Source: Erythrobacter insulae (GTDB lineage: Bacteria > Pseudomonadota > Alphaproteobacteria > Sphingomonadales > Sphingomonadaceae). Taken from it: a stretch of DNA of 64,000 nt. Under the pieces are notes generated by a model. It ran no database searches and was not told the origin of the DNA. It saw only the letters and a program-made list of their open reading frames with translations. The DNA lies in contig NZ_VHJK01000001.1 of NCBI RefSeq assembly GCF_007004095.1, positions 2,546,501 through 2,610,500 of the forward strand. Reading direction: 5' to 3'. The translations under genes and the position numbers were made by a program. Positions 1-64,000 of the stretch are shown one piece after another; positions within the stretch are counted from its first letter, which is position 1, and the number at the start of each line of letters is the position of its first letter.

Positions 1-3
1 GGG

Positions 4-243
4 ATGGGTTTTTGCGGCGGTTTAGCTGACGGCAAACCATCCCACGTTGATGATTTCATTCCCGAAGGCGGCGTTGTCACCGTTGACCAATTTATTCAGT
101 TACTTTTCCAAGCGGAAGGCGATGGATACCCAGCCAATTATGATGCGAAACAATCTCCGCAGTACGAGGAATTGAAACGCATTTTTGTTGAGCAAATGGG
201 TGCCGTTTCGGTCAACGCCTCTCGCTTGAAGTGGGATGTATAG
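4..243 (+). CDS. hypothetical protein, possibly truncated by window edge
   Basis: This is a 79-residue reading frame with no family I recognise. The frame is open to the first base of the window, so the visible ATG may be internal and the gene may begin outside. The sequence is soluble-looking, with no membrane segment or signal peptide. It has an acidic N-terminal half and a helical-looking C-terminal half ending in SRLKWDV. Its stop lies just before, or inside, the start region of ispE, so the two are probably co-transcribed. Function unknown. Confidence 0.5.
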   Translation: MGFCGGLADGKPSHVDDFIPEGGVVTVDQFIQLLFQAEGDGYPANYDAKQSPQYEELKRIFVEQMGAVSVNASRLKWDV

Positions 244-248
244 ATAGG

Positions 249-1061
249 GTGACCATCACCGAAACCGCTTTCGCCAAGATCAATCTCGCGCTGCATGTCC
301 GCAAGCGGCGCGAGGATGGCTATCACGAGCTTGAGACGCTCTTTGCCTTTGTCGATGCGGGCGACACTCTGAGCGCCCGCGCGGCGGATCAGGACTGTGT
401 GAGCACCGTGGGCGAGTTCGCAGGCGGTATCGACAATCCGTTCGACAATTTGGTGAGCAAGGCGCTCGGCTTGTTGCCGCGTTCGGGCGGTCTCGACATT
501 ACCCTCGAAAAGAAACTGCCGGTTGCCGCTGGTCTGGGCGGCGGGTCAGCCGATGCGGGCGCGCTGTTCCGCATTGTAGAACAAGCCCACGGCCTTCCCG
601 ATGATTGGCAGGAGCGCGCGGCAAAGCTCGGCGCCGACGTGCCGTGCTGTGTGCGCAGCGAAACAGTAGTCGGAAGGGGCACTGGCACCGAACTGGAACC
701 CATCGAAAGCGATCTGGGCGGAATGGCTGTCCTGCTCCTCAACCCGCGCGTTCCGGTTTCCACTGGCCCCGTGTTCGCGGCATGGGACGGCAGGGATCGC
801 GGCGCGCTGCCCGAGGGTAACGCTCGCCAAATCGCGCAATCAGGCCGCAACGACCTGCGCGATCCTGCCATCGCAATCTGCCCGCAAATTGCCGATGTTC
901 TGGCCGAGCTGGAACACGATGCGCCATGGAAATTTGAAATGTCGGGATCAGGGGCCACATGTTTTGCGTTGTATGAACAAACCACAGCGCGCGATGAAGC
1001 CGCGCGCCGGATTGCAAAGGCGCATCCGCAGTGGTGGCAAATGACGGGGAAACTTAGATGA
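249..1061 (+). CDS. ispE: 4-diphosphocytidyl-2-C-methyl-D-erythritol kinase IspE
   Basis: IspE phosphorylates CDP-methylerythritol in the cytoplasmic MEP pathway to isopentenyl diphosphate. It is a GHMP kinase: the N-terminus has the AKINLALHV substrate motif, and the glycine-rich ATP loop AAGLGGGSADAG lies near residue 100. A C-terminal GSGATCFAL motif is also typical. The length of about 270 residues fits the family. I chose the GTG at 249 because it gives the usual MTITETAFAKINLAL beginning; an in-frame GTG at 231 would add six residues and overlap the upstream gene. Its TGA overlaps the next gene's ATG. Confidence 0.95.
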   Translation: MTITETAFAKINLALHVRKRREDGYHELETLFAFVDAGDTLSARAADQDCVSTVGEFAGGIDNPFDNLVSKALGLLPRSGGLDITLEKKLPVAAGLGGGSADAGALFRIVEQAHGLPDDWQERAAKLGADVPCCVRSETVVGRGTGTELEPIESDLGGMAVLLLNPRVPVSTGPVFAAWDGRDRGALPEGNARQIAQSGRNDLRDPAIAICPQIADVLAELEHDAPWKFEMSGSGATCFALYEQTTARDEAARRIAKAHPQWWQMTGKLR

Positions 1062-1780
1062 TCGATGGACTTCCATACCGACAAGTCGGCGAACCCAAGC
1101 GCGGGGGACTTGTCTGTGTGGCCGATCATGCATCCAATTTTGTGCCTGATGATATTCCGCTGGGCATCACGAAAAAGCTGCTGGATACCCATGTTGCCGT
1201 CGATATCGGTGTGGCCGGCGTGGCAGAACGGATGGCACGGCGGCACGATATCCCAGCGCATCTGGCTATGGTCAGCCGCCTCGTCGTGGACCTCCACCGT
1301 GAAGAAGATCACCCGGCTGTTGTCCCGACCGAAAGCGACGGGCACTTGATCCCCGGCAATATCGGCGCAGATGTCGAAGCGCGGCTCAAAAAATATTACC
1401 GTCCGTATCACACCGCGTTGGAAAAATGGCTGGAGCAGGCCGAACCGGCGCTCATCATTTCGCTGCACAGTTTTACGCCGAAACTGGAAACCAGCGATGA
1501 AGAGCGGCCGTGGGAAATCGCGCTTCTGCACAATCAGGATGATCGCGCCGCGCGCCACGCCATCCGGTTGTTCGGGGAGCTGGGCCTGACGGTCGGGGAT
1601 AATGTCCCGTATTCGGGCAAACAGCTCAATGCGACGATGAACCGTCACGCAGAAGCGCATGGGCGCCATTATTGCGCAATCGAGGTGCGTCAGGACCTGA
1701 TCATGACGCGCGCACAGCAATCACGCTTTGCCGCAATGATCGCAGACGTATGCGGAAGGGTTGCGCTCGCGCTCGACTAA
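1058..1780 (+). CDS. N-formylglutamate amidohydrolase family protein
   Basis: A 240-residue member of the N-formylglutamate amidohydrolase family, metal-dependent enzymes that classically release formate and glutamate from N-formylglutamate at the end of histidine degradation. Seen in the sequence: the N-terminal ADHASNFVP segment, [18 protein letters not shown] and the C-terminal AIEVRQDLI, all typical of the family. No other hut genes are nearby, so its real substrate may differ. It starts in a 4-base overlap with ispE and is probably translationally coupled to it. Confidence 0.85.
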
Positions 1781-1821
1781 CGGCAGTGCTGTTTCCCGAA
1801 TTAAGCCTTACGGGAAACAAT

Positions 1822-3537
1822 ATGTCGTTCGATAAATCGAAATTGCCCAGCCGCCACGTCTCTGTCGGACCGGAGCGCGCGCCGCACCGCTCCTATTATT
1901 ACGCCATGGGCATGACGGAAGAAGAGATCGCGCGCCCTTTTGTGGCGGTGGCGAGTGCCGGCAATGACAGCGCGCCGTGCAACACCACGCTTGATCCGCA
2001 GGCCAATATCTGCCGCGAAGGTGTGATCGAAGGCGGCGGTACACCGCGCCGGTTCAACACGATCACTGTGACCGATGGCATCGCAATGGGGCATCAGGGC
2101 ATGAAAAGCTCGCTTGTCAGCCGTGAAGTGATCGCCGATTCGGTCGAACTTTCGGTGCGCGGGCACTGCTATGATGCGCTGGTAGGCTTTGCCGGTTGTG
2201 ACAAGAGCCTGCCGGGCATGATGATGTCCATGCTTCGGCTGAATGTGCCCAGCATCTTTGTCTATGGCGGATCGATCCTGCCCGGCACTTATAAGGGTGA
2301 GGATGTCACTGTTGTCGATGTGTTTGAAAAAGTGGGCCAGCACGCGGCCGGAAATTGTCCGCTGCAAGAGCTCATTGCGCTCGAAAAAGTGGCGTGTCCG
2401 GGACATGGCGCATGCGGCGGTCAGTTCACGGCTAACACTATGGCTTGTGTGGGGGAGGCAATCGGATTGTCACTACCAAACAGCAATATGTCGCCTGCAC
2501 CGTATAAATCACGTGAAGAGATTGCGCGCGCTGCCGGGCGTCAGGTGATGAAATTGATCGAACTCAATTTGCGCCCGCGCGATATCTGCACCCGCGCTGC
2601 GTTTGAAAATGCCGCGCGCGTGGTTGCGGCGACAGGTGGTTCAACCAACGCGGCGCTGCATTTGCCTGCCATGGCAAGTGAGTGCGGGATTGATTTTGAT
2701 CTGTTCGACGTGGCCGAAATCTTCAAATCGACGCCCTACATCGCCGATCTTAAGCCGGGCGGAAAATACGTTGCCAAAGACATGCACGAGGCAGGCGGCG
2801 TCTATATGGGGATGCGAACACTGCTGGATGGCGGCTTTCTAGACCCGAACCCGATGACGGTCACAGGTAAAACGCTGGGCGAAAATCTGGAGGAGATCAC
2901 CTGGAACCCCGATCAAAAGGTGTTCTATGATGTGAAACAGCCAATCACACCGACTGGCGGCGTTGTGGGCCTTAAAGGTTCGCTTGCGCCTGATGGGGCG
3001 ATTGTGAAGGTTGCCGGGATGGAACGGCTCCAATTCACAGGGCCAGCCCGCGTTTTTGACTGCGAAGAAGATGCCTTCGCCGCGGTAGAAAAGCGCGACA
3101 TTGCCGAAGGCTGCGTTGTCGTGATCCGTTACGAAGGACCAAAAGGTGGCCCCGGAATGCGCGAGATGCTGTCCACGACGGCGGCGCTTTATGGTCAGGG
3201 TATGGGCGAGAAAGTGGCTCTTATCACCGATGGCCGGTTTTCAGGTGCGACCCGCGGCTTTTGTATCGGCCATGTCGGCCCAGAGGCGGCCGAATGTGGA
3301 CCGATCGCGTTGGTCGAAGATGGTGATACGATCCGCATTGATGCCGAAGCAGGGACGATTGATCTGGACGTCGAAGATGCCGTTCTTGATGAGCGCCGCA
3401 AAAACTGGACGCCGCGCACCAATGATTATCAATCAGGCGCGCTGTGGCGTTATTCTCAAACCGTGGGTTCCGCGCGGGAAGGTGCGCTTACCCATCCCGG
3501 AGCCAAGAATGAAACCCATGTTTTTGCGGATATTTAG
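1822..3537 (+). CDS. ilvD: dihydroxy-acid dehydratase IlvD
   Basis: IlvD dehydrates 2,3-dihydroxy-isovalerate and 2,3-dihydroxy-3-methylvalerate, the third common step of valine and isoleucine synthesis. The 571-residue protein has the three cysteines expected for a [2Fe-2S] type enzyme: Cys53 (DSAPCNT), Cys126 (AGCDKSLPG) and Cys198 ([12 protein letters not shown]). The C-terminal [20 protein letters not shown] is the IlvD/EDD signature. The ATG at 1822 is preferred over an upstream in-frame start at 1672, because translation from 1672 would run inside the preceding gene. Its 3' end overlaps a lipoprotein gene by 29 bases. Confidence 0.97.
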
Positions 3538-3877
3538 CGCGGCAGCGGCGGCTCTTTTCGCCGCGTCATGCGGAACGGAAAGTCCCGTGCCGCAAGGGAG
3601 CGATATTCAATGCGCTATCGGCGCCGGAGTGGAGCTCGAAGCGGTCTGCACGCTTGAACGATCTGCGGAGGGTGAAAGTGTATCGTTCCTGATCCATCAT
3701 CCCGATGGCGGGTTTCGGCGGATTGAATACGATACAGCCACCGATCAAATCGGTGTTGGTGACGGGGCAGATGCGCTTAAGGTGAGCGAAGAAAGCACAG
3801 CAGAAATTGCGGTGTTTGCGATCGGCGAGGACCGCTATCGCATCCCGTCAGAAATGTTGAGAACGCAGCCCCAATGA
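3509..3877 (+). CDS. small predicted lipoprotein of unknown function
   Basis: A 122-residue protein with a basic start, an alanine-rich hydrophobic segment and a lipobox-like AASC ending at Cys21, so it is predicted to be lipid-anchored after export. The mature part is acidic with no recognised domain; two further cysteines (in IQCAI and EAVCT) might form a disulfide. The ATG at 3509 lies inside the end of ilvD; a second ATG at 3518 is possible. Its stop overlaps the next gene by four bases. It is probably part of the same transcript as ilvD and the NAD(P)HX repair gene. Confidence 0.75.
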
Positions 3878-5262
3878 TCCAGTCGCAGATCCTGACCGTT
3901 GCGCAAATGCAGGCTGCCGAACAGGCAATCTTTGATGCAGGCACATCGGTTGAGGATTTGATGGAAATTGCTGCGGGCGGGGCGGCGCAATGGGTGCGGC
4001 GCATTGCAGCGGGCCGAGGGGTCACGGTCCTGTGCGGACCCGGAAATAATGGCGGCGATGGATACGTCATTGCGCGCCGTCTGCGCGAATCCGGCAATAG
4101 CGTTCAGATCGTCGCCCCGATGGCTCCAGCAACCGATGCCGCCAAGGCCGCGCGCAAAGCGTGGGGCGGGGCCGTTGCGACGTCCGGTGGCGGCATAACG
4201 GGCGAGGTGTTTGTAGATTGCCTGTTCGGGTCCGGCCTATCCCGGCCATTATCGGCTGAACACGCATTGGTGCTGCGCGATCTTGCCGAGCGTCACTTAA
4301 TCCGCGTTGCAGTTGATCTGCCGTCCGGTGTTGATAGCGATAGCGGCAGATTACTGAATGATGGCCTTCCAATTTATAACGTGACACTTGCCCTGGGCGC
4401 ATGGAAATTTGCGCATTGGATGCTTCCCGCCCGGGCGATGATGGGGACAAAACGGCTCGTCCAAATCGGCGTAGAGGCGGTTAAGGGCGCAGCGTTTCTG
4501 GCCAATTGCCCGAAATTATTCGCTCCGCCAGCCGACGCACACAAATATACGCGCGGGCTTTGCGCGATTGTCGGCGGGGATATGCCAGGCGCGGCGATGC
4601 TTTCTGCTCAGGCTGCGATGCGCGCTGGTGCAGGATATGTGAAGCTGATCCGGCATGAAACAGTCGGCGCGCCCGCTGGCCTGGTGGTTGATCCGTCACC
4701 GCTTAAGGTTGCGGGCACTGACAAACGGATCACGGCAATGCTGATTGGTCCGGGGCTGGCCCGCCACGATGGCTCTGTTAAAACGCTGGAAACGGCGTTT
4801 TCCCAAAATCACAGGCTGGTGCTTGATGCGGATGCGTTGGTGCTGCTGCGCCCGCATATGGTTGAGGATGGGGCGAATATTCTGGCGACTCCGCATGATG
4901 GAGAATTGGAAACGCTTTGCCGCAACTTTTCGGTCATTGCAGAGGGGCGGATGGCTCGGGCTATCGCCCTTTCAAAAGTCACCGGCATGGTGATCTGTGC
5001 GAAAGGGCCGGATACAGTCATCGCCGCACCCGATGGTCGCATCGCAATTTCACCGCCGGCATCAAGCTGGCTTTCCGTGGCGGGCACAGGCGATGTGCTG
5101 GCCGGAATTGCTGTCAGCCGTATGGCCTCCGGTTCTGATCCGTTCGAGGCCGCGTGCGAAGCGGTTTGGCTCCATGGAGAGGCCGCGCGTCAATCTGGTG
5201 CGATGTTTACAGCGGAAGAACTCGCCAATTCCGTTTCGAGCGCCTATCGCGCCTGCTTGTGA
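3874..5262 (+). CDS. nnr: bifunctional NAD(P)H-hydrate epimerase / ADP-dependent NAD(P)H-hydrate dehydratase
   Basis: This enzyme repairs hydrated NADH and NADPH. The N-terminal half (YjeF-N, roughly residues 1-210) epimerises NAD(P)HX and shows CGPGNNGGDGYV and AVDLPSGVDSDSG. The C-terminal half (roughly 220-460) is the ribokinase-like ADP-dependent dehydratase with VAGTGDVLAG. At 462 residues it is a normal two-domain fusion. It begins in an ATGA overlap with the lipoprotein gene and ends in a GTGA overlap with the RNA methyltransferase, so all three are probably one operon. Confidence 0.95.
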   Translation: MIQSQILTVAQMQAAEQAIFDAGTSVEDLMEIAAGGAAQWVRRIAAGRGVTVLCGPGNNGGDGYVIARRLRESGNSVQIVAPMAPATDAAKAARKAWGGAVATSGGGITGEVFVDCLFGSGLSRPLSAEHALVLRDLAERHLIRVAVDLPSGVDSDSGRLLNDGLPIYNVTLALGAWKFAHWMLPARAMMGTKRLVQIGVEAVKGAAFLANCPKLFAPPADAHKYTRGLCAIVGGDMPGAAMLSAQAAMRAGAGYVKLIRHETVGAPAGLVVDPSPLKVAGTDKRITAMLIGPGLARHDGSVKTLETAFSQNHRLVLDADALVLLRPHMVEDGANILATPHDGELETLCRNFSVIAEGRMARAIALSKVTGMVICAKGPDTVIAAPDGRIAISPPASSWLSVAGTGDVLAGIAVSRMASGSDPFEAACEAVWLHGEAARQSGAMFTAEELANSVSSAYRACL

Positions 5263-6467
5263 GCAATTCAGAACAAATCATTCGTATCGCAGCCAAAGGT
5301 GACGGCGTAACCGCAACGGGTCAGCACGTTTCAGGCGCGCTTCCCGGTGACGAGGTGGATGCCGGAAAGATCACTGCAAAGGGCGGCCATCACGTTGCTC
5401 CGCCATGCCCGCATTTTGGCCCGTGCGGCGGTTGTTTGTTGCAGCATGCCGATGAGGCAACGCTTTGCGCATTTGCGCGAGACCGGGTGGTCAACGCGGC
5501 TGCCGGGCAAGATCTGAATATCGGGGAATTGCTGAAAGAGCATCTGTCCCCGCCCAAATCGCGGCGGCGCGCGACGCTCCATGCCATGCGAACGGGCAAG
5601 AGCGCTCTGATCGGATATAGGGAGGCGGGGTCACACCGGATCGTCGACCTGCGTGAATGTCATGTCATCACACCTGAGCTAGCTGAACTGGTTGGTCCGC
5701 TGCGCGGATTTATCGGCCGGTACGGCCCGCGCAAAGGCGCTGTCGATGTGCAATTGTCGCTATGTGATCAGGGTGTCGATGTCGGGCTAACCAATTTCCC
5801 GCTCGATGGACTTGAGGCGATCGAGGCTTCGTTGGATTTTGCGCGTGAGCGCAATTTGGCGCGCCTTACGCTGGATCAGGGATACGGGCCGGAAAGCCAG
5901 TGGGAGCCTGATCGTGTTACTGTAACGCTGGGAAATGTGCCCGTTGCCTTGCCATCGGGTGCGTTTCTTCAGGCGACCCACGATGCAGAAAACCTCATGA
6001 TCGAAGACGCGCGGGAATGGCTGTCCGGTGCGGGATTGATTGCGGATTTATTCTCAGGACTGGGCACGTTTGCATTTGCTCTGCGCGAAGGGCGCGAAGG
6101 GCGCAAAGTGCTCGCGGTTGAAGCGGATCAGGCGGCGCATTTGGCCTGCAAAGCAGCGTCCAAATTGGCGGGCGGGACAGTTCACGCGCTACACCGCGAT
6201 CTGTTTCGCAGCCCGTTGATGCCTGATGAACTCAACCGGTTTGATGCTGTGCTGCTTGATCCGCCGCGCGCCGGGGCAAAAGACCAGATCGAACAGATTG
6301 CCGCCAGCTCGGTGGGGCGGGTGGTCTATATCAGCTGCAATCCATCAAGCTGGGCGCGGGATGCGGCAACTTTGACCGGAACTGGTTTCAAACTGGCAAA
6401 GCTGCGCCCGATTGGCCAGTTTCGCTGGTCGAACCACGTCGAATTGGTCAGCCTGTTCGAAAGATAG
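5259..6467 (+). CDS. class I SAM-dependent RNA methyltransferase, TrmA/RlmC/RlmD family
   Basis: A 402-residue RNA uridine-C5 methyltransferase. Visible elements are Cys50, Cys56 and Cys59 (CPHFGPCGGC) with a later cysteine (RECHV) for a 4Fe-4S cluster, the SAM-binding IADLFSGLGTFAF, LLDPPRAGAKDQ, and the catalytic YISCNPSSW loop. It probably makes 5-methyluridine in rRNA or tRNA; I cannot tell which position. The GTG at 5259 is chosen because it overlaps the preceding stop (GTGA) and gives a sensible N-terminus. An earlier in-frame ATG at 5154 would lie deep in the upstream gene. The gene is convergent with the next, four bases away. Confidence 0.9.
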   Translation: MSNSEQIIRIAAKGDGVTATGQHVSGALPGDEVDAGKITAKGGHHVAPPCPHFGPCGGCLLQHADEATLCAFARDRVVNAAAGQDLNIGELLKEHLSPPKSRRRATLHAMRTGKSALIGYREAGSHRIVDLRECHVITPELAELVGPLRGFIGRYGPRKGAVDVQLSLCDQGVDVGLTNFPLDGLEAIEASLDFARERNLARLTLDQGYGPESQWEPDRVTVTLGNVPVALPSGAFLQATHDAENLMIEDAREWLSGAGLIADLFSGLGTFAFALREGREGRKVLAVEADQAAHLACKAASKLAGGTVHALHRDLFRSPLMPDELNRFDAVLLDPPRAGAKDQIEQIAASSVGRVVYISCNPSSWARDAATLTGTGFKLAKLRPIGQFRWSNHVELVSLFER

Positions 6468-6471
6468 GCGT

Positions 6472-7266
6472 TTACGCCCGCAAAGCCGCCAGAATTTGAG
6501 CCTCTAGCCAGGCATTGGCCTGTGGTTCAACATAGGCGTGACTGGCCCCTTCGCAGCGGGAAATACGCGGATCGGTGCTGTCCCAATGCCGCTCGAACTC
6601 CTGGGCTGTGCGATCCCTGCTGGCGAGCAGGATACGGGCGTTTCCATCGAATGCGTTCAAACCCTGGCGGATCTGATCGGCGAGTAACGATGGAGGCGCA
6701 TCGCTGCGAACAGATTTCGCAATCCCGCGAACAAGTTTGCCCAGATCAACGCCGCCTTTGACAAGCCGCGCCCACTCTGCGGGATTGCGCAGCTTTTCTG
6801 CATAGCGCGCGCGTATCGCCGCAGGCGGCGGGGTATCGTCATCACTTTGCGCGGTTTCGCTGTCTGTTTCTATCGTCCATGGATTGGAAAGAACGAGGCC
6901 GTCAAAACCAGTGCCTTTCATCAGCATCAAAGCCGACGCCGCATCACAATTGCCAAAGCCGATAAACCGTTCAACTTGTGGTGCCATCGCTTTGAATGCG
7001 GTGAGCGCAGCCTCGATATCGCCCTGACTGTTTCTGAACCCGCGGTTTTCGCCTTCGCTGTCGCCAACACCGCGGCGATCAAAACGGAACACAGGAAACC
7101 CTTTTTGCGCGATCCGCGCAGCGAGGCGCGATTGCCCCGAAAACGCGCCAGAACGAATTTCATTCCCGCCGCTAACAATGAGCAATCCGGTCATGCCGGG
7201 CGCAGTATCCAGCGCGCCTGCGAGCTTAAGGCTACCGCAGCCAAAATCGAGCGCCAGGCGGCTCAT
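6472..7266 (-). CDS. alpha/beta hydrolase, exosortase A system-associated (hydrolase 1 type)
   Basis: A 264-residue alpha/beta-hydrolase-fold protein of the kind found only near XrtA loci. Seen: LIVSGGNEIRSGAFSGQ near the N-terminus, FDRRGVGDSEG near residue 65, and a nucleophile-elbow-like GFGNCDAAS around 103-111 where Cys107 or Asp108 replaces the usual serine. A late histidine (GASHAYVEP) fits a catalytic triad. Substrate unknown; it may release or move an acyl group made by the neighbouring ligase and carrier protein. The ATG at 7266 overlaps the stop of hydrolase 2 and is preferred to an upstream start inside that gene. Confidence 0.85.
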   Translation of the reverse strand: MSRLALDFGCGSLKLAGALDTAPGMTGLLIVSGGNEIRSGAFSGQSRLAARIAQKGFPVFRFDRRGVGDSEGENRGFRNSQGDIEAALTAFKAMAPQVERFIGFGNCDAASALMLMKGTGFDGLVLSNPWTIETDSETAQSDDDTPPPAAIRARYAEKLRNPAEWARLVKGGVDLGKLVRGIAKSVRSDAPPSLLADQIRQGLNAFDGNARILLASRDRTAQEFERHWDSTDPRISRCEGASHAYVEPQANAWLEAQILAALRA

Positions 7267-7949
7267 TCCGGCTTGCCCAGTTCTTCGATGATCGCGGTGG
7301 CCATTGCGTCTGCCTGGGCGTGATCTTCGCCCGGTTCCGCTCTCAGCCACAGACCCTGTCCACCGATCAGGGCCTGCTCAATCGAAACGAGAGTGTCAGA
7401 GCGCGCGGGAGTGGCCGTTTCCAGATCGCAGAACAATTCTGATCCGATCGGCCATCCGGCAAGTGTTATGCCTTCGCTGCGGCCCAGATCATTCAGCTCT
7501 TGGCTTGTTTCCGCCACGCCTGCCTCTTTGCTCGCAATGGCGCGCGCGCGGATCATGCCGCGCAGCAATTTGGCTCCGTCTTGCGGTGCATAGGTCCATC
7601 CTTTTGCGTCATTGCCAATCAAGATGGCACCGCTGCGGAAAGACAGGACATGCGTCACATTGAAATGCGCGCTCGCCGCGGCAAGGGCGCTGCGCCAATG
7701 GGCAAGCGATTGATCCTCCAAGGGCTGCGTGCTTTCATTCAATCCGGGTAAGTCGGGCAGAACGCACATGATACCCGCCTCTGACAGGCGGCGCATTACC
7801 TGAGCCATATGCCGGCGCAGTTTGTTATGTTCGTCAAATAATGGAGCGACCAGCATAAGGCGCATCTCTGCGTCATTGGCGCCGGTCTGCAGCACAAGCT
7901 CATCGGCGTGTCCGCCGCCGGGCAGGGGGCATGGCCAGCTCGCGATCAC
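7263..7949 (-). CDS. alpha/beta hydrolase, exosortase A system-associated (hydrolase 2 type)
   Basis: A 228-residue protein matching the second hydrolase usually found in XrtA loci. The first half has LMLVAPLFDEHNKLRRHM and CVLPDLPGLNES, typical of this subgroup. The elbow-like region reads LSFRSGAILIG, with an arginine and serine near the turn. The C-terminal part is short for an alpha/beta hydrolase and I cannot point to a clear acid/histidine pair, so catalysis is uncertain. It sits 9 bases after the acyl carrier protein gene and overlaps hydrolase 1 by four bases, so the three are probably co-expressed. Confidence 0.82.
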   Translation of the reverse strand: MIASWPCPLPGGGHADELVLQTGANDAEMRLMLVAPLFDEHNKLRRHMAQVMRRLSEAGIMCVLPDLPGLNESTQPLEDQSLAHWRSALAAASAHFNVTHVLSFRSGAILIGNDAKGWTYAPQDGAKLLRGMIRARAIASKEAGVAETSQELNDLGRSEGITLAGWPIGSELFCDLETATPARSDTLVSIEQALIGGQGLWLRAEPGEDHAQADAMATAIIEELGKPE

Positions 7950-7958
7950 TCTACTGGA

Positions 7959-8330
7959 TCAGCCCGCTACGATTTTGGCTTCGGCGAATGACAGCAATCC
8001 GCCATAGGTTTCCAGCATTTCGCCATCGACGTCATCATCTTCGATGACGATGTCCAGTTGATCTTCCATTTCGGTCAGCAGGCCAGCGACCGCCATCGAG
8101 TCCAATTCAGGCAAGTGGCCAAACAGACCGGATTCGTCGGTAAACGCATCTGCGATTTCGCGATCAATGCCCAAAACTGCGACCAGAATGTCTTTTAACG
8201 AGGAGTCGATTGCCGCCCTGCTCATACCAAGCTTGGACGTGGCACTATCTTCGGCGCCGATCGCGGGGTCGTGTTCAGCGGCATTGCTAACGCCGTCGGA
8301 CGCATTGTTGCGGACAGGGGTGGTGTTCAT
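7959..8330 (-). CDS. acyl carrier protein, exosortase A locus
   Basis: A 123-residue acyl carrier protein. The carrier domain occupies roughly residues 40-120, with the phosphopantetheine attachment serine at position 78 in LPELDSMAVAGLL. It probably holds an acyl or aminoacyl group loaded by the nearby AMP-forming ligase. About 35 residues of polar, low-complexity sequence precede the domain; an internal ATG at codon 36 (8225) would remove this tail and could be the true start. Eighty-two bases separate it from the upstream minus-strand gene. No 4'-phosphopantetheinyl transferase gene is in the window. Confidence 0.88.
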   Translation of the reverse strand: MNTTPVRNNASDGVSNAAEHDPAIGAEDSATSKLGMSRAAIDSSLKDILVAVLGIDREIADAFTDESGLFGHLPELDSMAVAGLLTEMEDQLDIVIEDDDVDGEMLETYGGLLSFAEAKIVAG

Positions 8331-8412
8331 GCCAGTGTTTATCCCTTACCATCGGCAGTGATCTATGGAGCCATATGCATTGCATGCAGGCTTCGATCTC
8401 TTGCAGCGCGCC

Positions 8413-9444
8413 TTAGCCAGAGCGGGGCACACGTGCAAGTTCTGGCACATCGTGGCTTTTAAGCCGTCCCAGTGTGAGCCGGGCCAAATCGGCCCAACCG
8501 CGCGGCGCGCGCAGGTTAATGCAGTCTATCTGATAACGCGGTCGGGTCGATTCCATCCAGTCGGCTTTATAGGGTTCATTGCCGGTGCCAAAATCAACAA
8601 CCTTGACACGGTCGGTATCGATCACCTGTTCAAAAAGGGCCGCAGACAAAGTGGTGCCCGCAGACAGTTTCTTGAATTCTTCAAGATGCGCGAGCTTGTG
8701 AATATAGGCGATGCCGTTTTCAACGGTCCAGAATTGCGCGGCGATGGGATCGCCTTCGTAATACGCGAGGCCAAGGCGCAGTCGCCTGGCGGCCCCTTCT
8801 GCCTTCGCATAGGCACGCAGCATATCGGGCTGACCTTCGACCGGTTTCCAACTTGCGGCATAAATGCGTTCGTAATCGTCCCAAGCGCCATCATCAAACT
8901 GGCTCGTAATCGTCACGGAAACTTTGTTGGCTTTGCGTTTCAGGGTGGTGCGCAATTTTCCGGGCCGCGCTGCCCAATATTCGGCGAAGCTGCGGTTTTC
9001 GACGCCCAGAATATGGTTGGTGTCGCATTGGGTCACCTCGACACGCCAGCCCGCGGCATCGAATGCGCGCGCCAATCGAGACGCTGATCCGTCCTCATCC
9101 GGCACCGGAAGCAAGGTCACGCGGTGGGCGCGATTTTTAAGGTCCAAGGCAATCGAAGTCAGCAAACGCTCCGTATTTTCGCCCCCGTTGCTGATCGGTC
9201 TCCATGTAAAACTGTACCAATTGCGCAGCGGCTCGATACGGCCCGAATTCTCGGTCAGGGCCATCGCAAGTGTTTGCTCATCCCCGGTGGCAAGAGCGAC
9301 GCATGGCTGCAAACCTGTTTCGGCCAGCCACGCGAACCATTGCGCACTGTCAAACGGTGCGGCAACGCGTTCGCCATCATCTTGCAAAGACAGGCCTTGC
9401 AAGACGTTAACGCTATCGTGATACCTCACTTCAATCACAAACAT
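8413..9444 (-). CDS. GNAT/FemAB-like acyltransferase in exosortase A locus
   Basis: A 343-residue protein resembling the BioF2-like/CelD-type GNAT fold common in polysaccharide loci. The C-terminal half carries the typical segment with IAAQFWTVENGIAYIHKLAHLEE followed by VVDFGTGNEPYKADWM. It probably transfers an acyl or aminoacyl group to a sugar or lipid-linked precursor. I chose the ATG at 9444 because a GGAG lies three bases ahead of it; a GTG at 9453 would add three residues. Its start is only 17 bases from the start of the divergent acyl-CoA ligase gene. Confidence 0.8.
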   Translation of the reverse strand: MFVIEVRYHDSVNVLQGLSLQDDGERVAAPFDSAQWFAWLAETGLQPCVALATGDEQTLAMALTENSGRIEPLRNWYSFTWRPISNGGENTERLLTSIALDLKNRAHRVTLLPVPDEDGSASRLARAFDAAGWRVEVTQCDTNHILGVENRSFAEYWAARPGKLRTTLKRKANKVSVTITSQFDDGAWDDYERIYAASWKPVEGQPDMLRAYAKAEGAARRLRLGLAYYEGDPIAAQFWTVENGIAYIHKLAHLEEFKKLSAGTTLSAALFEQVIDTDRVKVVDFGTGNEPYKADWMESTRPRYQIDCINLRAPRGWADLARLTLGRLKSHDVPELARVPRSG

Positions 9445-9461
9445 GTGCTCCACGGAAATTC

Positions 9462-11030
9462 ATGCAAACCAGTCCAGACCAATTCCAACCCGCGCTTGAT
9501 CCTGCACCGCGTCCGCTTGATCACCTTGCCGAATTGGCGGGTACTGGCGGATACGGCGCGCGGCCTGCATTGGTGCTTCGCGATGCTGTATTTAACCATG
9601 ATGAGTTAAGACAGCGTATCGATAATCTTGCAGGTTGGTTGGCGCGGGAAATTGGCACCGCAGGCGCGCGGGTGGCCAGCTGGGCTGCCAAAGGGGAGCT
9701 GACGTGCCTCATGCCGCTTGCTGCGGCGCGGGCAGGGTTGGTCCATGTGCCGATCAATCCCCTGCTCAAACGCGCGCAGGCCGCGCACATTCTGGCGGAT
9801 AGCGGTTCGGTAATGCTGATCGCGACAAAGTCTCGCATCGCGTCACTTGATGACGGCGATATCCCTTCGGATTGCGGTGTGATCGAAGAGAATGATGCGC
9901 TTTCAGCTGCGCAGACGGCCGGTTTAACGCTTGGCCCCTCGAATTATGATCCCAATGACTTAACGGCGATTCTTTATACCAGCGGTTCAACAGGCAGGCC
10001 CAAAGGGGTGATGTTAAGCCACGCCAATCTCTGGCTGGGCGCGGTTAGTGTCGCGCATTATCTCAAAATGGCGCGCGATGATGTTACGCTTGCGGTGCTG
10101 CCTTTGTCGTTTGACTATGGTCAGAACCAATTGCTTTCAACCTGGTATGCGGGCGGCAGCGTTGTCCCGCTTGATTTTCTGTTTCCCCGCGATGTCGCAA
10201 AGGCTTGCGCCCGCCATTCTGTCACAACATTGGCTGCGGTCCCGCCGCTTTGGGTGCAATTGACCGAGATGGAGTGGCCCGCCGAGGCCGTCTCTGCGAT
10301 GCGCCGTATGACCAATAGCGGGGGAGCTTTGACCCCAGATCTGGTCCGAGATTTACGCGGAATTTTTCCGAAGTCTGATCTGTATCCAATGTACGGTTTG
10401 ACCGAGGCATTTCGCTCCACTTTTCTCAATCCAGCGCTGGTGGATTCCCACCCCACCTCCATGGGCCAAGCGATACCTTTTGCGGAAATTCTGGTTATCA
10501 ATGACGCTGGCGATGTTGCCGGACCTGATGAAGAAGGCGAGCTGGTGCATTGCGGGCCGTTGGTTGCCCAAGGGTACTGGCAAGATCCGGAGCGTACGGC
10601 GCAGCGTTTCAAACTGGCTCCGGCGCAATCACAATATGGCGGCACTGCGGTCTGGTCGGGCGATAGAGTGCGGCGCGACACCGATGGATTGCTCTATTTC
10701 GTGGGCAGGCGCGATGCCATGATTAAAAGCGCAGGCAACCGGATCAGCCCGCAAGAGATTGAAGAAGCGGCAATTGCAACCGATCTGGTCGCAGAAGCGG
10801 TGGCATTTGGATTGCCTGATGAACGGTTAGGTCATGCTGTGCATCTTGTGGTTCGCGGCTCCGATGATGCACAAGAACAGGCCAAGCTGCCCAAAATGCT
10901 CAAACAGGAATTGCCCAATTTCATGCAACCTCATGCAATCCATTGGAAGAAAGCTATGCCGCTGAACCCCAACGGCAAGATTGATCGCACGGCCCTTTAC
11001 CGCGAATTCGCAGGGGAGCAGTCAGCATGA
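9462..11030 (+). CDS. AMP-forming acyl-CoA ligase, exosortase A system-associated
   Basis: A 522-residue ANL-superfamily enzyme that adenylates a carboxylic acid and passes it to CoA or a carrier protein. The phosphate loop ILYTSGSTGRPKGVMLSH is near residue 170. The adenine region contains PMYGLTEAF, the hinge has SGDRVRRDTDGLLYFVGR, and the C-terminal catalytic lysine is in NPNGKIDR. Its place next to an acyl carrier protein and a PLP decarboxylase suggests it loads that carrier in XrtA-linked glycan modification; the substrate is unknown. It overlaps the following gene by four bases. Confidence 0.92.
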   Translation: MQTSPDQFQPALDPAPRPLDHLAELAGTGGYGARPALVLRDAVFNHDELRQRIDNLAGWLAREIGTAGARVASWAAKGELTCLMPLAAARAGLVHVPINPLLKRAQAAHILADSGSVMLIATKSRIASLDDGDIPSDCGVIEENDALSAAQTAGLTLGPSNYDPNDLTAILYTSGSTGRPKGVMLSHANLWLGAVSVAHYLKMARDDVTLAVLPLSFDYGQNQLLSTWYAGGSVVPLDFLFPRDVAKACARHSVTTLAAVPPLWVQLTEMEWPAEAVSAMRRMTNSGGALTPDLVRDLRGIFPKSDLYPMYGLTEAFRSTFLNPALVDSHPTSMGQAIPFAEILVINDAGDVAGPDEEGELVHCGPLVAQGYWQDPERTAQRFKLAPAQSQYGGTAVWSGDRVRRDTDGLLYFVGRRDAMIKSAGNRISPQEIEEAAIATDLVAEAVAFGLPDERLGHAVHLVVRGSDDAQEQAKLPKMLKQELPNFMQPHAIHWKKAMPLNPNGKIDRTALYREFAGEQSA

Positions 11031-12259
11031 AGAGCAAAGCGCTTGGCCCGATGCCGACTGGTTATTCGGCGATTGATGGCGAATTGGCGATTGGCGGACA
11101 CACGGCCAGCGCTCTGGTCGCAGAGGCCGGGAGGACGCCGTTATTTGTGTATTCCCGAGATCATCTGAATGCGCGCATGGCGCAATTGCGAGCGGTCTTG
11201 CCGAGCCGGATCGGCGTGAATTATGCGATCAAAGCGAACCCGCATCCCGATGTCTTGCGGCATATGCAGCCGTTGGTGGATGGTTTCGATATCGCCTCCT
11301 CGGGAGAGCTGGTCATGGCGCAAAATGCCGGGCTTGATCCGGCCCGCATCAGCTTTGCCGGACCGGGTAAGCGCGATGATGAGCTGGAGGCTGCGATTGC
11401 AGCAGGCGTCACGCTGAACTGCGAATCCGAAGGCGAGGCCAATCGCTCGCTAACGATCGGACAGCGCATCGGCAAAGCGCCGCGCATGGCCATCCGCGTC
11501 AATCCGTCGTTCGAGCTCAAAGGATCTGGCATGAAAATGGGCGGAGGCGCCAAACCTTTCGGGGTGGATGCCGACAGGGTGCCAGCCCTTGCCAAGCAGA
11601 TTATGGCCGAAGGTGCCGAATGGCGCGGCCTGCATATTTTCACCGGCAGTCAGGCATTGAATGCCGATGCAATCATCGAAGCGCAGGGCAATGTCCTTGA
11701 TCTCGCCGCGGAATTGGGTGCACAAATCGGGACTTCGCTGCCCAAGCTGAATATGGGCGGCGGGTTTGGCATCCCGTATTTCCCCAAAGAAGAAGCACTG
11801 GATCTGCCCGCAGTCGGTGCGGCCTTACATCGGCGTGTTGCCGATCTTCCACCGGAGCTTGCCGAAACTGAGCTGTGTCTGGAGCTGGGCCGGTATCTGG
11901 TTGGCGAGGCAGGCGTGTATTTGTGCCGCGTGATTGATCGCAAGGACAGCCACGGCACAACCTATCTTGTCACTGATGGCGGGCTGCATCACCAGCTGGC
12001 TGCATCGGGCAATTTTGGCACCGTAGTCCGGCGAAATTATCCCGTTGCAATTGCAAACAAGTTTGATGCTGAACCAGACGACATCGTAAATGTTGTGGGC
12101 TGTCTTTGTACGCCGCTCGATCGCTTAGCCGATCTGGCACACCTGCCACGCGGCGACGTGGGCGATCTGGTCGCGGTGTTTTGCGCGGGGGCTTACGGCG
12201 CGACAGCGTCTCCCGCCGCGTTTCTGGGGCATGGCCCGGCGGCAGAAATATTGGTCTAG
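11027..12259 (+). CDS. PLP-dependent decarboxylase, exosortase A system-associated
   Basis: A 410-residue fold-type III PLP enzyme of the diaminopimelate/ornithine decarboxylase family. The PLP lysine is in VNYAIKANPHPD (about residue 68). The glycine-rich phosphate site is LNMGGGFGIPYF, and the VGCLCTPLD cysteine and CAGAYGATAS tyrosine segments complete the active site. The XrtA-associated subfamily probably makes an amine from an amino acid for coupling to the acyl group made by the neighbouring ligase; this role is inferred. It starts in an ATGA overlap with the ligase gene. A 187-base gap follows before the export operon. Confidence 0.9.
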   Translation: MKSKALGPMPTGYSAIDGELAIGGHTASALVAEAGRTPLFVYSRDHLNARMAQLRAVLPSRIGVNYAIKANPHPDVLRHMQPLVDGFDIASSGELVMAQNAGLDPARISFAGPGKRDDELEAAIAAGVTLNCESEGEANRSLTIGQRIGKAPRMAIRVNPSFELKGSGMKMGGGAKPFGVDADRVPALAKQIMAEGAEWRGLHIFTGSQALNADAIIEAQGNVLDLAAELGAQIGTSLPKLNMGGGFGIPYFPKEEALDLPAVGAALHRRVADLPPELAETELCLELGRYLVGEAGVYLCRVIDRKDSHGTTYLVTDGGLHHQLAASGNFGTVVRRNYPVAIANKFDAEPDDIVNVVGCLCTPLDRLADLAHLPRGDVGDLVAVFCAGAYGATASPAAFLGHGPAAEILV

Positions 12260-12446
12260 AACCGGGTTAACACATCGTAAACCACTGTCCCGAAACGGGA
12301 TAGGGCCTCAAATTGGGCCGTATCACTAATATTATGTTCACCATTTTCAGCCAGAGAGAACGGGTCATTCGCGTGTCCCGATGCCGCAGGTCGCTCCTGC
12401 ACTTTCGTATCGAGGCCCGCAGCGCAAAGGCCAAGGATACGTATCA
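12260..12446. other. intergenic region ahead of the exopolysaccharide export run
   Basis: A 187-base gap between the PLP decarboxylase and the export lipoprotein. It holds a small perfect hairpin at 12288-12300 (TCCCG-AAA-CGGGA) without a T-run, an A/T-rich patch around 12325-12350, and the ribosome binding site AAGGA about 10 bases before the ATG at 12447. It is the only sizeable gap in the forward half of the XrtA locus, so a promoter for the ten-gene run is likely here. I cannot place -35/-10 boxes with confidence. Confidence 0.4.
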
Positions 12447-13094
12447 ATGTTTACCCCGCTGTCATTTTCTCGTTTTGCAGGCATAGTATTTGCCCCATTT
12501 GCGCTTGCCGCTTGTGCCAGTCCGCCGGGCACTCAATTGCCTGCTGCGACATTCAACACGCAATCTGCTCAGGCGCCGACTGATGATTACATCCTCGGCC
12601 CGCTTGATCAGATCACTGTCCATGTTTGGCGCAATCCTGAATTGTCTGCCGAAGACATTCAGGTGCGCCCGGATGGCAAGATCACAATTCCTCTGGTTCA
12701 GGATATGGTGGCCGTGGGCAAAACCCCGACCCAGCTTCAGGAAGATATCAAAACCGAGCTGAGCGAATATATCGAGCAGCCCATCGTCTCGGTTATCGTC
12801 AATGAATTCAATGGCGCTTTGCCTCAGTTAATCCGGATTACGGGCGCTGGCGCGGTTCCTGCTGCGCTGGCTTACCGCGCGAACATGACTGTCCTTGATG
12901 CGATGATCGCTGTTGGCGGGCTCGGGGAGTTTGCCGCCGGTAACCGCGCGACGCTGACCCGGTTTGATGGGAAAGCCGGTAAGAACAAGATTTACCGTCT
13001 GCGGCTCAAAGATCTCCTGAATAAAGGCGATGCGACAGCCAACGTCGCGCTGAAACCTGGCGACACCATTTCAATCCCGGAGAGCCGTTTCTAA
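12447..13094 (+). CDS. polysaccharide export lipoprotein, XrtA system (Wza-like)
   Basis: A 215-residue outer-membrane polysaccharide export protein of the Wza/KpsD family. A hydrophobic leader ends in the lipobox LAACAS (Cys near residue 20). The Poly_export domain follows with DDYILGPLDQITVHVWRNPE and VRPDGKITIPLV, then an SLBB-like domain with IRITGAGAVPAALAYR and ending KPGDTISIPESRF. It probably forms the exit channel for the locus polysaccharide. The ATG at 12447 has AAGGA upstream; earlier in-frame starts do not precede a signal sequence. Fifteen bases separate it from the chain-length gene. Confidence 0.93.
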   Translation: MFTPLSFSRFAGIVFAPFALAACASPPGTQLPAATFNTQSAQAPTDDYILGPLDQITVHVWRNPELSAEDIQVRPDGKITIPLVQDMVAVGKTPTQLQEDIKTELSEYIEQPIVSVIVNEFNGALPQLIRITGAGAVPAALAYRANMTVLDAMIAVGGLGEFAAGNRATLTRFDGKAGKNKIYRLRLKDLLNKGDATANVALKPGDTISIPESRF

Positions 13095-13109
13095 CGGGCG
13101 CGCTGTATT

Positions 13110-14633
13110 ATGAACGAGATTTTTGAAGAACTGCGCACGGCGCTTCATTCGATCTGGCATCGCCGCTGGATCGCGATTGGTGTTGCCTGGGCGGTGTGTT
13201 TGCTCGGATGGCTGGTCGTTGCAACGATCCCCAATTCGTATCAGTCCAAAGCCCGCATCTATGTTGATGTTGACGATGTACTATCCGAACAATTGGGCAT
13301 TGCCGGTGATGGCCGCGAAGAAATCATGCGGGTGCGCCAAACTCTGGTGAGCACCAAGAATCTGCAAAAGGTGATCAATTCCACCAAACTGGGTGAAGAA
13401 GTGATCGAGGCAACCCAGATGGATTCTGCAGTTGCCGCCCTGAGCAAGAATGTTCAGGTCACCAGTCAACAGGATAACCTGTTCGAGATTATCGCGACCG
13501 TGGGGAAGAGCGATCTTTCCGATGCAGAAAACGCTGTTCTCGCCCGTAATGTTGTCCAGAAACTTCTCGATATCTTCCGCGAGGAGCACATCTCAGGCAA
13601 CCGTGCAGAGATCAATAAAGCCATTGCAGAGCTCGATGATCAACTGGACGAACGCAAAGAGGAACTGGAGGCGGCCGAACAGCGGCGGCTTGCGTTCGAA
13701 TCGCAATATCCCGAACTGATTGGCGGGTCGGAAACACTTTCCACCAAGATCCAGCAAGCCCGCACCGAATTGCGCGACAATGCAGCCGATCTTGCTGCGG
13801 CGACAAGCTCGTTCGCGGCGATCAACGGTCAGCTTGCCAGCACTCCGCGCACAATTGTTGGCGGACAAGACGCTACCGGTCCTCAGGCCTCGCTGCTTCA
13901 GGCACAAAGCCAATTGGCCGCGTTGCGCGGGCGCGGATTGAAAGATGGGCATCCCGATATTGTCGCGATGACAAAACAGGTGGCTCTGCTGCAAAAACAG
14001 GTCGAGCAAGCTGGGCCGAATGACGCAGGTGGCACGCCAAACCCGGCCTATTCATCATTGGTCGCGATCCGGGCAGAGCGTCAGGCGGGCGTAGAAGCCT
14101 TGCAGGCGCGCCGTGCAGGTTTGCAGTCAACCATCGCTGCGTTGATGGCCAGCCAGGCGACCGAACCAGAAGTCGCCGCCGAAGCAAACCGCATCAGCCG
14201 CGATTACGAAGTGCTGCGCAAAAACTACGAAGATCGCCTGCAGGACCGCGAAGAAATTCGCACACGCGGCAATGTCGTTGATGAAACCAGCCAGTACAAA
14301 TTCGATCTGATTGATCCGCCAATAGTACCGCAGAAACCAGCGGCGCCTAACCGTCCGCTGCTGTTGCTTGGTGTGCTCATCGTTGGTCTGGGCGCCGGAG
14401 CGGCGGTCGCATACGGCTTGGGCCAGCTCAAATCGAGCTTTGCCACGCCGCAAAAACTGGAACGTACTTTTGATATGCCGGTGATCGGGTCGATCTCGCT
14501 CACCATGTCCGAAACCGCGCGCGCGCTTCAACGCCGCCGTCTCAAACAATTTGCCGGAGCCTGCGCAGGGCTTGGCGGAGTGTTTGTGATCTTGCTTGCG
14601 ATCGAGGTTGTCTCGGTCTCGACCGTCGCGTGA
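13110..14633 (+). CDS. polysaccharide chain length determinant, XrtA system (Wzz/Wzc-N type)
   Basis: A 507-residue inner-membrane polysaccharide co-polymerase. It has one transmembrane helix near residues 20-40 (WIAIGVAWAVCLLGWLVV), a long periplasmic coiled-coil region (about 150-400) and a second helix near 425-445 preceded by the proline-rich PPIVPQKPAAPNRP. A third hydrophobic stretch lies at the extreme C-terminus. It controls chain length and works with the tyrosine autokinase encoded next, 22 bases downstream; the kinase domain is thus a separate protein here. Confidence 0.93.
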   Translation: MNEIFEELRTALHSIWHRRWIAIGVAWAVCLLGWLVVATIPNSYQSKARIYVDVDDVLSEQLGIAGDGREEIMRVRQTLVSTKNLQKVINSTKLGEEVIEATQMDSAVAALSKNVQVTSQQDNLFEIIATVGKSDLSDAENAVLARNVVQKLLDIFREEHISGNRAEINKAIAELDDQLDERKEELEAAEQRRLAFESQYPELIGGSETLSTKIQQARTELRDNAADLAAATSSFAAINGQLASTPRTIVGGQDATGPQASLLQAQSQLAALRGRGLKDGHPDIVAMTKQVALLQKQVEQAGPNDAGGTPNPAYSSLVAIRAERQAGVEALQARRAGLQSTIAALMASQATEPEVAAEANRISRDYEVLRKNYEDRLQDREEIRTRGNVVDETSQYKFDLIDPPIVPQKPAAPNRPLLLLGVLIVGLGAGAAVAYGLGQLKSSFATPQKLERTFDMPVIGSISLTMSETARALQRRRLKQFAGACAGLGGVFVILLAIEVVSVSTVA

Positions 14634-14655
14634 CCGGCCCCAAAGGACACAGGAA

Positions 14656-15663
14656 ATGACTGAACAGAGCAAAATCAATCAGGACGGCGCCAAACGCACC
14701 TCGTTGCTTGAACGCGCAGACCGTGTTTTCGGGCTGGATAATCTTGGCCCGGCCAAGGTGCCATCAAACCTGCCCAAGCCCCGCGTTCCTGCGCCTCGGC
14801 CAGCGCCGGTTGCCGCTCAACCCGCTGCTGTACCTGCTGCTGCGCCGCAACCCACTGCTGCAGCCGTACCGACAGCCTATGCCGCGCCGCAACCGCAAGC
14901 CGAACCCACTCCAGAACCCGAACCAGCCGTTGCCTTGTCCGGCCCGTATATGGAAATCGACAGCGAACATCTTCGCGATGCGGGGCTGATCGTACCGGAG
15001 GATCCGGTTACGGCGCTGCTCGAAGAATTTCGGATCGTAAAGCGCGACATCATTGCCGATGCCCGCGCCGGTGGTGATCCGAAACAACGCCGCATTCTGG
15101 TCTGCTCCCCGCATCAGGGCGAGGGCAAGACATACTGTGCTACCAATCTCGCAATTGCTCTTGCAGCAGAGCGGGATGTCGAGGTTCTGCTGGTTGATGC
15201 CGACGTTATCCGTCCATCGGTTGCCCGGCGGCTTGGTATTAGCGCAGAACGGGGCCTGATGGACGCTCTGGCCAATCCATCGCTTCGCCCGGAGAAATTG
15301 GCGGTCCGAACCGATATCGAAGGCCTGTTCGTGCTTCCTGCCGGAACCACGGGTTCGCACGATGCCGAATATCTGGCGAGCGAACGGACTGGCGAGATAT
15401 TAGACCGGCTGACGCGCGGCGCACCGAACCGCTATGTAATTTTTGATACTCCGCCTGCGCTCGCATCTTCAGCGGCCGCAGAATTGGCGTCCCATGTCGG
15501 GCAATCCGTTTTGGTTGTCCGCGCCGATGAAACAAGCCGGGCTGCGCTCGAAGATGCGCACCAGCTTCTGTCGGCCTGTCCCACTATCAAATTGCTGCTC
15601 AATGCAGCTCATTTCAGTCCGTCCGGTCGCCGCTTTGGCGAATATGGCGGGCAGGAGGAATGA
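14656..15663 (+). CDS. tyrosine autokinase of the XrtA system (CpsD/CapB family)
   Basis: A 335-residue cytoplasmic bacterial tyrosine kinase that partners the upstream chain-length protein. Residues about 40-95 are a Pro/Ala-rich linker. The kinase domain shows Walker A SPHQGEGKTYCATNLA (about 151-166), Walker A' LLVDADVIRPS and Walker B VIFDTPPALAS. The C-terminal tail has only one tyrosine (FGEYGGQEE) rather than the usual tyrosine cluster, so autophosphorylation may be limited. An AGGA lies just ahead of the ATG at 14656. The gene is followed after two bases by an outer-membrane protein gene. Confidence 0.9.
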   Translation: MTEQSKINQDGAKRTSLLERADRVFGLDNLGPAKVPSNLPKPRVPAPRPAPVAAQPAAVPAAAPQPTAAAVPTAYAAPQPQAEPTPEPEPAVALSGPYMEIDSEHLRDAGLIVPEDPVTALLEEFRIVKRDIIADARAGGDPKQRRILVCSPHQGEGKTYCATNLAIALAAERDVEVLLVDADVIRPSVARRLGISAERGLMDALANPSLRPEKLAVRTDIEGLFVLPAGTTGSHDAEYLASERTGEILDRLTRGAPNRYVIFDTPPALASSAAAELASHVGQSVLVVRADETSRAALEDAHQLLSACPTIKLLLNAAHFSPSGRRFGEYGGQEE

Positions 15664-15665
15664 CC

Positions 15666-17279
15666 ATGACTAAACTCCGCAATACCCTTCTGATCGGCAT
15701 CGCGACCGGTTTTGTCAGTGCACCGGCTTTCGCTCAGGAAGCCGAAGAAGAGCAACGCTCTGTATTCGTGCAGCCTTATATCGAGGTGAACCAGATCCTT
15801 TCGGCTGAATTGCAGCCGGGCGATGATGTGGTGACCTTTACCCAGATTGCAGCCGGTGTGGATGTGAACGCTCAGGGCCGCAACAGCGGCGCGTCCGTCT
15901 CTGTCCGTTACGAACGCAATATCGGATATGGCGATCAGGTGGACACAGACACGGTTAGCGGGATCGCCCGCGGCTATGTCTCCGTCATCCCGCGCGCTTT
16001 GACATTCGAAGCGGGCGGGCTGGCCAGCCGCACCCGCGTCGATGGCGGCGGTGCTGTTACCCAGAACCCCTTGGTCCGCGAAGACGCAGCGAGCCAGATT
16101 TACAGCGTCTATGCCGGGCCAAGTTTGAACACACAGGTCGGCGCGGTCGAAGTCTCGGGTGTTGCCCGGGTTGGCTATAACCGCTTCGAAACAGAAAACG
16201 CCGTGTTCGACCAGAACGGCGATCCTGTGGACGTATTCGATGACAGTGTGACCTATAACGGGCAAATCCGAGCAGGAACCAGAGCAGGCGATCCGTTGCC
16301 AGTGGGTGTCGGTGTTACCGCCGGTATTTATCAAGAAGATATCTCGAACCTTGATCAAAGGGTCCGCGATGTCTTTGTGCGAGGCGATGTAACCGTTCCG
16401 GTGACTGACTCGCTCGCATTGGTTGGCGGCGTTGGATATGAAAATGTCGAAGTGTCGAGCCGTGATGCCCTGCGCGATGTAAACGGTGATCCCGTTCGCG
16501 GCGCCGATGGCCGGTTGGTCACGGATTCCGCATCACCGCGCATCCTTGCTTTTGATGTCGATGGCCTGTTGTGGGATGTCGGCGTGTTATGGCGACCCAG
16601 TTCGCGCACGTCGCTGGCTGCCAGCGTTGGCCGCCGCTACGATTCCACCACCTATTACGGCAGTTTCAATTACGCGCCGAGTTCGCGCAGTTCTTTCAAC
16701 GTCAACGTGTATGACGGGGTGAGCGGGTTTGGCGGACGTTTGAACAACGCTCTGGCCGATCTGGGCACTGATTTTGAGGCCTTGCGCAACCCGGTCACCG
16801 GCGATTTCGGCGGTCAGGTTAGCGGCGCCGATGGCGGCGGTCTGGTCAATTCGCTTGGTTCGGTGCGGTCTTCCGCATTCCGGGGCCGGGGTGTCAATGC
16901 CAGCTATCAACGGCGCATCGGTCAATCCACCGCAGTCCTTGGCGCAGGGTATGACCGGCGCGAGTTTATCGGCGCACCGGGCACTGTGCTCGCGGCTGTC
17001 GATGGCGTGATTGACGAAAGCTATTACATTGCTGGCGGGTTCAACCGGGCCATCGGCCGCAGTGCGACCTTCGCCGCGAATGCCTATGTGAACTGGTTCG
17101 AAAGCGGCACTGACAATGGCGATGCCACCGGATTTGGCGCGTCGGCGGCTTATGGCCGGTCCATCACAAGCAAGCTGACAGCACGAGCCGCCTTGTCGGT
17201 TGATTACATCGACAGCGAATTCACCGCAGAAGATTTTGCCACAGCAACCGCGTTGCTGGGCCTGCGCTACAACTTCTGA
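15666..17279 (+). CDS. outer-membrane beta-barrel protein of the XrtA locus
   Basis: A 537-residue secreted protein with a signal peptide ending in APAFA-Q near residue 23. The rest alternates polar and aromatic residues in the manner of an outer-membrane beta barrel, with many short Gly/Ser/Asp-rich turns, and ends in LLGLRYNF, a C-terminal aromatic typical of barrel insertion. It belongs to the PEP-CTERM-associated outer-membrane family usually found here and may help export or anchor the polysaccharide. I chose the ATG at 15666 because AGGAGG at 15653-15658 is seven bases away; an ATG at 15660 is too close to it. Confidence 0.85.
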   Translation: MTKLRNTLLIGIATGFVSAPAFAQEAEEEQRSVFVQPYIEVNQILSAELQPGDDVVTFTQIAAGVDVNAQGRNSGASVSVRYERNIGYGDQVDTDTVSGIARGYVSVIPRALTFEAGGLASRTRVDGGGAVTQNPLVREDAASQIYSVYAGPSLNTQVGAVEVSGVARVGYNRFETENAVFDQNGDPVDVFDDSVTYNGQIRAGTRAGDPLPVGVGVTAGIYQEDISNLDQRVRDVFVRGDVTVPVTDSLALVGGVGYENVEVSSRDALRDVNGDPVRGADGRLVTDSASPRILAFDVDGLLWDVGVLWRPSSRTSLAASVGRRYDSTTYYGSFNYAPSSRSSFNVNVYDGVSGFGGRLNNALADLGTDFEALRNPVTGDFGGQVSGADGGGLVNSLGSVRSSAFRGRGVNASYQRRIGQSTAVLGAGYDRREFIGAPGTVLAAVDGVIDESYYIAGGFNRAIGRSATFAANAYVNWFESGTDNGDATGFGASAAYGRSITSKLTARAALSVDYIDSEFTAEDFATATALLGLRYNF

Positions 17280-17298
17280 CCGACGGAGCGATATACTC

Positions 17299-18471
17299 AT
17301 GTACGATCATTTTTACGGTTTCAGCGGGCGGCCATTTCAGCTCACCCCAGACCCCGAATTCTACTTTGAGAGTTCGAGCCACAAAAAGGCGATGTCCTAT
17401 CTTGGATATGGTCTGAACCAGGGCGAGGGCTTTATCGTTATCACAGGTGAGGTTGGCGCTGGCAAATCCACGCTGGTCGCGCACCTGATGGAACGTATTA
17501 ATCCCGAAGAACTCACTGTGGCGCAGGTGGTAACCAGCGCGCTGGATGGTGAGGAATTGATCCACGTGGTCGCGCAAGCCTTTGGCATCGCGATTCATGG
17601 CAAGGATAAAGCGAGCGCTCTGGGCGCAATCGAACGGTACCTTCAAGAAGAAGCGCGCGAAGGAAAGCGTTGCCTGCTGGTGGTTGATGAATGCCAGAAC
17701 CTTGATCTGACCGCTCTCGAAGAAATGCGGATGCTGTCCAATTTCCAGCTTGGCTCGCATCCTTTGCTACAAACACTGTTGCTTGGTCAGCCCGAATTTC
17801 GCCGTACATTGGCGCATCATCCTGATCTCGATCAACTGCGCCAGCGCATCATCGCATCGCATCACCTCGAAGCGTTGGATGAAGAAGAGGTCGAGGATTA
17901 CATCATGCACCGGCTGAAACATGTCGGTTGGCAAGGGCGCCCGACGCTAAGGCCGGGATTGTTGCCGGCATTGTACCGGGCAACAGATGGCATTCCGCGG
18001 CGCGTCAATCAGGTGATGAACCGTCTGTTATTGCTGGGTGCAATCGAAGAAAAGGACGCTTTGACCATCAAAATGCTCGACGCGGTCATCGAAGAGATGG
18101 GGGCCGACGCCGCACGCGGATCAAGTGCCCAGCCAAGCCCGCTGAGTATCGAACCGTCGGTCGAAACCGCTGATCCTGCACCGGATCAGAACATTGACAG
18201 CGTCCCCGCAACAGAGGTCGCAGCTCTGCTGGCTCAGCGTGATGCACGCACAGCCGAACTGGAAGCCGCGCTTGGCGAGCTTCAGGCCGCCGGTACATCA
18301 AGCTTTGATCATGAACCGATCCAGCTTTCGGAAATACCGGACGAAGCGGAAGTAAATGCCGCGCTCGACCGGATTGAACAGCGCCTTGAAGAGCAGGAGC
18401 AATCCTTCCGTCATGTCCTGACAATGCTGATCGAATGGCTTGAGGACAACAAAGCGCGCGAGGCCGCCTGA
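17299..18471 (+). CDS. AAA ATPase, XrtA/PEP-CTERM locus (ExeA-like secretion ATPase)
   Basis: A 390-residue AAA ATPase of the ExeA/GspA-like group standard in exosortase loci. It starts YDHFYGFSGRPFQLTPDPEFY, near-invariant in this family. Walker A is ITGEVGAGKSTL (about residues 47-58) and Walker B LLVVDECQNL; RQRIIASHHLE and GIPRRVNQVMNRLL fall in the sensor region. The last 90 residues are acidic and probably coiled-coil (EAEVNAALDRIEQRLEEQEQ). Its role in export is inferred from position. The ATG at 17299 gives the conserved N-terminus. Confidence 0.92.
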   Translation: MYDHFYGFSGRPFQLTPDPEFYFESSSHKKAMSYLGYGLNQGEGFIVITGEVGAGKSTLVAHLMERINPEELTVAQVVTSALDGEELIHVVAQAFGIAIHGKDKASALGAIERYLQEEAREGKRCLLVVDECQNLDLTALEEMRMLSNFQLGSHPLLQTLLLGQPEFRRTLAHHPDLDQLRQRIIASHHLEALDEEEVEDYIMHRLKHVGWQGRPTLRPGLLPALYRATDGIPRRVNQVMNRLLLLGAIEEKDALTIKMLDAVIEEMGADAARGSSAQPSPLSIEPSVETADPAPDQNIDSVPATEVAALLAQRDARTAELEAALGELQAAGTSSFDHEPIQLSEIPDEAEVNAALDRIEQRLEEQEQSFRHVLTMLIEWLEDNKAREAA

Positions 18472-18473
18472 AT

Positions 18474-19397
18474 ATGTCGGCGACCGATCCTGCTGCCTCG
18501 ATAAAAACTCCGATCATCAATGGATTATCGGTCGACGTCGAAGACTGGTTTCAGGTCGGCGCGTTTGAAACCGTCATTGACCGCAATGATTGGGACAGTC
18601 TGAAGACACGGGTCGAAAGTAATGTGGACCGGATCATCGATCTGTTCGCACAATCCGGCGTGAAGGCGACTTTTTTCACCCTTGGTTGGGTGGCAGAACG
18701 CCATCCGGCATTGATCCGCCGGATTGCCGATGCAGGTCACGAAGTCGCCAGCCATGGGTATGACCATGCGCGGGTCTTTACATTTGACCGATCAGGATTT
18801 GCTGCGGACATTCGCAAAGCGCGCACAATCCTTGAGGACGCATCGGGTCAATCCATTACCGGATACCGCGCGCCCAGTTTCTCAATCGACCCGCGCAATT
18901 TGTGGGCTTTTGAAGAGTTGGCAGAGCAAGGCTATATCTATTCCTCCAGCGTCGCACCCATCACGCATGATCATTATGGCTGGAGAGAGGCGCCGCGTTT
19001 CGCGTTCAAGCCTGTGTCGTGGTCGCAAATGATCGAGATCCCAGTGACAACAGCAATGCTGGGCGCAAAACGGCTTGCCGCGGGCGGGGGCGGTTTCTTC
19101 CGCGTTCTGCCCTATGCCTTTTCGCGCTGGGCCATTCGTCAGGTGAATGCCCGCGACGAGCGGCCGGCGGTATTTTACTTCCACCCTTGGGAGATCGACC
19201 CCGATCAACCGCGCGTTCCCGATGCGCCGCTTCGTTCCAAATTGCGCCATTACACTGGCCTTGATCAGATGGCGGGCAAGCTGCGCGATCTGACGGGCGA
19301 GTTTGCATGGGGCCGTATGGATGCCGTGGCAAAGATAGAGGCGCGCCGAGCGCAGCCATTTTTCGTCGATAAGCCGGCCAAGGATATCGCGGCATGA
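18474..19397 (+). CDS. polysaccharide deacetylase, XrtA-associated (with DUF3473 tail)
   Basis: A 307-residue NodB-type carbohydrate esterase. Seen: the catalytic aspartates in LSVDVEDWFQ, the metal-binding histidines in EVASHGYDHARVF, and YRAPSFSID, followed by the extra C-terminal domain typical of XrtA-linked members (VFYFHPWEIDPDQPR). It probably removes N-acetyl groups from the exported polysaccharide. The protein lacks a signal peptide, so it may act in the cytoplasm or on lipid-linked intermediates. It begins two bases after the ATPase gene and overlaps the FemAB gene by four bases. Confidence 0.93.
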   Translation: MSATDPAASIKTPIINGLSVDVEDWFQVGAFETVIDRNDWDSLKTRVESNVDRIIDLFAQSGVKATFFTLGWVAERHPALIRRIADAGHEVASHGYDHARVFTFDRSGFAADIRKARTILEDASGQSITGYRAPSFSIDPRNLWAFEELAEQGYIYSSSVAPITHDHYGWREAPRFAFKPVSWSQMIEIPVTTAMLGAKRLAAGGGGFFRVLPYAFSRWAIRQVNARDERPAVFYFHPWEIDPDQPRVPDAPLRSKLRHYTGLDQMAGKLRDLTGEFAWGRMDAVAKIEARRAQPFFVDKPAKDIAA

Positions 19398-20455
19398 ATG
19401 CGCCGATGAAAATTGTCCATTCAGCGCGCGCCGTCGATCTGAATGATAATCGATGGGCTTCGCGCATTGATGAATTTGTCCGCGAACAGGGGGCCAGTGT
19501 ATTCCACCGGCCCGCCTGGCTGCGCGCTGTCGAAGCGGGCACGGGCCAGCGCGCATACGGATTTGTCACAGAACAGCTTGGCGTTATCAGCGGATGGCTA
19601 CCGCTTACCGAAGTGCGCTCTATCCTGTTCCCCAACACTCTGGTCTCAAGCGGTTTCGGCGTCGGCGGCGGCATCTGCACTGATAGCCACGAGGCAGCAA
19701 AGTCGATCGCGCAAATCGCTCGGGATCACGCGGTCCAAATGGGATTTTCAAGCATTGAGCTGCGCGGAGGAAACATTCCCGATGGCTGGCAGGTTTGGGA
19801 TGATAAACATTGCGGTTTCGAACGAGATCTGGCCGAGGATGACGAGGCAGAATTGCTCGCCATCCCACGCAAGGCCCGCGCCGAGGTTCGCAAGGGTCTC
19901 AAGAATGATCTTGAGGTGCGGGTAGGGCACGAAAAACGCGATCTGGATGCGCATTATGCGGTCTATAGCGAGAGCGTGCGAAATTTGGGCACACCTGTTT
20001 TTCCGCGCAAACTTTTCAAAGCGATGATTGATGTGTTTCCCGGCCAAGCGGATATTTTGACCGTGTTAAAACGGGGCGCGCCGATTGCCAGCGTTTTCTC
20101 ACTCTATCACGGCGGTGCGGTTCTGCCGTTCTGGGGCGGCGGAACATTGGCCGCGCGAAACGAACGCGCGAATGAACGGATGTATTACGAGCTGATGCTG
20201 CATGCGCGGCGGCAAGGCATGACACGGTTCGATTTTGGCAGGTCCAAAACCGGCAGCGGTCCTTACAATTTCAAGAAGAATTGGGGATTTGATCCGGTGC
20301 CGCTGACTTACGGACAGTGGACAGCACCGGGCGAAGCTGCACGCGATATTGATCCGACCAATGAAGCCTATAGCCGCAAGATCGACCTTTGGAAAAAGCT
20401 TCCCCTGCCGGTTGCAAATATGATCGGTCCATTGATCGCCCGTGATCTGGCCTGA
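19394..20455 (+). CDS. FemAB family protein, XrtA/PEP-CTERM system-associated
   Basis: A 353-residue FemAB-like protein with two tandem GNAT-like folds. Typical segments are the N-terminal FVREQGASVFHRPAWLRAV, the central KARAEVRKGLKNDLEV, and the C-terminal GMTRFDFGRSKTGSGPYNFKKNWGF. Family members transfer amino acids or acyl groups; in XrtA loci the role is probably amino-acylation of the polysaccharide or its carrier. It overlaps the deacetylase gene (ATGA) and is 12 bases from the glycosyltransferase gene. Confidence 0.92.
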   Translation: MNAPMKIVHSARAVDLNDNRWASRIDEFVREQGASVFHRPAWLRAVEAGTGQRAYGFVTEQLGVISGWLPLTEVRSILFPNTLVSSGFGVGGGICTDSHEAAKSIAQIARDHAVQMGFSSIELRGGNIPDGWQVWDDKHCGFERDLAEDDEAELLAIPRKARAEVRKGLKNDLEVRVGHEKRDLDAHYAVYSESVRNLGTPVFPRKLFKAMIDVFPGQADILTVLKRGAPIASVFSLYHGGAVLPFWGGGTLAARNERANERMYYELMLHARRQGMTRFDFGRSKTGSGPYNFKKNWGFDPVPLTYGQWTAPGEAARDIDPTNEAYSRKIDLWKKLPLPVANMIGPLIARDLA

Positions 20456-20467
20456 GGCTGATTGACT

Positions 20468-21694
20468 ATGGGCGAAATCCTCTTCCTCGCGCACCGCATT
20501 CCGTTTCCGCCCAATCGCGGTGACAAGATCCGCGCGCATCATTTGCTTCACAAGCTTGCTTGTATGGCGCCGGTCCATGTCGGCTGTTTCGCAGAGAATG
20601 ACGAAGACCGAGCGGGCGAGGGCGCACTTTGCGCAATTGCTGCGAGCTACAAAATCGTCAACCGGAACAAACCACTGGTTTTGGCAGGCGCCGAAGCAGT
20701 GCTGTCGGGTAAACCGGTCAGCCTGACTGCATTTCATAGCGCGCAGCTTGAAAGCTGGGTGCGTGAGACGATTGCCACACGCAATATCGCCACGATTGTG
20801 ATCTTTTCCGGGCAAATGGGTCAATACATTCCAGATGATTTTGACGGGCGTGTCGTGATTGACCTTTGTGATGTCGATAGCGCCAAATTTGAATCTTATG
20901 CCGAGGCGGGCGAGCGGGTTTGGCTGAATTCGCGTGAAGGCCGTTTACTCGCAGCTGAAGAGGCGCGGTTATGCAGACGCGCCGATACGACGATCCTGAT
21001 CAGTGATAACGAGGCCGAGCTTTTTCGAAGCCGCCTTCCCGCATCACAAGGTGCAGGCGTAACCGTTCTGGGTAACGGGATCGATGCAGACTTCTTCAAT
21101 CCTTCGCGCGTTCAACCCGATGTACAAATATCGGGCCGGCCCGGTCCGCATTTCGTGTTTACCGGACAGATGGATTACCGCCCGAATGAACAAGCGGCAT
21201 TGTGGGTCCTTGATCAATTACTGCCCGCAATACGCAGTTCGTATCCTGATGCAGAGTTTCACATTGTCGGGCGTAACCCAACGGCGAAACTGCTGGCGCG
21301 CAGCAAACAGGACGGTCTGACTATTCATGGCGAAGTGCCCGATGTGCGGCCTTTCATCGCCGCCGCCGATTGCGTGGTTGCGCCGCTGCTGATTGCGCGC
21401 GGAGTTCAGAATAAAGTGCTGGAAGCGATGGCGATGGCCCGTCCGGTGCTTGTCACACCCGAAGCAGCAACCGGTATTGCGGCAACAGATGACGCGCATT
21501 GGATGATCTGCGTTGCAGATGCACAGATCATGACCGCGCGTATGCAAACGCTCCTGGGCAGACCCCAAGCCAAATCGGCTATGGGCGAGGCTGCTCGGCA
21601 ATTTGTGGTCGATTTCCACGCCTGGGACGCAATGCTCGCACCGCTTGAAACCATGGTTGGGATCGCCGCGCAGGAGAACCGCAATGCCGCCTGA
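20468..21694 (+). CDS. glycosyltransferase, TIGR03087-type XrtA system family
   Basis: A 408-residue GT4-like glycosyltransferase of the PEP-CTERM/XrtA subfamily. The N-terminus ILFLAHRIPFPPNRGDKIRAHHLL is nearly diagnostic. The C-terminal Rossmann domain has VFTGQMDYRPNEQAALWVLD and the nucleotide-sugar site QNKVLEAMAMARPVLVT. It adds a sugar from a nucleotide donor to a growing lipid-linked glycan at the cytoplasmic face. I chose the ATG at 20468; a TTG at 20462 is possible. It is the only recognisable glycosyltransferase in this locus. Its end overlaps the xrtA start by 11 bases. Confidence 0.92.
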   Translation: MGEILFLAHRIPFPPNRGDKIRAHHLLHKLACMAPVHVGCFAENDEDRAGEGALCAIAASYKIVNRNKPLVLAGAEAVLSGKPVSLTAFHSAQLESWVRETIATRNIATIVIFSGQMGQYIPDDFDGRVVIDLCDVDSAKFESYAEAGERVWLNSREGRLLAAEEARLCRRADTTILISDNEAELFRSRLPASQGAGVTVLGNGIDADFFNPSRVQPDVQISGRPGPHFVFTGQMDYRPNEQAALWVLDQLLPAIRSSYPDAEFHIVGRNPTAKLLARSKQDGLTIHGEVPDVRPFIAAADCVVAPLLIARGVQNKVLEAMAMARPVLVTPEAATGIAATDDAHWMICVADAQIMTARMQTLLGRPQAKSAMGEAARQFVVDFHAWDAMLAPLETMVGIAAQENRNAA

Positions 21695-22721
21695 GGCATC
21701 CAATACGCAGCCATCATGGCAACAGGAAAGCGTGATGGACTATGTCCCTGAAAACTGGCGTGCGCCGCTCGGCCTGCTCGTTTTGTGCTCCGCGTTGCTG
21801 ATCTTTGTAACCGCCCGCGAATGGGGCGAGATGTTCCATCAATGGTGGAACATCGACACCTACACCCACATCTTGCTCGTTCCGCTTATTATCATCTGGC
21901 TTGTTTGGCTGCGCAATGATGATCTGATCAAGATCGCCCCTAAACCATGGATGCCCGGTCTCGCTTTGGTGGCGGCGGGCCTTGGCCTGTGGTTGGTAGG
22001 GCGGACTACCGAGATTAATCTGTTCGCTCATGCAGGCGCCGTTGGCGCGTTGCAGGCTGCGGTCGCGGCGACTTTGGGATTACGCGTAGCTTTCGCGCTG
22101 GCACTGCCGCTGGCTTTTGCAGTTTTCCTCGTTCCGTTTGGTGACGAATTGATACCGGCCTTGCAGCTGGTCACAGCAGAAATCGCCATTGCGCTTACGC
22201 ATTGGAGCGGGGTGCCTGCGGTGGTTGACGGGATATTCATCGAAACACCGGTCGGCCTGTTCATCGTGGCGGAGGCGTGTTCGGGGGTTAAATTTCTTGT
22301 CGCGATGGTCACGCTATCTGTGCTGGTCAGCTTTACCCGTTTTGACAGCTGGAGCAGGCGCGCGGCCTTTATCGCGGCCTCGATCATCATTCCCATTATT
22401 GCCAACGGTATCCGCGCTTGGGGCACGATCTATATCGCGCAAAGCCAAGGCGTCGAGTTCGCAGCGGGCTTTGATCACATTTTCTATGGGTGGATATTCT
22501 TCGCGCTCGTCGTTGTCATTCTGATCGCAGGCGCGTGGCGGTTTTTCGAACGCGAACCGGATGATTATGGGTGGACCGCAGATGATCTTTCCACGTGGGA
22601 TCTGCTGGCTCGCGCTGAACGGCGTTCGCCGAGCATTTCCGCGACAGCAGGAGCGATTGCTGCGATGGCATTTGCCGCCGCGATGCTGGCTGTGATTGTC
22701 GCCCCGATGGCAATCGGCTAG
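21684..22721 (+). CDS. xrtA: exosortase A (XrtA)
   Basis: XrtA is an integral membrane cysteine protease/transpeptidase that recognises C-terminal PEP-CTERM signals. The 345-residue protein has about eight hydrophobic helices. The catalytic residues are visible: Cys199 in AEACSGVKF, Arg244 in NGIRAWG and His265 in FDHIFYGW. After residue 290 come a soluble segment and one more hydrophobic helix (about 318-342), then it stops. Many XrtA proteins continue at this point into an EpsI (DUF3485) domain, which is absent here. The ATG at 21684 has AGGAG seven bases upstream and overlaps the glycosyltransferase gene. Confidence 0.94.
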   Translation: MPPEASNTQPSWQQESVMDYVPENWRAPLGLLVLCSALLIFVTAREWGEMFHQWWNIDTYTHILLVPLIIIWLVWLRNDDLIKIAPKPWMPGLALVAAGLGLWLVGRTTEINLFAHAGAVGALQAAVAATLGLRVAFALALPLAFAVFLVPFGDELIPALQLVTAEIAIALTHWSGVPAVVDGIFIETPVGLFIVAEACSGVKFLVAMVTLSVLVSFTRFDSWSRRAAFIAASIIIPIIANGIRAWGTIYIAQSQGVEFAAGFDHIFYGWIFFALVVVILIAGAWRFFEREPDDYGWTADDLSTWDLLARAERRSPSISATAGAIAAMAFAAAMLAVIVAPMAIG

Positions 22722-22730
22722 GCGCGCAAT

Positions 22731-24629
22731 ATGTGCGGAATCGCCGGAATCTTTCACGCTGAAACGCCGAAGCCGGTCGATCCTGTTCGGGTCGAACGGA
22801 TGTGCGATGCCATGGTCCACCGCGGACCGGATGGAGCAGGCGTGTGGACAGATCACGGCGTCGGACTTGGTCACCGCCGATTGTCCATCATCGATCTTGA
22901 AGGATCACCGCAGCCGATGCATTCGGCCAATGGTCGTGCGGTGATTGTTTTCAACGGTGAGATCTACAATTTCCGCGAGCTACGCCGCGAATTGGAAAAA
23001 GACGGGGCACAGTTCCGCACCCAAGGCGATACAGAAATGATTCTGGCCGCGTGGCAGCGTTGGGGCACCGCGTGTCTCGAAAAACTGCACGGTATGTTCG
23101 CGTTTGCGCTGTATGATCTGGACAAGCGGCAATTGTTTCTTGCGCGGGACCGGTTCGGGGTAAAACCGATGTTCCTTGCGCGATTGTCCGATGGCAGCAT
23201 CGCGTTTGCCTCTGAGCTGAAAGGGCTGCTTGCGCACCCGCAATTGCGGCGCAAGGCCGATCCGGCCGCGCTCGAAGCTTATATGACATGGGGCTATGTT
23301 CCTGACACGCACTCGATCCTGTCCGGTGTCGAGAAACTTCCTGCGGGTCATTTCATGTTGCTCGAACAGGGCAAGAAACCCGAAGGTTCCAAACAGTGGT
23401 GGGATATAGATTTCACCAACCGTAAAAGCGGCAATGAAGCTGATTTATCAGCCGAGCTTGTCCATTTGATGCGTGATGCTGTGCAATCACGAATGGTTTC
23501 GGATGTTCCGTTGGGGGCGTTCCTTTCGGGCGGGGTCGATTCCTCCAGCGTGGTGGCGTTGATGAGCGAGGCGAGTGCCGATCCAGTCCGGACATGCTCG
23601 ATAGGCTTTGATGTCGCAGGGCTTGATGAGACCACGTATGCGCGGCAAATCGCGGATAAATTCAACACCGATCACACCGCGCGAACTGTCGGCCAAGATG
23701 ATTTTGGTGCGATTGACCAATTGGCGGCGATGTTTGACGAACCGTTTGCCGATGCCTCTGCTCTGCCGACGTGGCGCGTGTGCGCTCTGGCAAAGGAAAA
23801 GGTGACTGTTGCGCTGTCGGGCGATGGCGCGGATGAAGCCTTTGCGGGGTACCGCAGACAGGTGTTTCATCACAACGAAGAACGCGTCCGGTCCATGCTG
23901 CCAACCGGGCTTCGTGAAACGGTATTCGGAACCCTCGGACGGGTCTGGCCCAAAGCTGACTGGGCCCCGCAAAAATTCAGAGCAAAATCTACGTTTCTCG
24001 CGCTCGCAGCAAGCGGCGAGGAAGGGTATGCCAGCGGCCTTTCGGTGGCCACTCCGCAGCAGCGCCGGACCCTTTATTCAGACGCCTTTGCCGCTTCACT
24101 CGGGGGATTTCGCGCTGAGGATGAAGTGATCGAATTGATGCGCGGTGCGCCTGCACAAAGCGGATTGGACCGCGCGCAATATGCCGATCTGAAATTCTGG
24201 ATGCCTGGCGATATTCTGACCAAGGTCGATCGGACCAGCATGGCGGTGAGCCTTGAAGCGCGCGAGCCGCTGCTCGATCACAGACTGGTTGAATTCGCGG
24301 CGCAGCTTCCGGAAAATATGCGGGTAAAAGGCAGCACCGGCAAATATCTCCTTAAAAAGAGTATGGAACGGTATCTTCCCGGCGATATTCTGTATCGCCC
24401 GAAACAGGGTTTTGTAACACCGATCGCCGATTGGTTTCGGGGGCCTTTGGCAAAAGAGGCGCGGCAGGTCGCAGAAAGCTCTGCGTTGGCGCAAACGGGC
24501 TGGTTCAAACCGCAAGAGGTGGCTGACCTGGCCGATGCCCATGTCGCTGGCCGTAGCGATAATTCCAGAATTCTCTGGCAAATTTTGATGCTGGATCGCT
24601 CCATCACCCGGCTTGGTATTACCGGCTAA
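22731..24629 (+). CDS. XrtA/PEP-CTERM system amidotransferase (asparagine synthase-like)
   Basis: A 632-residue class II glutamine amidotransferase fused to an asparagine-synthase domain. The nucleophile Cys2 is exposed as MCGIAGIFH, and the GATase domain runs to about residue 190 (with GHRRLSIIDLEG and FNGEIYNFRELR). The ATP-pyrophosphatase loop is LSGGVDSSSVVAL, with LSGDGADEAFAGYRR further on. In XrtA loci this type probably amidates a uronic acid or similar sugar rather than making asparagine (inferred from context). It starts nine bases after xrtA and is the last gene of the run. Confidence 0.92.
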   Translation: MCGIAGIFHAETPKPVDPVRVERMCDAMVHRGPDGAGVWTDHGVGLGHRRLSIIDLEGSPQPMHSANGRAVIVFNGEIYNFRELRRELEKDGAQFRTQGDTEMILAAWQRWGTACLEKLHGMFAFALYDLDKRQLFLARDRFGVKPMFLARLSDGSIAFASELKGLLAHPQLRRKADPAALEAYMTWGYVPDTHSILSGVEKLPAGHFMLLEQGKKPEGSKQWWDIDFTNRKSGNEADLSAELVHLMRDAVQSRMVSDVPLGAFLSGGVDSSSVVALMSEASADPVRTCSIGFDVAGLDETTYARQIADKFNTDHTARTVGQDDFGAIDQLAAMFDEPFADASALPTWRVCALAKEKVTVALSGDGADEAFAGYRRQVFHHNEERVRSMLPTGLRETVFGTLGRVWPKADWAPQKFRAKSTFLALAASGEEGYASGLSVATPQQRRTLYSDAFAASLGGFRAEDEVIELMRGAPAQSGLDRAQYADLKFWMPGDILTKVDRTSMAVSLEAREPLLDHRLVEFAAQLPENMRVKGSTGKYLLKKSMERYLPGDILYRPKQGFVTPIADWFRGPLAKEARQVAESSALAQTGWFKPQEVADLADAHVAGRSDNSRILWQILMLDRSITRLGITG

Positions 24630-24668
24630 AGCCTGTTTCATTTGTTTCAAAAACTGCGCCCGATCAAG

Positions 24669-24680
24669 CTCACTTGTGAG
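24669..24680. promoter_or_regulatory. short palindrome upstream of RpfF-like gene
   Basis: A 12-base inverted repeat, CTCAC-TT-GTGAG, in the 199-base A/T-rich gap between the amidotransferase and crotonase genes, about 150 bases before the crotonase start. It is short enough to be chance, but this is the only clear dyad in the gap and could be an operator. No convincing -35/-10 pair was found. Confidence 0.2.
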
Positions 24681-24828
24681 TCAGCTTGTTGGATAAGTGT
24701 AAAATAGTAATTGCCAACCGACTCCAACCTCGCTTACCATCAAGTCTACAAGAGCCTAAAATAGGCCAGTCGCACGTTTGCTGACGAGGAACAGCTTTCG
24801 AAAATCGGGTTGTATTGGAGTGAGCATT

Positions 24829-25752
24829 ATGGATAGCGGCGCTAATCGTGCGGTTCCATTGACTGACGTAGAAGAATTATACGCAGAAAGCGCGCTTCAC
24901 GCGTCCATCCCTCAGGAACTTTTCTCATTACAAGAACTCGACGTCTTGTACGACGACACCACCGCAACTCTTTGGTCTTATATGAGCCCTGAGGGGCGGC
25001 CCAGCTTTACTCCGGCGATGCTCAATGATTTTGAGCAATGGCAGCAATTGATCGGGCAGGGCTTCGGGCCCGACAAAGTGCCTCTGCGGTATCTTGTGCT
25101 CGGCAGCCGGGCCGATGATGTGTTCTGCTTTGGCGGCGATCTTGATCTGTTTCAGCAGTTGATCCGCGAGCGCGATAGAGCAGGGTTGGTGCATTACGGG
25201 CATCGGTGTTGCGCTATTCTTGACCGGAATATTCGTACGCTCGATATCCCGATGCTGACGATTGGCTTGGTTCAGGGAACGGCGCTGGGCGGTGGTTTCG
25301 AGGCCTTGTTGTCGTTTGATTTCATCATTGCAGAACGTCAGGCGACGTTTGGTCTGCCAGAGATTATGTTTGGTCTGTATCCCGGAATGGGCGCACACGC
25401 ATTGCTGTCTCGCAAATTAGGCAGCGCCATGGCTGACCGAATTATCCTTTCAAATGAGACTTATACGGCTGAACAAATGTACGATATGGGCATTGTTCAC
25501 GCTTTGGCTGAGCCGGGTGACGGTCTGAACGCGACGCGCGATTTCATCAAAAAGTCCGAGCGCCGCCACGGCGGTCTGGTTGGTGCGCGCCAGGCAACCA
25601 AGCGCGTGTGGCAATTGGAGCTGGCTGAGCTCAATAAGATCACAGAAATGTGGGCCGACACGGCGCTTCAATTGCGCGAGCAAGACCTGAAGGTGATGAG
25701 CCGTCTGGTTGCGGCTCAAGCCCGGTTGGCAGAACGTATTGCCGCGGCTTGA
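24829..25752 (+). CDS. crotonase-family protein resembling DSF synthase RpfF
   Basis: A 307-residue crotonase. It looks closer to RpfF, which makes the cis-2-unsaturated fatty acid signal DSF from acyl-ACP, than to housekeeping enoyl-CoA hydratases. The core GTALGGGFEALLSFDFIIAE and GLPEIMFGLYPGMGAH place two glutamates at 158 and 178, the same 20-residue spacing as the catalytic Glu141/Glu161 pair of Xanthomonas RpfF. About 80 residues precede the crotonase fold, as in RpfF, and YTAEQMYDMGIVHAL fits too. GGAG precedes the ATG at 24829; a GTG at 24820 is possible. No rpfC/rpfG partner is nearby. Function inferred. Confidence 0.75.
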   Translation: MDSGANRAVPLTDVEELYAESALHASIPQELFSLQELDVLYDDTTATLWSYMSPEGRPSFTPAMLNDFEQWQQLIGQGFGPDKVPLRYLVLGSRADDVFCFGGDLDLFQQLIRERDRAGLVHYGHRCCAILDRNIRTLDIPMLTIGLVQGTALGGGFEALLSFDFIIAERQATFGLPEIMFGLYPGMGAHALLSRKLGSAMADRIILSNETYTAEQMYDMGIVHALAEPGDGLNATRDFIKKSERRHGGLVGARQATKRVWQLELAELNKITEMWADTALQLREQDLKVMSRLVAAQARLAERIAAA

Positions 25753-25758
25753 TGCGGG

Positions 25759-26880
25759 TTAACCCTCCGCCCCGTGTCCCAGAGCCATATATTCGTCGCT
25801 TTGCATTTCATTGAGGCGGCTCGCCGTTCGCTGAAATTCAAAACTTCCGTCGCCTGCCGGATATAAATCATCGGGCAGGGAGGCTGCGGTCGCGAACAGT
25901 TTGACCCGCTGCTCATACAGGGCGTCGATCAGTTTGGTGAACCGGATCGCCTCGTTGCGTTTTTCAGGGCTCATGATCGGTATGCCGACCAGAAACACAG
26001 TATGAAACTCGCGCGCGATCGCGAGGTAATCAGCTGCTCCGCGATTTTCACTACACAGCTTTTTAAAGCTGAACACTGCCACGCCTTTAAGAGCTTTGGG
26101 CACATGAAGTGTGCGGCCTCCACCAAGGTCGAGTTCACCAGTGGGAACATTCGCCGCATCTTCAGGTGCGAAATCGGTCAGACGGAAAAACGCTTCGCGG
26201 ACTTTGTTGGTTGCCGGTTCACCAATCGGCGTATGCCAAGTCGCCAGGCCGCCGATCCGGTCAAGTCGGTAATCCATCGGACCATTCAACTCGACCACAT
26301 CCATCTCGCTCTCAACCAGATCGATAAAGGGTAGGAATAGCGAACGATTCAGCCCGTCTTTATACAAATCGCGAGGCGGGCGATTGGAGGTGGTGACAAT
26401 AACCGTTCCAGACGCCATCAATGCAGTGAAGAAACGGCCCATGATCGCCGCATCGGCGGTGTTCGTGACGACCATCTCATCAAAGGCAAGACACCGCGTA
26501 TCCGCGGCCATACTTAGCGCGACCGAAGTAAGCGGATCGTCACGTTTGGCTTTGCGTGCCTTTGTGATCAACGCGTCAACTTCCAGCATAAAAGCGTGAA
26601 AGTGCACGCGGCGCTTTTGTTCAAGGTCAAGAGTTTCGACAAACAAGTCCATCAGCATCGATTTTCCGCGTCCGACGCCGCCCCACATATACACGCCGCG
26701 CGGGTCTGGTTTGCCGGTTGCGGTCCCCGTCAGCCGTTCAAACCAACTGCGTTTAGGTGGCCCTGCTTCCAATTCGTCTTGAAGTCGATGGAGCCGTTCG
26801 ACAGCGATTCTTTGCGCCGGATCGGGTTTAAGCTGGCCATCCGCAATAAGCTGCGCATACCGATCGAGCATCTTGGCCAT
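25759..26880 (-). CDS. zapE: cell division ATPase ZapE (AFG1-like)
   Basis: A 373-residue P-loop ATPase of the ZapE/AFG1 family, which associates with the Z ring and, in mitochondria, with membrane protein quality control. Seen: GVYMWGGVGRGKSMLMDLF (Walker A, near residue 65), FHAFMLEVD, RCLAFDEMVVTNTADAAIMGRFF (Walker B), and VTTSNRPPRDLYKDGLNR (sensor). The length is typical. It converges with the crotonase gene with six bases between stops, and its start overlaps the upstream thioesterase gene by one base. Confidence 0.94.
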   Translation of the reverse strand: MAKMLDRYAQLIADGQLKPDPAQRIAVERLHRLQDELEAGPPKRSWFERLTGTATGKPDPRGVYMWGGVGRGKSMLMDLFVETLDLEQKRRVHFHAFMLEVDALITKARKAKRDDPLTSVALSMAADTRCLAFDEMVVTNTADAAIMGRFFTALMASGTVIVTTSNRPPRDLYKDGLNRSLFLPFIDLVESEMDVVELNGPMDYRLDRIGGLATWHTPIGEPATNKVREAFFRLTDFAPEDAANVPTGELDLGGGRTLHVPKALKGVAVFSFKKLCSENRGAADYLAIAREFHTVFLVGIPIMSPEKRNEAIRFTKLIDALYEQRVKLFATAASLPDDLYPAGDGSFEFQRTASRLNEMQSDEYMALGHGAEG

Positions 26881-27356
26881 TAGCCGTTTTTGCGCGGGGT
26901 AAACTTGCGGATAATCCCGCTAAAGGCCGCAACGCAATCGTCACCTTGGACAACTTCTCCGCGAACAAACACAAGTTTCCCGGTTTCGCGCACGATACCG
27001 GTCAGCGCATCCAGTGGCCGCGTAGGGTCACCGCCACCGACAAATTGGGTGGAAAGCTCCAGTGATACCGAAGGACCGGCATTGCCGTTTCCGATCACAT
27101 GCATTGTCGTAAACATCGAAATATCAATCAGGCCCAGCGTCACTGCGCCATGAATTATCCCTTGCAGATTTTCATGGCGGCGTTCGGGAAACATCCGCAG
27201 ACGGCATTTTTCGCCGCCGCGGCTGGTTTCACGGCGGGTGATGAGTTTGCCCATCACCGCCCCGTTAAACAGGCTGTCATCCTTGAGATTCCAGTGATGC
27301 CAACCGGGGTTCTCCGGGTCTGGCAAATGGTCAAATACGTCGTCTGACAGCGCCAC
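26880..27356 (-). CDS. PaaI-type hotdog-fold thioesterase
   Basis: A 158-residue hotdog-fold protein of the PaaI/YdiI thioesterase group, which hydrolyses acyl- or aroyl-CoA thioesters. The conserved ENLQGIIHGAVTLGLIDISM gives the usual histidine-glycine catalytic stretch, and SLELSTQFVGGG the paired strand. Substrate unknown. It lies three bases after sdhB and directly before zapE, all minus strand, so the three probably form one transcript. Confidence 0.85.
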   Translation of the reverse strand: MALSDDVFDHLPDPENPGWHHWNLKDDSLFNGAVMGKLITRRETSRGGEKCRLRMFPERRHENLQGIIHGAVTLGLIDISMFTTMHVIGNGNAGPSVSLELSTQFVGGGDPTRPLDALTGIVRETGKLVFVRGEVVQGDDCVAAFSGIIRKFTPRKNG

Positions 27357-27359
27357 CGA

Positions 27360-28142
27360 TCAGATCGCGCGTTCGGCCATCATTTTCTTGGTTTCAGCGA
27401 TGGCTTTCGCCGGGCTGAGCCCTTTTGGACAGACATTCGCGCAGTTCATGATTGTGTGGCAGCGATACAGACGGAACGGATCTTCGAGCTGGTCGAGCCT
27501 TTCACCGGTCATTTCATCACGGCTATCCGCGAGCCAGCGATACGCCTGAAGCAGGATTGCCGGGCCAAGGAACTTATCCGAGTTCCACCAATAGGAAGGG
27601 CACGACGTGGAACAACACGCGCACAAAATGCATTCGTATAGCCCGTCCAATTTCTCGCGCTCTTCGGGTGATTGAAGGCGTTCTTTGCCCGATGGTGTCG
27701 GGCTAACCGTTTGCAGCCATGGCTGGATAGAGGCGTATTGCGCGTAGAAATGCGTGAAGTCTGGAACAAGGTCCTTGATCACGTCCATATGCGGCAGCGG
27801 CGTGATCTGAACCTCGCCTTTCAAATCTTCGATCGCGGTCGTGCAGGCAAGGCCATTTTTGCCGTTGATGTTCATCGCGCAGGAACCGCAAATGCCTTCG
27901 CGACAAGACCGGCGGAAAGTCAGCGTCGGATCGGCTTCATTCTTGATCTTGAACAGGGCATCCAGAACCATCGGGCCACATTCATCGAGATCGATTTCGA
28001 ATTTGTCATAGCGCGGGTTTTTGCCGCTATCAGGATCGTAGCGATAGACTTTGAACCTTTTCACACGCTTCGCGCCGTCGGCTTTATGAACCTTGCCGTC
28101 TTTGCGGATGGTGGAGTTCTTAGGAAGGGTGAAAGTCGCCAT
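27360..28142 (-). CDS. sdhB: succinate dehydrogenase iron-sulfur subunit SdhB
   Basis: SdhB carries electrons from the flavoprotein to ubiquinone in complex II at the inner membrane. The 260-residue protein shows all three Fe-S clusters: [2Fe-2S] [21 protein letters not shown], then [4Fe-4S] and [3Fe-4S] ligands in [17 protein letters not shown] and [17 protein letters not shown]. The length is usual. sdhC, sdhD and sdhA are not adjacent: upstream is a divergent SDR gene after 163 bases. The gap therefore probably contains its own promoter. Confidence 0.97.
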
Positions 28143-28305
28143 TATCGTGTAATCCCGTTGTCTGTTGCCACCTATCTAACGCCTTGACCGCGCGAGGCAA
28201 GACACAGTGTGTTGCGTCGTTTGAGATAGGAGTTGAGGAACACTCAGCATCCCCCGAATTTTTACCTTTCGGGAACAGCCGACCGGCTCTTTCCGTTGAG
28301 CGCGC

Positions 28306-29040
28306 ATGGACATTACAACACATTCACCGCGGACTGCGGCCATATTCGGCAGCACGGGCGGCATAGGCAGGGCGCTTTGTGAAGCTCTGGTCTCAAGAGG
28401 CTGCGAAACCGTCTATTGCGGATCAAGAGACGGGAGTGCGCCTGCGGGGCCACACTTCACACCCTTTGCCTTTGATTTGGCTGACGAGGCGAGCATCAAA
28501 GCGGCAGCGCAGATGATGACAGCACAGCCGCCGGAAATGGTGATTGTCGCCACAGGTATTCTCACGCTTCCCGATGGAACCGGACCAGAGCGGACTTATA
28601 AACGTCTTGACCCCGATGTGATGGCGCAGGTTTTCGCTCTAAATACGATTGGCCCGGCGATGATTGCCAAACATATGCTGCGCCTGATGCCGCGCTCAGA
28701 CCGATTTGTATTTTCTGCGATCAGTGCACGGGTCGGATCGATCAGCGACAATGGTTTGGGCGGTTGGCATTCCTACCGCGCTTCAAAAGCGGCGCTGAAC
28801 ATGCTGCTCAAGAATTTCGCACTGGAGGTTGCGCGGACCCATCCCGAAGGGATTGTGGCAGGCCTGCATCCCGGCACAGTGGACAGCGCGCTGTCCGTGC
28901 CATTTCAAGCGAATTTGCCCGATGGCCAATTGACCGAACCCGATCAGGCGGCGGCCAATCTTTTGGATGTGCTGGCGGGGCTTAATCCTGCGAATAGCGG
29001 CCGCGTGTTTGATTTCAAAGGCGAAGAAGTGCCCGCCTAA
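28306..29040 (+). CDS. SDR family oxidoreductase (C-factor-like)
   Basis: A 244-residue short-chain dehydrogenase/reductase. The nucleotide loop is AIFGSTGGIGRAL near the N-terminus, the catalytic tyrosine and lysine are in SYRASKAALNML, and GLHPGTVDSALSVPF follows, as in CsgA/C-factor-like SDRs. The substrate cannot be read from the sequence. It is divergent from sdhB, and its stop codon directly abuts the stop of the next, opposite-strand gene. Confidence 0.88.
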   Translation: MDITTHSPRTAAIFGSTGGIGRALCEALVSRGCETVYCGSRDGSAPAGPHFTPFAFDLADEASIKAAAQMMTAQPPEMVIVATGILTLPDGTGPERTYKRLDPDVMAQVFALNTIGPAMIAKHMLRLMPRSDRFVFSAISARVGSISDNGLGGWHSYRASKAALNMLLKNFALEVARTHPEGIVAGLHPGTVDSALSVPFQANLPDGQLTEPDQAAANLLDVLAGLNPANSGRVFDFKGEEVPA

Positions 29041-29337
29041 TTATCCCGTGGCGAGCACGGCCCAGACAAAGACGAAGGTGGCGAGCGCAGCGATCATTGC
29101 CGCGTTGCGCACCGCGCGGCGTGTGATGTGGCGCGCAATCATTTCCATTCCGCCGCACAGGGCAATCAGCATCCCTGCGAAGACCAGAAAATCGCCGCCG
29201 GTCCAATTAACCTCCCGCGTGAATTGCATCGCGACCAAGGGAGCGATCAGCAAAATTGCTGCGGCACTCCACAGCAGAATGCGGTTCCGAACCAAAAGCG
29301 GTTTCAAACCGGAACTATGGGGATCTGCCGTGTGCAT
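29041..29337 (-). CDS. small membrane protein of unknown function
   Basis: A 98-residue protein with three hydrophobic segments (about residues 20-39, 50-68 and 78-96) and short charged loops. Basic residues before the first helix and between helices 2 and 3 (RHITRRAVRN) suggest those parts face the cytoplasm. I recognise no family. It is convergent with the SDR gene with no gap and divergent from the methyltransferase gene. Confidence 0.65.
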   Translation of the reverse strand: MHTADPHSSGLKPLLVRNRILLWSAAAILLIAPLVAMQFTREVNWTGGDFLVFAGMLIALCGGMEMIARHITRRAVRNAAMIAALATFVFVWAVLATG

Positions 29338-29381
29338 AGTTCACTTTTAACATATTTGGGCTTTCGGGCAAAGTATGTACG

Positions 29382-29412
29382 ATTGTGACGGTTCTTGCGT
29401 CCTGATCACAAT
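29382..29412. promoter_or_regulatory. inverted repeat in a divergent intergenic region
   Basis: A perfect 7-base inverted repeat, ATTGTGA at 29382-29388 and TCACAAT at 29406-29412, with a 17-base spacer. It lies between the start of the minus-strand membrane protein gene (29337) and the plus-strand methyltransferase gene (29479), where a regulator for either gene could bind. The arms resemble half-sites of CRP/FNR-type operators, but the spacer is longer than those use. It could be chance. Confidence 0.3.
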
Positions 29413-29478
29413 TTTGTTCCACTTGATCAAAATCGGCTTACACTTGACGCTTGAGTAGCAACGCGAAGGAGAGAGCGC

Positions 29479-30114
29479 GTGGGATTGGGGCAATGGTACG
29501 ACGCGCACATAATGCCGCGTCTTGTGACATGCGCATGCAGCCAGGGTCAGGTTATGAAACGCCGATCCGAACTGGTTCCTATGGCAAGCGGCGATGTATT
29601 CGAACTTGGCTGCGGCGGCGGGATAAATCAGGAATTTTACAATGCCCCCGCCATCACCAGCTACGCCGGCATAGACCCGCATGGCGGTTTGCTGGATGAA
29701 GCGCGAGCCGCAGCAGAGCGAAAGGGATGGCCTGCCGATATCCGTCAGGGAATTGGTGAGGCAATCCCGTTTCCCGACCGTTTTTTTGATAGCGTCGTTT
29801 GCACATTCACCCTGTGTTCGGTGGATGATCCGGCGCAGGTATTACGCGAGCTTCGCCGCATCCTTCGCCCGGGCGGAAAAGCGCTTTTCCTCGAGCATGG
29901 GCGTGCGCCCGATGAAGGGGTTGCAAAGTGGCAAGACCGGATCGAACCCGTTTGGAAACGCATGGCGGGAGGATGCCATTTGACCCGGCCCATCGGTTCT
30001 GCGTTTCGCGGTGCCGGTTTCGAAGTCGAGCCGTTGGGGCAGGGATATCTGCCGAAAGCGCCGAAATTTGCCGGATGGAACGAATGGGGTGTTGCCCGGA
30101 AAGCCAGCATTTAG
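29479..30114 (+). CDS. class I SAM-dependent methyltransferase (Methyltransf_11 type)
   Basis: A 211-residue methyltransferase. Motif I is VFELGCGGGINQEFY (about residues 40-54), motif II is around YAGIDPHGGLLDEA, and post-motif segments include VVCTFTLCSVDDPAQVLRE and LRPGGKALFLEHGR. It resembles UbiE-like and METTL7-like small-molecule or lipid methyltransferases; the substrate is unknown. The GTG start at 29479 is supported by AAGGAGAG five bases upstream. A strong terminator follows. Confidence 0.85.
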   Translation: MGLGQWYDAHIMPRLVTCACSQGQVMKRRSELVPMASGDVFELGCGGGINQEFYNAPAITSYAGIDPHGGLLDEARAAAERKGWPADIRQGIGEAIPFPDRFFDSVVCTFTLCSVDDPAQVLRELRRILRPGGKALFLEHGRAPDEGVAKWQDRIEPVWKRMAGGCHLTRPIGSAFRGAGFEVEPLGQGYLPKAPKFAGWNEWGVARKASI

Positions 30115-30143
30115 CGCGCAGTAAATCGAAGGCTTAGAAATAG

Positions 30144-30178
30144 AAAAGGCCGGGTGCCTTAACGACGCCCGGCCTTTT
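30144..30178. terminator. bidirectional rho-independent terminator
   Basis: An 11-base-pair perfect stem, AAAAGGCCGGG (30144-30154) pairing with CCCGGCCTTTT (30168-30178), around a 13-base loop. The T-run on one strand and A-run on the other let it serve both the methyltransferase gene (+) and rne (-), which converge here. Confidence 0.88.
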
Positions 30179-30204
30179 GATTGTGTTCAGGTGCAAGCTT
30201 TGGC

Positions 30205-32892
30205 TTATTCGCCAAACGTCCGCTGCCACCAACCGCGTTTCTTACCGCCGGTCGATTCTGCTTCGTCAGGTTCTGCTTCTACCTTCTTGCTCGCCGTTCT
30301 GGGTTTAGCGGCAGGTTTCGGAGCTGGCTTTTCCTTTACAGGTGCCTCCGCCTTTGTTTCGGCAGGTGCGTCCGCAGCTGGCTCTTCAACCTTTTTCTTT
30401 CGCGGAGCCCGCTTGCGCTTTGGCTTTTCAGCTGGCGCCTCGGCGGTTTCCGATTGAGCAGCTTGCTCCGCCGATGCTTCGGCAGGTGCATCCGCAGGTG
30501 CGTCCGTCGCCGGCTCTTCTACCTTCTTCTTCCGCGGAGCCCGCTTGCGCTTTGGCTTTTCAGCAGCCGGCACCTCTTCCGCCATCGCAGCGGCTGTTTC
30601 CGGCGCATCGTCAGGTCCGGCAACCACAGGCATGTCTTCTTTGACCTGCTCTGAAACCTGCTCAAGGCCTTCTGCGCTGCCTTCTGTCGCTGCATCATCA
30701 GGCTTTCTGCGACGTCCACGGCCGCCACGGCGGCGGCGGCGCTTCGGCTTTTCATCGCCGTTGTCATCGCTGTCATTGTCTGATGCCGGTTGGTCTGAGC
30801 CATCATCCGAGTTCTCATCTGAACCTTCGGTTTCGTTCTCCGGACGTTTCTTTCCGCGACCACGGCCACCGCGGCGGCGGCGGCGCTTTTTCTTGTTCTC
30901 GCCGTCATCCTCTTCGGAATCGAATTCGTTTTCCTCTGGAATGTCATCCTCATCATCATCTTCATCAATGATGGGGGCGAATTTAGGCGCTTCGGCCGGG
31001 CGTGGACCGGCGCTGGAAACCGCCATTTTGGCGCCTTCGTCCTCGCCTTCCGGCAGCACTTCGACGGTCACGCCGTAACGCTGTTCGATCTCGACCAGCT
31101 CGGAGCGTTTTTCATTGAGCATATAGATCGCCGCTTCGGTACTGGCCGCGAGCTTGATGACAGTGCCTTTGCCTTTGGCGGCTTCGTCTTCGATGAGGCG
31201 AAGCGCGGACAAACCAGCAGACGAGGCCGTGCGGACAAGGCCGGTGCCATCGCAATGCGGACATTCGCGTGTCGTCGCTTCAAGGACGCCAGTGCGCAGG
31301 CGCTGACGGCTCATTTCCATCAAGCCAAAGCCTGAAATGCGGCCAACCTGAATACGCGCCCGATCGTTCTTGAGCGCGTCCTTCATCGCCTTTTCGACTT
31401 TGCGAACATTGGAATTGTATTCCATGTCGATGAAATCGATCACGACAAGTCCAGCCATATCGCGCAACCTCAATTGCCGCGCAATTTCCCGCGCCGCTTC
31501 GAGGTTGGTGTGAAGGGCGGTCTGCTCAATGCCGTGTTCTTTGGTCGATCGGCCCGAGTTAATATCAATTGAAACAAGGGCTTCGGTCGGATTGATGATT
31601 AAATAGCCGCCCGATTTTAGCTGAACCATCGGGTCATACATCGCCCGCAATTGATCCTCGGCTCCGTATCTTTGGAACATGGGCACAGGATCTGAATAGG
31701 CTTTTACCCTGCGAGCGTGGCTGGGCATGAGCAATTTCATAAAGCCCTTGGCCAGCTTGTACCCTTCTTCGCCTTCGACGATGACCTCTTCGATTTCACG
31801 ATTGTAGATATCGCGGATCGCGCGTTTGATCAGGTCACTGTCCGAATGGACAAGGCTGGGCGCGGTTGAGGACAGCGTCTTTTCGCGAATTTCGTCCCAC
31901 AGGCGGGCGAGGTAATCAAAATCACGCTTGATTTCGGTTTTAGTCCGGCTGAGGCCAGCGGTGCGAACAATCAAACCCATGCTTTTGGGCAGGGACATGT
32001 CATTGATGACCTGCTTCAAACGCTTGCGGTCACTCGAAGAGCTGATCTTGCGGCTGATACCGCCGCCGTGCGAGCTGTTTGGCATCAGGACGGTGTAACG
32101 CCCGGCAAGGCTGAGATACGTTGTCAGCGCGGCGCCTTTATTGCCGCGCTCTTCCTTGACGACCTGCACCAGAACAACCTGACGGCGCTGGATCACATCC
32201 TGGATTTTATAACGGCGACGGAGGGCCATGCGTTTCGCACGCACTTCGTCAACCTGTTTGGCGCGGCTGCGGCCTTTGCTGTTGCCTTTGGGGCCTTTAC
32301 CCTGACGGCGACGGCCACGTCCGCGGCCTCTACCACGCCGCGAATTTTTGTCCTCGGATGACTCGTCCCCATCATCTTCGCTGTCGTCATCGTCATCGTC
32401 ATCATCGTCCGAATCGTCATCATCTGATGCGCCATCTTCGATGGTGGAAACCTTGTCTTTTTCCGATGTGTCGATCTCTTCAAGACCGTCTTCGGCGAGA
32501 TCTTCGGCTAATGCTTCCGAGCTTTCATCATCGGCGTCATATTCTTCGCCGGGGGTTATGCCGTCTTCTTCATCTTCGTCACGAAGGCGCGCTTCTTCTT
32601 CGGCTGCCTCTGCTTCTTCATCGAGCAGCGCCTGACGATCCTCGGACGGGATTTGATAATAGTCGGGGTGGATTTCGTTGAAAGCGAGGAAACCGTGGCG
32701 ATTGCCGCCGAAATCGACAAATGCCGCCTGAAGCGACGGTTCGACCCGTGTTACTTTCGCCAGATAGATATTGCCTTTGATCTGCTTGTGTTCAGCAGAT
32801 TCAAAGTCGAATTCCTCAATTCGATTGCCTTTGAGAACCGCCACCCGGGTTTCTTCCGAGTGGCGCGCATCGATTAGCATGCGCGTTGCCAT
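30205..32892 (-). CDS. rne: ribonuclease E (Rne/Rng family)
   Basis: An 895-residue RNase E, the endonuclease that starts mRNA decay and processes rRNA and tRNA. The S1 domain (about 35-250) is split by a long acidic then Arg/Gly-rich insert (about 95-215) with a run of aspartates. The catalytic domain has SIDINSG and VVIDFIDME metal aspartates, and the zinc link is CPHCDGTG. The C-terminal 300 residues are disordered: acidic blocks, two RRRRRGGRG patches and a repeated KPKRKRAPRKKKVEEP unit, ending GWWQRTFGE. This tail would bind RNA and degradosome partners. GGAG precedes the ATG. Confidence 0.95.
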   Translation of the reverse strand: MATRMLIDARHSEETRVAVLKGNRIEEFDFESAEHKQIKGNIYLAKVTRVEPSLQAAFVDFGGNRHGFLAFNEIHPDYYQIPSEDRQALLDEEAEAAEEEARLRDEDEEDGITPGEEYDADDESSEALAEDLAEDGLEEIDTSEKDKVSTIEDGASDDDDSDDDDDDDDDSEDDGDESSEDKNSRRGRGRGRGRRRQGKGPKGNSKGRSRAKQVDEVRAKRMALRRRYKIQDVIQRRQVVLVQVVKEERGNKGAALTTYLSLAGRYTVLMPNSSHGGGISRKISSSSDRKRLKQVINDMSLPKSMGLIVRTAGLSRTKTEIKRDFDYLARLWDEIREKTLSSTAPSLVHSDSDLIKRAIRDIYNREIEEVIVEGEEGYKLAKGFMKLLMPSHARRVKAYSDPVPMFQRYGAEDQLRAMYDPMVQLKSGGYLIINPTEALVSIDINSGRSTKEHGIEQTALHTNLEAAREIARQLRLRDMAGLVVIDFIDMEYNSNVRKVEKAMKDALKNDRARIQVGRISGFGLMEMSRQRLRTGVLEATTRECPHCDGTGLVRTASSAGLSALRLIEDEAAKGKGTVIKLAASTEAAIYMLNEKRSELVEIEQRYGVTVEVLPEGEDEGAKMAVSSAGPRPAEAPKFAPIIDEDDDEDDIPEENEFDSEEDDGENKKKRRRRRGGRGRGKKRPENETEGSDENSDDGSDQPASDNDSDDNGDEKPKRRRRRGGRGRRRKPDDAATEGSAEGLEQVSEQVKEDMPVVAGPDDAPETAAAMAEEVPAAEKPKRKRAPRKKKVEEPATDAPADAPAEASAEQAAQSETAEAPAEKPKRKRAPRKKKVEEPAADAPAETKAEAPVKEKPAPKPAAKPRTASKKVEAEPDEAESTGGKKRGWWQRTFGE
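30380..30432 (+). repeat. direct repeat copy 1 inside rne
   Basis: A 53-base segment encoding, on the minus strand, the basic EKPKRKRAPRKKKVEEP block of the RNase E tail. It matches copy 2 at 30512-30564 at 50 of 53 positions by eye. The near-identity at DNA level suggests recent duplication or gene conversion. Confidence 0.8.
30512..30564 (+). repeat. direct repeat copy 2 inside rne
   Basis: Second copy of the 53-base unit, 132 bases from the first in the same orientation. The three differences leave the protein block unchanged. Confidence 0.8.
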
Positions 32893-33336
32893 TAAATTGT
32901 CTCCAGACGCCGCGGCCGCGCGCAGCCAAAGGCTCGCGAAGGGGGCGTGTATTGTGTGATAAATAAAGGCGCAGATTAACCGCGCCGTTTGGGTTCTTCG
33001 CTTCTCGCCGTGTTACCGAGGAGCCTGCGATGTTCGTGTCTGCTGTGATCGAGCTGCGGAAAAATACCGCGCTCCGGCTCGCATCTTCGCGCGCGCCCCA
33101 TGGGCGCTGCGAATCTAACTGCGAGGAGAAGTGTCTCGTCACTACATCAACCTGTTGTGCGGCCCCGCCTTGCGACTGTCGCGGTTGGTGGGGCCGAGCG
33201 GAAGAAACGTTCAACGAAGAGCGGGTGTTACGCGGCCCAAGCGATGTTGTTTCAGAATTTTGACTGTTAGCACCGTGGGTTTCGTCTCGCAACTCTATTG
33301 CGCTTAGGTTGTTGGACATTCTAAGCACACATTGCG
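32893..33336. other. 444-base divergent intergenic region (rne leader and amidase upstream region)
   Basis: This gap separates the start of rne (minus) from that of the amidase (plus). On the rne side it holds the GGAG ribosome binding site and a terminator-like hairpin at 32959-32990. Near the middle is a GCGCCC-CAT-GGGCGC hairpin at 33093-33107. Open frames exist (33030-33263 plus; a minus frame starting at 33406), but their composition is cysteine/arginine-rich and unlike a real protein. RNase E genes often have long leaders used for feedback control, so most of this region is probably the rne 5' untranslated region plus two promoters. Confidence 0.5.
32959..32990 (-). promoter_or_regulatory. 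terminator/attenuator-like hairpin in the rne leader
   Basis: Read on the rne strand, GGCGC pairs with GCGCC across a nine-base loop. Flanking AAA/TTT can extend the stem past one bulged C, and TTTATTTAT follows. It lies about 70-95 bases before the rne start codon. It looks like a weak intrinsic terminator and could act as an attenuator or a cleavage site for autoregulation. Confidence 0.3.
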
Positions 33337-34206
33337 ATGAGCATTCGAACGCTCCTGATCCTGATTGTGGCAATTCCTGCCCTCCTGCTTGGGGGCGCAT
33401 ACGCATGGGGTGTTAAGATTCCGGTGCCTGAATGGGGTAGGGATTACGTGCTCAGTTTCTTGCTTGAGCCTGAAATCGAGCCCTTGGAATTGCCAGTTAT
33501 CGAGGGCCCTGATGATGAAACGCGGCCTTTGGTCGTGATAGATGCCGGACACGGAGGGCGCGATCCGGGTTCGGTCAGCGCCGGAGTGAGTGAGAAAGAC
33601 GTAGTTCTCGATCTAAGTCTCGCTTTAAGAGACATGTTGATCGCACAAGGCGGCATTCGGGTCGCGTTGACGCGTTCAGATGATCGGATCGTTCCCCTCG
33701 CAGATCGTCCAGAGATCGCCAGGCAACTTGAAGCGGATCTGTTTATTTCGATCCACGCCGATTCCGCTGGTGAGGACAGCGCCGTATCAGGTGCTAGCAT
33801 TTACATCTTGTCAAACGAGGCGTCGAGCGAGGCTGCGGCGCGGTTTGCAGCCCGCGAAAATAGCGCTGACCGGGTAAATGGCATCGAAATAGACGGACAA
33901 ACTGAACGGGTGAGCGCGATTCTGGTCGAATTGTCGCAGGCCCGGACGCAGGAGGACGCCTCTGAATTTGCATCACTGATCACCCGCGAAGGTGAGGGGA
34001 AGCTGCAATTTCACCCCTCTTCGCGCAGATCAGCCGCGCTTGCGGTTTTAAGAGCGCCCGATGTGCCCGCTGTGCTGTTTGAAAGCGGATTTGTAACCAA
34101 TAAAACGGACCGCGCACGCCTCACCACCGACGACGGCCGCGCTCAGTATGCCGAAGTTCTGAGCCAGGCGATCCGGGTCTACTTCGCCCGCCGCAGCGAA
34201 TTTTAG
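33337..34206 (+). CDS. N-acetylmuramoyl-L-alanine amidase (Amidase_3)
   Basis: A 289-residue zinc amidase that cleaves the bond between N-acetylmuramic acid and the peptide stem in peptidoglycan. One N-terminal hydrophobic segment (about 4-24) acts as signal or anchor. The catalytic domain begins at VVIDAGHGGRDPGSV (about residue 67; zinc His) and contains LFISIHADS and VLFESGFVTNKTDRARL (catalytic Glu). It is smaller than AmiC and lacks an AMIN domain. It lies 100 bases before PBP1A, as expected for a wall-remodelling pair. No clear ribosome binding site precedes the ATG. Confidence 0.92.
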   Translation: MSIRTLLILIVAIPALLLGGAYAWGVKIPVPEWGRDYVLSFLLEPEIEPLELPVIEGPDDETRPLVVIDAGHGGRDPGSVSAGVSEKDVVLDLSLALRDMLIAQGGIRVALTRSDDRIVPLADRPEIARQLEADLFISIHADSAGEDSAVSGASIYILSNEASSEAAARFAARENSADRVNGIEIDGQTERVSAILVELSQARTQEDASEFASLITREGEGKLQFHPSSRRSAALAVLRAPDVPAVLFESGFVTNKTDRARLTTDDGRAQYAEVLSQAIRVYFARRSEF

Positions 34207-34306
34207 AGCGCAGACCGGTTGGATTCATGATAATGGATGACACGTGTAAATTAGGGCCAAAGCCGCTGGTAAGGCCGATATAACTCGTGCTAACCGCGTT
34301 CGAACG

Positions 34307-36814
34307 ATGACAGATAATCCTTCTTCCTCCGGTCTAGAATATTTCCGCTATCGCTTGAACCGCGATCTGGGCGGGGCGTCTGCCTGGTTCGCCGCGAAAT
34401 GGCGCAACAGCTTATTGTTCAAGATTGCTGCCGTTCTGGTGGCGTTAGGCTTGGTATTCTGGGTTGCGGTATTTGTGTGGCTGGCAAATGACCTTCCCGA
34501 AGCCGAAAGCCTGCTCGAATATGAAACACCTCTGCCCACGGTGGTGCGCGGTGCAGACGGTGAAATCGTCCATTCTTACGCGCGTGAACGACGTGTCCAG
34601 TTGCAGTTCCCTGACCTGCCGGAACGGTTGATCGGTGCGTATCTGTCTGCCGAGGATAAGACGTTTTTCAGCCATGGCGGGGTTGACCTGACGGGCACGG
34701 CTAATGCGGTGTTTGATTACGCCACAAAATACGGCTCTGGCGACCGCGCGGTTGGCGGTTCAACCATCACCCAGCAGCTCGCTAAAGTTCTGCTGTTGGG
34801 CGATGAATATTCGGTCACGCGCAAACTTAAGGAGATGATCCTTGCGAGCCGTATCGAAGACGTGCTGACCAAGGAAGAAATCCTTGAGCTGTATCTCAAT
34901 GAGATTCCGCTGGGACGCCGCAGTTTTGGTGTTCAGGCCGCGTCGCGCGCTTATTTTGATAAAGATGTAGGCGAGCTTGATCTGCACGAAATGGCGTTTT
35001 TGGCGATACTGCCAAAAGCCCCGGAACGGTATGGCCGTGCGGGCGAGGAAGACGCTGCGCTGACCCGCCGCGATTTTGTTTTGCGGCAGATGGAAGAGAA
35101 TGGCTACATCACCGCCGCCGAAAGAGACCAGGCGGCCAAAATGCCGCTTGGTCTGGTAAACCAGCGGTCGCAGCGTTCGGTTGATGCCGGATATTTCCTT
35201 GAGGAAGTTCGGCGGCAGCTTATCGAACAATTTGGTGAGAACGCGGAGCAAGGCAACAACAGCGTTTATGCTGGCGGTCTTTGGGTCCGCACATCGCTTG
35301 ACCCAGAACTGCAAGAGGCAGCGCGCGATGCTTTGCGGGCTGGGCTTGTGCGGTACCATGGCCGCAGAGGGTGGGGCGGGCCGATTGCGAATATCGATCT
35401 CAGCGAGGGCAATTGGGCCGGGCAACTGGCAAGTTCATACCTCTCGATTCGGTACAAGGATTGGCGCATCGGTGTCGTCACACAGCGTACTGGCAGCAGC
35501 GCGACAATCGGTTTTTCCAACGGCGATGAAGCCCCCTTGGCGGGTTTGCCGAACGCGTTGAAAGCAGGCGATGTGATCGCCGTGCGTCCGCAAGGATCAG
35601 GTTTTCGCGTAGCCACTATCCCCACCGCTCAAGGCGGGCTGGTTGTCCAGAACCCGCAAACTGGCCGCGTTGTCGCAATGCAGGGCGGGTTCGATCACCG
35701 GCTGTCTGATTTCAACCGCGCAACACAGGCCATGCGTCAGCCAGGCTCAACCATCAAGCCGTTCGTTTACGCGACCGGTTTGGACAATGGCATGACCCCC
35801 TCGACGGAGATCGATAACACGCGGTTCTGCTATTATCAGGGCAATCGACTGGGCGAAAAATGCATTCGCGGCGGACGTGCCGGGCAATTCCCGATGCGGT
35901 ACGGGCTCGAGCAGTCGCAGAACATCATGACTGTCCAGATCGGTATGCAGGCCGGAATGGATAATGTTGTCGATACAATCGAATCAATGGGAATCGGAGA
36001 GGCCGATCCTTACGCTGCCACAGCTCTTGGATCAGAAGAAACGACCGTTATGCGAATGGTTGGCGCCTATTCCGCGCTTGCCAATCACGGGCGGCTCAAC
36101 ACACCGACTGTTATCGATTATGTTCAGGATCGCCGGGGCAAAGTGATCTGGCGCGCAGATGAGCGCAAATGCAACAGCTGTAATATGGATCAATGGGACG
36201 GCGCACCGATGCCGCGCATGGGTTCTAGCGGCAAGCAGGTTATGGATGCGCGCACAGCATTCCAAACGATGCATATGTTGGAAGGTGTGGTTGAACGCGG
36301 CACTGCGACTGTCCTGAACACACTCGGCCTGCCGCTCTTTGGTAAAACAGGAACCACCACTGGCCCGAAAGATGTGTGGTTCGTGGGCGGGACGCAGCAG
36401 ATGGTTGCGGGCGCATATGTCGGGTTTGATACGCCGCGAAACCTTGGCGGCTATGCCCAGGGCGGGACGATTGTGGCCCCTATAATCAAGGACCTGATTA
36501 CAAATTCGCGGGACCGGTGGAGCGATCTTCCGGCAATTGCGCCTGAGGGCGTACGTATGGTCCGCATCGATCGGCGCACCGGGAAACGGGTGTTTGACGT
36601 TTGGCCAACGAACGATCCAAAGTCCGCAGTGATTTGGGAAGCATTCAAACCCGATACCGAACCAGAGCGTGCAACCCGGCAAGACGAAATCGCGTCCAAA
36701 CGCGACGAAATCCTCTCTCTGATCAGGCAGAGCCGGCGGACAGTGCGGCCGGTGGTTGAAAGCGGTGATGGCCAACCCGACGATTTTGTTGAAGATCGCG
36801 GTGGTATTTACTGA
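34307..36814 (+). CDS. mrcA: penicillin-binding protein 1A, bifunctional murein synthase
   Basis: An 835-residue class A PBP anchored by one helix near residues 38-60. The GT51 glycosyltransferase domain has catalytic Glu116 in SAEDKTFF and GGSTITQQLAK. The transpeptidase domain has Ser481 in PGSTIKPF (SxxK), SQN at 537-539 and KTGTT from 680. It polymerises and cross-links peptidoglycan in the periplasm. An OB-like insert lies between the two domains (about 340-440), as in other PBP1A proteins. The gene follows the amidase and ends before a probable terminator. Confidence 0.96.
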   Translation: MTDNPSSSGLEYFRYRLNRDLGGASAWFAAKWRNSLLFKIAAVLVALGLVFWVAVFVWLANDLPEAESLLEYETPLPTVVRGADGEIVHSYARERRVQLQFPDLPERLIGAYLSAEDKTFFSHGGVDLTGTANAVFDYATKYGSGDRAVGGSTITQQLAKVLLLGDEYSVTRKLKEMILASRIEDVLTKEEILELYLNEIPLGRRSFGVQAASRAYFDKDVGELDLHEMAFLAILPKAPERYGRAGEEDAALTRRDFVLRQMEENGYITAAERDQAAKMPLGLVNQRSQRSVDAGYFLEEVRRQLIEQFGENAEQGNNSVYAGGLWVRTSLDPELQEAARDALRAGLVRYHGRRGWGGPIANIDLSEGNWAGQLASSYLSIRYKDWRIGVVTQRTGSSATIGFSNGDEAPLAGLPNALKAGDVIAVRPQGSGFRVATIPTAQGGLVVQNPQTGRVVAMQGGFDHRLSDFNRATQAMRQPGSTIKPFVYATGLDNGMTPSTEIDNTRFCYYQGNRLGEKCIRGGRAGQFPMRYGLEQSQNIMTVQIGMQAGMDNVVDTIESMGIGEADPYAATALGSEETTVMRMVGAYSALANHGRLNTPTVIDYVQDRRGKVIWRADERKCNSCNMDQWDGAPMPRMGSSGKQVMDARTAFQTMHMLEGVVERGTATVLNTLGLPLFGKTGTTTGPKDVWFVGGTQQMVAGAYVGFDTPRNLGGYAQGGTIVAPIIKDLITNSRDRWSDLPAIAPEGVRMVRIDRRTGKRVFDVWPTNDPKSAVIWEAFKPDTEPERATRQDEIASKRDEILSLIRQSRRTVRPVVESGDGQPDDFVEDRGGIY

Positions 36815-36821
36815 CACAATC

Positions 36822-36848
36822 GGTGCCCATGACGGACACCTTCGTTTT
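36822..36848 (+). terminator. probable weak rho-independent terminator after PBP1A
   Basis: GGTGCCC (36822-36828) can pair with GGACACC (36834-36840) with one mismatch and a five-base loop, followed by TTCGTTTT. It lies eight bases after the PBP1A stop and before prfB. Confidence 0.45.
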
Positions 36849-36903
36849 ACAATCGGACGTCTGGCGCTAAACGCGGCGCGAACAGCGATTTAAAGGATAG
36901 CTT

Positions 36904-38031
36904 ATGCGGGCCGAGGCCCAAGCCAATATTGACCGGATCGAAGCAGCGCTGGATCTGGTCCGTCAATCGCTCGATTGGGAGCGCGCGTTGCGCCGCCTTG
37001 ATGAGCTGGATGCCCGCGTTCAGGATCCTACATTGTGGGACAATCCCAAAGAGGCGCAGGCCATCAGCCGAGAGCAGAAAACCCTTGAGACAGCGGTAAA
37101 TACGGTTCGCGAGATTTCAGCGGAAATGTCGGACGCGATCGAATTCATCGAAATGGGTGAGGCCGAAGGCGAAGAAACGATCGTCAATGATGGTCTGGCA
37201 AGCCTGGAAAAACTCGCCAACCGTGCCGACGCCGACAAGGTGCAGGCGCTTTTGTCTGGTGAAGCGGATAACAACGACACCTATCTGGAAATCCATGCCG
37301 GCGCAGGCGGCACGGAAAGCCAGGATTGGGCAGAGATGCTGTTCCGCATGTACGGACGATGGGCCGAACGGCGCGGGTTCAAGATCGAGACGGTCGAGTA
37401 TCAGGCTGGCGATCAGGCAGGTATCAAATCGGCAACCTTATTGATCAAAGGTGACGGCGCCTATGGCTATTCCAAAACGGAAAGCGGCGTCCACCGGCTT
37501 GTCCGCATCAGCCCTTATGACAGCGCGGCAAAGCGTCACACGAGCTTTTCAAGCGTGTGGGTTTATCCGGTTATCGATGACGATATCGAAATCGAGATCG
37601 ATCCATCGGACCTTAAGATTGATACATACAGAGCCTCTGGCGCGGGTGGTCAGCACGTCAATACGACCGATTCCGCCGTTCGCATAACGCACCAACCCAC
37701 CGGAATCGTGGTGGCCAGCCAAAATGACCGGAGCCAGCATAAAAACCGCGCGACTGCGATGAATATGTTGAAAGCGCGGTTGTTTGAGCGTGAGATGGCC
37801 GAACGTGAAGCGGTCGCATCGGGCGAATATCAGGAAAAAAGCGATATCGGATGGGGGCATCAGATCCGGTCCTATGTCCTGCAACCGTATCAGATGGTCA
37901 AAGATTTGCGCACCGGCGTCACGTCGAGCTCGCCTGACAAGGTGCTGGATGGCGAAATCGATGAATTCATTTCCGCGGCTTTGGCTCAACAGGTCACAGG
38001 GGAGACTGTCGATATCGAGGACGTCGAATGA
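36904..38031 (+). CDS. prfB: peptide chain release factor 2
   Basis: RF2 ends translation at UAA and UGA. The 375-residue protein has the peptidyl-hydrolysis GGQ motif at 248-250 (ASGAGGQHVNTTDSAVR), and the stop-codon reading region reads RISPYDSAAKRHTSF (203-205 is SPY where many RF2 proteins have SPF). The reading frame is continuous from the ATG, so it does not use the programmed +1 frameshift known from E. coli prfB. AAGGAT precedes the start. Its TGA overlaps the ATG of a tiny downstream ORF. Confidence 0.96.
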   Translation: MRAEAQANIDRIEAALDLVRQSLDWERALRRLDELDARVQDPTLWDNPKEAQAISREQKTLETAVNTVREISAEMSDAIEFIEMGEAEGEETIVNDGLASLEKLANRADADKVQALLSGEADNNDTYLEIHAGAGGTESQDWAEMLFRMYGRWAERRGFKIETVEYQAGDQAGIKSATLLIKGDGAYGYSKTESGVHRLVRISPYDSAAKRHTSFSSVWVYPVIDDDIEIEIDPSDLKIDTYRASGAGGQHVNTTDSAVRITHQPTGIVVASQNDRSQHKNRATAMNMLKARLFEREMAEREAVASGEYQEKSDIGWGHQIRSYVLQPYQMVKDLRTGVTSSSPDKVLDGEIDEFISAALAQQVTGETVDIEDVE

Positions 38032-38153
38032 GGCGTGTCGTCGATAAAGGCTGGATCGCTCCCAAAGGCCATATCGCTCGTGAAGACATGCCGCGTGCAG
38101 GTGCCGCTTTTGCTCCGTTTTCGCCCGGTTTCGGGGCTTTGCCAATTCCATGA
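38028..38153 (+). CDS. 41-residue ORF between prfB and a lipoprotein gene
   Basis: A short frame starting at ATG 38028 inside the prfB stop (ATGA) and ending at TGA 38151-38153, where the next gene starts at 38150 (another four-base overlap). It fills the whole 118-base space exactly. The N-terminal half is basic (begins MRRVVDKGWIAPKGHIA) and the C-terminal half is rich in Ala, Phe, Pro and Gly, ending GALPIP; there is no signal or membrane helix. No family is recognised. The perfect coupling at both ends argues for translation, but the peptide may only serve to couple ribosomes. Confidence 0.5.
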   Translation: MRRVVDKGWIAPKGHIAREDMPRAGAAFAPFSPGFGALPIP

Positions 38154-38869
38154 TGCGTATTCCTACCTTTGCTTTGCTTTGCATCATGCCCTTGTTCGCG
38201 GCGTGTGAGGGCCTTGTCCCAGATCAGAACCGTGCCGATAGCGCCGCCGAATTCCCGCGGCCCGACCGGCCCGTTTCCAAGGTCGTATCCAACGAATTTT
38301 CAAACGAAGATGCGCGCGATGAACGCGGCGAAGCGCAAGTGGTCATGGATCTCGCCAATATCGAAGAAGGCACAACGGTGGCCGATATCGGCGCGGGCGA
38401 GGGATACTATACCATTCGTCTTGCCGAACGTGTCGGCAATGACGGACGCGTTCTGGCGCAAGACATTAGCCGCGAAGCGTTGGAGCGGCTTGGCCGGCGG
38501 GTTGAACGCGAACGGCTTGAAAATATTTCGATAAAGCTGGGGCAGCCCGACGATCCGCAACTTCCCGTGGACAGTTTTGACCGAATTTTTCTGGTCCACA
38601 TGTATCACGAAGTGCAGGAGCCTTATGCGTTTTTGTGGCGTCTTTGGCCGGCATTGGCAGCCAATGGCCAGATCATCGTTGTCGATGTGGACCGGCCCAC
38701 GGACCAGCACGGCATCTCGCCTAAGCTATTGTTTTGCGAGTTTGAAGCGGTCGGTTACAACCTTGTCGAGTTTATCGAGCGGCCCGACATTCGCGGCTAT
38801 TTCGCTCGTTTTGAACGCGGGGAACAGAGGGTTGAACCGTCAGTTATAAAGGCATGCAGCAACGGGTAA
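38150..38869 (+). CDS. methyltransferase-domain lipoprotein
   Basis: A 239-residue protein with a signal peptide and lipobox (MPLFAACEG, Cys near residue 19), followed by a class I SAM methyltransferase fold: motif I VADIGAGEGYYTIRLAE, then VLAQDISREALERL, and a later FDRIFLVHMYHEVQEP. Such exported methyltransferase-like proteins occur in several proteobacteria, but SAM is not expected in the periplasm, so the activity is unclear. The start is ATG 38150 or 38153. It overlaps the 41-residue ORF and may be co-transcribed with prfB. Confidence 0.82.
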   Translation: MMRIPTFALLCIMPLFAACEGLVPDQNRADSAAEFPRPDRPVSKVVSNEFSNEDARDERGEAQVVMDLANIEEGTTVADIGAGEGYYTIRLAERVGNDGRVLAQDISREALERLGRRVERERLENISIKLGQPDDPQLPVDSFDRIFLVHMYHEVQEPYAFLWRLWPALAANGQIIVVDVDRPTDQHGISPKLLFCEFEAVGYNLVEFIERPDIRGYFARFERGEQRVEPSVIKACSNG

Positions 38870-38972
38870 TCCGTGCGGCGATGATGGCGCTCAATTATTG
38901 CACTGAAAGCGCAGCAACTCTATGGGCACTAACAAATGACGCGTACAAGGCAACGCGCAGGGGAGCATTCCA

Positions 38973-40376
38973 TTGTTTAAGGGACTTAGCCCGATTGTTT
39001 ACGGCGGGCGTGAAGTGTGGCCGCTTGTCGAAGGCGGCAAAGGCGTATCAGCAACCAACCATTCCAGTTCGGGCGCATGGGCTGCGGCAGGCGGCATCGG
39101 TACCGTCTCGGCGGTTAATGCGGATAGCTATGATGAAAACGGCGATCCGATCCCGCAGGTTTATCCCCAGGCGACACGGCAGGAACGCCACGAACAGCTG
39201 ATCAAATACGCGATTGATGGTGCCAGCACTCAGGTCAAAAAAGCCTATGAGATCTCCGGCGGCAAGGGCGCGATCAACATCAACGTCCTGTGGGAAATGG
39301 GCGGGGCTCAGGCTGTACTCGAAGGTGTTCTGGAAGAATGCAAGGGTATGATCACCGGCGTCACTTGCGGCGCGGGTATGCCTTATAAACTCGCTGAAAT
39401 CGCAGCGCGCTTTGATGTGTGTTATCTCCCCATCGTCAGCTCGGGCCGGGCCTTCCGCGCATTGTGGAAACGCAGTTACAAGAATGTGCCGCATTTGATG
39501 GCTGCAGTGGTGTACGAAGACCCGTGGTTGGCAGGCGGTCATAATGGACTTTCGAACGCCGAAGACCCGACCAAGCCCGAAGATCCGTACCCGCGTGTAA
39601 AAGTTCTGCGCGATATGATGCGTGCAGAAGGTGTGTCGGATGACGTGCCCATCGTAATGGCGGGCGGCGTTTGGTGCCTTCGCGAATGGAACGATTGGAT
39701 CGACAATCCTGAATTGGGCACAATCGCGTTTCAGTTCGGCACGCGCCCGTTATTGACGCAGGAAAGCCCGATTCCGCAGGTCTGGAAAGACATGCTGCGT
39801 AACGTCGAAAAAGGCGATGTCCTGCTTCACAAATTCTCACCGACCGGGTTCTATTCAAGCGCGGTGAAAACGCCGTTCTTGTATGATCTGATGCATCGCA
39901 GTGAACGCCAGATTCCATTCTTCAAACGAGGAGAGGAAGAGGGCACTGTGCAATTGAGTGAAGAAGGCAAAGCGAGATCATTCTGGGTGATGCCAGAGGA
40001 TAAGCAAAAGGCCGAAATCTGGATGCGGGCAGGGCACACAGAGCCCCTTAAGACGCCCGATGGGACCATAGTTTTTGTTGAACCCGATACTCGCGATACT
40101 ATTCGCAAGGACCAGCAGGATTGCATGGGCTGTTTGTCGCATTGCCAGTTTTCCAGCTGGAAAGACCACGACGATTACACCACCGGACGCCTTGCGGACC
40201 CTCGCAGTTTCTGCATCCAGAAAACGCTGCAAGACATCGCGCATGGCGGCCATCCCGACGATAATCTCGCCTTTGCAGGGCATGCTGCATACCGGTTTAA
40301 GCAGGACCCGTTCTACTCGAACAATTATACGCCCACCGTTGGCGAATTGGTCGAGCGGATTTTGACCGGGGACTGA
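38973..40376 (+). CDS. NAD(P)H-dependent flavin oxidoreductase, nitronate monooxygenase-like, with C-terminal cysteine cluster
   Basis: A 467-residue TIM-barrel flavoprotein related to nitronate monooxygenase and FabK. Typical segments are the N-terminal HSSSGAWAAAGGIGTVS, GVTCGAGMPYKL, PIVSSGRAF, VPIVMAGGVW and AFQFGTRPLLTQES, which bind FMN. It is about 100 residues longer than ordinary nitronate monooxygenases, and the extra C-terminal part has CMGCLSHC plus a further cysteine (SFCIQK), a possible metal or Fe-S site. Substrate unknown. The start is TTG at 38973, supported by GGGGAG upstream and no better ATG. Confidence 0.85.
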   Translation: MFKGLSPIVYGGREVWPLVEGGKGVSATNHSSSGAWAAAGGIGTVSAVNADSYDENGDPIPQVYPQATRQERHEQLIKYAIDGASTQVKKAYEISGGKGAININVLWEMGGAQAVLEGVLEECKGMITGVTCGAGMPYKLAEIAARFDVCYLPIVSSGRAFRALWKRSYKNVPHLMAAVVYEDPWLAGGHNGLSNAEDPTKPEDPYPRVKVLRDMMRAEGVSDDVPIVMAGGVWCLREWNDWIDNPELGTIAFQFGTRPLLTQESPIPQVWKDMLRNVEKGDVLLHKFSPTGFYSSAVKTPFLYDLMHRSERQIPFFKRGEEEGTVQLSEEGKARSFWVMPEDKQKAEIWMRAGHTEPLKTPDGTIVFVEPDTRDTIRKDQQDCMGCLSHCQFSSWKDHDDYTTGRLADPRSFCIQKTLQDIAHGGHPDDNLAFAGHAAYRFKQDPFYSNNYTPTVGELVERILTGD

Positions 40377-40379
40377 TGG

Positions 40380-40409
40380 CAGTCCCTCCTTAGCGGAGGG
40401 CTGTTTTTT
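40380..40409 (+). terminator. rho-independent terminator
   Basis: CAG-T-CCCTCC pairs with GGAGGGCTG across a TTAGC loop (one bulged T), followed by six T residues. It starts four bases after the flavin oxidoreductase stop and lies before the convergent amtB end. Confidence 0.88.
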
Positions 40410-40438
40410 GGTAGTATTTCAGACCAGGGCGGCGCGGA

Positions 40439-41686
40439 TCAATCCAGTTCCCATCCGCGTTCACCGTGGCTTGAAATGTCCAACCCGTCCTGCTCATCGT
40501 CGGCGGCCACTCGCAGCGGGAACACGATCGATACCATTAGCGCGATTATGACCGTGCCGACTGCGCTCCAAAGCGCGACCGCGCCAATGCCGATGGCTTG
40601 CGCTGTGAGCTGGCTGGTCATGGTCATTTCGCCGAAATAGCCGGTTCCTCCAAAATCGGGCGAGATAAATACCGCCAGCAGCATCGTGCCGAGCAAACCT
40701 CCCATCCCGTGGACTGCGAAAACATCGAGAGAATCATCAATGTGCCAGCGGTTTTTCACGAGCTGGATCGCTCCGTAACAAATCAAAGATCCCAAAATAC
40801 CGAACAGAATTGCGGCCCCCGGTGAAACGAACACAGCCGCTGGAGTAATTGTCGCGAGGCCGGCAATCGCGCCGGTTGCCCAGCCGATACTGGTTGGTTT
40901 GCCAAGACTCAGTTTCTCGCACAAAAGCCATGTGAGAGCTGCGGCGCTTGCGGCAATATGGGTGGAGATAATCGCGCTCGCGGCATTATCGTTTGCGCCA
41001 AGCGCAGAGCCGCCATTAAACCCGAACCACCCAACCCACAAAAGCGCGGCGCCGATTACTGTGAGAACCGGAGCGTGAGGCATCATGAATTGTTCTGGAA
41101 AGCCTTTGCGTTTGCCAAGCAGCATGGCGACCACAATCGCCGATACGCCTGCGGTCGTGTGCACAACGAGGCCACCGGCAAAATCCAGCGTTCCGTATTC
41201 ACTCGCCAGCCAGCCGCCGCCCCACAGCCAGTGGGCGACCGGAGCATAAACGATCAGCAGCCACAGCGCGCTGAAACCCAGAACCCATGAAAACCGCGCT
41301 CGCTCCACCCATGCGCCGACCATCAAAGCCGGAGTAATGACAGCAAACGTCATCTGAAACAGCGCAAACGCGCTTTCTGGCACGAGGGTACCATCGCGCA
41401 CATTTGCCAGTTCCTTGAACAAAACCGCGTTTCCGCCGCCGATCCATCCATTTGTTACCTGTCCGAACGCCAGAGTGTATCCGACAACGACCCACAAGAC
41501 AGAGGCCAAGGCTGCGATTGCCCCGCATTGGAGGAGGACCGAAAGCACATTCTTTGCTCTCACCAGACCGCCGTAAAACAGCGCAAGGCCAGGTAAAGTC
41601 ATCAACAAGACAAGCGCAGAACTTGCCAAAATCCATGCAGTGTCGCCCGTATCAGGTACGGCCAGAGCGGCGGGGTCAGCGATCAT
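40439..41686 (-). CDS. amtB: ammonium transporter AmtB
   Basis: A 415-residue ammonium channel with eleven expected transmembrane helices. It has the diagnostic LPGLALFYGGLVRAKNVLS near the N-terminus, the pore histidines in GLVVHTTAGVSA and FAVHGMGGLLG, and GFNGGSALGANDNA. The cytoplasmic tail is short and acidic. The usual partner gene glnK is not adjacent; instead a 2-hydroxyacid dehydrogenase gene lies seven bases upstream on the same strand. Nitrogen regulation is likely but no NtrC or RpoN site was identified. Confidence 0.96.
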   Translation of the reverse strand: MIADPAALAVPDTGDTAWILASSALVLLMTLPGLALFYGGLVRAKNVLSVLLQCGAIAALASVLWVVVGYTLAFGQVTNGWIGGGNAVLFKELANVRDGTLVPESAFALFQMTFAVITPALMVGAWVERARFSWVLGFSALWLLIVYAPVAHWLWGGGWLASEYGTLDFAGGLVVHTTAGVSAIVVAMLLGKRKGFPEQFMMPHAPVLTVIGAALLWVGWFGFNGGSALGANDNAASAIISTHIAASAAALTWLLCEKLSLGKPTSIGWATGAIAGLATITPAAVFVSPGAAILFGILGSLICYGAIQLVKNRWHIDDSLDVFAVHGMGGLLGTMLLAVFISPDFGGTGYFGEMTMTSQLTAQAIGIGAVALWSAVGTVIIALMVSIVFPLRVAADDEQDGLDISSHGERGWELD

Positions 41687-41693
41687 AGAAAAA

Positions 41694-42710
41694 TTATCCG
41701 ATCAATGCGGTAAGGACTTGGTCCGGTGGGCGGTGGCCGTCCGCCCAAAAGCGGATATTGGCGATAACTTTTTCTCCCGACGCCTCGCGCCCTTCGGCCG
41801 TGGCGCTGCCGATGTGCGGCAGTGTCATGACATTGGGATGTTTGAGCAAACGCTCATCCACATTGGGCTCGTCTGGATACACATCCAGACCGGCACCGAT
41901 CAATTTGCCAGCATAAAGTGCGTCAATAAGCGCATCCTGATCGATCAGCTCGCCTCGCGCCGTGTTAATTACGCTCGATCCGTCTTTCATCAGCGAAATC
42001 CGCCGCGCATCCAGCAGGTTACGTGTGTCTTCGGTCAGGGGGCAATGGAGCGTGAGAATATCGGCTTCGGACACAAGCGTATCCAGATCACCAACATAGC
42101 GCGCGCTTAGCATTTGTTCCAACGCATCGGGCATCCGCTTGCGATTGTAATAGGCTACTTCCAACCCAAATGCGCGGGCACGGTGGGCAACAGCCTGTCC
42201 GATCCGGCCCATGCCGACAATACCAAGCGTTTTCCCGCCGATCTTCCGGCCCAAAAGACCGGATGGCGCCCAACCGGTCCATTCGCCTTTACGCACCAAA
42301 GCTGTGCCTTCGCGGATGCGGCGCGGAACCCCGATAATACCGGCCATCGCAATATCTGCTGTATCATCTGTGAAAACACCGGGCGTGTTTGTAACGATGA
42401 TTTTGCGAGCGGCAGCGGCGGCCAGATCAATATGTTCTGTGCCCGCACCGAAACTGGCGATCAGGCACAACCGTTCTCCTGCGGCCTCGATCATGCCTGC
42501 ATCGATCCGATCGGTGACAGTTGGCACCAATACGTCACAGTCCTGCATTGCCGCGATCAGGGAATCGCGGCTCATGGGTTCATCACTGGAGTTCAGCGTT
42601 GCCTCGTAAAGCTCGCTCATGCGCGTCTCGACACTGGGCATCAATTGACGCGTCACCACCACTTTGGGTTTGCCAGAGGGAAAGTGCGGCGGTGTGTGAT
42701 GTGTAGTCAT
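41694..42710 (-). CDS. D-2-hydroxyacid dehydrogenase, probable glyoxylate/hydroxypyruvate reductase type
   Basis: A 338-residue D-isomer-specific 2-hydroxyacid dehydrogenase, likely interconverting glycerate/hydroxypyruvate or glycolate/glyoxylate. The NAD(P) loop is LGIVGMGRIGQAVAHRARAF, the catalytic arginine is in NTARGELIDQDAL, the glutamate in DVYPDEPNVDERL and the histidine in LPHIGSATAE. An asparagine-rich YYNRKRMP follows the dinucleotide fold. It is transcribed towards amtB with seven bases between them. Confidence 0.9.
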   Translation of the reverse strand: MTTHHTPPHFPSGKPKVVVTRQLMPSVETRMSELYEATLNSSDEPMSRDSLIAAMQDCDVLVPTVTDRIDAGMIEAAGERLCLIASFGAGTEHIDLAAAAARKIIVTNTPGVFTDDTADIAMAGIIGVPRRIREGTALVRKGEWTGWAPSGLLGRKIGGKTLGIVGMGRIGQAVAHRARAFGLEVAYYNRKRMPDALEQMLSARYVGDLDTLVSEADILTLHCPLTEDTRNLLDARRISLMKDGSSVINTARGELIDQDALIDALYAGKLIGAGLDVYPDEPNVDERLLKHPNVMTLPHIGSATAEGREASGEKVIANIRFWADGHRPPDQVLTALIG

Positions 42711-42733
42711 GCAATGGGGCTAAGGCGATAGAG

Positions 42734-42767
42734 GCGGGGCGGTCAAGATGCCGCGAACAGGCCCCGC
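42734..42767. repeat. GC-rich inverted repeat in a divergent intergenic region
   Basis: A perfect seven-base inverted repeat, GCGGGGC and GCCCCGC, with a 20-base loop, between the divergent dehydrogenase and SH3-protein genes. There is no T-run, so it is not a typical terminator; it may be a leader structure or an operator. Confidence 0.3.
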
Positions 42768-42838
42768 GAACAATGGTGGAAATCTCTTTACATCAATCCC
42801 TGTTGATGCGGCCACCGATCAGGCTACTATCGGTCATT

Positions 42839-43324
42839 ATGACCGCTGTTCGTATTCTCTCCTTTTTGGCCTTCGTAGTGTTTATCGCCGCAGGGATCAC
42901 CGCGAGCCCTGCACATGCTCAGGACCGCGAAACACCGTATTGGGCATCGCTTCGATATGATGAAGTCCGCATGCGGGTCGGACCGAGCGGCGAATATAAG
43001 ATTGAATGGCTGTACCGGCGCAAGGGATTGCCAGTAAAAGTCGTGCGCATGCGCGAGGGATGGCGATTGGTCCAGGACCCCGAAGGTGTTCAGGGGTGGA
43101 TAGCCGCCAGCCAGCTAACACTGGATCGCGGTGCTTTGATTATCGGAGACGGGCTGGTCGATATGCGGGCTTTGCCCGATGCATCATCCAGCCTGCAATG
43201 GCGCGCAGAACCCGGCGTTGTTGGCAGGCTGCTGGGATGCCGCGAAGAATGGTGCGAATTGGATGTAACTGGCCGCCGTGGCTGGGTTCCAGCTGATCGG
43301 ATATGGGGCGCGGGCGAGCCTTAG
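42839..43324 (+). CDS. secreted SH3-domain protein
   Basis: A 161-residue exported protein. The signal peptide ends in PAHA-Q near residue 27. Two SH3-like units follow: one with VRMRVGPSGEYKIEWLYRRKGLPV and GWIAASQL, the other with VDMRALPD, EPGVVGRLLGC and RRGWVPADRIWG. Such domains often bind peptidoglycan. The paired cysteines in CREEWCEL may form a disulfide. I chose ATG 42839 because it places the signal peptide at the terminus; earlier in-frame ATGs at 42773 and 42806 would add an unlikely leader. Confidence 0.8.
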   Translation: MTAVRILSFLAFVVFIAAGITASPAHAQDRETPYWASLRYDEVRMRVGPSGEYKIEWLYRRKGLPVKVVRMREGWRLVQDPEGVQGWIAASQLTLDRGALIIGDGLVDMRALPDASSSLQWRAEPGVVGRLLGCREEWCELDVTGRRGWVPADRIWGAGEP

Positions 43325-43336
43325 GGCCCGCCCGCG
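43309..43336. terminator. hairpin between convergent genes, possible terminator
   Basis: A perfect 8-base-pair stem, CGCGGGCG (43309-43316) with CGCCCGCG (43329-43336), spanning the stop of the SH3 gene and lying just before the end of the thiolase gene on the other strand. A loose AAATTTT lies about 11 bases past it on the + strand. It probably limits read-through but lacks a canonical T-run. Confidence 0.45.
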
Positions 43337-43350
43337 TACAATCGAAATTT

Positions 43351-44547
43351 TCAGACGAGTTCGAGTGCCACTGCGGTGGCTTCACCGCCGCCGATGCAAA
43401 GGCTGGCGACGCCTTTTGTCTTGCCCTGCGTCTTTAACGCGTTGAGCAGAGTTACGATAATGCGCGTACCCGAGGCCCCGATAGGGTGCCCCAGAGCGGT
43501 TGCCCCGCCGTTTACGTTGATCTTTTCATGCGGGATGCCGATGTCGCGCATGGCGAACATGGAAACGCAGGCAAACGCCTCGTTCACTTCCCACAGATCG
43601 ACGTCATCAACGCTCCAGCCGGCATTTTTCAGAACCTTTTCAATCGCGCCTACCGGTGCAACGGTGAAATCCTTTGGAGCGCGGGCGTGGGCGGCCATGG
43701 CAACGATTTTGGCAACCGGAGTGGCGCCTTTGTCCTTGGCTACGCTCGCACGGGTCAGAACCACCGCTGCGGCACCGTCCGAGATCGAGCTGGATGTGGC
43801 TGCTGTGATGGTGCCGTCTTTCGCAAATGCGGCGCGTAGCTGCGGGATTTTGTCAGGACGACCTTTGCCTGGCTGTTCATCGGTTTCGACGGTCACATCA
43901 CCTTTGCGGGTGGAGAAAGTGACAGGAACAACTTCACCGGAAAAGGCACCGCTTTCAATCGCGGCGTTGGCGCGGCGCAGGGATTCGATTGAATATTCAT
44001 CCTGCTCTTCACGGGTCAGTTGATATTCGTTCGCTGTATCCTGAGCAAATGTGCCCATCGCCCGGCCTTCCTCGTAGGCATCTTCCAGCCCATCCAGGAA
44101 CATATGATCATAGGCGGTGTCATGACCGATACGCGCGCCTGAGCGGTGCTTTTTCAGCAGGTATGGCGCATTGGTCATGCTTTCCATGCCGCCTGCAATA
44201 ACCATGTCGATTGTTCCGCTGGCCAGGGCCTCTGCGCCCATGATGACGGTCTGCATGCCTGACCCGCACACTTTGTTGACAGTTGTCGCCTGCACTGATT
44301 CCGGCAGACCGCCCTTGATAACCGCCTGACGCGCGGGGGCCTGACCCAATCCGGCGGGCAGTACGCAGCCCATGTATGCTCGATCAAAATCGCCGCCAGC
44401 TATTCCTGAGCGTTCAACAGCGGCCTTAACCGCAGTCGCTCCGAGGTCGGTAGCCGATACATCAGAAAGCGCGCCTTGCATTCCGCCCATCGGTGTGCGG
44501 GCGTATGAAAGAATGACAACGGGATCGGCTTGGGAAAAGTGCGGCAT
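43351..44547 (-). CDS. acetyl-CoA C-acetyltransferase (thiolase)
   Basis: A 398-residue thiolase II that condenses two acetyl-CoA to acetoacetyl-CoA or runs the reverse in fatty acid breakdown. The nucleophilic cysteine is in NKVCGSGMQT (about residue 90), the histidine in ALGHPIGASGTR and the second cysteine in SLCIGGGEATA. NEAFACVSM is also a family mark. The length is standard. No polyhydroxybutyrate genes are adjacent, so the pathway is open. Confidence 0.94.
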   Translation of the reverse strand: MPHFSQADPVVILSYARTPMGGMQGALSDVSATDLGATAVKAAVERSGIAGGDFDRAYMGCVLPAGLGQAPARQAVIKGGLPESVQATTVNKVCGSGMQTVIMGAEALASGTIDMVIAGGMESMTNAPYLLKKHRSGARIGHDTAYDHMFLDGLEDAYEEGRAMGTFAQDTANEYQLTREEQDEYSIESLRRANAAIESGAFSGEVVPVTFSTRKGDVTVETDEQPGKGRPDKIPQLRAAFAKDGTITAATSSSISDGAAAVVLTRASVAKDKGATPVAKIVAMAAHARAPKDFTVAPVGAIEKVLKNAGWSVDDVDLWEVNEAFACVSMFAMRDIGIPHEKINVNGGATALGHPIGASGTRIIVTLLNALKTQGKTKGVASLCIGGGEATAVALELV

Positions 44548-44698
44548 TCGAATGCTCCTGGGATGAAGAATCTGGTTTCAGCCATGTAATCGTGCGGGGC
44601 GGCAAGTTCAATCAGCTATGGTGCGGCTTGCAAGCGCGGCGACTTTCCATCAAACATGATAGCAAATCAAAACGGAAAAATTCCTTTGGGAGATGCAC

Positions 44699-46129
44699 AT
44701 GGCCGATGACCGCCGCGAAGAACTCGAAAAACTGCTTAAGCGACAACGTGACGCTTTCACCGCATCGCGCCCCGAAAGCATGGCGATGCGCAAAGACCGT
44801 ATCAAGCGGGCGATGGCCTTGCTTAAGGAGCACGCCGAAAACCTCTGCAAGGCAATGAGCGCCGATTTTGGTAACCGGGCGGTCGAACAATCGATGCTTA
44901 CGGATATTGCCGGCACGGTTGGCGCGGGCAAACATGCGCTAAAGAATATGGATAAATGGGCCAAGCCCGATAAGCGGCCAGTGCAATTCCCGCTCGGGTT
45001 GCTGGGTGCGAAGGCAGAAGTGCGCTACGAACCCAAAGGCGTTATCGGCATTCTCAGCCCGTGGAATTTCCCCGTAAATCTGGCGTTTTCGCCGCTGATG
45101 CAGGTTCTCGCGGCGGGCAATCGCGCGATGATCAAGCCGAGCGAGTTCACCGAGCGCACAAGCCTTTTGATGGCCGAGCTGGTCGAGGAATATTTCACTC
45201 CGGATGAAGTAGCAGTGGTAACCGGCGGACCTGAAGTTGCAGCTGCATTTTCTTCACTGCCTTTTGATCATCTGGTATTCACCGGCTCTACCGAGACAGG
45301 CCGGCGGGTAATGCAGGCGGCGGCTGAAAACCTTGTTCCGGTGACGCTTGAACTGGGCGGTAAATCGCCGGTTGTTCTTGGACGTAGTGCGGATTTCGAA
45401 AAGGCGGGAGAACGCATCGCGCTGGGCAAGATGATGAACGCAGGCCAGATCTGTCTGTCGCCGGATTACATGTATGTGCCCGAGGAAAAGCAGGACGAAG
45501 CCATTGCTGGCGTGTCCAATGGTGTCGCCAACCTTTATCCGACACTGCTTGAAAATGATGACTATGCCTCGATCGTATCAGATCGACATTTTGAACGCCT
45601 GCAGGGTCTGGTTGAGGACGCACGCGAGCAAGGTGCCGAAGTGATCGAGGTGAATCCAGGCGGCGAAGATTTCAGCAACGCCAATCAACGCAAAATGCCG
45701 TTGAACATCATCAAGAACGTGCATGATGATATGAAGGTGATGCAGGAAGAAATCTTTGGTCCGATCTTGCCTGTAAAGACATACAAAGCAGTCGATCAGG
45801 CGGTCGATTATATCAACGAGCATGATCGCCCGCTCGGGCTGTATTATTTTGGTGATGACAAAGACGAGCAAGAGCGTGTTCTTACCCGTACAATATCGGG
45901 CGGTGTTACGACTAATGACGTGATTTTCCATGTTTCAATGGAAGACCTGCCATTTGGCGGTGTCGGGCCATCGGGCATTGGCAGTTATCACGCGATCGAG
46001 GGTTTCCGTGAATTCAGCCATGCACGGGCAGTCTATCACCAGCCAAAGATTGATATTGCGAAGCTGGGCGGGTTCAAGCCGCCTTATGGCAAGGCGACTG
46101 AAAAAGCCGCTGCGGGCATGATGAAGTAA
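44699..46129 (+). CDS. aldehyde dehydrogenase, coniferyl aldehyde dehydrogenase type
   Basis: A 476-residue NAD(P)-dependent aldehyde dehydrogenase of the group annotated as coniferyl aldehyde dehydrogenase. The catalytic cysteine is in MMNAGQICLSPDY, the glutamate in VTLELGGKSPVVLG, and the cofactor site in GILSPWNFPVNLAFSP and FTGSTETGRRVM. Similar enzymes also act on fatty aldehydes, so the substrate is uncertain. I chose ATG 44699 because GGGAG is six bases upstream; the ATG at 44693 is too close to it. Confidence 0.9.
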   Translation: MADDRREELEKLLKRQRDAFTASRPESMAMRKDRIKRAMALLKEHAENLCKAMSADFGNRAVEQSMLTDIAGTVGAGKHALKNMDKWAKPDKRPVQFPLGLLGAKAEVRYEPKGVIGILSPWNFPVNLAFSPLMQVLAAGNRAMIKPSEFTERTSLLMAELVEEYFTPDEVAVVTGGPEVAAAFSSLPFDHLVFTGSTETGRRVMQAAAENLVPVTLELGGKSPVVLGRSADFEKAGERIALGKMMNAGQICLSPDYMYVPEEKQDEAIAGVSNGVANLYPTLLENDDYASIVSDRHFERLQGLVEDAREQGAEVIEVNPGGEDFSNANQRKMPLNIIKNVHDDMKVMQEEIFGPILPVKTYKAVDQAVDYINEHDRPLGLYYFGDDKDEQERVLTRTISGGVTTNDVIFHVSMEDLPFGGVGPSGIGSYHAIEGFREFSHARAVYHQPKIDIAKLGGFKPPYGKATEKAAAGMMK

Positions 46130-46140
46130 GAAAAACCGGG

Positions 46141-46167
46141 CCTTCTCCGCGCGGAATGCGGGGAAGG
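46141..46167 (+). terminator. hairpin after aldehyde dehydrogenase gene, uncertain terminator
   Basis: CCTTCTCCGC can pair with GCGGGGAAGG (one G-U pair) around a seven-base loop, 12 bases after the stop. No T-run follows. It separates the dehydrogenase from the nuo operon; a nuo promoter is expected in the 110 bases after it, but boxes are not clear. Confidence 0.3.
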
Positions 46168-46276
46168 TTCGATATTCTGCAACGATTAAGCGTAGATTTG
46201 ATCGAGTCGCGCTCTTGCGCCGAAAAGGTGACACGCCTAGACGCGCCTCAGGGATTAATCAGACTTGGAAATCGCT

Positions 46277-46651
46277 GTGATCGACCTCAGCCAGTATCTA
46301 CCGATACTGATATTCATCTTCATCGCCTTTGGTTTGTCGGTGCTTTTCGTATTTTTGCCGATGGGCGTCTCGCGTCTAACCGGCTCGCACAATCCAGATG
46401 CGGAAAAGCTCAGCGAGTATGAATGCGGGTTTCCTGCATTCGAAGACGCGCGCAGCCAATTTGATGTGCGGTTCTATCTGGTCGCGATCAGCTTTATCAT
46501 CTTCGATCTTGAGGCTGCGTTCCTGTTTCCTTGGGCGGTCAGCCTTGGTGAAACACAATGGGTCGGTTGGATTGGCATGATGACATTCCTGTTCATCCTC
46601 GCCGTCGGCCTTGCTTACGAATGGAAGAAAGGAGCTTTGGATTGGGAATGA
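46277..46651 (+). CDS. nuoA: NADH-quinone oxidoreductase subunit A
   Basis: First gene of the complex I operon. The 124-residue membrane subunit has three helices and the conserved loop [24 protein letters not shown] with the family cysteine, which lies at the quinone-site side of the membrane arm. I chose the GTG at 46277 because it gives the usual short N-terminus before SQYLPIL; a TTG at 46265 is possible. Its TGA overlaps the ATG of nuoB. Confidence 0.95.
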
Positions 46652-47253
46652 CAGGCTCTTCGAACAATACGATTATCACTCCGGCGACCGTGCCAATCAG
46701 CGCGAGCGAAGCGGCGATGACTATGCCGACTGCAAAGGGCGGCGAGATCAAGCAGCCCGATGCGGACTATTTCAACGCGCTCCAGACTGAGGTGAATGAC
46801 AAGGGTTTCCTCGTCACCTCGACCGAAGATGTGTTCCAATGGGCGCGCACAGGATCGTTGTGGTGGATGACATTTGGTCTTGCGTGCTGCGCGGTGGAGA
46901 TGATCCACGCCAACATGCCGCGTTATGATATGGAGCGGTTTGGCGCTGCGCCGCGCGCGTCTCCGCGTCAATCGGACCTGATGATCGTTGCAGGCACACT
47001 CTGTAACAAGATGGCGCCCGCGCTGCGCAAGGTTTACGATCAGATGTCCGATCCGAAATATGTGATCAGCATGGGCAGCTGCGCCAATGGCGGCGGATAT
47101 TATCACTATTCCTACAGCGTCGTTCGCGGCTGCGACCGGATCGTGCCAGTCGATATCTACGTGCCCGGCTGTCCTCCAACAGCCGAAGCGCTGCTTTACG
47201 GTGTGATGCAATTGCAGCGGAAAATCCGCCGCGCAGGGACGATTGAGCGGTAA
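46648..47253 (+). CDS. nuoB: NADH-quinone oxidoreductase subunit B
   Basis: A 201-residue peripheral subunit holding cluster N2, the last Fe-S centre before ubiquinone. Ligands are the tandem cysteines in GLACCAVEM and the cysteines in [11 protein letters not shown] and [11 protein letters not shown]. The N-terminal 60 residues are a less conserved extension. The ATG at 46648 overlaps the nuoA stop; a TTG at 46642, seven bases after AGGAG, would add two residues and is also plausible. Confidence 0.97.
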
Positions 47254-47255
47254 TC

Positions 47256-48029
47256 ATGGCTGTTCTTCATTCCGCTCCGAAATATGCATCGAATGACGGC
47301 GTGGTTGCTGCGCTTAGCGAAAGCATCAGTGTCTGGCTGCTGTCTGCGGCTGAAAAGCATGGTGAGGTTATATTCACCGTTCAGCGCGACGCGATTGCAG
47401 AAGTTCTCCGCATTTTGCGTGACGATCACAAATATCAACAAATGATGGAAATGGCCGGTGCCGACTATCCCGATCGCGCCGAGCGGTTTGAAGTCGTTTA
47501 CATGCTGTTGAGCTTGACAAAAAATCATCGGATCATGGTGAAGTGTTCAACCGATGAAAACACGCCGGTTCCGACCATCACCACGCTGTGGCCCAATGCG
47601 GGCTGGTTAGAACGCGAAGTGTTCGACATGTACGGTGTCACGTTTGCGGGCAACAAAGACATGCGCCGTATCCTCACCGATTACGGTTTCGAAGGGCATC
47701 CCTTCCGTAAAGATTTCCCAATGACCGGTTATACCGAGCTGCGGTATTCCGAGGAGGAAAAACGGGTGGTGTATGAGCCTGTCGAACTGCCACAGGATAT
47801 GCGGACATTCGATTTCCTAAGCCCATGGGAAGGGTCCGATTATGTCTTGCCGGGTGATGAAAAGGCCGATGGCCCGCCCGAAGTCGACAAACCGAAAGTA
47901 ACCGAGAAGCCTTCGGATACGGGAGCGGGCGAAACGGCCGAGAAACTGGCGGAAGAAGGCACCGATGCTGTTCCGCCGAACATGGTCGAAGTCGAAATTG
48001 CCGATGAAAAAGAGGAGGGCGGAGCATGA
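47256..48029 (+). CDS. nuoC: NADH-quinone oxidoreductase subunit C
   Basis: A 257-residue 30-kDa subunit of the complex I peripheral arm. The conserved core ends in [37 protein letters not shown] and [23 protein letters not shown]. After that comes an unusual acidic, Pro/Glu-rich tail of about 60 residues (about 198-257), probably disordered. It is separate from nuoD, unlike the E. coli nuoCD fusion. It starts two bases after nuoB and overlaps nuoD by four bases. Confidence 0.96.
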
Positions 48030-49237
48030 GTATGCAGATTGAAGAATCGCCCACCACAGATGGCGAAGTCATCTCGAATTACACGATCAACTTTGGCCCG
48101 CAGCACCCGGCCGCGCACGGCGTTTTGCGCATGGTAATGGAGCTTGACGGCGAAGTGATCGAACGGATCGATCCGCATATCGGCTTGCTGCACCGCGGCA
48201 CCGAAAAGCTGATCGAGCAGAAAACCTATCTTCAGGCGCTGCCTTATTTTGACCGGCTCGATTACTGTTCGCCGCTGTGTCAGGAGCATTCCTATGTGCT
48301 CGCAATTGAGAAGCTGCTGAACCTCGAAGTACCGGAGCGTGCGCAATATCTGCGTGTGCTGTTCGCCGAGCTGACCCGGATCTGCAATCACATGCTCAAT
48401 ATGGGTGCGCACGTGCTGGACGTGGGGGCGTTTACGCCGAACCTGTGGATCATGGATCTGCGCGAAGATTGCATGAACTTTTTTGAGCGGGCTTCGGGCG
48501 CGCGGATGCACTCTGCATGGTTCCGTCCCGGCGGTGTTCATCAGGATGTGCCGGAAAAGCTGCTGGTCGATATTGGCGACTGGCTCGATAACCGGTTTTT
48601 CCAGCTGTTCGACGACGCGATGAGCCTGGTGATCGACAACCGCATTTTCAAACAGCGTAACGTCGATATCGCCGTGGTCAGCCGCGACGATGCTGTCGCA
48701 TGGGGCTTTAGCGGCCCGATGATCCGCGCGGCGGGCATCCCGTGGGACCTGCGCAAATCACAGCCTTATGATGTTTATGACCGCATGGAATTTGATATTC
48801 CGGTGGGCACAAACTCGGATTGCTATGATCGCTTCATGGTCCGCGTTGCCGAGGTTCGCGAGAGCGCGAAGATTATCAAACAATGCATCGCGCAAATGCC
48901 CAAGGGCGAGATCGCTAGCGCCGATGGCAAAGTTTCTCCGCCGAAACGCGGCGAGATGAAACAGTCGATGGAAAGCCTGATCCACCACTTTAAGCTTTAC
49001 ACCGAAGGCTTTCACGTGCCCGAAGGCGAAGTTTACGTCGCGACCGAAAGCCCCAAGGGTGAATTCGGCGTCTATCTCGTCAGCGATGGTTCAAACAAGC
49101 CATACCGCTGCAAGATTCGTCCGACCGCGTTCAGCCACCTTCAGGCAATGGAGTTCATGAGCAAGGGCCACATGCTGCCCGACGCGACCGCCATTCTGGG
49201 CGCGATCGACGTGGTGTTTGGGGAGTGTGATCGATGA
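48026..49237 (+). CDS. nuoD: NADH-quinone oxidoreductase subunit D
   Basis: The 403-residue 49-kDa subunit, which forms the quinone pocket with NuoB. Conserved signatures are [42 protein letters not shown] and the C-terminal [15 protein letters not shown]. It starts in an ATGA overlap with nuoC, and its own stop overlaps the ATG of a small membrane-protein gene rather than nuoE. Confidence 0.97.
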
Positions 49238-49422
49238 ACAATAAGCGTTTGCTTGGTAGCGCGGCTCTGATTGCGGCCCTTGCTGCGGCGATCCGTTTGC
49301 TCCCTCAACTTGAGACCAACGATTTCGCCGCTGGAGTCTCAACCGGCCTTTTTATCGTGAGTTTCATCGCCATCATCTACGCTTTCGCATCAGCGCCTAG
49401 CGCCGGGGGGCAAAATGGCTGA
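49234..49422 (+). CDS. small two-helix membrane protein between nuoD and nuoE
   Basis: A 62-residue protein predicted as a hairpin of two helices (about residues 5-24 and 35-53) joined by a short polar loop containing LETND, with a Ser/Gly-rich tail. No family is recognised. It overlaps nuoD by four bases (ATGA) and nuoE by eight bases, so it is almost certainly translated with the nuo genes. It could be an accessory or assembly factor of complex I; that is inference from position only. Confidence 0.72.
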
Positions 49423-50083
49423 CCGGACACCCGCACCAGATACGCCTGAACTCCGCGCACGCTGGGGTCAATTCGCTTGGTCAAAAGCGAACAAGGCGAA
49501 GGCGGATTATCACATCGCCAAATACCCTGAAGGCCGCCAGAAATCGGCTGTGATGCCGCTGCTCGATCTGGCCCAACGTCAGGTTGGCGAAGAAACCGAT
49601 ACGCAGGGCTGGTTGCCCATGCCGGTTATCGAATATGTCGCCGATTATCTCGACATGCCCGCGATCCGCGTGCTCGAAGTCGCCACCTTCTATTTCATGT
49701 ACAACATGAAACCGGTCGGGAAATACCATGTGCAGGTCTGCGGCACGACGCCGTGCATGCTACGCGGCTCGGACGACATTATCAGCGCATGCAAATCGCG
49801 CGGGATGAAGATGGGCCATGTCTCCGAAGACGGTCTGTGGACCCTCACCGAAGTCGAATGCATGGGCAATTGCGCGACTGCGCCGATGGTCCAGATCAAC
49901 GATGACAATTACGAAGACCTGACGCCCGAACGCCTTGATGCGGTTCTCGACGCGCTGGCCAAGGGTGAGCAGCCCAAGACCGGCACACAGGAACCCGGCC
50001 GCCATACGTCTGAACCTGCTGGCGGAGCGACGACGCTCACCGAGATGGTTGGTACAAACCACGATTATCGGAGCGAATGGTAA
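49415..50083 (+). CDS. nuoE: NADH-quinone oxidoreductase subunit E
   Basis: The 222-residue 24-kDa subunit of the NADH-input module. It carries the [2Fe-2S] cluster N1a, with cysteines in QVCGTTPCMLRG and VECMGNCATAPM. An upstream helical region includes KSAVMPLLDLAQRQVG. The C-terminal 40 residues are a variable tail ending DYRSEW. The start lies inside the preceding small gene. The stop TAA shares a base with the ATG of a 30-residue ORF. Confidence 0.97.
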   Translation: MADRTPAPDTPELRARWGQFAWSKANKAKADYHIAKYPEGRQKSAVMPLLDLAQRQVGEETDTQGWLPMPVIEYVADYLDMPAIRVLEVATFYFMYNMKPVGKYHVQVCGTTPCMLRGSDDIISACKSRGMKMGHVSEDGLWTLTEVECMGNCATAPMVQINDDNYEDLTPERLDAVLDALAKGEQPKTGTQEPGRHTSEPAGGATTLTEMVGTNHDYRSEW

Positions 50084-50175
50084 TGGCTGTTTGGATCGCT
50101 CTCGGCTCTGTTGCGATTGCATTGATCGCTGTGATGGTCGCGTTGAACTCTACCGGGAAAGATGACCAGCTATGA
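50083..50175 (+). CDS. 30-residue single-helix ORF after nuoE
   Basis: A very short frame starting at ATG 50083 (TAATG overlap with the nuoE stop) and ending at TGA 50173-50175, where the next ATG overlaps (50172). It encodes one hydrophobic helix (about residues 3-21) and a polar tail ending GKDDQL. GGAG lies about ten bases upstream, inside nuoE. It may be a real microprotein or a coupling ORF. Confidence 0.45.
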   Translation: MAVWIALGSVAIALIAVMVALNSTGKDDQL

Positions 50176-50354
50176 ATGGCGGCGTTCTCGCATTGGCCAT
50201 CGCTGGCCTGTTTGGCTTTTTTGCAGGCGCATATCTCGCGGCAACAGGAGAGCGCGCCATTGGCATCATGCTCATGGGGATGGGCCTGCTCTTGCAGGTT
50301 TTGACCCTGCGCCAAATGAAACTGGCCAAGGAGAGGGACAATGATGCCCGCTGA
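50172..50354 (+). CDS. 60-residue two-helix membrane protein between nuoE and nuoF
   Basis: Two glycine/leucine-rich helices (about residues 4-22 and 29-46), linked by ATGERA, then a charged C-terminus (MKLAKERDNDAR). No family is recognised. The ATG at 50172 overlaps the preceding 30-residue frame by four bases, and the end overlaps the next small gene by 14 bases. The chain of overlaps supports translation. Confidence 0.62.
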   Translation: MNGGVLALAIAGLFGFFAGAYLAATGERAIGIMLMGMGLLLQVLTLRQMKLAKERDNDAR

Positions 50355-50505
50355 ATCCGCCAAAAAGCAAAAGGCAGGCGGCATCGCGTTCGTGGCAGCT
50401 GGCACGGTCTTTATGGCCACGATCAATGTCGCCTTGGGTGCCTCGTTTCTGGCGATTGGGGCCGCGCTCATCGCCAAAGGAAAGAAGGCTGAAGATGGCT
50501 CGTAA
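50341..50505 (+). CDS. 54-residue two-helix membrane protein between nuoE and nuoF
   Basis: A short frame with a strong ribosome binding site AAGGAGAGG ahead of ATG 50341 (or ATG 50344). A lysine-rich start (AKKQKAGG) precedes two hydrophobic segments (about 13-27 and 30-46) and a charged tail KGKKAEDGS. No family is recognised. It overlaps both neighbouring small genes. Confidence 0.6.
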   Translation: MMPAESAKKQKAGGIAFVAAGTVFMATINVALGASFLAIGAALIAKGKKAEDGS

Positions 50506-50683
50506 TTTGCTCGCAATCGCCGGTATCGCCTTCATCATTTTCGGCGCCTATTCGATGGCGACGGATGGTGAAATGCACAATTTCATATTTGTCACGGGAG
50601 GGATCGTGTTTCTCTTCCTCGCATATCAAAACCATCTCAAAAACAGCGTGATCTCCGCTGAGGATAGCAATGATGCTGGCTGA
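50495..50683 (+). CDS. 62-residue two-helix membrane protein before nuoF
   Basis: Two hydrophobic helices (about residues 4-20 and 29-45) separated by a polar loop TDGEMHN and followed by a charged tail [28 protein letters not shown] stretch precedes ATG 50495. It overlaps the upstream small gene by 11 bases and nuoF by 11-14 bases. No family is recognised. Confidence 0.65.
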
Positions 50684-51965
50684 TAAAGATCGTATTTTTA
50701 CAAATGTTTATGGCTTTCAGGACTGGGGTCTGAAAGCTGCGCAAGCGCGCGGCGATTGGGATAACACCAAGGCGCTGATTGAGCGCGGTAACGAAGCAAT
50801 CATCGAAGAGATGAAAGCATCGGGCCTGCGCGGACGGGGCGGGGCAGGTTTTCCCACCGGTCTCAAATGGTCATTCATGCCGAAAGAAAGCAAGGATGGC
50901 CGTCCGAGCTTCCTTGTTATCAATGCCGACGAATCCGAGCCGGGTTCATGCAAAGACCGCGAAATCATTCGTCACGACCCGCACAAGCTGGTCGAAGGCG
51001 CACTGATCGCTGGTTTCGCGATGCGCGCACGGGCTGCCTATATTTACATTCGCGGGGAATATATCCGCGAGGCAGAGACCCTGCAGAAAGCCATCGACGA
51101 AGCGTATGATGCCGGTTTCATTGGTAAGAATGCGAGCGGGACCGGATACGATTTTGACGTGTTCATGCACCGCGGTGCAGGCGCGTATATCTGCGGTGAA
51201 GAGACCGCGATGATCGAAAGCCTAGAGGGCAAAAAAGGGCAACCACGCCTCAAACCGCCATTTCCGGCGGGCGCTGGTTTGTATGGCTGCCCAACCACAG
51301 TCAACAATGTTGAAAGCATTGCGGTAGTGCCCACGATCCTGCGGCGCGGCGCATCGTGGTTCAGCAGCTTTGGCCGCGAAGGCAACCACGGCACCAAACT
51401 GTTCCAGATCAGCGGCCATGTCGAAAAGCCATGCGTCGTCGAAGAGGCGATGAGCATCCCATTCGAGGAGCTGATCGAGAAACATTGCGGCGGTATTCGC
51501 GGCGGTTGGGACAATCTGCTCGCGGTTATACCCGGCGGCTCTTCCGTGCCATTGGTGCCTGCCGAGCAAATCCGGCAAGCGCCCATGGATTTTGACGGGT
51601 TGAAAGAACTTGGCTCGGGTCTTGGCACGGCAGCGGTGATCGTGATGGACAAATCCACCGATATTGTCCGCGCCATCAGCCGCCTGTCCTATTTCTACAA
51701 ACACGAAAGCTGCGGCCAATGCACGCCGTGCCGTGAGGGTACAGGCTGGATGTGGCGCATGATGGAACGGCTGCGCACCGGCGATGCGGCAATCGAGGAA
51801 ATCGACATGTTGCACGAAGTGACCAAGCAGGTCGAAGGCCACACGATCTGCGCGCTCGGCGATGCAGCCGCGTGGCCGATCCAGGGCCTGATCCGCCATT
51901 TCCGCCCTGAGCTGGAAAAGCGGATCCACGAGCACAACGCACAGTTCGCGGAGGCAGCGGAATGA
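50673..51965 (+). CDS. nuoF: NADH-quinone oxidoreductase subunit F
   Basis: The 51-kDa NADH-binding subunit, about 430 residues. Motifs: NADH site [17 protein letters not shown] site [19 protein letters not shown], and the N3 [4Fe-4S] ligands in [16 protein letters not shown] plus a late cysteine in [12 protein letters not shown]. The start is ATG 50673 or the adjacent ATG 50670; GAGGA lies eight or five bases upstream. Its stop overlaps the ATG of another small membrane gene. Confidence 0.97.
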
Positions 51966-52171
51966 GCGCTTCCCGGCTTCAGATAGCGATTGCGTGGGTA
52001 ATGATGGCCGTTGGAGTGGTCGCTTTGTTCGATGGGTATGCAGGATATTCATCGGGCGATGAATCCATCATAGGCTGGCTAACTTTACCTGTGGCCATGT
52101 TCCTACTCGGTGGGTCCACGCTTCTGCGTTCACGCAAACAGATCAGTAACAGCGAGGCAAAAAATGCCTAA
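51962..52171 (+). CDS. 69-residue two-helix membrane protein between nuoF and nuoG
   Basis: Two hydrophobic segments (about residues 6-24 and 37-53) joined by an acidic, glycine/serine-rich loop (YSSGDES), then a basic and polar tail ([14 protein letters not shown]). It starts in an ATGA overlap with nuoF and overlaps the start of nuoG by eight bases. The layout is like the other five small frames of the operon. No family is recognised. Confidence 0.7.
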
Positions 52172-54182
52172 GGTAACTGTAGACGGACAGGAAATCGAAG
52201 TCCCAGCAGGCGCGACTGTGCTTCAGGCGTGCGAGCTTGCGGGCAAAGAGATCCCGCGTTTCTGCTATCACGAGCGCCTTTCCATTGCGGGCAATTGCCG
52301 CATGTGTCTGGTCGAAGTGAAGCCGGGGCCGCCCAAGCCGCAGGCGTCTTGCGCGCTTCCCGCTGCCGACAATCAGGAAATCCGCACTGATACGCCGATG
52401 GTCAAAAAGGCCCGCGAAGGTGTGATGGAATTCCTGCTTATCAATCACCCGCTTGATTGCCCGATTTGCGATCAGGGCGGCGAGTGCGATCTTCAGGATC
52501 AGGCGGTCGCTTATGGCCGCGGCGGTTCGCGCTATGAGCGTGAAAACAAACGCGCAGTGACCGAAAAATATATGGGCCCGTTGATCAAGACGATCATGAC
52601 CCGTTGTATCCACTGCACCCGATGCGTGCGATTCTCCGAAGAGGTCGCAGGCGTGGACGAAATCGGCGCGCTTTATCGCGGCGAGGACATGCAGATCACG
52701 ACATATCTTGAGCAAGCCGCGAGCCACGAGCTTAGCGCAAACGTGATCGACCTGTGTCCGGTTGGCGCGCTGACATCGCGTCCTTACGCGTTCGAAGCGC
52801 GTCCATGGGAATTGAAGCGTACTCTTAGTATTGATGTGTCAGACGCGGTTGGCGCCAATATCTCGCTGCATTCAAAGGGCCGCGAAGTCATGCGCGCGCT
52901 TCCGCGCATCAATGATGACGTCAACGAGGAATGGCTGTCGGACAAGGGCCGCTATCAGGTTGACGGGCTTTCCAAACGCCGCCTTGACAAGGTGTTCATG
53001 CGTAAAGGCGGTAAATTGCAGCCTGCAAGCTGGAACGAAGCCTTCGACGCGATCGCGAGCCAGCTCGGCACCAAAAAATCCTCCATCGCTGCGGTCGCTG
53101 GCGACATGGTCGATTGCGAGACGATGTTTGCGGCCAAGACGCTGCTGAAAGCCTGCGGTTCCACTCAGATCGAAGCGCGCCAGACCGGCATGACCTATGA
53201 CGTTTCGAACATCGCGGCGGTCAATTTCAATTCGACGCTGGCCGGTATTGAAACAGCTGACGCGATTCTGATCGTAGGCAGTCATGTCCGCTGGGAAGCG
53301 GCGCTCGTCAATGCGCGCCTTCGCAAAGCTGTGAAAGCGGGCGCGAAAGTATTCGTCGTCGGCCCGGAATGGGAAACGACCTACCCAGCAGAATTTCTCG
53401 GTGAAGACCTGAAAGTGCTGAACCGCGTGCCCAAGGCTTTGGGCGATGCAATGAAAGCAGCCGAGCGTCCCGCAATTATCATCGGCGGCGCGGCATTGGC
53501 GAAAGGTGCGCTTGCACCGGCGCTTAAGCTGGTCGACAAATTTGGCCTGGTTAAGGATGGTTGGAACGGGTTTAACGTGCTGCACATGAGCGCGGCGCGC
53601 ATGGGCTCGCTGATGCTCGATTTCACGGTCGAAGGCGGCATGGCTGACATCGCAGCGGCGAAACCCAAAGTCGTTCTGAGCCTCGGCGCGGACGAGATGG
53701 ATTGCGAACCGTTCGCCGACAGCCTCAAGGTTTATATCGGACACCACGGTGACAAGGGCGCGCATGCGGCGGACATCATCCTGCCAGCGGCGAGCTATGC
53801 GGAGAAAGATGGGACCTACGTCAACACCGAAGGCCGCGTGCAGTTCGCTGAAAAGGCTGTGTTCGCGCCGGGTGATGCGCGCGAAGACTGGACGATCCTG
53901 CGCGCGCTGGCAGACGCTTTGGGCGTGACTGTTGGTTTTGACAGCTTCGAGGAGCTTCAGGCTGCGATGATCAAGGCGGTTCCGGCGCTTGGCGAAGAAG
54001 GCCTCGCGGATTATGGCGACCTGCCGAAAGCGGACGGCAAGGCCAAAGCGGAAGGCGAAATCGCCGCCTATCCGATTGCCGATTTCTACCTGACGAACCC
54101 GATCGCCCGCGCAAGCGCGGTCATGCAGCAATGTTCGGCTGAACTGATTCACGGTGATGAAATGCAGGAGGCTGCGGAGTGA
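52164..54182 (+). CDS. nuoG: NADH-quinone oxidoreductase subunit G
   Basis: The 672-residue 75-kDa subunit. The N-terminal ferredoxin-like domain has [2Fe-2S] ligands in [21 protein letters not shown]; [4Fe-4S] ligands follow in [19 protein letters not shown] and [11 protein letters not shown]. The rest is the molybdopterin-oxidoreductase-like region without cofactor. ATG 52164 gives the typical [14 protein letters not shown] start with GAGG six bases upstream; an upstream frame start at 52110 is rejected. The stop overlaps the nuoH GTG. Confidence 0.97.
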
Positions 54183-55225
54183 CCGAATTCTTCCAATCCC
54201 TCGGCATGTCCTATGAATGGGCGTGGACCGTCGCGACGCTGACCGGGATCATCGTGATCTCGCTGCTCGTAATGTTCTCGGTCGCGATGGTGATCTATGT
54301 CGACCGCAAGGTGCTCGGCGCGATCATGATGCGGCGCGGGCCTAACGTGGTTGGGCCGTTTGGTTTGCTGCAATCATTTGCGGATGGCCTCAAGGTTTTC
54401 CTTCAGGAAACGATCATCCCCAGCGCGGCGAACAAGGGTATTTTCCTGCTCGCGCCGATCATCACATTTACAGTCGCGCTCGCGGCGTGGGCGGTGATCC
54501 CGTTCGATGCGGGCGTTGTGGTGTCCGATATCAATGTCGGCCTGCTCTATATCCTCGCGATCAGCTCTCTGGGCGTTTATGGCGTAGTGATGTCCGGTTG
54601 GGCGTCGAACTCCAAATATCCGTTCTTCTCCGCCATGCGGGCGGCTGCGCAGATGATCTCTTACGAGGTTTCTATCGGCTTTGTGCTGGTCTGCGTTGTG
54701 CTGTTTGCTGGCACGTTCAATATGAGCGGCATTGTGATGGCTCAGCAAGGGCATGGCTTCGGCTTCATCAACGGGTTCTTCGTAAACCCGCTGCTGTTCC
54801 CGATGTTCGTGGTGTTCTTTATCTCGGCGCTGGCTGAAACCGCACGCGCCCCGTTTGATCTGACCGAGGCGGAATCCGAACTCGTCGCCGGTTATCAGAC
54901 CGAATACAGCTCTATGAGCTTCGCGCTGTTCTGGCTGGGCGAATATGCCAACATCCTGCTGATGTGCTCGCTGTGCACGCTGCTGTTCATGGGCGGGTGG
55001 CTGCCTCCGGTTGAATGGGCGCCGCTGTATTATGTGCCTGGCATCGTGTGGTTCCTGCTCAAGACGTTCTTCTTCTTCTTCCTGTTCAGCTGGATTTGGG
55101 CGACCGTGCCGCGGTACCGCTATGACCAGCTGATGCGGCTTGGCTGGAAAGTGTTCCTGCCGATGAGCCTGATCTTTGTCGCAATTATTTCCGGCTATCT
55201 GATGGCCACGGGACATTTCTCATGA
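54179..55225 (+). CDS. nuoH: NADH-quinone oxidoreductase subunit H
   Basis: A 348-residue membrane subunit joining the peripheral and membrane arms, with eight expected helices. Typical segments: [23 protein letters not shown] and the acidic quinone-channel loop [27 protein letters not shown], which is near-invariant. The start is GTG 54179 in a GTGA overlap with nuoG; its stop overlaps nuoI (ATGA). Confidence 0.97.
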
Positions 55226-55710
55226 GCACCGCAACACAGCTCCTCAAATCGTTCACTCTTTGGGAATTCCTGAAGGCGCACGCGCTGACCTTGAAGTATT
55301 TCTTCAAGCCCAAGGTGACGATCAACTATCCGTTCGAGAAATCGCCGCTGTCCCCGCGTTTTCGCGGTGAGCATGCGCTGCGCCGTTATCCCAATGGCGA
55401 AGAACGCTGCATTGCGTGCAAGCTGTGCGAGGCCGTATGTCCGGCTCAGGCGATCACGATCGAGAGCGAACCACGCGAGGACGGCAGCCGCCGCACCACG
55501 CGTTACGATATCGACATGACCAAGTGCATCTATTGCGGGTTCTGTCAGGAAGCCTGCCCGGTGGATGCCGTGGTTGAGGGACCAAACTTCGAATACGCCA
55601 CCGAAACCCGCGAAGAGCTGCTGTATGACAAGGCAAAACTGCTCGCGAATGGTGACAAATGGGAACGAGCCATCGCGGCTAATCTTGAAGCGGACGCGCC
55701 GTACCGTTAA
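55222..55710 (+). CDS. nuoI: NADH-quinone oxidoreductase subunit I
   Basis: A 162-residue TYKY-type subunit with two [4Fe-4S] clusters (N6a, N6b): [16 protein letters not shown] and [16 protein letters not shown]. The N-terminal [17 protein letters not shown] segment is conserved. It passes electrons towards NuoB. A 33-base gap follows before nuoJ. Confidence 0.97.
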
Positions 55711-55743
55711 GGGCGCGCGCAAGGGGCGGAAAAACTCAGGATC

Positions 55744-56367
55744 ATGATTCAAACATTAGCCTTTTACCTGTTCGCAGGGCTGGTCATCGCAAGCGCGGTC
55801 ATGGTCATCATGTCGCGTAACCCGGTGCACAGCGTGCTGTGGCTCATCCTATCGTTCTTCAACGCTGCGGGCCTGATGGTGCTTGTCGGGGCGGAGTTCA
55901 TCGCGATGCTGCTAGTCATCGTTTATGTCGGCGCAGTCGCTGTGCTGTTCCTGTTCGTTGTGATGATGCTGGATATTGATTTTGCCGCGATGCGCGCAGG
56001 GTTCATCAAGAATTTTCCGTTGGGAATTGCCATTGCGCTGATCCTTCTTGCGGAATTGTTGCTTGGTCTGGGCGCATACAGCGCCGGCGGGCTTGAGCTT
56101 GGCACACCTGATGGAGCGGCCGCGCAAGGGGTAGGGCAAAGCAATATCGAGGCGATCGGCGTTCTGCTTTATGGCCGTTACATCTTCCTGTTTGAGATCG
56201 CCGGGATCATCCTGCTTGTGGCAATGATTGGCGCGATTGTGCTGACCTTCCAACCGCCCAAGCCGGGCGCCCGCGCAAGGCAGGATATCGGCAAGCAAAT
56301 TGCCCGCCGTCCGCATGAGGCAACCGTAATGAAAAACCCGGATAGCGGGCAGGGGGTCGAGCTGTGA
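55744..56367 (+). CDS. nuoJ: NADH-quinone oxidoreductase subunit J
   Basis: A 207-residue membrane subunit with five helices. Conserved parts include [20 protein letters not shown] and [20 protein letters not shown], which includes the pi-bulge helix important for coupling. The final 40 residues are soluble and variable. Its stop overlaps the nuoK GTG start. Confidence 0.95.
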
Positions 56368-56669
56368 TTGGCATTGAACATTACCTAACCGTGGGTGCGA
56401 TCCTGTTCGTGCTCGGCGTGCTGGGCATCTTTCTCAATCGGAAGAATGTCATCGTGATCCTGATGGCGATTGAACTCATTCTGCTGGCGGTGAACATCAA
56501 TCTTGTCGCGTTCAGCGCGTTTATGAATGACCTTGTGGGTCAGGTTTTCGCTATGCTGGTGCTGACTGTCGCCGCTGCAGAGGCCGCCATTGGTCTTGCG
56601 ATCCTTGTCATTTACTTCCGAGGCCGCGGCACAATCGCGGTCGACGATGTGAACCGGATGAAGGGATAA
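56364..56669 (+). CDS. nuoK: NADH-quinone oxidoreductase subunit K
   Basis: A 101-residue membrane subunit related to MrpC, with three helices. Conserved glutamates appear in [19 protein letters not shown] and [12 protein letters not shown]. The start is GTG 56364 overlapping the nuoJ stop (GTGA). Confidence 0.96.
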
Positions 56670-56675
56670 GCACCG

Positions 56676-58670
56676 GTGCAAACCCAAATCCTGATCATCG
56701 TATTTTTGCCGCTGCTCGCGTCTATTGTCGCAGGCTTGGTGAACAAGAACGCGCCGAGCGTTTTTGCAAAATCGATAACAACCGGTGCGTTGTTCGTATC
56801 GGCGGCGCTTAGCTGGCCGATATTCCTCGCATTCCTCAATGGCAGCGCCAATGCCGAAGTCGTTCCGGTGCTCAAATGGGTTCAGTCCGGATCTATGAGT
56901 TTTGACTGGGCGCTGCGCGTCGACACGCTGACCGCGATCATGCTGGTGGTCATCAACAGCGTATCTGCGCTCGTGCACCTGTATTCATGGGGGTACATGG
57001 AGGAAGACCCGGATCAGCCGCGCTTCTTCGCGTATCTCTCGCTGTTCACATTCGCGATGCTGATGCTCGTCACCGCCGATAATCTCGTACAGATGTTCTT
57101 TGGCTGGGAAGGGGTGGGCCTTGCGTCTTACCTTTTGATCGGTTTCTGGTTCAAAAAGCCAACCGCTGGCGCTGCTGCGATCAAAGCCTTTGTCGTCAAC
57201 CGTGTGGGCGATCTTGGCTTTATGTTGGGTATCTTCGGCACGTTTCTGGTCTTCCAAACGACGTCGATTACCGAGATTTTGGATGCCGCGCCCGGCATGT
57301 CCGGCAGCACAATCGGTTTCCTCGGCATGCGCCTCTACACGATGGATATCCTTTGTATCCTGCTGTTCGTAGGCGCGATGGGTAAATCAGCGCAGCTTTT
57401 CCTGCACACCTGGCTGCCCGATGCGATGGAAGGGCCTACGCCTGTCTCGGCGCTGATCCATGCTGCGACCATGGTAACTGCAGGCGTATTTATGGTCTGC
57501 CGCCTTTCGCCGATGTTTGAAACGGCACCGACCGCGCTTGCCATCGTGACAGTCGTCGGCGCGGCAACATGTTTCTTTGCCGCCACGATTGGGACGACGC
57601 AGTGGGACATCAAACGGGTCATCGCTTATTCCACCTGTTCGCAGCTCGGCTACATGTTCTTTGCCGCCGGTGTCGGTGCGTATGGCGTGGCGATGTTCCA
57701 CCTGTTCACACACGCATTCTTTAAAGCGCTGCTGTTCCTTGGAGCGGGCAGCGTGATCCATTCGATGCATCACGAACAGGACATGCGGTATTATGGCGGC
57801 CTGCGTAAACATATTCCGCTAACGTTCTATGCGATGCTTGCAGGCACACTCGCGATTACCGGTCTTGGTGTTTATCACCTTGGTGTCGGCTTTGCAGGCT
57901 TCTGGTCGAAAGATGCCGTGCTCGAAGTGGCCTTTGCGCGCGGGACCGAAATTTCCGTCATGTCGTTCTGGCTTGGCGTGATCGCAGCGTTGCTTACGAG
58001 CTTTTACAGCTGGCGCCTGATGTTCCTGACTTTCTGGGGCAAACCGCGCTGGATCGAAAGCGAGCATATCCAACACAGCGTTCACAAAACTCCCGAAGAA
58101 GCGGGCGAAGACACGACGGGCGGGTACCATCCGCACGAAAGCCCGATTGCCATGCTTATTCCGCTCGTGTTGCTGACAGTCGGCGCGGTCGGCGCAGGAC
58201 AAGTTTTCGCGCCGAGCTTCCTCGATGACGCGGCATTCTGGGCCGGGTCGATATTCTACAACGAGAACCTGATCCATGCGATGCACGCCGTGCCGTATTG
58301 GGTTAAATACTCGGCGTTTGTCGTGATGATCTTGGGCTTTGTCGGGGCATATGTGGCCTATATCGCGAAGCCTGATATTCCGGCGAAATTCGTCGCGAAC
58401 TTCGGTTGGCTGCATCGCTTTGTTTACAACAAGTGGTACTTTGACGAACTTTATGATCGTATCTTCGTAAAACCGGCCTTTTGGTTTGGCCGCCAGTTCT
58501 GGAAACTGGGCGATATTGGCACGATTGACCGCTTTGGTCCCAATGGCATTGCATGGGTGGTCGAGCGCAGCTCGGGCGCTGCAAAGTCAATCCAGTCGGG
58601 CTATCTCTACACTTACGCGCTGATCATGCTGCTTGGCCTGATCGCGGCTATTACCTGGGTTCTGCTGTAA
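56676..58670 (+). CDS. nuoL: NADH-quinone oxidoreductase subunit L
   Basis: A 664-residue antiporter-like proton-pumping subunit of the distal membrane arm, with the long lateral helix expected near the C-terminus. Typical segments: [48 protein letters not shown], and [14 protein letters not shown]. The start is GTG 56676 with AGGGAT upstream. Its TAA shares a base with the ATG of nuoM. Confidence 0.97.
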
Positions 58671-60217
58671 TGGACGGCTTTCCGATCCTCACCACGATGA
58701 TGCTCGTCCCGCTTGCGGGCGGTCTGCTCTGCTTGTTCGCTGGGGAGGCTGCCTCGCGGGGGATCGCACTTGCAGCGACCCTTGCTACTTTCGCGCTCGG
58801 CGTGCTGCTGTGGGCAAATTATGAAATCGGCGGCGCACAATGGCAGTTTATGGAGCGTGCCGACCTGTTCGCTGGCTTCTCCTATGCCTTGGGCATCGAT
58901 GGGATAGCCTTGATGCTGATTATGCTCAGCGTGTTCCTGATGCCGATTTGCATCCTTGCCAGCTGGAATTCGATCACCAAACGCGTTGGCGAATACATGG
59001 CGGCATTCCTGTTTATGGAAGTGTTGATGATCGGCGTATTCGCCGCGCAGGATATGTTCCTGTTCTACATCTTCTTCGAAGCAGGCTTGATCCCGATGTA
59101 TCTTATTATCGGTGTCTGGGGCGGTGATAATCGCATTTATGCCAGCTATAAATTCTTCCTCTACACATTGCTGGGATCGGTTTTGATGCTGATCGCGATG
59201 TTTTGGATGGTGGCTGAGGCCGGCACATCTGACATCCCGACCCTGATGCAGTACGATTTCCCGAGCGGCGCCCAAACGTGGTTGTTCCTCGCATTCTTTG
59301 CGAGTTTTGCGGTGAAGATGCCGATGTGGCCGGTTCACACCTGGCTACCCGACGCGCACGTTCAGGCCCCGACAGCGGGTTCGGTGATCCTTGCAGGCGT
59401 GCTGTTGAAGCTCGGCGGATATGGCTTCATCCGTTTCAGCCTGCCAATGTTTCCCGAGGCAAGCGGTGAACTTGCATGGATGATATTTGCGCTATCGATG
59501 ATTGCGGTCGTGTACACTTCACTCGTCGCGCTGGTTCAGCACGATATGAAGAAATTGATCGCCTATTCATCGGTTGCGCACATGGCGCTGGTTACAGCCA
59601 GCCTGTTCGCATTCAATATCCAAGGCCTTGAAGGCGCGATGATGATCATGCTTGGCCACGGCCTTGTTTCGGGGGCGCTGTTCCTTTGTGTGGGCGTGAT
59701 TTATGATCGTCTGCATACCCGCGAGATCGAACGATACGGCGGTCTCAGCATCAATATGCCGTATTATGCGGTGTTCTTTCTGTTGTTCACGATGGCAAGC
59801 ATCGGCCTGCCGGGAACCAGCAATTTTGTAGGCGAATTTTTGGCGCTCGCGGGGATTTATCAAACTTCCACATGGGTCGCTTTCGTCTGCACCACCGGTA
59901 TCATTCTGGGCGCAGGCTACATGCTCTACCTGTATCGCCGCGTCGCTTTTGGGGCGCAGAAAAACGAAGATGCCGCTGCCATGCCGGATATGGACGCGCG
60001 CGAATGGACTATGATGGCATCAATCGCAGCGGTGGTAATGTGGATGGGCGTTTACCCAGAGAGCTTTCTGGCGCCAATGCGCGCCGATATCGCCGCTCTG
60101 GATGCGCGGATCGCAGCGGCGGCACCAGCGGATGATAGCCAATTGGCCGATGGACCAGCCCGCGCCGAGGCGGCAAATGCCATAGTCTTCGAAGCGCATG
60201 AAGGAGGAGACCACTGA
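58670..60217 (+). CDS. nuoM: NADH-quinone oxidoreductase subunit M
   Basis: A 515-residue antiporter-like membrane subunit. Conserved segments: [50 protein letters not shown] and [14 protein letters not shown] 58670 overlaps the nuoL stop (TAATG); an upstream in-frame ATG at 58553 lies inside nuoL and is rejected. The stop and nuoN start share a base (TGATG). Confidence 0.97.
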
Positions 60218-61695
60218 TGGACTTCGCAGCTTCTTTCGCGCTTATCGTGCCGGAACTTATCCTTACGGTATCGGGTCTTGCCCTGCTGATGGTCGCCGCA
60301 TGGGGCGGTGACAAATCGGGACGCTTTATTGCCATTGCCGCTGTCACGGCGTTCTTTGCAGCGGGCTTTATGCTTGTCCCGGGTCTGCATTTCGGGACTG
60401 ACGGGCCTGAGACATACGCATTTGGCGGATTGATGCAGGTCGATACATTTGCCTTGTTCGCCAAGGCGATGATCTATCTTGCCGCTATCGCATGTTTGAT
60501 GGTTGCACCAGCATTCTTCAACAGCGCGGCTGCCGGAACAGAGCGCGGAATGCGCGCCGAATATCCGGTTCTCATTTTGTTTGCTGCTTTGGGCATGAGC
60601 ATCATGGTTTCAGCCAATGATTTCATGACACTTTACCTCGGTCTCGAGCTCAACAGTCTTGCATCCTATGTACTCGCAGCGATCCTTCGGCGCGATGCCC
60701 GGTCTGCAGAAGCGGGCCTAAAATACTTTGTCCTGGGCGCGCTCGCATCTGGAATCCTGCTCTACGGTATGAGCCTCCTATACGGTTTCACCGGCGGGAC
60801 GGACTTCGCGACGGTTCGTGCCGGGCTGTCGGGTGAACTTGCCACGGGCGCTTTGTTCGGCTTGATTTTTGTGATGGCTGGACTGGCCTTCAAGATCGCA
60901 GCCGTGCCGTTCCATATGTGGACACCCGATGTGTACGAAGGCGCACCGACACCCGTCACCGCGTTCTTTGCCACAGCACCAAAGGTTGCCGCCGTCGCGC
61001 TCACTGCGCGCGTCGTGATCGAGGTGTTTGGCGGTCAAGTATTGGCATGGCAGCAAATCGTGATGTTCACTGCGCTTGCCTCGATCATATTCGGTGCGCT
61101 TGGAGCGATTGGACAGGAAAACCTGAAACGATTGCTGGCCTATTCCTCGATCAACAATGTGGGCTTTATTCTGCTCGGCCTTGCCGTGGCAGAGCAGGCC
61201 GGCATTAGCGCGATGCTCGTTTACCTGTTCATCTATGTCGCGATGAGCATCGGTGCGTTTGTTGCGCTTTTGATGCTTCGCGGGGATGATGGCGCGCTTT
61301 ATGAAACCTTTGCCGACATTCGCGGTCTTTCGGTCACGAAACCGGCGATTGCCTGGTGCCTGCTGATAACGATGTTCAGCCTCGCCGGGATCCCGCCGCT
61401 GCTTGGATTTTATGGCAAGTTCGTGATTTTCCAGGCGACCGTTGAGGCAGGCCTGATCGCATTTGGCGCAATCGCAATTGCGGCGAGCGTTATCGGTGCG
61501 TTCTACTATATCAAATTTGTCAAAGTGATGTTCTTTGATGAACCGGCCAATCTGGTGACAGGAAAAAGCGGCGGCGCGCATTGGGTTCTGTTGCTTTTGA
61601 CGGCTGCGATTATCTCGCCGCTGGGTTATTTGCTGACACCGTCGATCACCGATCTGGCTGACAAGGCAGCTGCGGCGCTGTTCCTCGCGGTTTGA
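60217..61695 (+). CDS. nuoN: NADH-quinone oxidoreductase subunit N
   Basis: A 492-residue antiporter-like membrane subunit, last of the 14 nuo genes. Conserved segments: YLGLELNSLASYVLAAILRRD, AGLAFKIAAVPFHMWTPDVYEGAPTPVTAFF and AYSSINNVGFILLG. The next gene, birA, starts with TTG inside its stop, so the transcript probably continues. Confidence 0.97.
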   Translation: MDFAASFALIVPELILTVSGLALLMVAAWGGDKSGRFIAIAAVTAFFAAGFMLVPGLHFGTDGPETYAFGGLMQVDTFALFAKAMIYLAAIACLMVAPAFFNSAAAGTERGMRAEYPVLILFAALGMSIMVSANDFMTLYLGLELNSLASYVLAAILRRDARSAEAGLKYFVLGALASGILLYGMSLLYGFTGGTDFATVRAGLSGELATGALFGLIFVMAGLAFKIAAVPFHMWTPDVYEGAPTPVTAFFATAPKVAAVALTARVVIEVFGGQVLAWQQIVMFTALASIIFGALGAIGQENLKRLLAYSSINNVGFILLGLAVAEQAGISAMLVYLFIYVAMSIGAFVALLMLRGDDGALYETFADIRGLSVTKPAIAWCLLITMFSLAGIPPLLGFYGKFVIFQATVEAGLIAFGAIAIAASVIGAFYYIKFVKVMFFDEPANLVTGKSGGAHWVLLLLTAAIISPLGYLLTPSITDLADKAAAALFLAV

Positions 61696-62423
61696 TTGAA
61701 ACTGTCACCGTTACAGGGTCAACCAATGCCGATTTGATTGGCCGGTTGGGTTCGGGTGAAAGCCTTGCCGATGGATATTGGTTGCGCGCGCGGCGCCAAT
61801 CCGGCGGCAAGGGGCGCGGTGGACGGGCATGGGTCAGCCCGGAAGGCAACATCTACGCAAGTACAATTGTAAACCTTCGGGACACCGATCCCGCTGCGCA
61901 CACGCTTTCTATGGTGGCGGGCCTGGCCGTATGGCGAATGGTCACAGACAGGTTGAAAGTACAGAACCGCGCAAAGGTTCTGCTGAAATGGCCGAATGAT
62001 GTGTTGGTATCAGGCGCGAAAATTGCGGGCATTCTGCTTGAACGGCATGGCTCGGTGATTGTCACGGGTATCGGGATCAATCTGTCTCATGCGCCCGATA
62101 TTGCCGATCGAAAGACAACGTCGCTTGCTGATGAGAACTCTGAAATGGACGCAAATCCGGATCAGGCGATGTTGGATCTGGCAGCATGTTTTTCAGATGA
62201 GCTTGCCATCTGGCGGGATGAGGGAACGCGGTCGCTGTTTGCGCGCTGGCAGGCGGCGGCACATCCTGTTGGAACGCAAATTAGTGTGCACGAAAGTGAT
62301 GGCGCTATAGTAGCCGGAACCTTTGCCGGTTTGGCCGATGACGGAGGATTGCGGCTTTGCTTGGCGAATGGGGCCGTGCGCACTATTCATGCCGGCGATG
62401 TCTCGTTGATCGCGGAAGGATAA
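61692..62423 (+). CDS. birA: biotin--[acetyl-CoA-carboxylase] ligase
   Basis: A 243-residue biotin protein ligase that attaches biotin to the carboxyl carrier protein of acetyl-CoA carboxylase. The catalytic domain shows TGSTNADL, the biotinyl-AMP loop RRQSGGKGRGGRAWVSP, LLKWPNDVLVSGAKIAGILLE and GIGINLSHAP. It lacks the N-terminal DNA-binding domain of E. coli BirA, so it is an enzyme and not a repressor. The start is TTG 61692 overlapping the nuoN stop. Confidence 0.93.
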   Translation: MIETVTVTGSTNADLIGRLGSGESLADGYWLRARRQSGGKGRGGRAWVSPEGNIYASTIVNLRDTDPAAHTLSMVAGLAVWRMVTDRLKVQNRAKVLLKWPNDVLVSGAKIAGILLERHGSVIVTGIGINLSHAPDIADRKTTSLADENSEMDANPDQAMLDLAACFSDELAIWRDEGTRSLFARWQAAAHPVGTQISVHESDGAIVAGTFAGLADDGGLRLCLANGAVRTIHAGDVSLIAEG

Positions 62424-62426
62424 TAG

Positions 62427-63215
62427 ATGCTGCTCGCTGCCGATGTCGGTAATACAAATGTTGTTTTTGCGCTGTTTGAACCTGACGGGAAGGGAGGTTT
62501 TGACACGCGCGCACGCTGGCGTATCGCGACCGATCCACGCCGGACCGGTGATGAATATGCGGTCTGGTTGCTGCAATTGCTCGGGATCGAAGGTGTCTCT
62601 CGCGATGAGATAACGCAGATTATCTACGCATCGGTGGTGCCGCGCGCAGACCATAATCTTACCGTTCTTGCGCAGAAATATTTCGGCATAACGCCTTTAA
62701 AAGCGGGCGAGGGTAAGGCGGCATGGCAGTTCGAGATCGATGTCGATCAGCCAAGCTCATTAGGCGCAGACAGGGCTCTCAACATTCTGGCCGCACATAA
62801 GAAATATGGCGGCGATCTGATCGTTATAGATTTTGGCACAGCGACCAAATTCGAAACGGTTGATTATAATGGCACATACAAAGGCGGATCGATCGCACCC
62901 GGGATCAATCTGTCCTTGGACGCATTGGTTGGCAAGACAGCAAAGCTGCCGCGCATCGCGATCCGCGCTCCTGACAGCAAAAGTGTGATCGGACGCAATA
63001 CAGAAGACCAGATGCTGATCGGTGTTTTTTGGGGCTATGTCGCCATGATGGAAGGCATTGTCGAACGCATGAAGTCGGAAATTGGGCGGCCGGCCAAGGT
63101 TGTCGCGACCGGCGGACTAGCCATATTGTTTAATGATGCGACTGACATATTCGATGAAGTCGATGCCGACCTGACGATTGAAGGTCTCGCAATCCTCGCC
63201 CAGCAATCTGCCTAA
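62427..63215 (+). CDS. coaX: type III pantothenate kinase
   Basis: A 262-residue CoaX, the first enzyme of coenzyme A synthesis. The N-terminal [13 protein letters not shown] is the ATP phosphate site; [14 protein letters not shown] and [26 protein letters not shown] carry the catalytic aspartate and pantothenate loop. VVATGGLA near the end is the adenosine motif. It lies three bases after birA and 29 bases before ribonuclease J. Confidence 0.96.
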
Positions 63216-63244
63216 GCGAGTTGAAACCCAAGAATAGAGATTAC

Positions 63245-64000
63245 GTGAAAAAGAACTACACCCCTGAAAATGAATTGCTTTTCCTTGCCCTCGGCGGATC
63301 GGGCGAGATTGGTATGAACGTCAATCTGTACGGCTGCGATGGAAAGTGGCTGATGGTTGATCTGGGCATGACCTTCTCCGGAAATGAATATCCGGGTGTC
63401 GATCTGGTTTTTGCCGACCTTGATTTTATCGAGGAGCGCACCCGCGATTTGCTGGGTATTGTTCTTACCCACGCGCACGAAGACCATATTGGCGCCGTGC
63501 CGTATTTTGCTGGCGAATTGGGCGTCCCGCTTTATGCAACGCCGTTTACTGCGGATCTGGTGGCGCGGAAGCTCGAAGAAGCGGGGCTGTTGGGCAAAGT
63601 TGAGCTCAACATCATCGAGGAAGACCATGGCCAGATCGATATCGGGCCGTTCTCGGTGACATACTTGCCGCTCGCGCACTCCATCGCCGAAGGAAACGCG
63701 CTGCTTATCGACACGCCTTACGGCAAGATTTTCCACACAGGCGACTGGAAACTGGATGAAGAGCCGATCATCGGTGAGCCAACCACCGAAGAGGAATTGC
63801 GCGCAATCGGCGATGAGGGTGTGCATGCGCTGGTGTGTGACAGCACCAACGTCTTCAATCCCAATCCTTCGGGGTCAGAGGGCGCGGTTCATCGTGCCCT
63901 GATGGACGAAGTGGCGACGCACGCTGGCAAACGTGTGCTGGTCACGACCTTTGCCAGCAATGTGGCCAGATTGCAGACGCTTGGCGAAGTCGCGCGTGAA
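63245..64000 (+). CDS. rnj: ribonuclease J, N-terminal part (cut by window end)
   Basis: The first 252 codons of an RNase J, a metallo-beta-lactamase/beta-CASP exo- and endoribonuclease acting in mRNA decay and rRNA maturation. Seen: FLALGGSGEIGMNVNLYG, the metal site LTHAHEDHIGAVPY, LPLAHSIAEGNALLIDTPYGKIFHTGDWKLDE, and LVCDSTNVFNPNPSGSEG, then the start of the beta-CASP domain. The start is GTG 63245. The frame is open at the last base. Confidence 0.95.
   Translation, partial: MKKNYTPENELLFLALGGSGEIGMNVNLYGCDGKWLMVDLGMTFSGNEYPGVDLVFADLDFIEERTRDLLGIVLTHAHEDHIGAVPYFAGELGVPLYATPFTADLVARKLEEAGLLGKVELNIIEEDHGQIDIGPFSVTYLPLAHSIAEGNALLIDTPYGKIFHTGDWKLDEEPIIGEPTTEEELRAIGDEGVHALVCDSTNVFNPNPSGSEGAVHRALMDEVATHAGKRVLVTTFASNVARLQTLGEVARE

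Follow-up and report, generated by a model that had tools for sequence, protein, structure and literature searches.

DSF signaling has been described chiefly in pathogens of plants and humans. Two described systems come closest to the locus considered here. One is that of Xanthomonas campestris with its synthase RpfF (PDB 3m6m/3m6n), and the other is that of Burkholderia cenocepacia, with RpfF (BCAM0581, PDB 5fus) and RpfR (domain order FI-PAS-GGDEF-EAL), in which RpfF turns 3-hydroxyacyl-ACP into its cis-2-enoyl form by dehydration and sets the acid free (PMC12838280).

The window, that is, the whole stretch of 64,000 nucleotides that was analyzed, comes from the genome of Erythrobacter insulae (2.99 Mb, three contigs), and encodes, at 24829..25752 (+), a crotonase of 307 aa that is a putative cis-2-unsaturated fatty acid (DSF-family) synthase with the catalytic pair E158/E178. 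It resembles RpfF of X. campestris in its family, its catalytic glutamate pair and all of the listed pocket residues, but it lacks neighboring RpfC/RpfG genes, its genome encodes no RpfC sensor domain, it falls below the cut-off of the RpfF model NF053515, and it is located at an exosortase A (XrtA) locus. With the B. cenocepacia system it shares the enzyme family and a candidate receptor that also ends in GGDEF-EAL; this candidate, however, is membrane-bound, devoid of the FI and PAS domains and unlinked to the synthase, and no specific grouping with RpfR is seen for its GGDEF-EAL part. We consider it probable that the window encodes an RpfF-type synthase of the DSF family that was once paired, tail-to-tail, with a membrane sensor-GGDEF-EAL protein, that this pair has split, and that the signal acts through the displaced sensor, L155, on c-di-GMP.

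The enzyme family itself is not new. What is new, relative to the literature found, the coverage of which is partial, is the relocated synthase and the candidate membrane receptor class; within that incomplete coverage, no description was found of RpfF in connection with exosortase, Sphingomonadales or alphaproteobacteria, or of cis-2 signals in Erythrobacter. Should the two proteins be a working pair in Erythrobacteraceae, DSF signaling would extend to common marine bacteria, a membrane class would be added to the c-di-GMP receptors, and the exosortase A polysaccharide system would have a possible signal input.

The Gene and Its Family Placement

The preliminary description of the window pointed to an N-terminally extended crotonase with two RpfF-like glutamates beside the XrtA locus, and this is confirmed. 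The reading frame is real and complete, from an ATG at 24829 to a stop codon that ends at 25752. The gene starts 199 bp downstream of the amidotransferase gene of the XrtA locus, and 6 bp separate its end from the convergent zapE. The 199-bp region (24630..24828, +) contains an RBS-like GGAG close 5′ of the ATG and two weak sigma-70-like matches, versus a mean of 0.8 in shuffled sequences, and it is conserved among the relatives in short blocks only; the crotonase probably has its own promoter there. No recognized domain is found in the first 28 residues. Values of dN/dS versus close relatives are approximately 0.03-0.06 where computable, with dS near saturation, and an AlphaFold2 model based on ten close homologs (pLDDT 42) was left unused. 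The genome has one RpfF-family crotonase gene, along with eight weaker crotonase matches.

The counterparts of Glu141 and Glu161 in the aligned Xanthomonas RpfF are E158, within GGGFEA, and E178, within GLPE, the two glutamates being 20 residues apart in either protein, and all ten of the RpfF pocket and catalytic residues checked, from the list in PMC9864630, are identical in the crotonase (Xcc G85, L136, G137, G138, E141, E161, G169, M170, W258, and L276). Close to the pocket, the Erythrobacteraceae clade also shows substitutions peculiar to it (Cys for Xcc N83, Gly for D165, Asn for G192, and Ala for V259), so the product may differ. On the basis of family and residues, the enzyme would be bifunctional, dehydrating 3-hydroxyacyl-ACP to cis-2-enoyl-ACP and then hydrolyzing the thioester, to free a DSF-family signal.

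Against NF006452, the broad model for RpfF/DSF synthases, the crotonase scores 356 bits (1e-106), well past the curated cut-off of 177 bits and approximately 280 bits above any ordinary hydratase model (these score approximately 75 bits). The NCBI equivalog model for RpfF, NF053515, gives 202 bits, short of its cut-off of 550 bits; since an RpfR-linked homolog of the BDSF lineage (181 bits) and an RpfC/RpfG-linked homolog (239 bits) also fall below this cut-off, the failure says little. The solved Xanthomonas-type RpfF structures match the crotonase at 1e-51 to 1e-53, versus 1e-16 for the best ordinary hydratase, and the solved RpfF structures score 149-183 bits, versus 61 bits for that hydratase; chance cannot account for matches of this strength. 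In a maximum-likelihood tree, a branch of approximately 4.9 changes per site (support 100/99) divides the RpfF family from the hydratases encoded in the same genome. Within the family, the Erythrobacteraceae crotonases make a single clade (100/100), to which Sphingomonas parapaucimobilis is attached first (98/90) and G726 with Methylobacterium next (100/99), and the verified RpfFs of Xanthomonas and Burkholderia lie in the neighboring group (support for this join only 73/92). A Pfam ECH_1 match and a glutamate pair common among hydratases could also be taken to indicate an ordinary enoyl-CoA hydratase of fatty-acid degradation, but this reading is contradicted by the phylogeny and by the lead of NF006452 over the hydratase models, and we consider it highly improbable. 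The RpfF-like identity proposed previously, for which a phylogeny had been suggested as a check, is thus upheld: judged by sequence, the crotonase is a member of the RpfF family and not an ordinary enoyl-CoA hydratase.

Sensor Genes Beside the Synthase

RpfF-family homologs were collected over the order, the class and the phylum. In 50 of the 57 that lie outside the Erythrobacteraceae clade, the crotonase gene has an Rpf-type sensor gene as its neighbor, convergent in 45 cases and divergent in 5, and two of the seven homologs without such a neighbor run into a contig end. Among the examples scanned, L132 and L133 encode RpfC-like (HisKA-HATPase-REC-Hpt) and RpfG-like (REC-HD-GYP) proteins, L134 encodes a PRK10060/RpfR protein, and L131, from the same bacterial family as E. 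insulae, encodes an RpfC-like and a REC-PAS-GGDEF-EAL protein beside the crotonase. In the nearest outgroups (S. parapaucimobilis, Methylobacterium, and G726), a sensor-GGDEF-EAL gene is convergent with the crotonase gene in all cases. No sensor gene adjoins the synthase in the window or in the rest of the Erythrobacteraceae clade. With adjacency found in 50 of 57 homologs, it is the rule for the family, and the window gene is the exception.

A Candidate Receptor Elsewhere in the Genome

The preliminary description noted that no rpfC or rpfG was in the window and that a different receptor would be needed. Neither gene was found in the examined part of the window, and the whole genome has no RpfC sensor domain at E<=0.001 (query: the domain of an Erythrobacteraceae RpfC). 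For RpfR (FI-PAS-GGDEF-EAL, PRK10060 type), the best match in the whole genome covers GGDEF-EAL only; in a local tblastn search the genome's own match starts at RpfR residue 153, and thus has no FI domain. For RpfC, RpfR and the REC-PAS kinase alike, the matches in this genome are confined to shared kinase or GGDEF-EAL domains.

A specific candidate emerges from the nearest relatives. At the nearest outgroup locus (L115), the gene convergent with the crotonase gene encodes a membrane-PAS-GGDEF-EAL protein of 790 aa, the transmembrane N-terminus of which matches, among the GGDEF-EAL proteins of E. insulae that were examined, L155 (32% over 224 aa, E 9e-25), a membrane GGDEF-EAL protein of 653 aa encoded at G000:C1:2361145-2363106 (-), approximately 208 kb from the crotonase. 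The likely receptor could be recognized at this distance because related bacteria keep the two genes next to each other. The stated need for a different receptor is upheld, and it has a concrete candidate. When the N-terminal 254 residues of L155 alone were compared with 72,556 plasmid records, five matches were found, one in S. parapaucimobilis and four in Methylobacterium; the N-terminus of another GGDEF-EAL protein of the same genome, used as a control, had no match in the 72,556 plasmids. The same five records hold the closest plasmid relatives of the crotonase, and the sensor match is the EAL gene convergent with the crotonase gene (for NZ_CP090580, from coordinates); two of the Methylobacterium records are annotated with a 12-bp overlap of the two genes. 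The partner protein of S. parapaucimobilis has no PAS domain, can be aligned to L155 along almost the entire length (39%), and falls together with the Erythrobacter sensor proteins (support 86). Every full-length copy of the sensor retains intact GGDEF and EAL motifs, the N-terminus is strongly hydrophobic, and most copies possess an RNAGRP motif.

The crotonase/EAL pairs of S. parapaucimobilis YK209 and Methylobacterium radiotolerans JCM 2831, for which no published description was found in the literature searched, belong to the same RpfF subclade as the window crotonase (support 98/90 for the join with S. parapaucimobilis and 100/99 for that with L100 and M. oryzae) and possess the same sensor domain, but their genes are convergent neighbors, unlike those of the window genome, and the sensor of M. 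oryzae adds a PAS_7 domain. We propose that the ancestral crotonase gene stood tail-to-tail with a gene for a membrane-bound sensor-GGDEF-EAL protein, an arrangement seen in the nearest relatives, and that the pair would have split in the Erythrobacteraceae, where the synthase is found at the end of the XrtA locus and the sensor homolog approximately 208 kb away. The signal would bind the transmembrane N-terminal domain of the sensor, and the bound sensor would change c-di-GMP turnover by way of its GGDEF and EAL domains, both of them intact, as RpfR does in Burkholderia. As a prediction, the displaced receptor is concrete and can be tested.

The distribution of the sensor across the genus agrees with the neighbor evidence and adds little to it, being mostly shared by clade. 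The sensor is encoded in 27 of 61 genomes, 20 of them with the crotonase. Of the 22 crotonase genomes, the two without the sensor are 82% and 70% complete, and all 20 of adequate completeness carry it; 32 of the 39 crotonase-free genomes lack the sensor and seven keep it. The association has a Fisher p of 2e-8, which ignores relatedness. A species tree built from six genes implies five changes of the crotonase and four of the sensor, and independent pairs (two changing the same way, none the opposite way, three neutral) give p 0.5, in a test that is underpowered and by itself no proof.

The seven crotonase-free genomes that keep the sensor, the nonsignificant outcome of the phylogeny-corrected test, and the presence in E. 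insulae of several further GGDEF-EAL proteins and hybrid kinases would all fit a scenario in which a DSF-family acid is made but L155 is not its receptor, the product being sensed by another protein or affecting other species, and the position at XrtA being incidental. Against this, among the GGDEF-EAL proteins of this genome that were compared, only L155 has the sensor domain that adjoins the crotonases of the nearest relatives, and we regard such a scenario as unlikely.

A separate observation concerns one of the crotonase-free genomes of the genus, which encodes two proteins with an RpfC-like sensor domain close together (L178, G012:C1:2163000-2176000), possibly for eavesdropping.

Position at the Exosortase A Locus

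The region at 9.4-24.6 kb of the window is an exosortase A locus by NCBIfam (TIGR03098, 03099, 03027, 03007, 03015, 03006, 03019, 03087, 03109, and 03108). It begins with the XrtA-associated ligase (TIGR03098) and decarboxylase (TIGR03099), an export protein, a chain-length determinant and a tyrosine autokinase (9462..15663, +), the last matching TIGR03018 below the model cut-off. It continues with the XrtA-locus ATPase (TIGR03015), a polysaccharide deacetylase (TIGR03006), FemAB (TIGR03019) and a glycosyltransferase (TIGR03087) at 17200..21694 (+), followed by exosortase A (TIGR03109, 311 bits; 21603..22721, +), whose true start may be internal, and by the amidotransferase of the XrtA/PEP-CTERM system, asnB (TIGR03108; 22731..24629, +), the upstream neighbor of the crotonase. 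The convergent downstream neighbor is ZapE (AFG1 ATPase; 25759..26880, -). A small ORF at 7959..8330 (-), which has no Pfam match and by eye resembles an acyl carrier protein (FGHLPELDSMAV), belongs to the ligase/decarboxylase module, which is found beside the crotonase in genomes without XrtA as well.

In all of the Erythrobacteraceae clade loci examined, the crotonase gene is flanked on one side by exosortase A-type genes, either that for the XrtA amidotransferase or those for the ligase and decarboxylase, the latter sometimes accompanied by a homolog of the ATPase or deacetylase. On its other side, if the contig extends far enough, is zapE, beyond which a thioesterase-like ORF and then sdhB usually follow. 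In crotonase-free genomes, zapE is the direct neighbor of the amidotransferase gene, 3-8 bp away in three of the four cases checked, or else approximately 330 bp separate it from the decarboxylase gene.

Such constancy of place, kept even where XrtA is gone but the ligase and decarboxylase remain, together with the ACP-like ORF and the acyl ligase within the locus and with the clade-specific substitutions near the pocket, could indicate an accessory enzyme of the exosortase A locus or of the ligase/decarboxylase/ACP-like module, derived from RpfF and acting on an acyl thioester that this module carries, in polysaccharide or lipid modification, with no part in signaling. However, the crotonase is absent from most XrtA or ligase/decarboxylase loci of the genus, a 199-bp gap precedes its gene, it tends to occur in the same genomes as the displaced sensor, and the site that it shares with zapE and sdhB is conserved on the chromosome, so that the linkage can be inherited. 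We view an accessory role as quite unlikely.

How closely the crotonase is tied to XrtA can be judged from the 61 genus genomes, of which 48 encode XrtA, 22 the crotonase and 16 both. A co-occurrence test in these genomes revealed no dependence of the crotonase on XrtA: with XrtA found without the crotonase in 32 genomes and the crotonase without XrtA in six, the position is fixed, and neither gene needs the other. The tie to the adjacent polysaccharide locus suggested in the preliminary description thus holds as to position, always at the same locus end, and finds no support as to dependence; it is positional only. Control of the XrtA polysaccharide by the signal, as suggested by the position, is possible but unproven. 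We offer only tentatively the wider picture of a split DSF-type circuit, in which the synthase is fixed at the exosortase A exopolysaccharide locus, and an undescribed class of membrane sensor (a transmembrane domain with the RNAGRP motif plus GGDEF-EAL) would read the signal from elsewhere in the genome and set polysaccharide output via c-di-GMP.

On the other side of the crotonase gene (window 25759-27356), the percent identities of zapE and of the thioesterase-like ORF are out of step with those of the crotonase from one relative to the next (crotonase 88% and zapE 69% in L036, 79% and 80%, respectively, in L046), a pattern that suggests allele exchange in this region.

Other Members of the Family

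The survey reveals that RpfF-type crotonases with adjoining sensors are widespread in many alphaproteobacterial families, where they are annotated merely as 'crotonase/enoyl-CoA hydratase family protein.' One example is a separate and complete locus (L131:3892-9554, G822, of the same bacterial family as E. insulae) for RpfF, RpfC-like and REC-PAS-GGDEF-EAL proteins, with a crotonase 39% identical to that of the window. Four other Sphingomonadales genomes encode an RpfF-type crotonase that continues, at its C-terminus, into an iron-containing haem-oxygenase-like domain (PF14518), and this fused domain could further modify the fatty acid product; these genes (L031:1399-3285, L128:8019-9911, which equals L033, L129:7820-9886, and L130:6989-9016) are divergent from REC-PAS sensor genes. 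At L117:8410-10380 and L121:8651-10873, RpfF-family crotonases are extended at the N-terminus by approximately 350-450 residues that match no Pfam family. Finally, two Escherichia coli plasmids (NZ_CP060058.1 and NZ_CP060062.1, 22298-23047) carry an RpfF-family crotonase that is 31% identical.

Follow-up and report, generated by a model that had tools for sequence, protein, structure and literature searches.

A candidate exchangeable slot for coupled microprotein genes between nuoE and nuoF in Erythrobacter insulae and its relatives

Introduction

Unidentified reading frames (URFs) occur in the nuo/nqo clusters of Paracoccus and Rhodobacter, and CydX and CcoM are small single-helix or hairpin subunits of respiratory oxidases. 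The locus described here, like the Paracoccus and Rhodobacter clusters, has extra frames between complex I genes, but it has them between nuoE and nuoF, two genes which are nearly always adjacent in the alphaproteobacterial genomes sampled outside the bacterial family concerned. Extra proteins accompanying alphaproteobacterial complex I are already known: the enzyme of Paracoccus denitrificans has as supernumerary subunits NDUFS4, NDUFS6 and NDUFA12 together with a PIMT (PMC11522691). The bc1 complex of Rhodobacter sphaeroides has a unique supernumerary subunit (PMC10041115), and termination-reinitiation at overlapping stop and start codons is a mode of translational coupling (PMC6728339). A literature search, which did not extend to the original Paracoccus URF papers, found no description of the frames, slot, hairpins or exchange reported below.

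The window, i.e. the whole stretch of 64,000 nucleotides of Erythrobacter insulae DNA that was analysed, holds a nuoA-nuoM operon with four short frames, here called sA to sD, between nuoE and nuoF. The best explanation for the whole of our results, which we hold with moderate confidence, is that the nuoE-nuoF junction serves as a slot in which translationally coupled microprotein genes, nearly all coding for two-helix membrane hairpins, are exchanged.

Results

The features of the locus, by position in the window, are the following.

49234..49422, + strand: small two-helix membrane ORF of 62 aa at the nuoD-nuoE junction, an insert like those in nuoE-nuoF
49415..50083, + strand: nuoE, upstream flank of the slot (PF01257, 3.8e-54; nuoE_fam TIGR01958 over cut-off)
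50083..50175, + strand: sA, 30 aa, one predicted transmembrane helix, family A
50172..50354, + strand: sB, 60 aa, predicted two-helix membrane hairpin with K/R-rich tail, family B
50328..50336, + strand: AAGGAGAGG, Shine-Dalgarno-like site upstream of the sC start, seen in the sequence
50339..50354, + strand: CAATGATGCCCGCTGA, candidate scar copy of the nuoF start at the sB/sC overlap (direct repeat D12, 88% identity to 50668-50683)
50341..50505, + strand: sC, 54 aa, predicted two-helix membrane hairpin, family C
50495..50683, + strand: sD, 62 aa, two hydrophobic stretches by hydropathy, family D
50668..50683, + strand: CAATGATGCTGGCTGA, sD stop overlapping the nuoF start, master copy of repeat D12
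50670..51965, + strand: nuoF, downstream flank of the slot (nuoF_fam TIGR01959 over cut-off)
51962..52171, + strand: small two-helix membrane ORF of 69 aa at the nuoF-nuoG junction

The stop of nuoE at 50083 shares a TAATG with the start of sA, the frames then overlap by 4 bases (sA/sB), 14 bases (sB/sC) and 11 bases (sC/sD), and nuoF starts either at 50670, within a 14-base overlap with sD, or at 50673, within an 11-base one. The initial annotation had given the four frames, their coordinates and overlaps, the TAATG link and the overlap of 11-14 bases with nuoF exactly as we found them, and the strong ribosome binding site that it placed before 50341 is present as AAGGAGAGG ahead of sC. It had also ascribed to each frame one or two hydrophobic helices and a charged tail; the helices agree with our predictions (one in sA, modelled hairpins in sB and sC, two hydrophobic stretches in sD), and the tail was found in sB, where it is K/R-rich. 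Its remark that nuoE and nuoF are adjacent in well-known operons was likewise correct, the gap measuring 48 bases or less in 42 of the 44 genomes outside the bacterial family, drawn from other families of the order and class, in which both genes were in reach. At least one frame lies between the two genes in 160 of 171 loci of the family, as against 2 of these 44 alphaproteobacterial genomes. Among 381 junction proteins the 62-aa ORF at nuoD-nuoE (49234-49422) has no relative and the 69-aa ORF at nuoF-nuoG (51962-52171) has two.

The coding status of such short frames was examined by a tiling score, which counts the bases left untiled or overlapping when a gap is covered with forward frames no shorter than 25 aa. 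The window gap scores 31 bases, which was equalled in 335 of 2000 dinucleotide shuffles (17%), and the overlap of frames in the window is by itself weak evidence for genes. Across 159 relatives with nuoE-nuoF gaps of 120-700 bases, 99% of the gaps score 40 or less, compared with 41% of the shuffled and 35% of the reverse-complemented gaps, so the tiling there is far beyond chance. We regard the frames as coding because of homology within families and constraint on codons.

This constraint is clearest for sB, which is, judging by substitutions, a gene under purifying selection. The pooled dN/dS of family B is 0.37 (881 pairs), the same alignments read in the two wrong frames giving 1.03 and 1.83, and close pairs lie at about 0.1-0.5, compared with 0.01-0.14 for nuoF. 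Family B was matched in 25 of 301 genomes of the order, nearly all of them from the genus of the window; sB is core to this genus, being near-universal there and absent past a few close genera. Its AlphaFold model, from an alignment of 29 sequences, is a two-helix hairpin (mean pLDDT 89, helices 3-24 and 28-58). The near-invariant residues of the family (G12, F16, G19, G26, G31, M35, G38, L39, Q42 and L46) are spaced by three and four, bringing small residues onto one face of each helix, which suggests packing inside the hairpin or with a partner, and the K/R enrichment at the end of helix 2 points to a cytoplasmic location for both termini. A fold search of sB against the PDB gave as best hits soluble helical hairpins at E = 2.9, as expected for so simple a fold.

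The remaining families of the window are rarer. The sA family occurs in 8 of 114 genomes of the genus and the sC family in 4 of 114 (60% identical), in all cases in the nuoE-nuoF gap. Window sA differs from its nearest homologue at 12 of 52 nonsynonymous and 13 of 20 synonymous sites; with homologues few and divergent, pooled dN/dS is 0.41 for sA (4 pairs) and 0.54 for sC (9 pairs). The sC model, from 7 sequences, is again a two-helix hairpin (mean pLDDT 80, helices 3-26 and 30-53), and for both sB and sC membrane insertion is predicted from hydropathy and these models. Both sA and sC look conserved, although selection on them is weaker-supported than on sB. The sD family is present in 2-3 of the 114 genomes, with one clear homologue of sD (G388/L003, 41% identical) and one weak. 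The test for purifying selection put forward with the initial annotation thus came out positive for sB, weaker for sA and sC, and for sD could draw on one clear homologue, while its suggestion that the proteins may be clade-specific agrees with the distribution of all four. The widest slot family, K, occurs in 76 of the 301 order genomes, in 24 genera, and evolves fast (pooled dN/dS 0.74, close pairs about 0-0.9).

The slots of the window bacterium and its relatives hold from zero to four small genes, in combinations of families A, B, C, D and K and at least five more hairpin types, i.e. about ten types. Where matches had nuoE coordinates, all those of family K (67 of 67) and of family B (25 of 25) follow nuoE on its own strand at a distance of no more than 911 bases, and coordinate comparison places all family A, C and D matches likewise downstream of nuoE. 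A second genomic site for a slot family was found in no genome queried, each having one locus, and relatives of sB were found in neither plasmid nor phage collections; with a single locus and no plasmid or phage copies of sB, the slot families do not look like mobile or phage-borne genes.

Contents of the slot change rapidly. A nuoE+nuoF tree of 171 tips, built with FastTree and weak at many of its forks, requires at least 83 changes of slot content, 23 of K presence and 10 of B presence, where changes are counted irrespective of whether they are gains or losses. The close sisters L009 and L010 (nuoF dS 0.30) carry slots G1-B and G2-A-B, respectively: B is kept and G1 is exchanged for G2-A, with boundaries that coincide exactly with the stop of nuoE and the start of B. 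In some members of the genus (L014, L125) the slot is empty, so slot proteins are dispensable there.

It had been proposed that the frames might form a duplicated helix-hairpin family. Profile comparison by hhalign gave, from profiles built on 2-7 sequences each, a probability of 77% for sB-sD over 55 columns and of 90% for sA-sC, the latter over 26 columns and few sequences. The other pairs reached 42% (sA-sB), 9% (sB-sC), 2% (sC-sD) and 0.4% (sA-sD), where one reversed control reached 34%, and sB-sC and sC-sD scored no better than reversed controls. Duplication among the four frames may hold, at best, for some pairs, such as sB-sD and sA-sC. A single family for all four, as obtained by iterative HMM clustering that merged most hairpins, was set aside, since such clustering drifts on membrane composition and profiles with reversed controls back some pairs only. 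A true tandem pair of family B is present in L066/L159.

Possible traces of how inserts enter were found at the nuoD-nuoE junction. A copy of the nuoE start lies inside nuoD-nuoE gap inserts of L009 (66 bases, 94%), L036, L058, L070 and L002, and a copy of the nuoD end in the gaps of L002, L047 and L070 and, by eye, of L009. The order in scarred gaps is nuoD, ORF1, nuoE start copy, nuoD end copy, ORF2, nuoE. This layout would result if a second junction allele were added in tandem, and suggests that such additions sometimes occur. In the window, repeat D12 matches CAATGATGCCCGCTGA at the sB/sC overlap with CAATGATGCTGGCTGA at the sD/nuoF overlap in 14 of 16 bases, which could reflect an addition of C-D-nuoF downstream of A-B-nuoF. 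This is a weaker case than the nuoD-nuoE scars; since start and stop codons force part of the match, it counts as a lead rather than as proof.

Other junctions of the nuo operon carry inserts of different kinds. A family of secreted orphans of 200-250 aa with no Pfam match occupies the nuoF-nuoG gap in 32 of loci L001-L080 and also in L132-L171, with as many as four copies in tandem (L027, 2683 bases). A lipoprotein gene of 170-200 aa, again with no Pfam match, lies in the nuoC-nuoD gap of 22 Qipengyuania-like loci (e.g. L049, L055, L064). A SnoaL-like (NTF2-fold) gene precedes nuoE in the nuoD-nuoE gap of L036, L140, L144, L146, L153, L158 and L170, the insert of L036 beginning with a copy of the NuoE N-terminus, and DUF3291 proteins are also found among nuo junction inserts. 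In L157 two similar coiled-coil small proteins, one at nuoD-nuoE and one at nuoE-nuoF, replace the hairpins. Dispersed repeat elements (VIPAKAGTQ, HPELVSG, CEEPQATRQS and similar), kept translated, are present at junctions of L008, L070, L098, L141, L143, L155, L225 and L230. The atp operon of the same genus (L300-L319) has inserts over 100 bases at the GD junction in 9 of 20 cases and at the DC junction in 7 of 20; they measure 138-819 bases, and those between atpG and atpD are mostly lipoprotein-like orphans of 100-145 aa, not hairpins. The window's own genome is compact at the atp junctions. This bacterial family so tolerates or favours gene insertion at core operon junctions in general.

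Discussion

The comparison of loci demonstrates, at the level of sequence, a tiled nuoE-nuoF gap, purifying selection on sB, families which occur only at this site and contents which change quickly between sister species. If the junction is an exchangeable slot, the chain would be translated through stop/start reinitiation and the hairpins thus made together with NuoE and NuoF. They would insert with both ends cytoplasmic, and the conserved residues G12, F16, G19 and G31, M35, G38, Q42 would form a packing stripe. Slot contents would pass between strains via homologous recombination in the conserved flanking genes, with occasional tandem integration that duplicates a short stretch from the end of a flanking gene, and A-B and C-D of the window may be two such tandem-integrated blocks. 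It is speculative to go further, but sB could be a small membrane protein in stable partnership with complex I or its assembly, with the others as interchangeable accessories.

A role in complex I for at least sB is possible, in our estimate somewhat short of probable. The exclusive site next to nuoE, the coupling and the genus-wide retention of sB favour it. The hairpins are encoded with complex I genes, the compared matches all lying directly downstream of nuoE, and homology to a known subunit or factor was not found, sA to sD having nothing over cut-off in Pfam or NCBIfam and families B and K matching nothing in a PDB sequence search. Since unrelated orphans occur at other nuo junctions and in the atp operon, operon position is weak evidence of function; the atp inserts mean that insertion is not special to complex I, which lowers confidence in a function there. 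A serious alternative, to which we give appreciable though less than even weight, is that the frames are lineage-specific orphans lodged in a strongly and constantly expressed operon, which gives them expression only, and selected for an envelope function unrelated to complex I. The secreted, lipoprotein, SnoaL-like and DUF3291 inserts at nuo junctions, the lipoprotein-like ones in the atp operon, the rapid turnover and the empty slots are all in accordance with it. However, orphans of this kind might be expected in several operons while the slot families are never found elsewhere, the slot holds almost only membrane hairpins where atp junctions hold lipoproteins, and sB is retained throughout the genus.

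The exchangeable slot also has a more specific version, which we consider rather unlikely: non-homologous hairpins would be born and kept at a dedicated site, spread only as junction alleles by nuoE/nuoF homologous recombination, tandem additions being marked by gene-end scars, and be interchangeable in their action on complex I, whose accessory composition would then differ between sister species. It is very improbable that the frames are inert spacers, inserted DNA being tolerated only as long as its translation carries ribosomes on to nuoF and avoids polarity. The near-perfect tiling of gaps by coupled frames and the repeat elements read through as frames would fit, but the constraint on amino acids, seen in sB as well as in close pairs from other families, the invariant residues and the membrane-hairpin design of nearly all frames argue against it. 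Chance frames in a GC-rich gap are scarcely credible, a reading for which the window gap alone, not being significantly tiled, could speak, but which is already refuted for sB and was dropped on the tiling of 159 loci, the homology within families and dN/dS with its frame controls.

Under the preferred reading, an exchangeable slot, the significance depends on what the hairpins do. Complex I operons are among the most conserved bacterial ones, yet their junctions here change from one sister species to the next. Should the hairpins act on complex I, the accessory composition of the enzyme would be evolving in real time among relatives of the mitochondrial ancestor, with many natural variants open to testing; if they do not, the slot would be a clean, countable model of orphan microprotein genes entering and leaving essential operons that stay undisturbed, with scars that show how.

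The closest relations are with the extra, lineage-limited proteins of alphaproteobacterial complex I. The supernumerary subunits of P. denitrificans are such proteins, as the slot hairpins seem to be, but they were identified on the enzyme itself, and mitochondrial homologues exist for three of them (PMC11522691), whereas the hairpins, which matched no PDB chain, are associated with complex I by gene position. With its TAATG, ATGA and similar overlaps throughout, the slot chain resembles the reinitiation mode of coupling, here as read from the sequence. Like CydX, CcoM and the bc1 subunit of R. sphaeroides, the slot hairpins are small, probably membrane-inserted proteins encoded with a respiratory complex; those three are demonstrated subunits, while the hairpins are known from their genes and are swapped between sister species.
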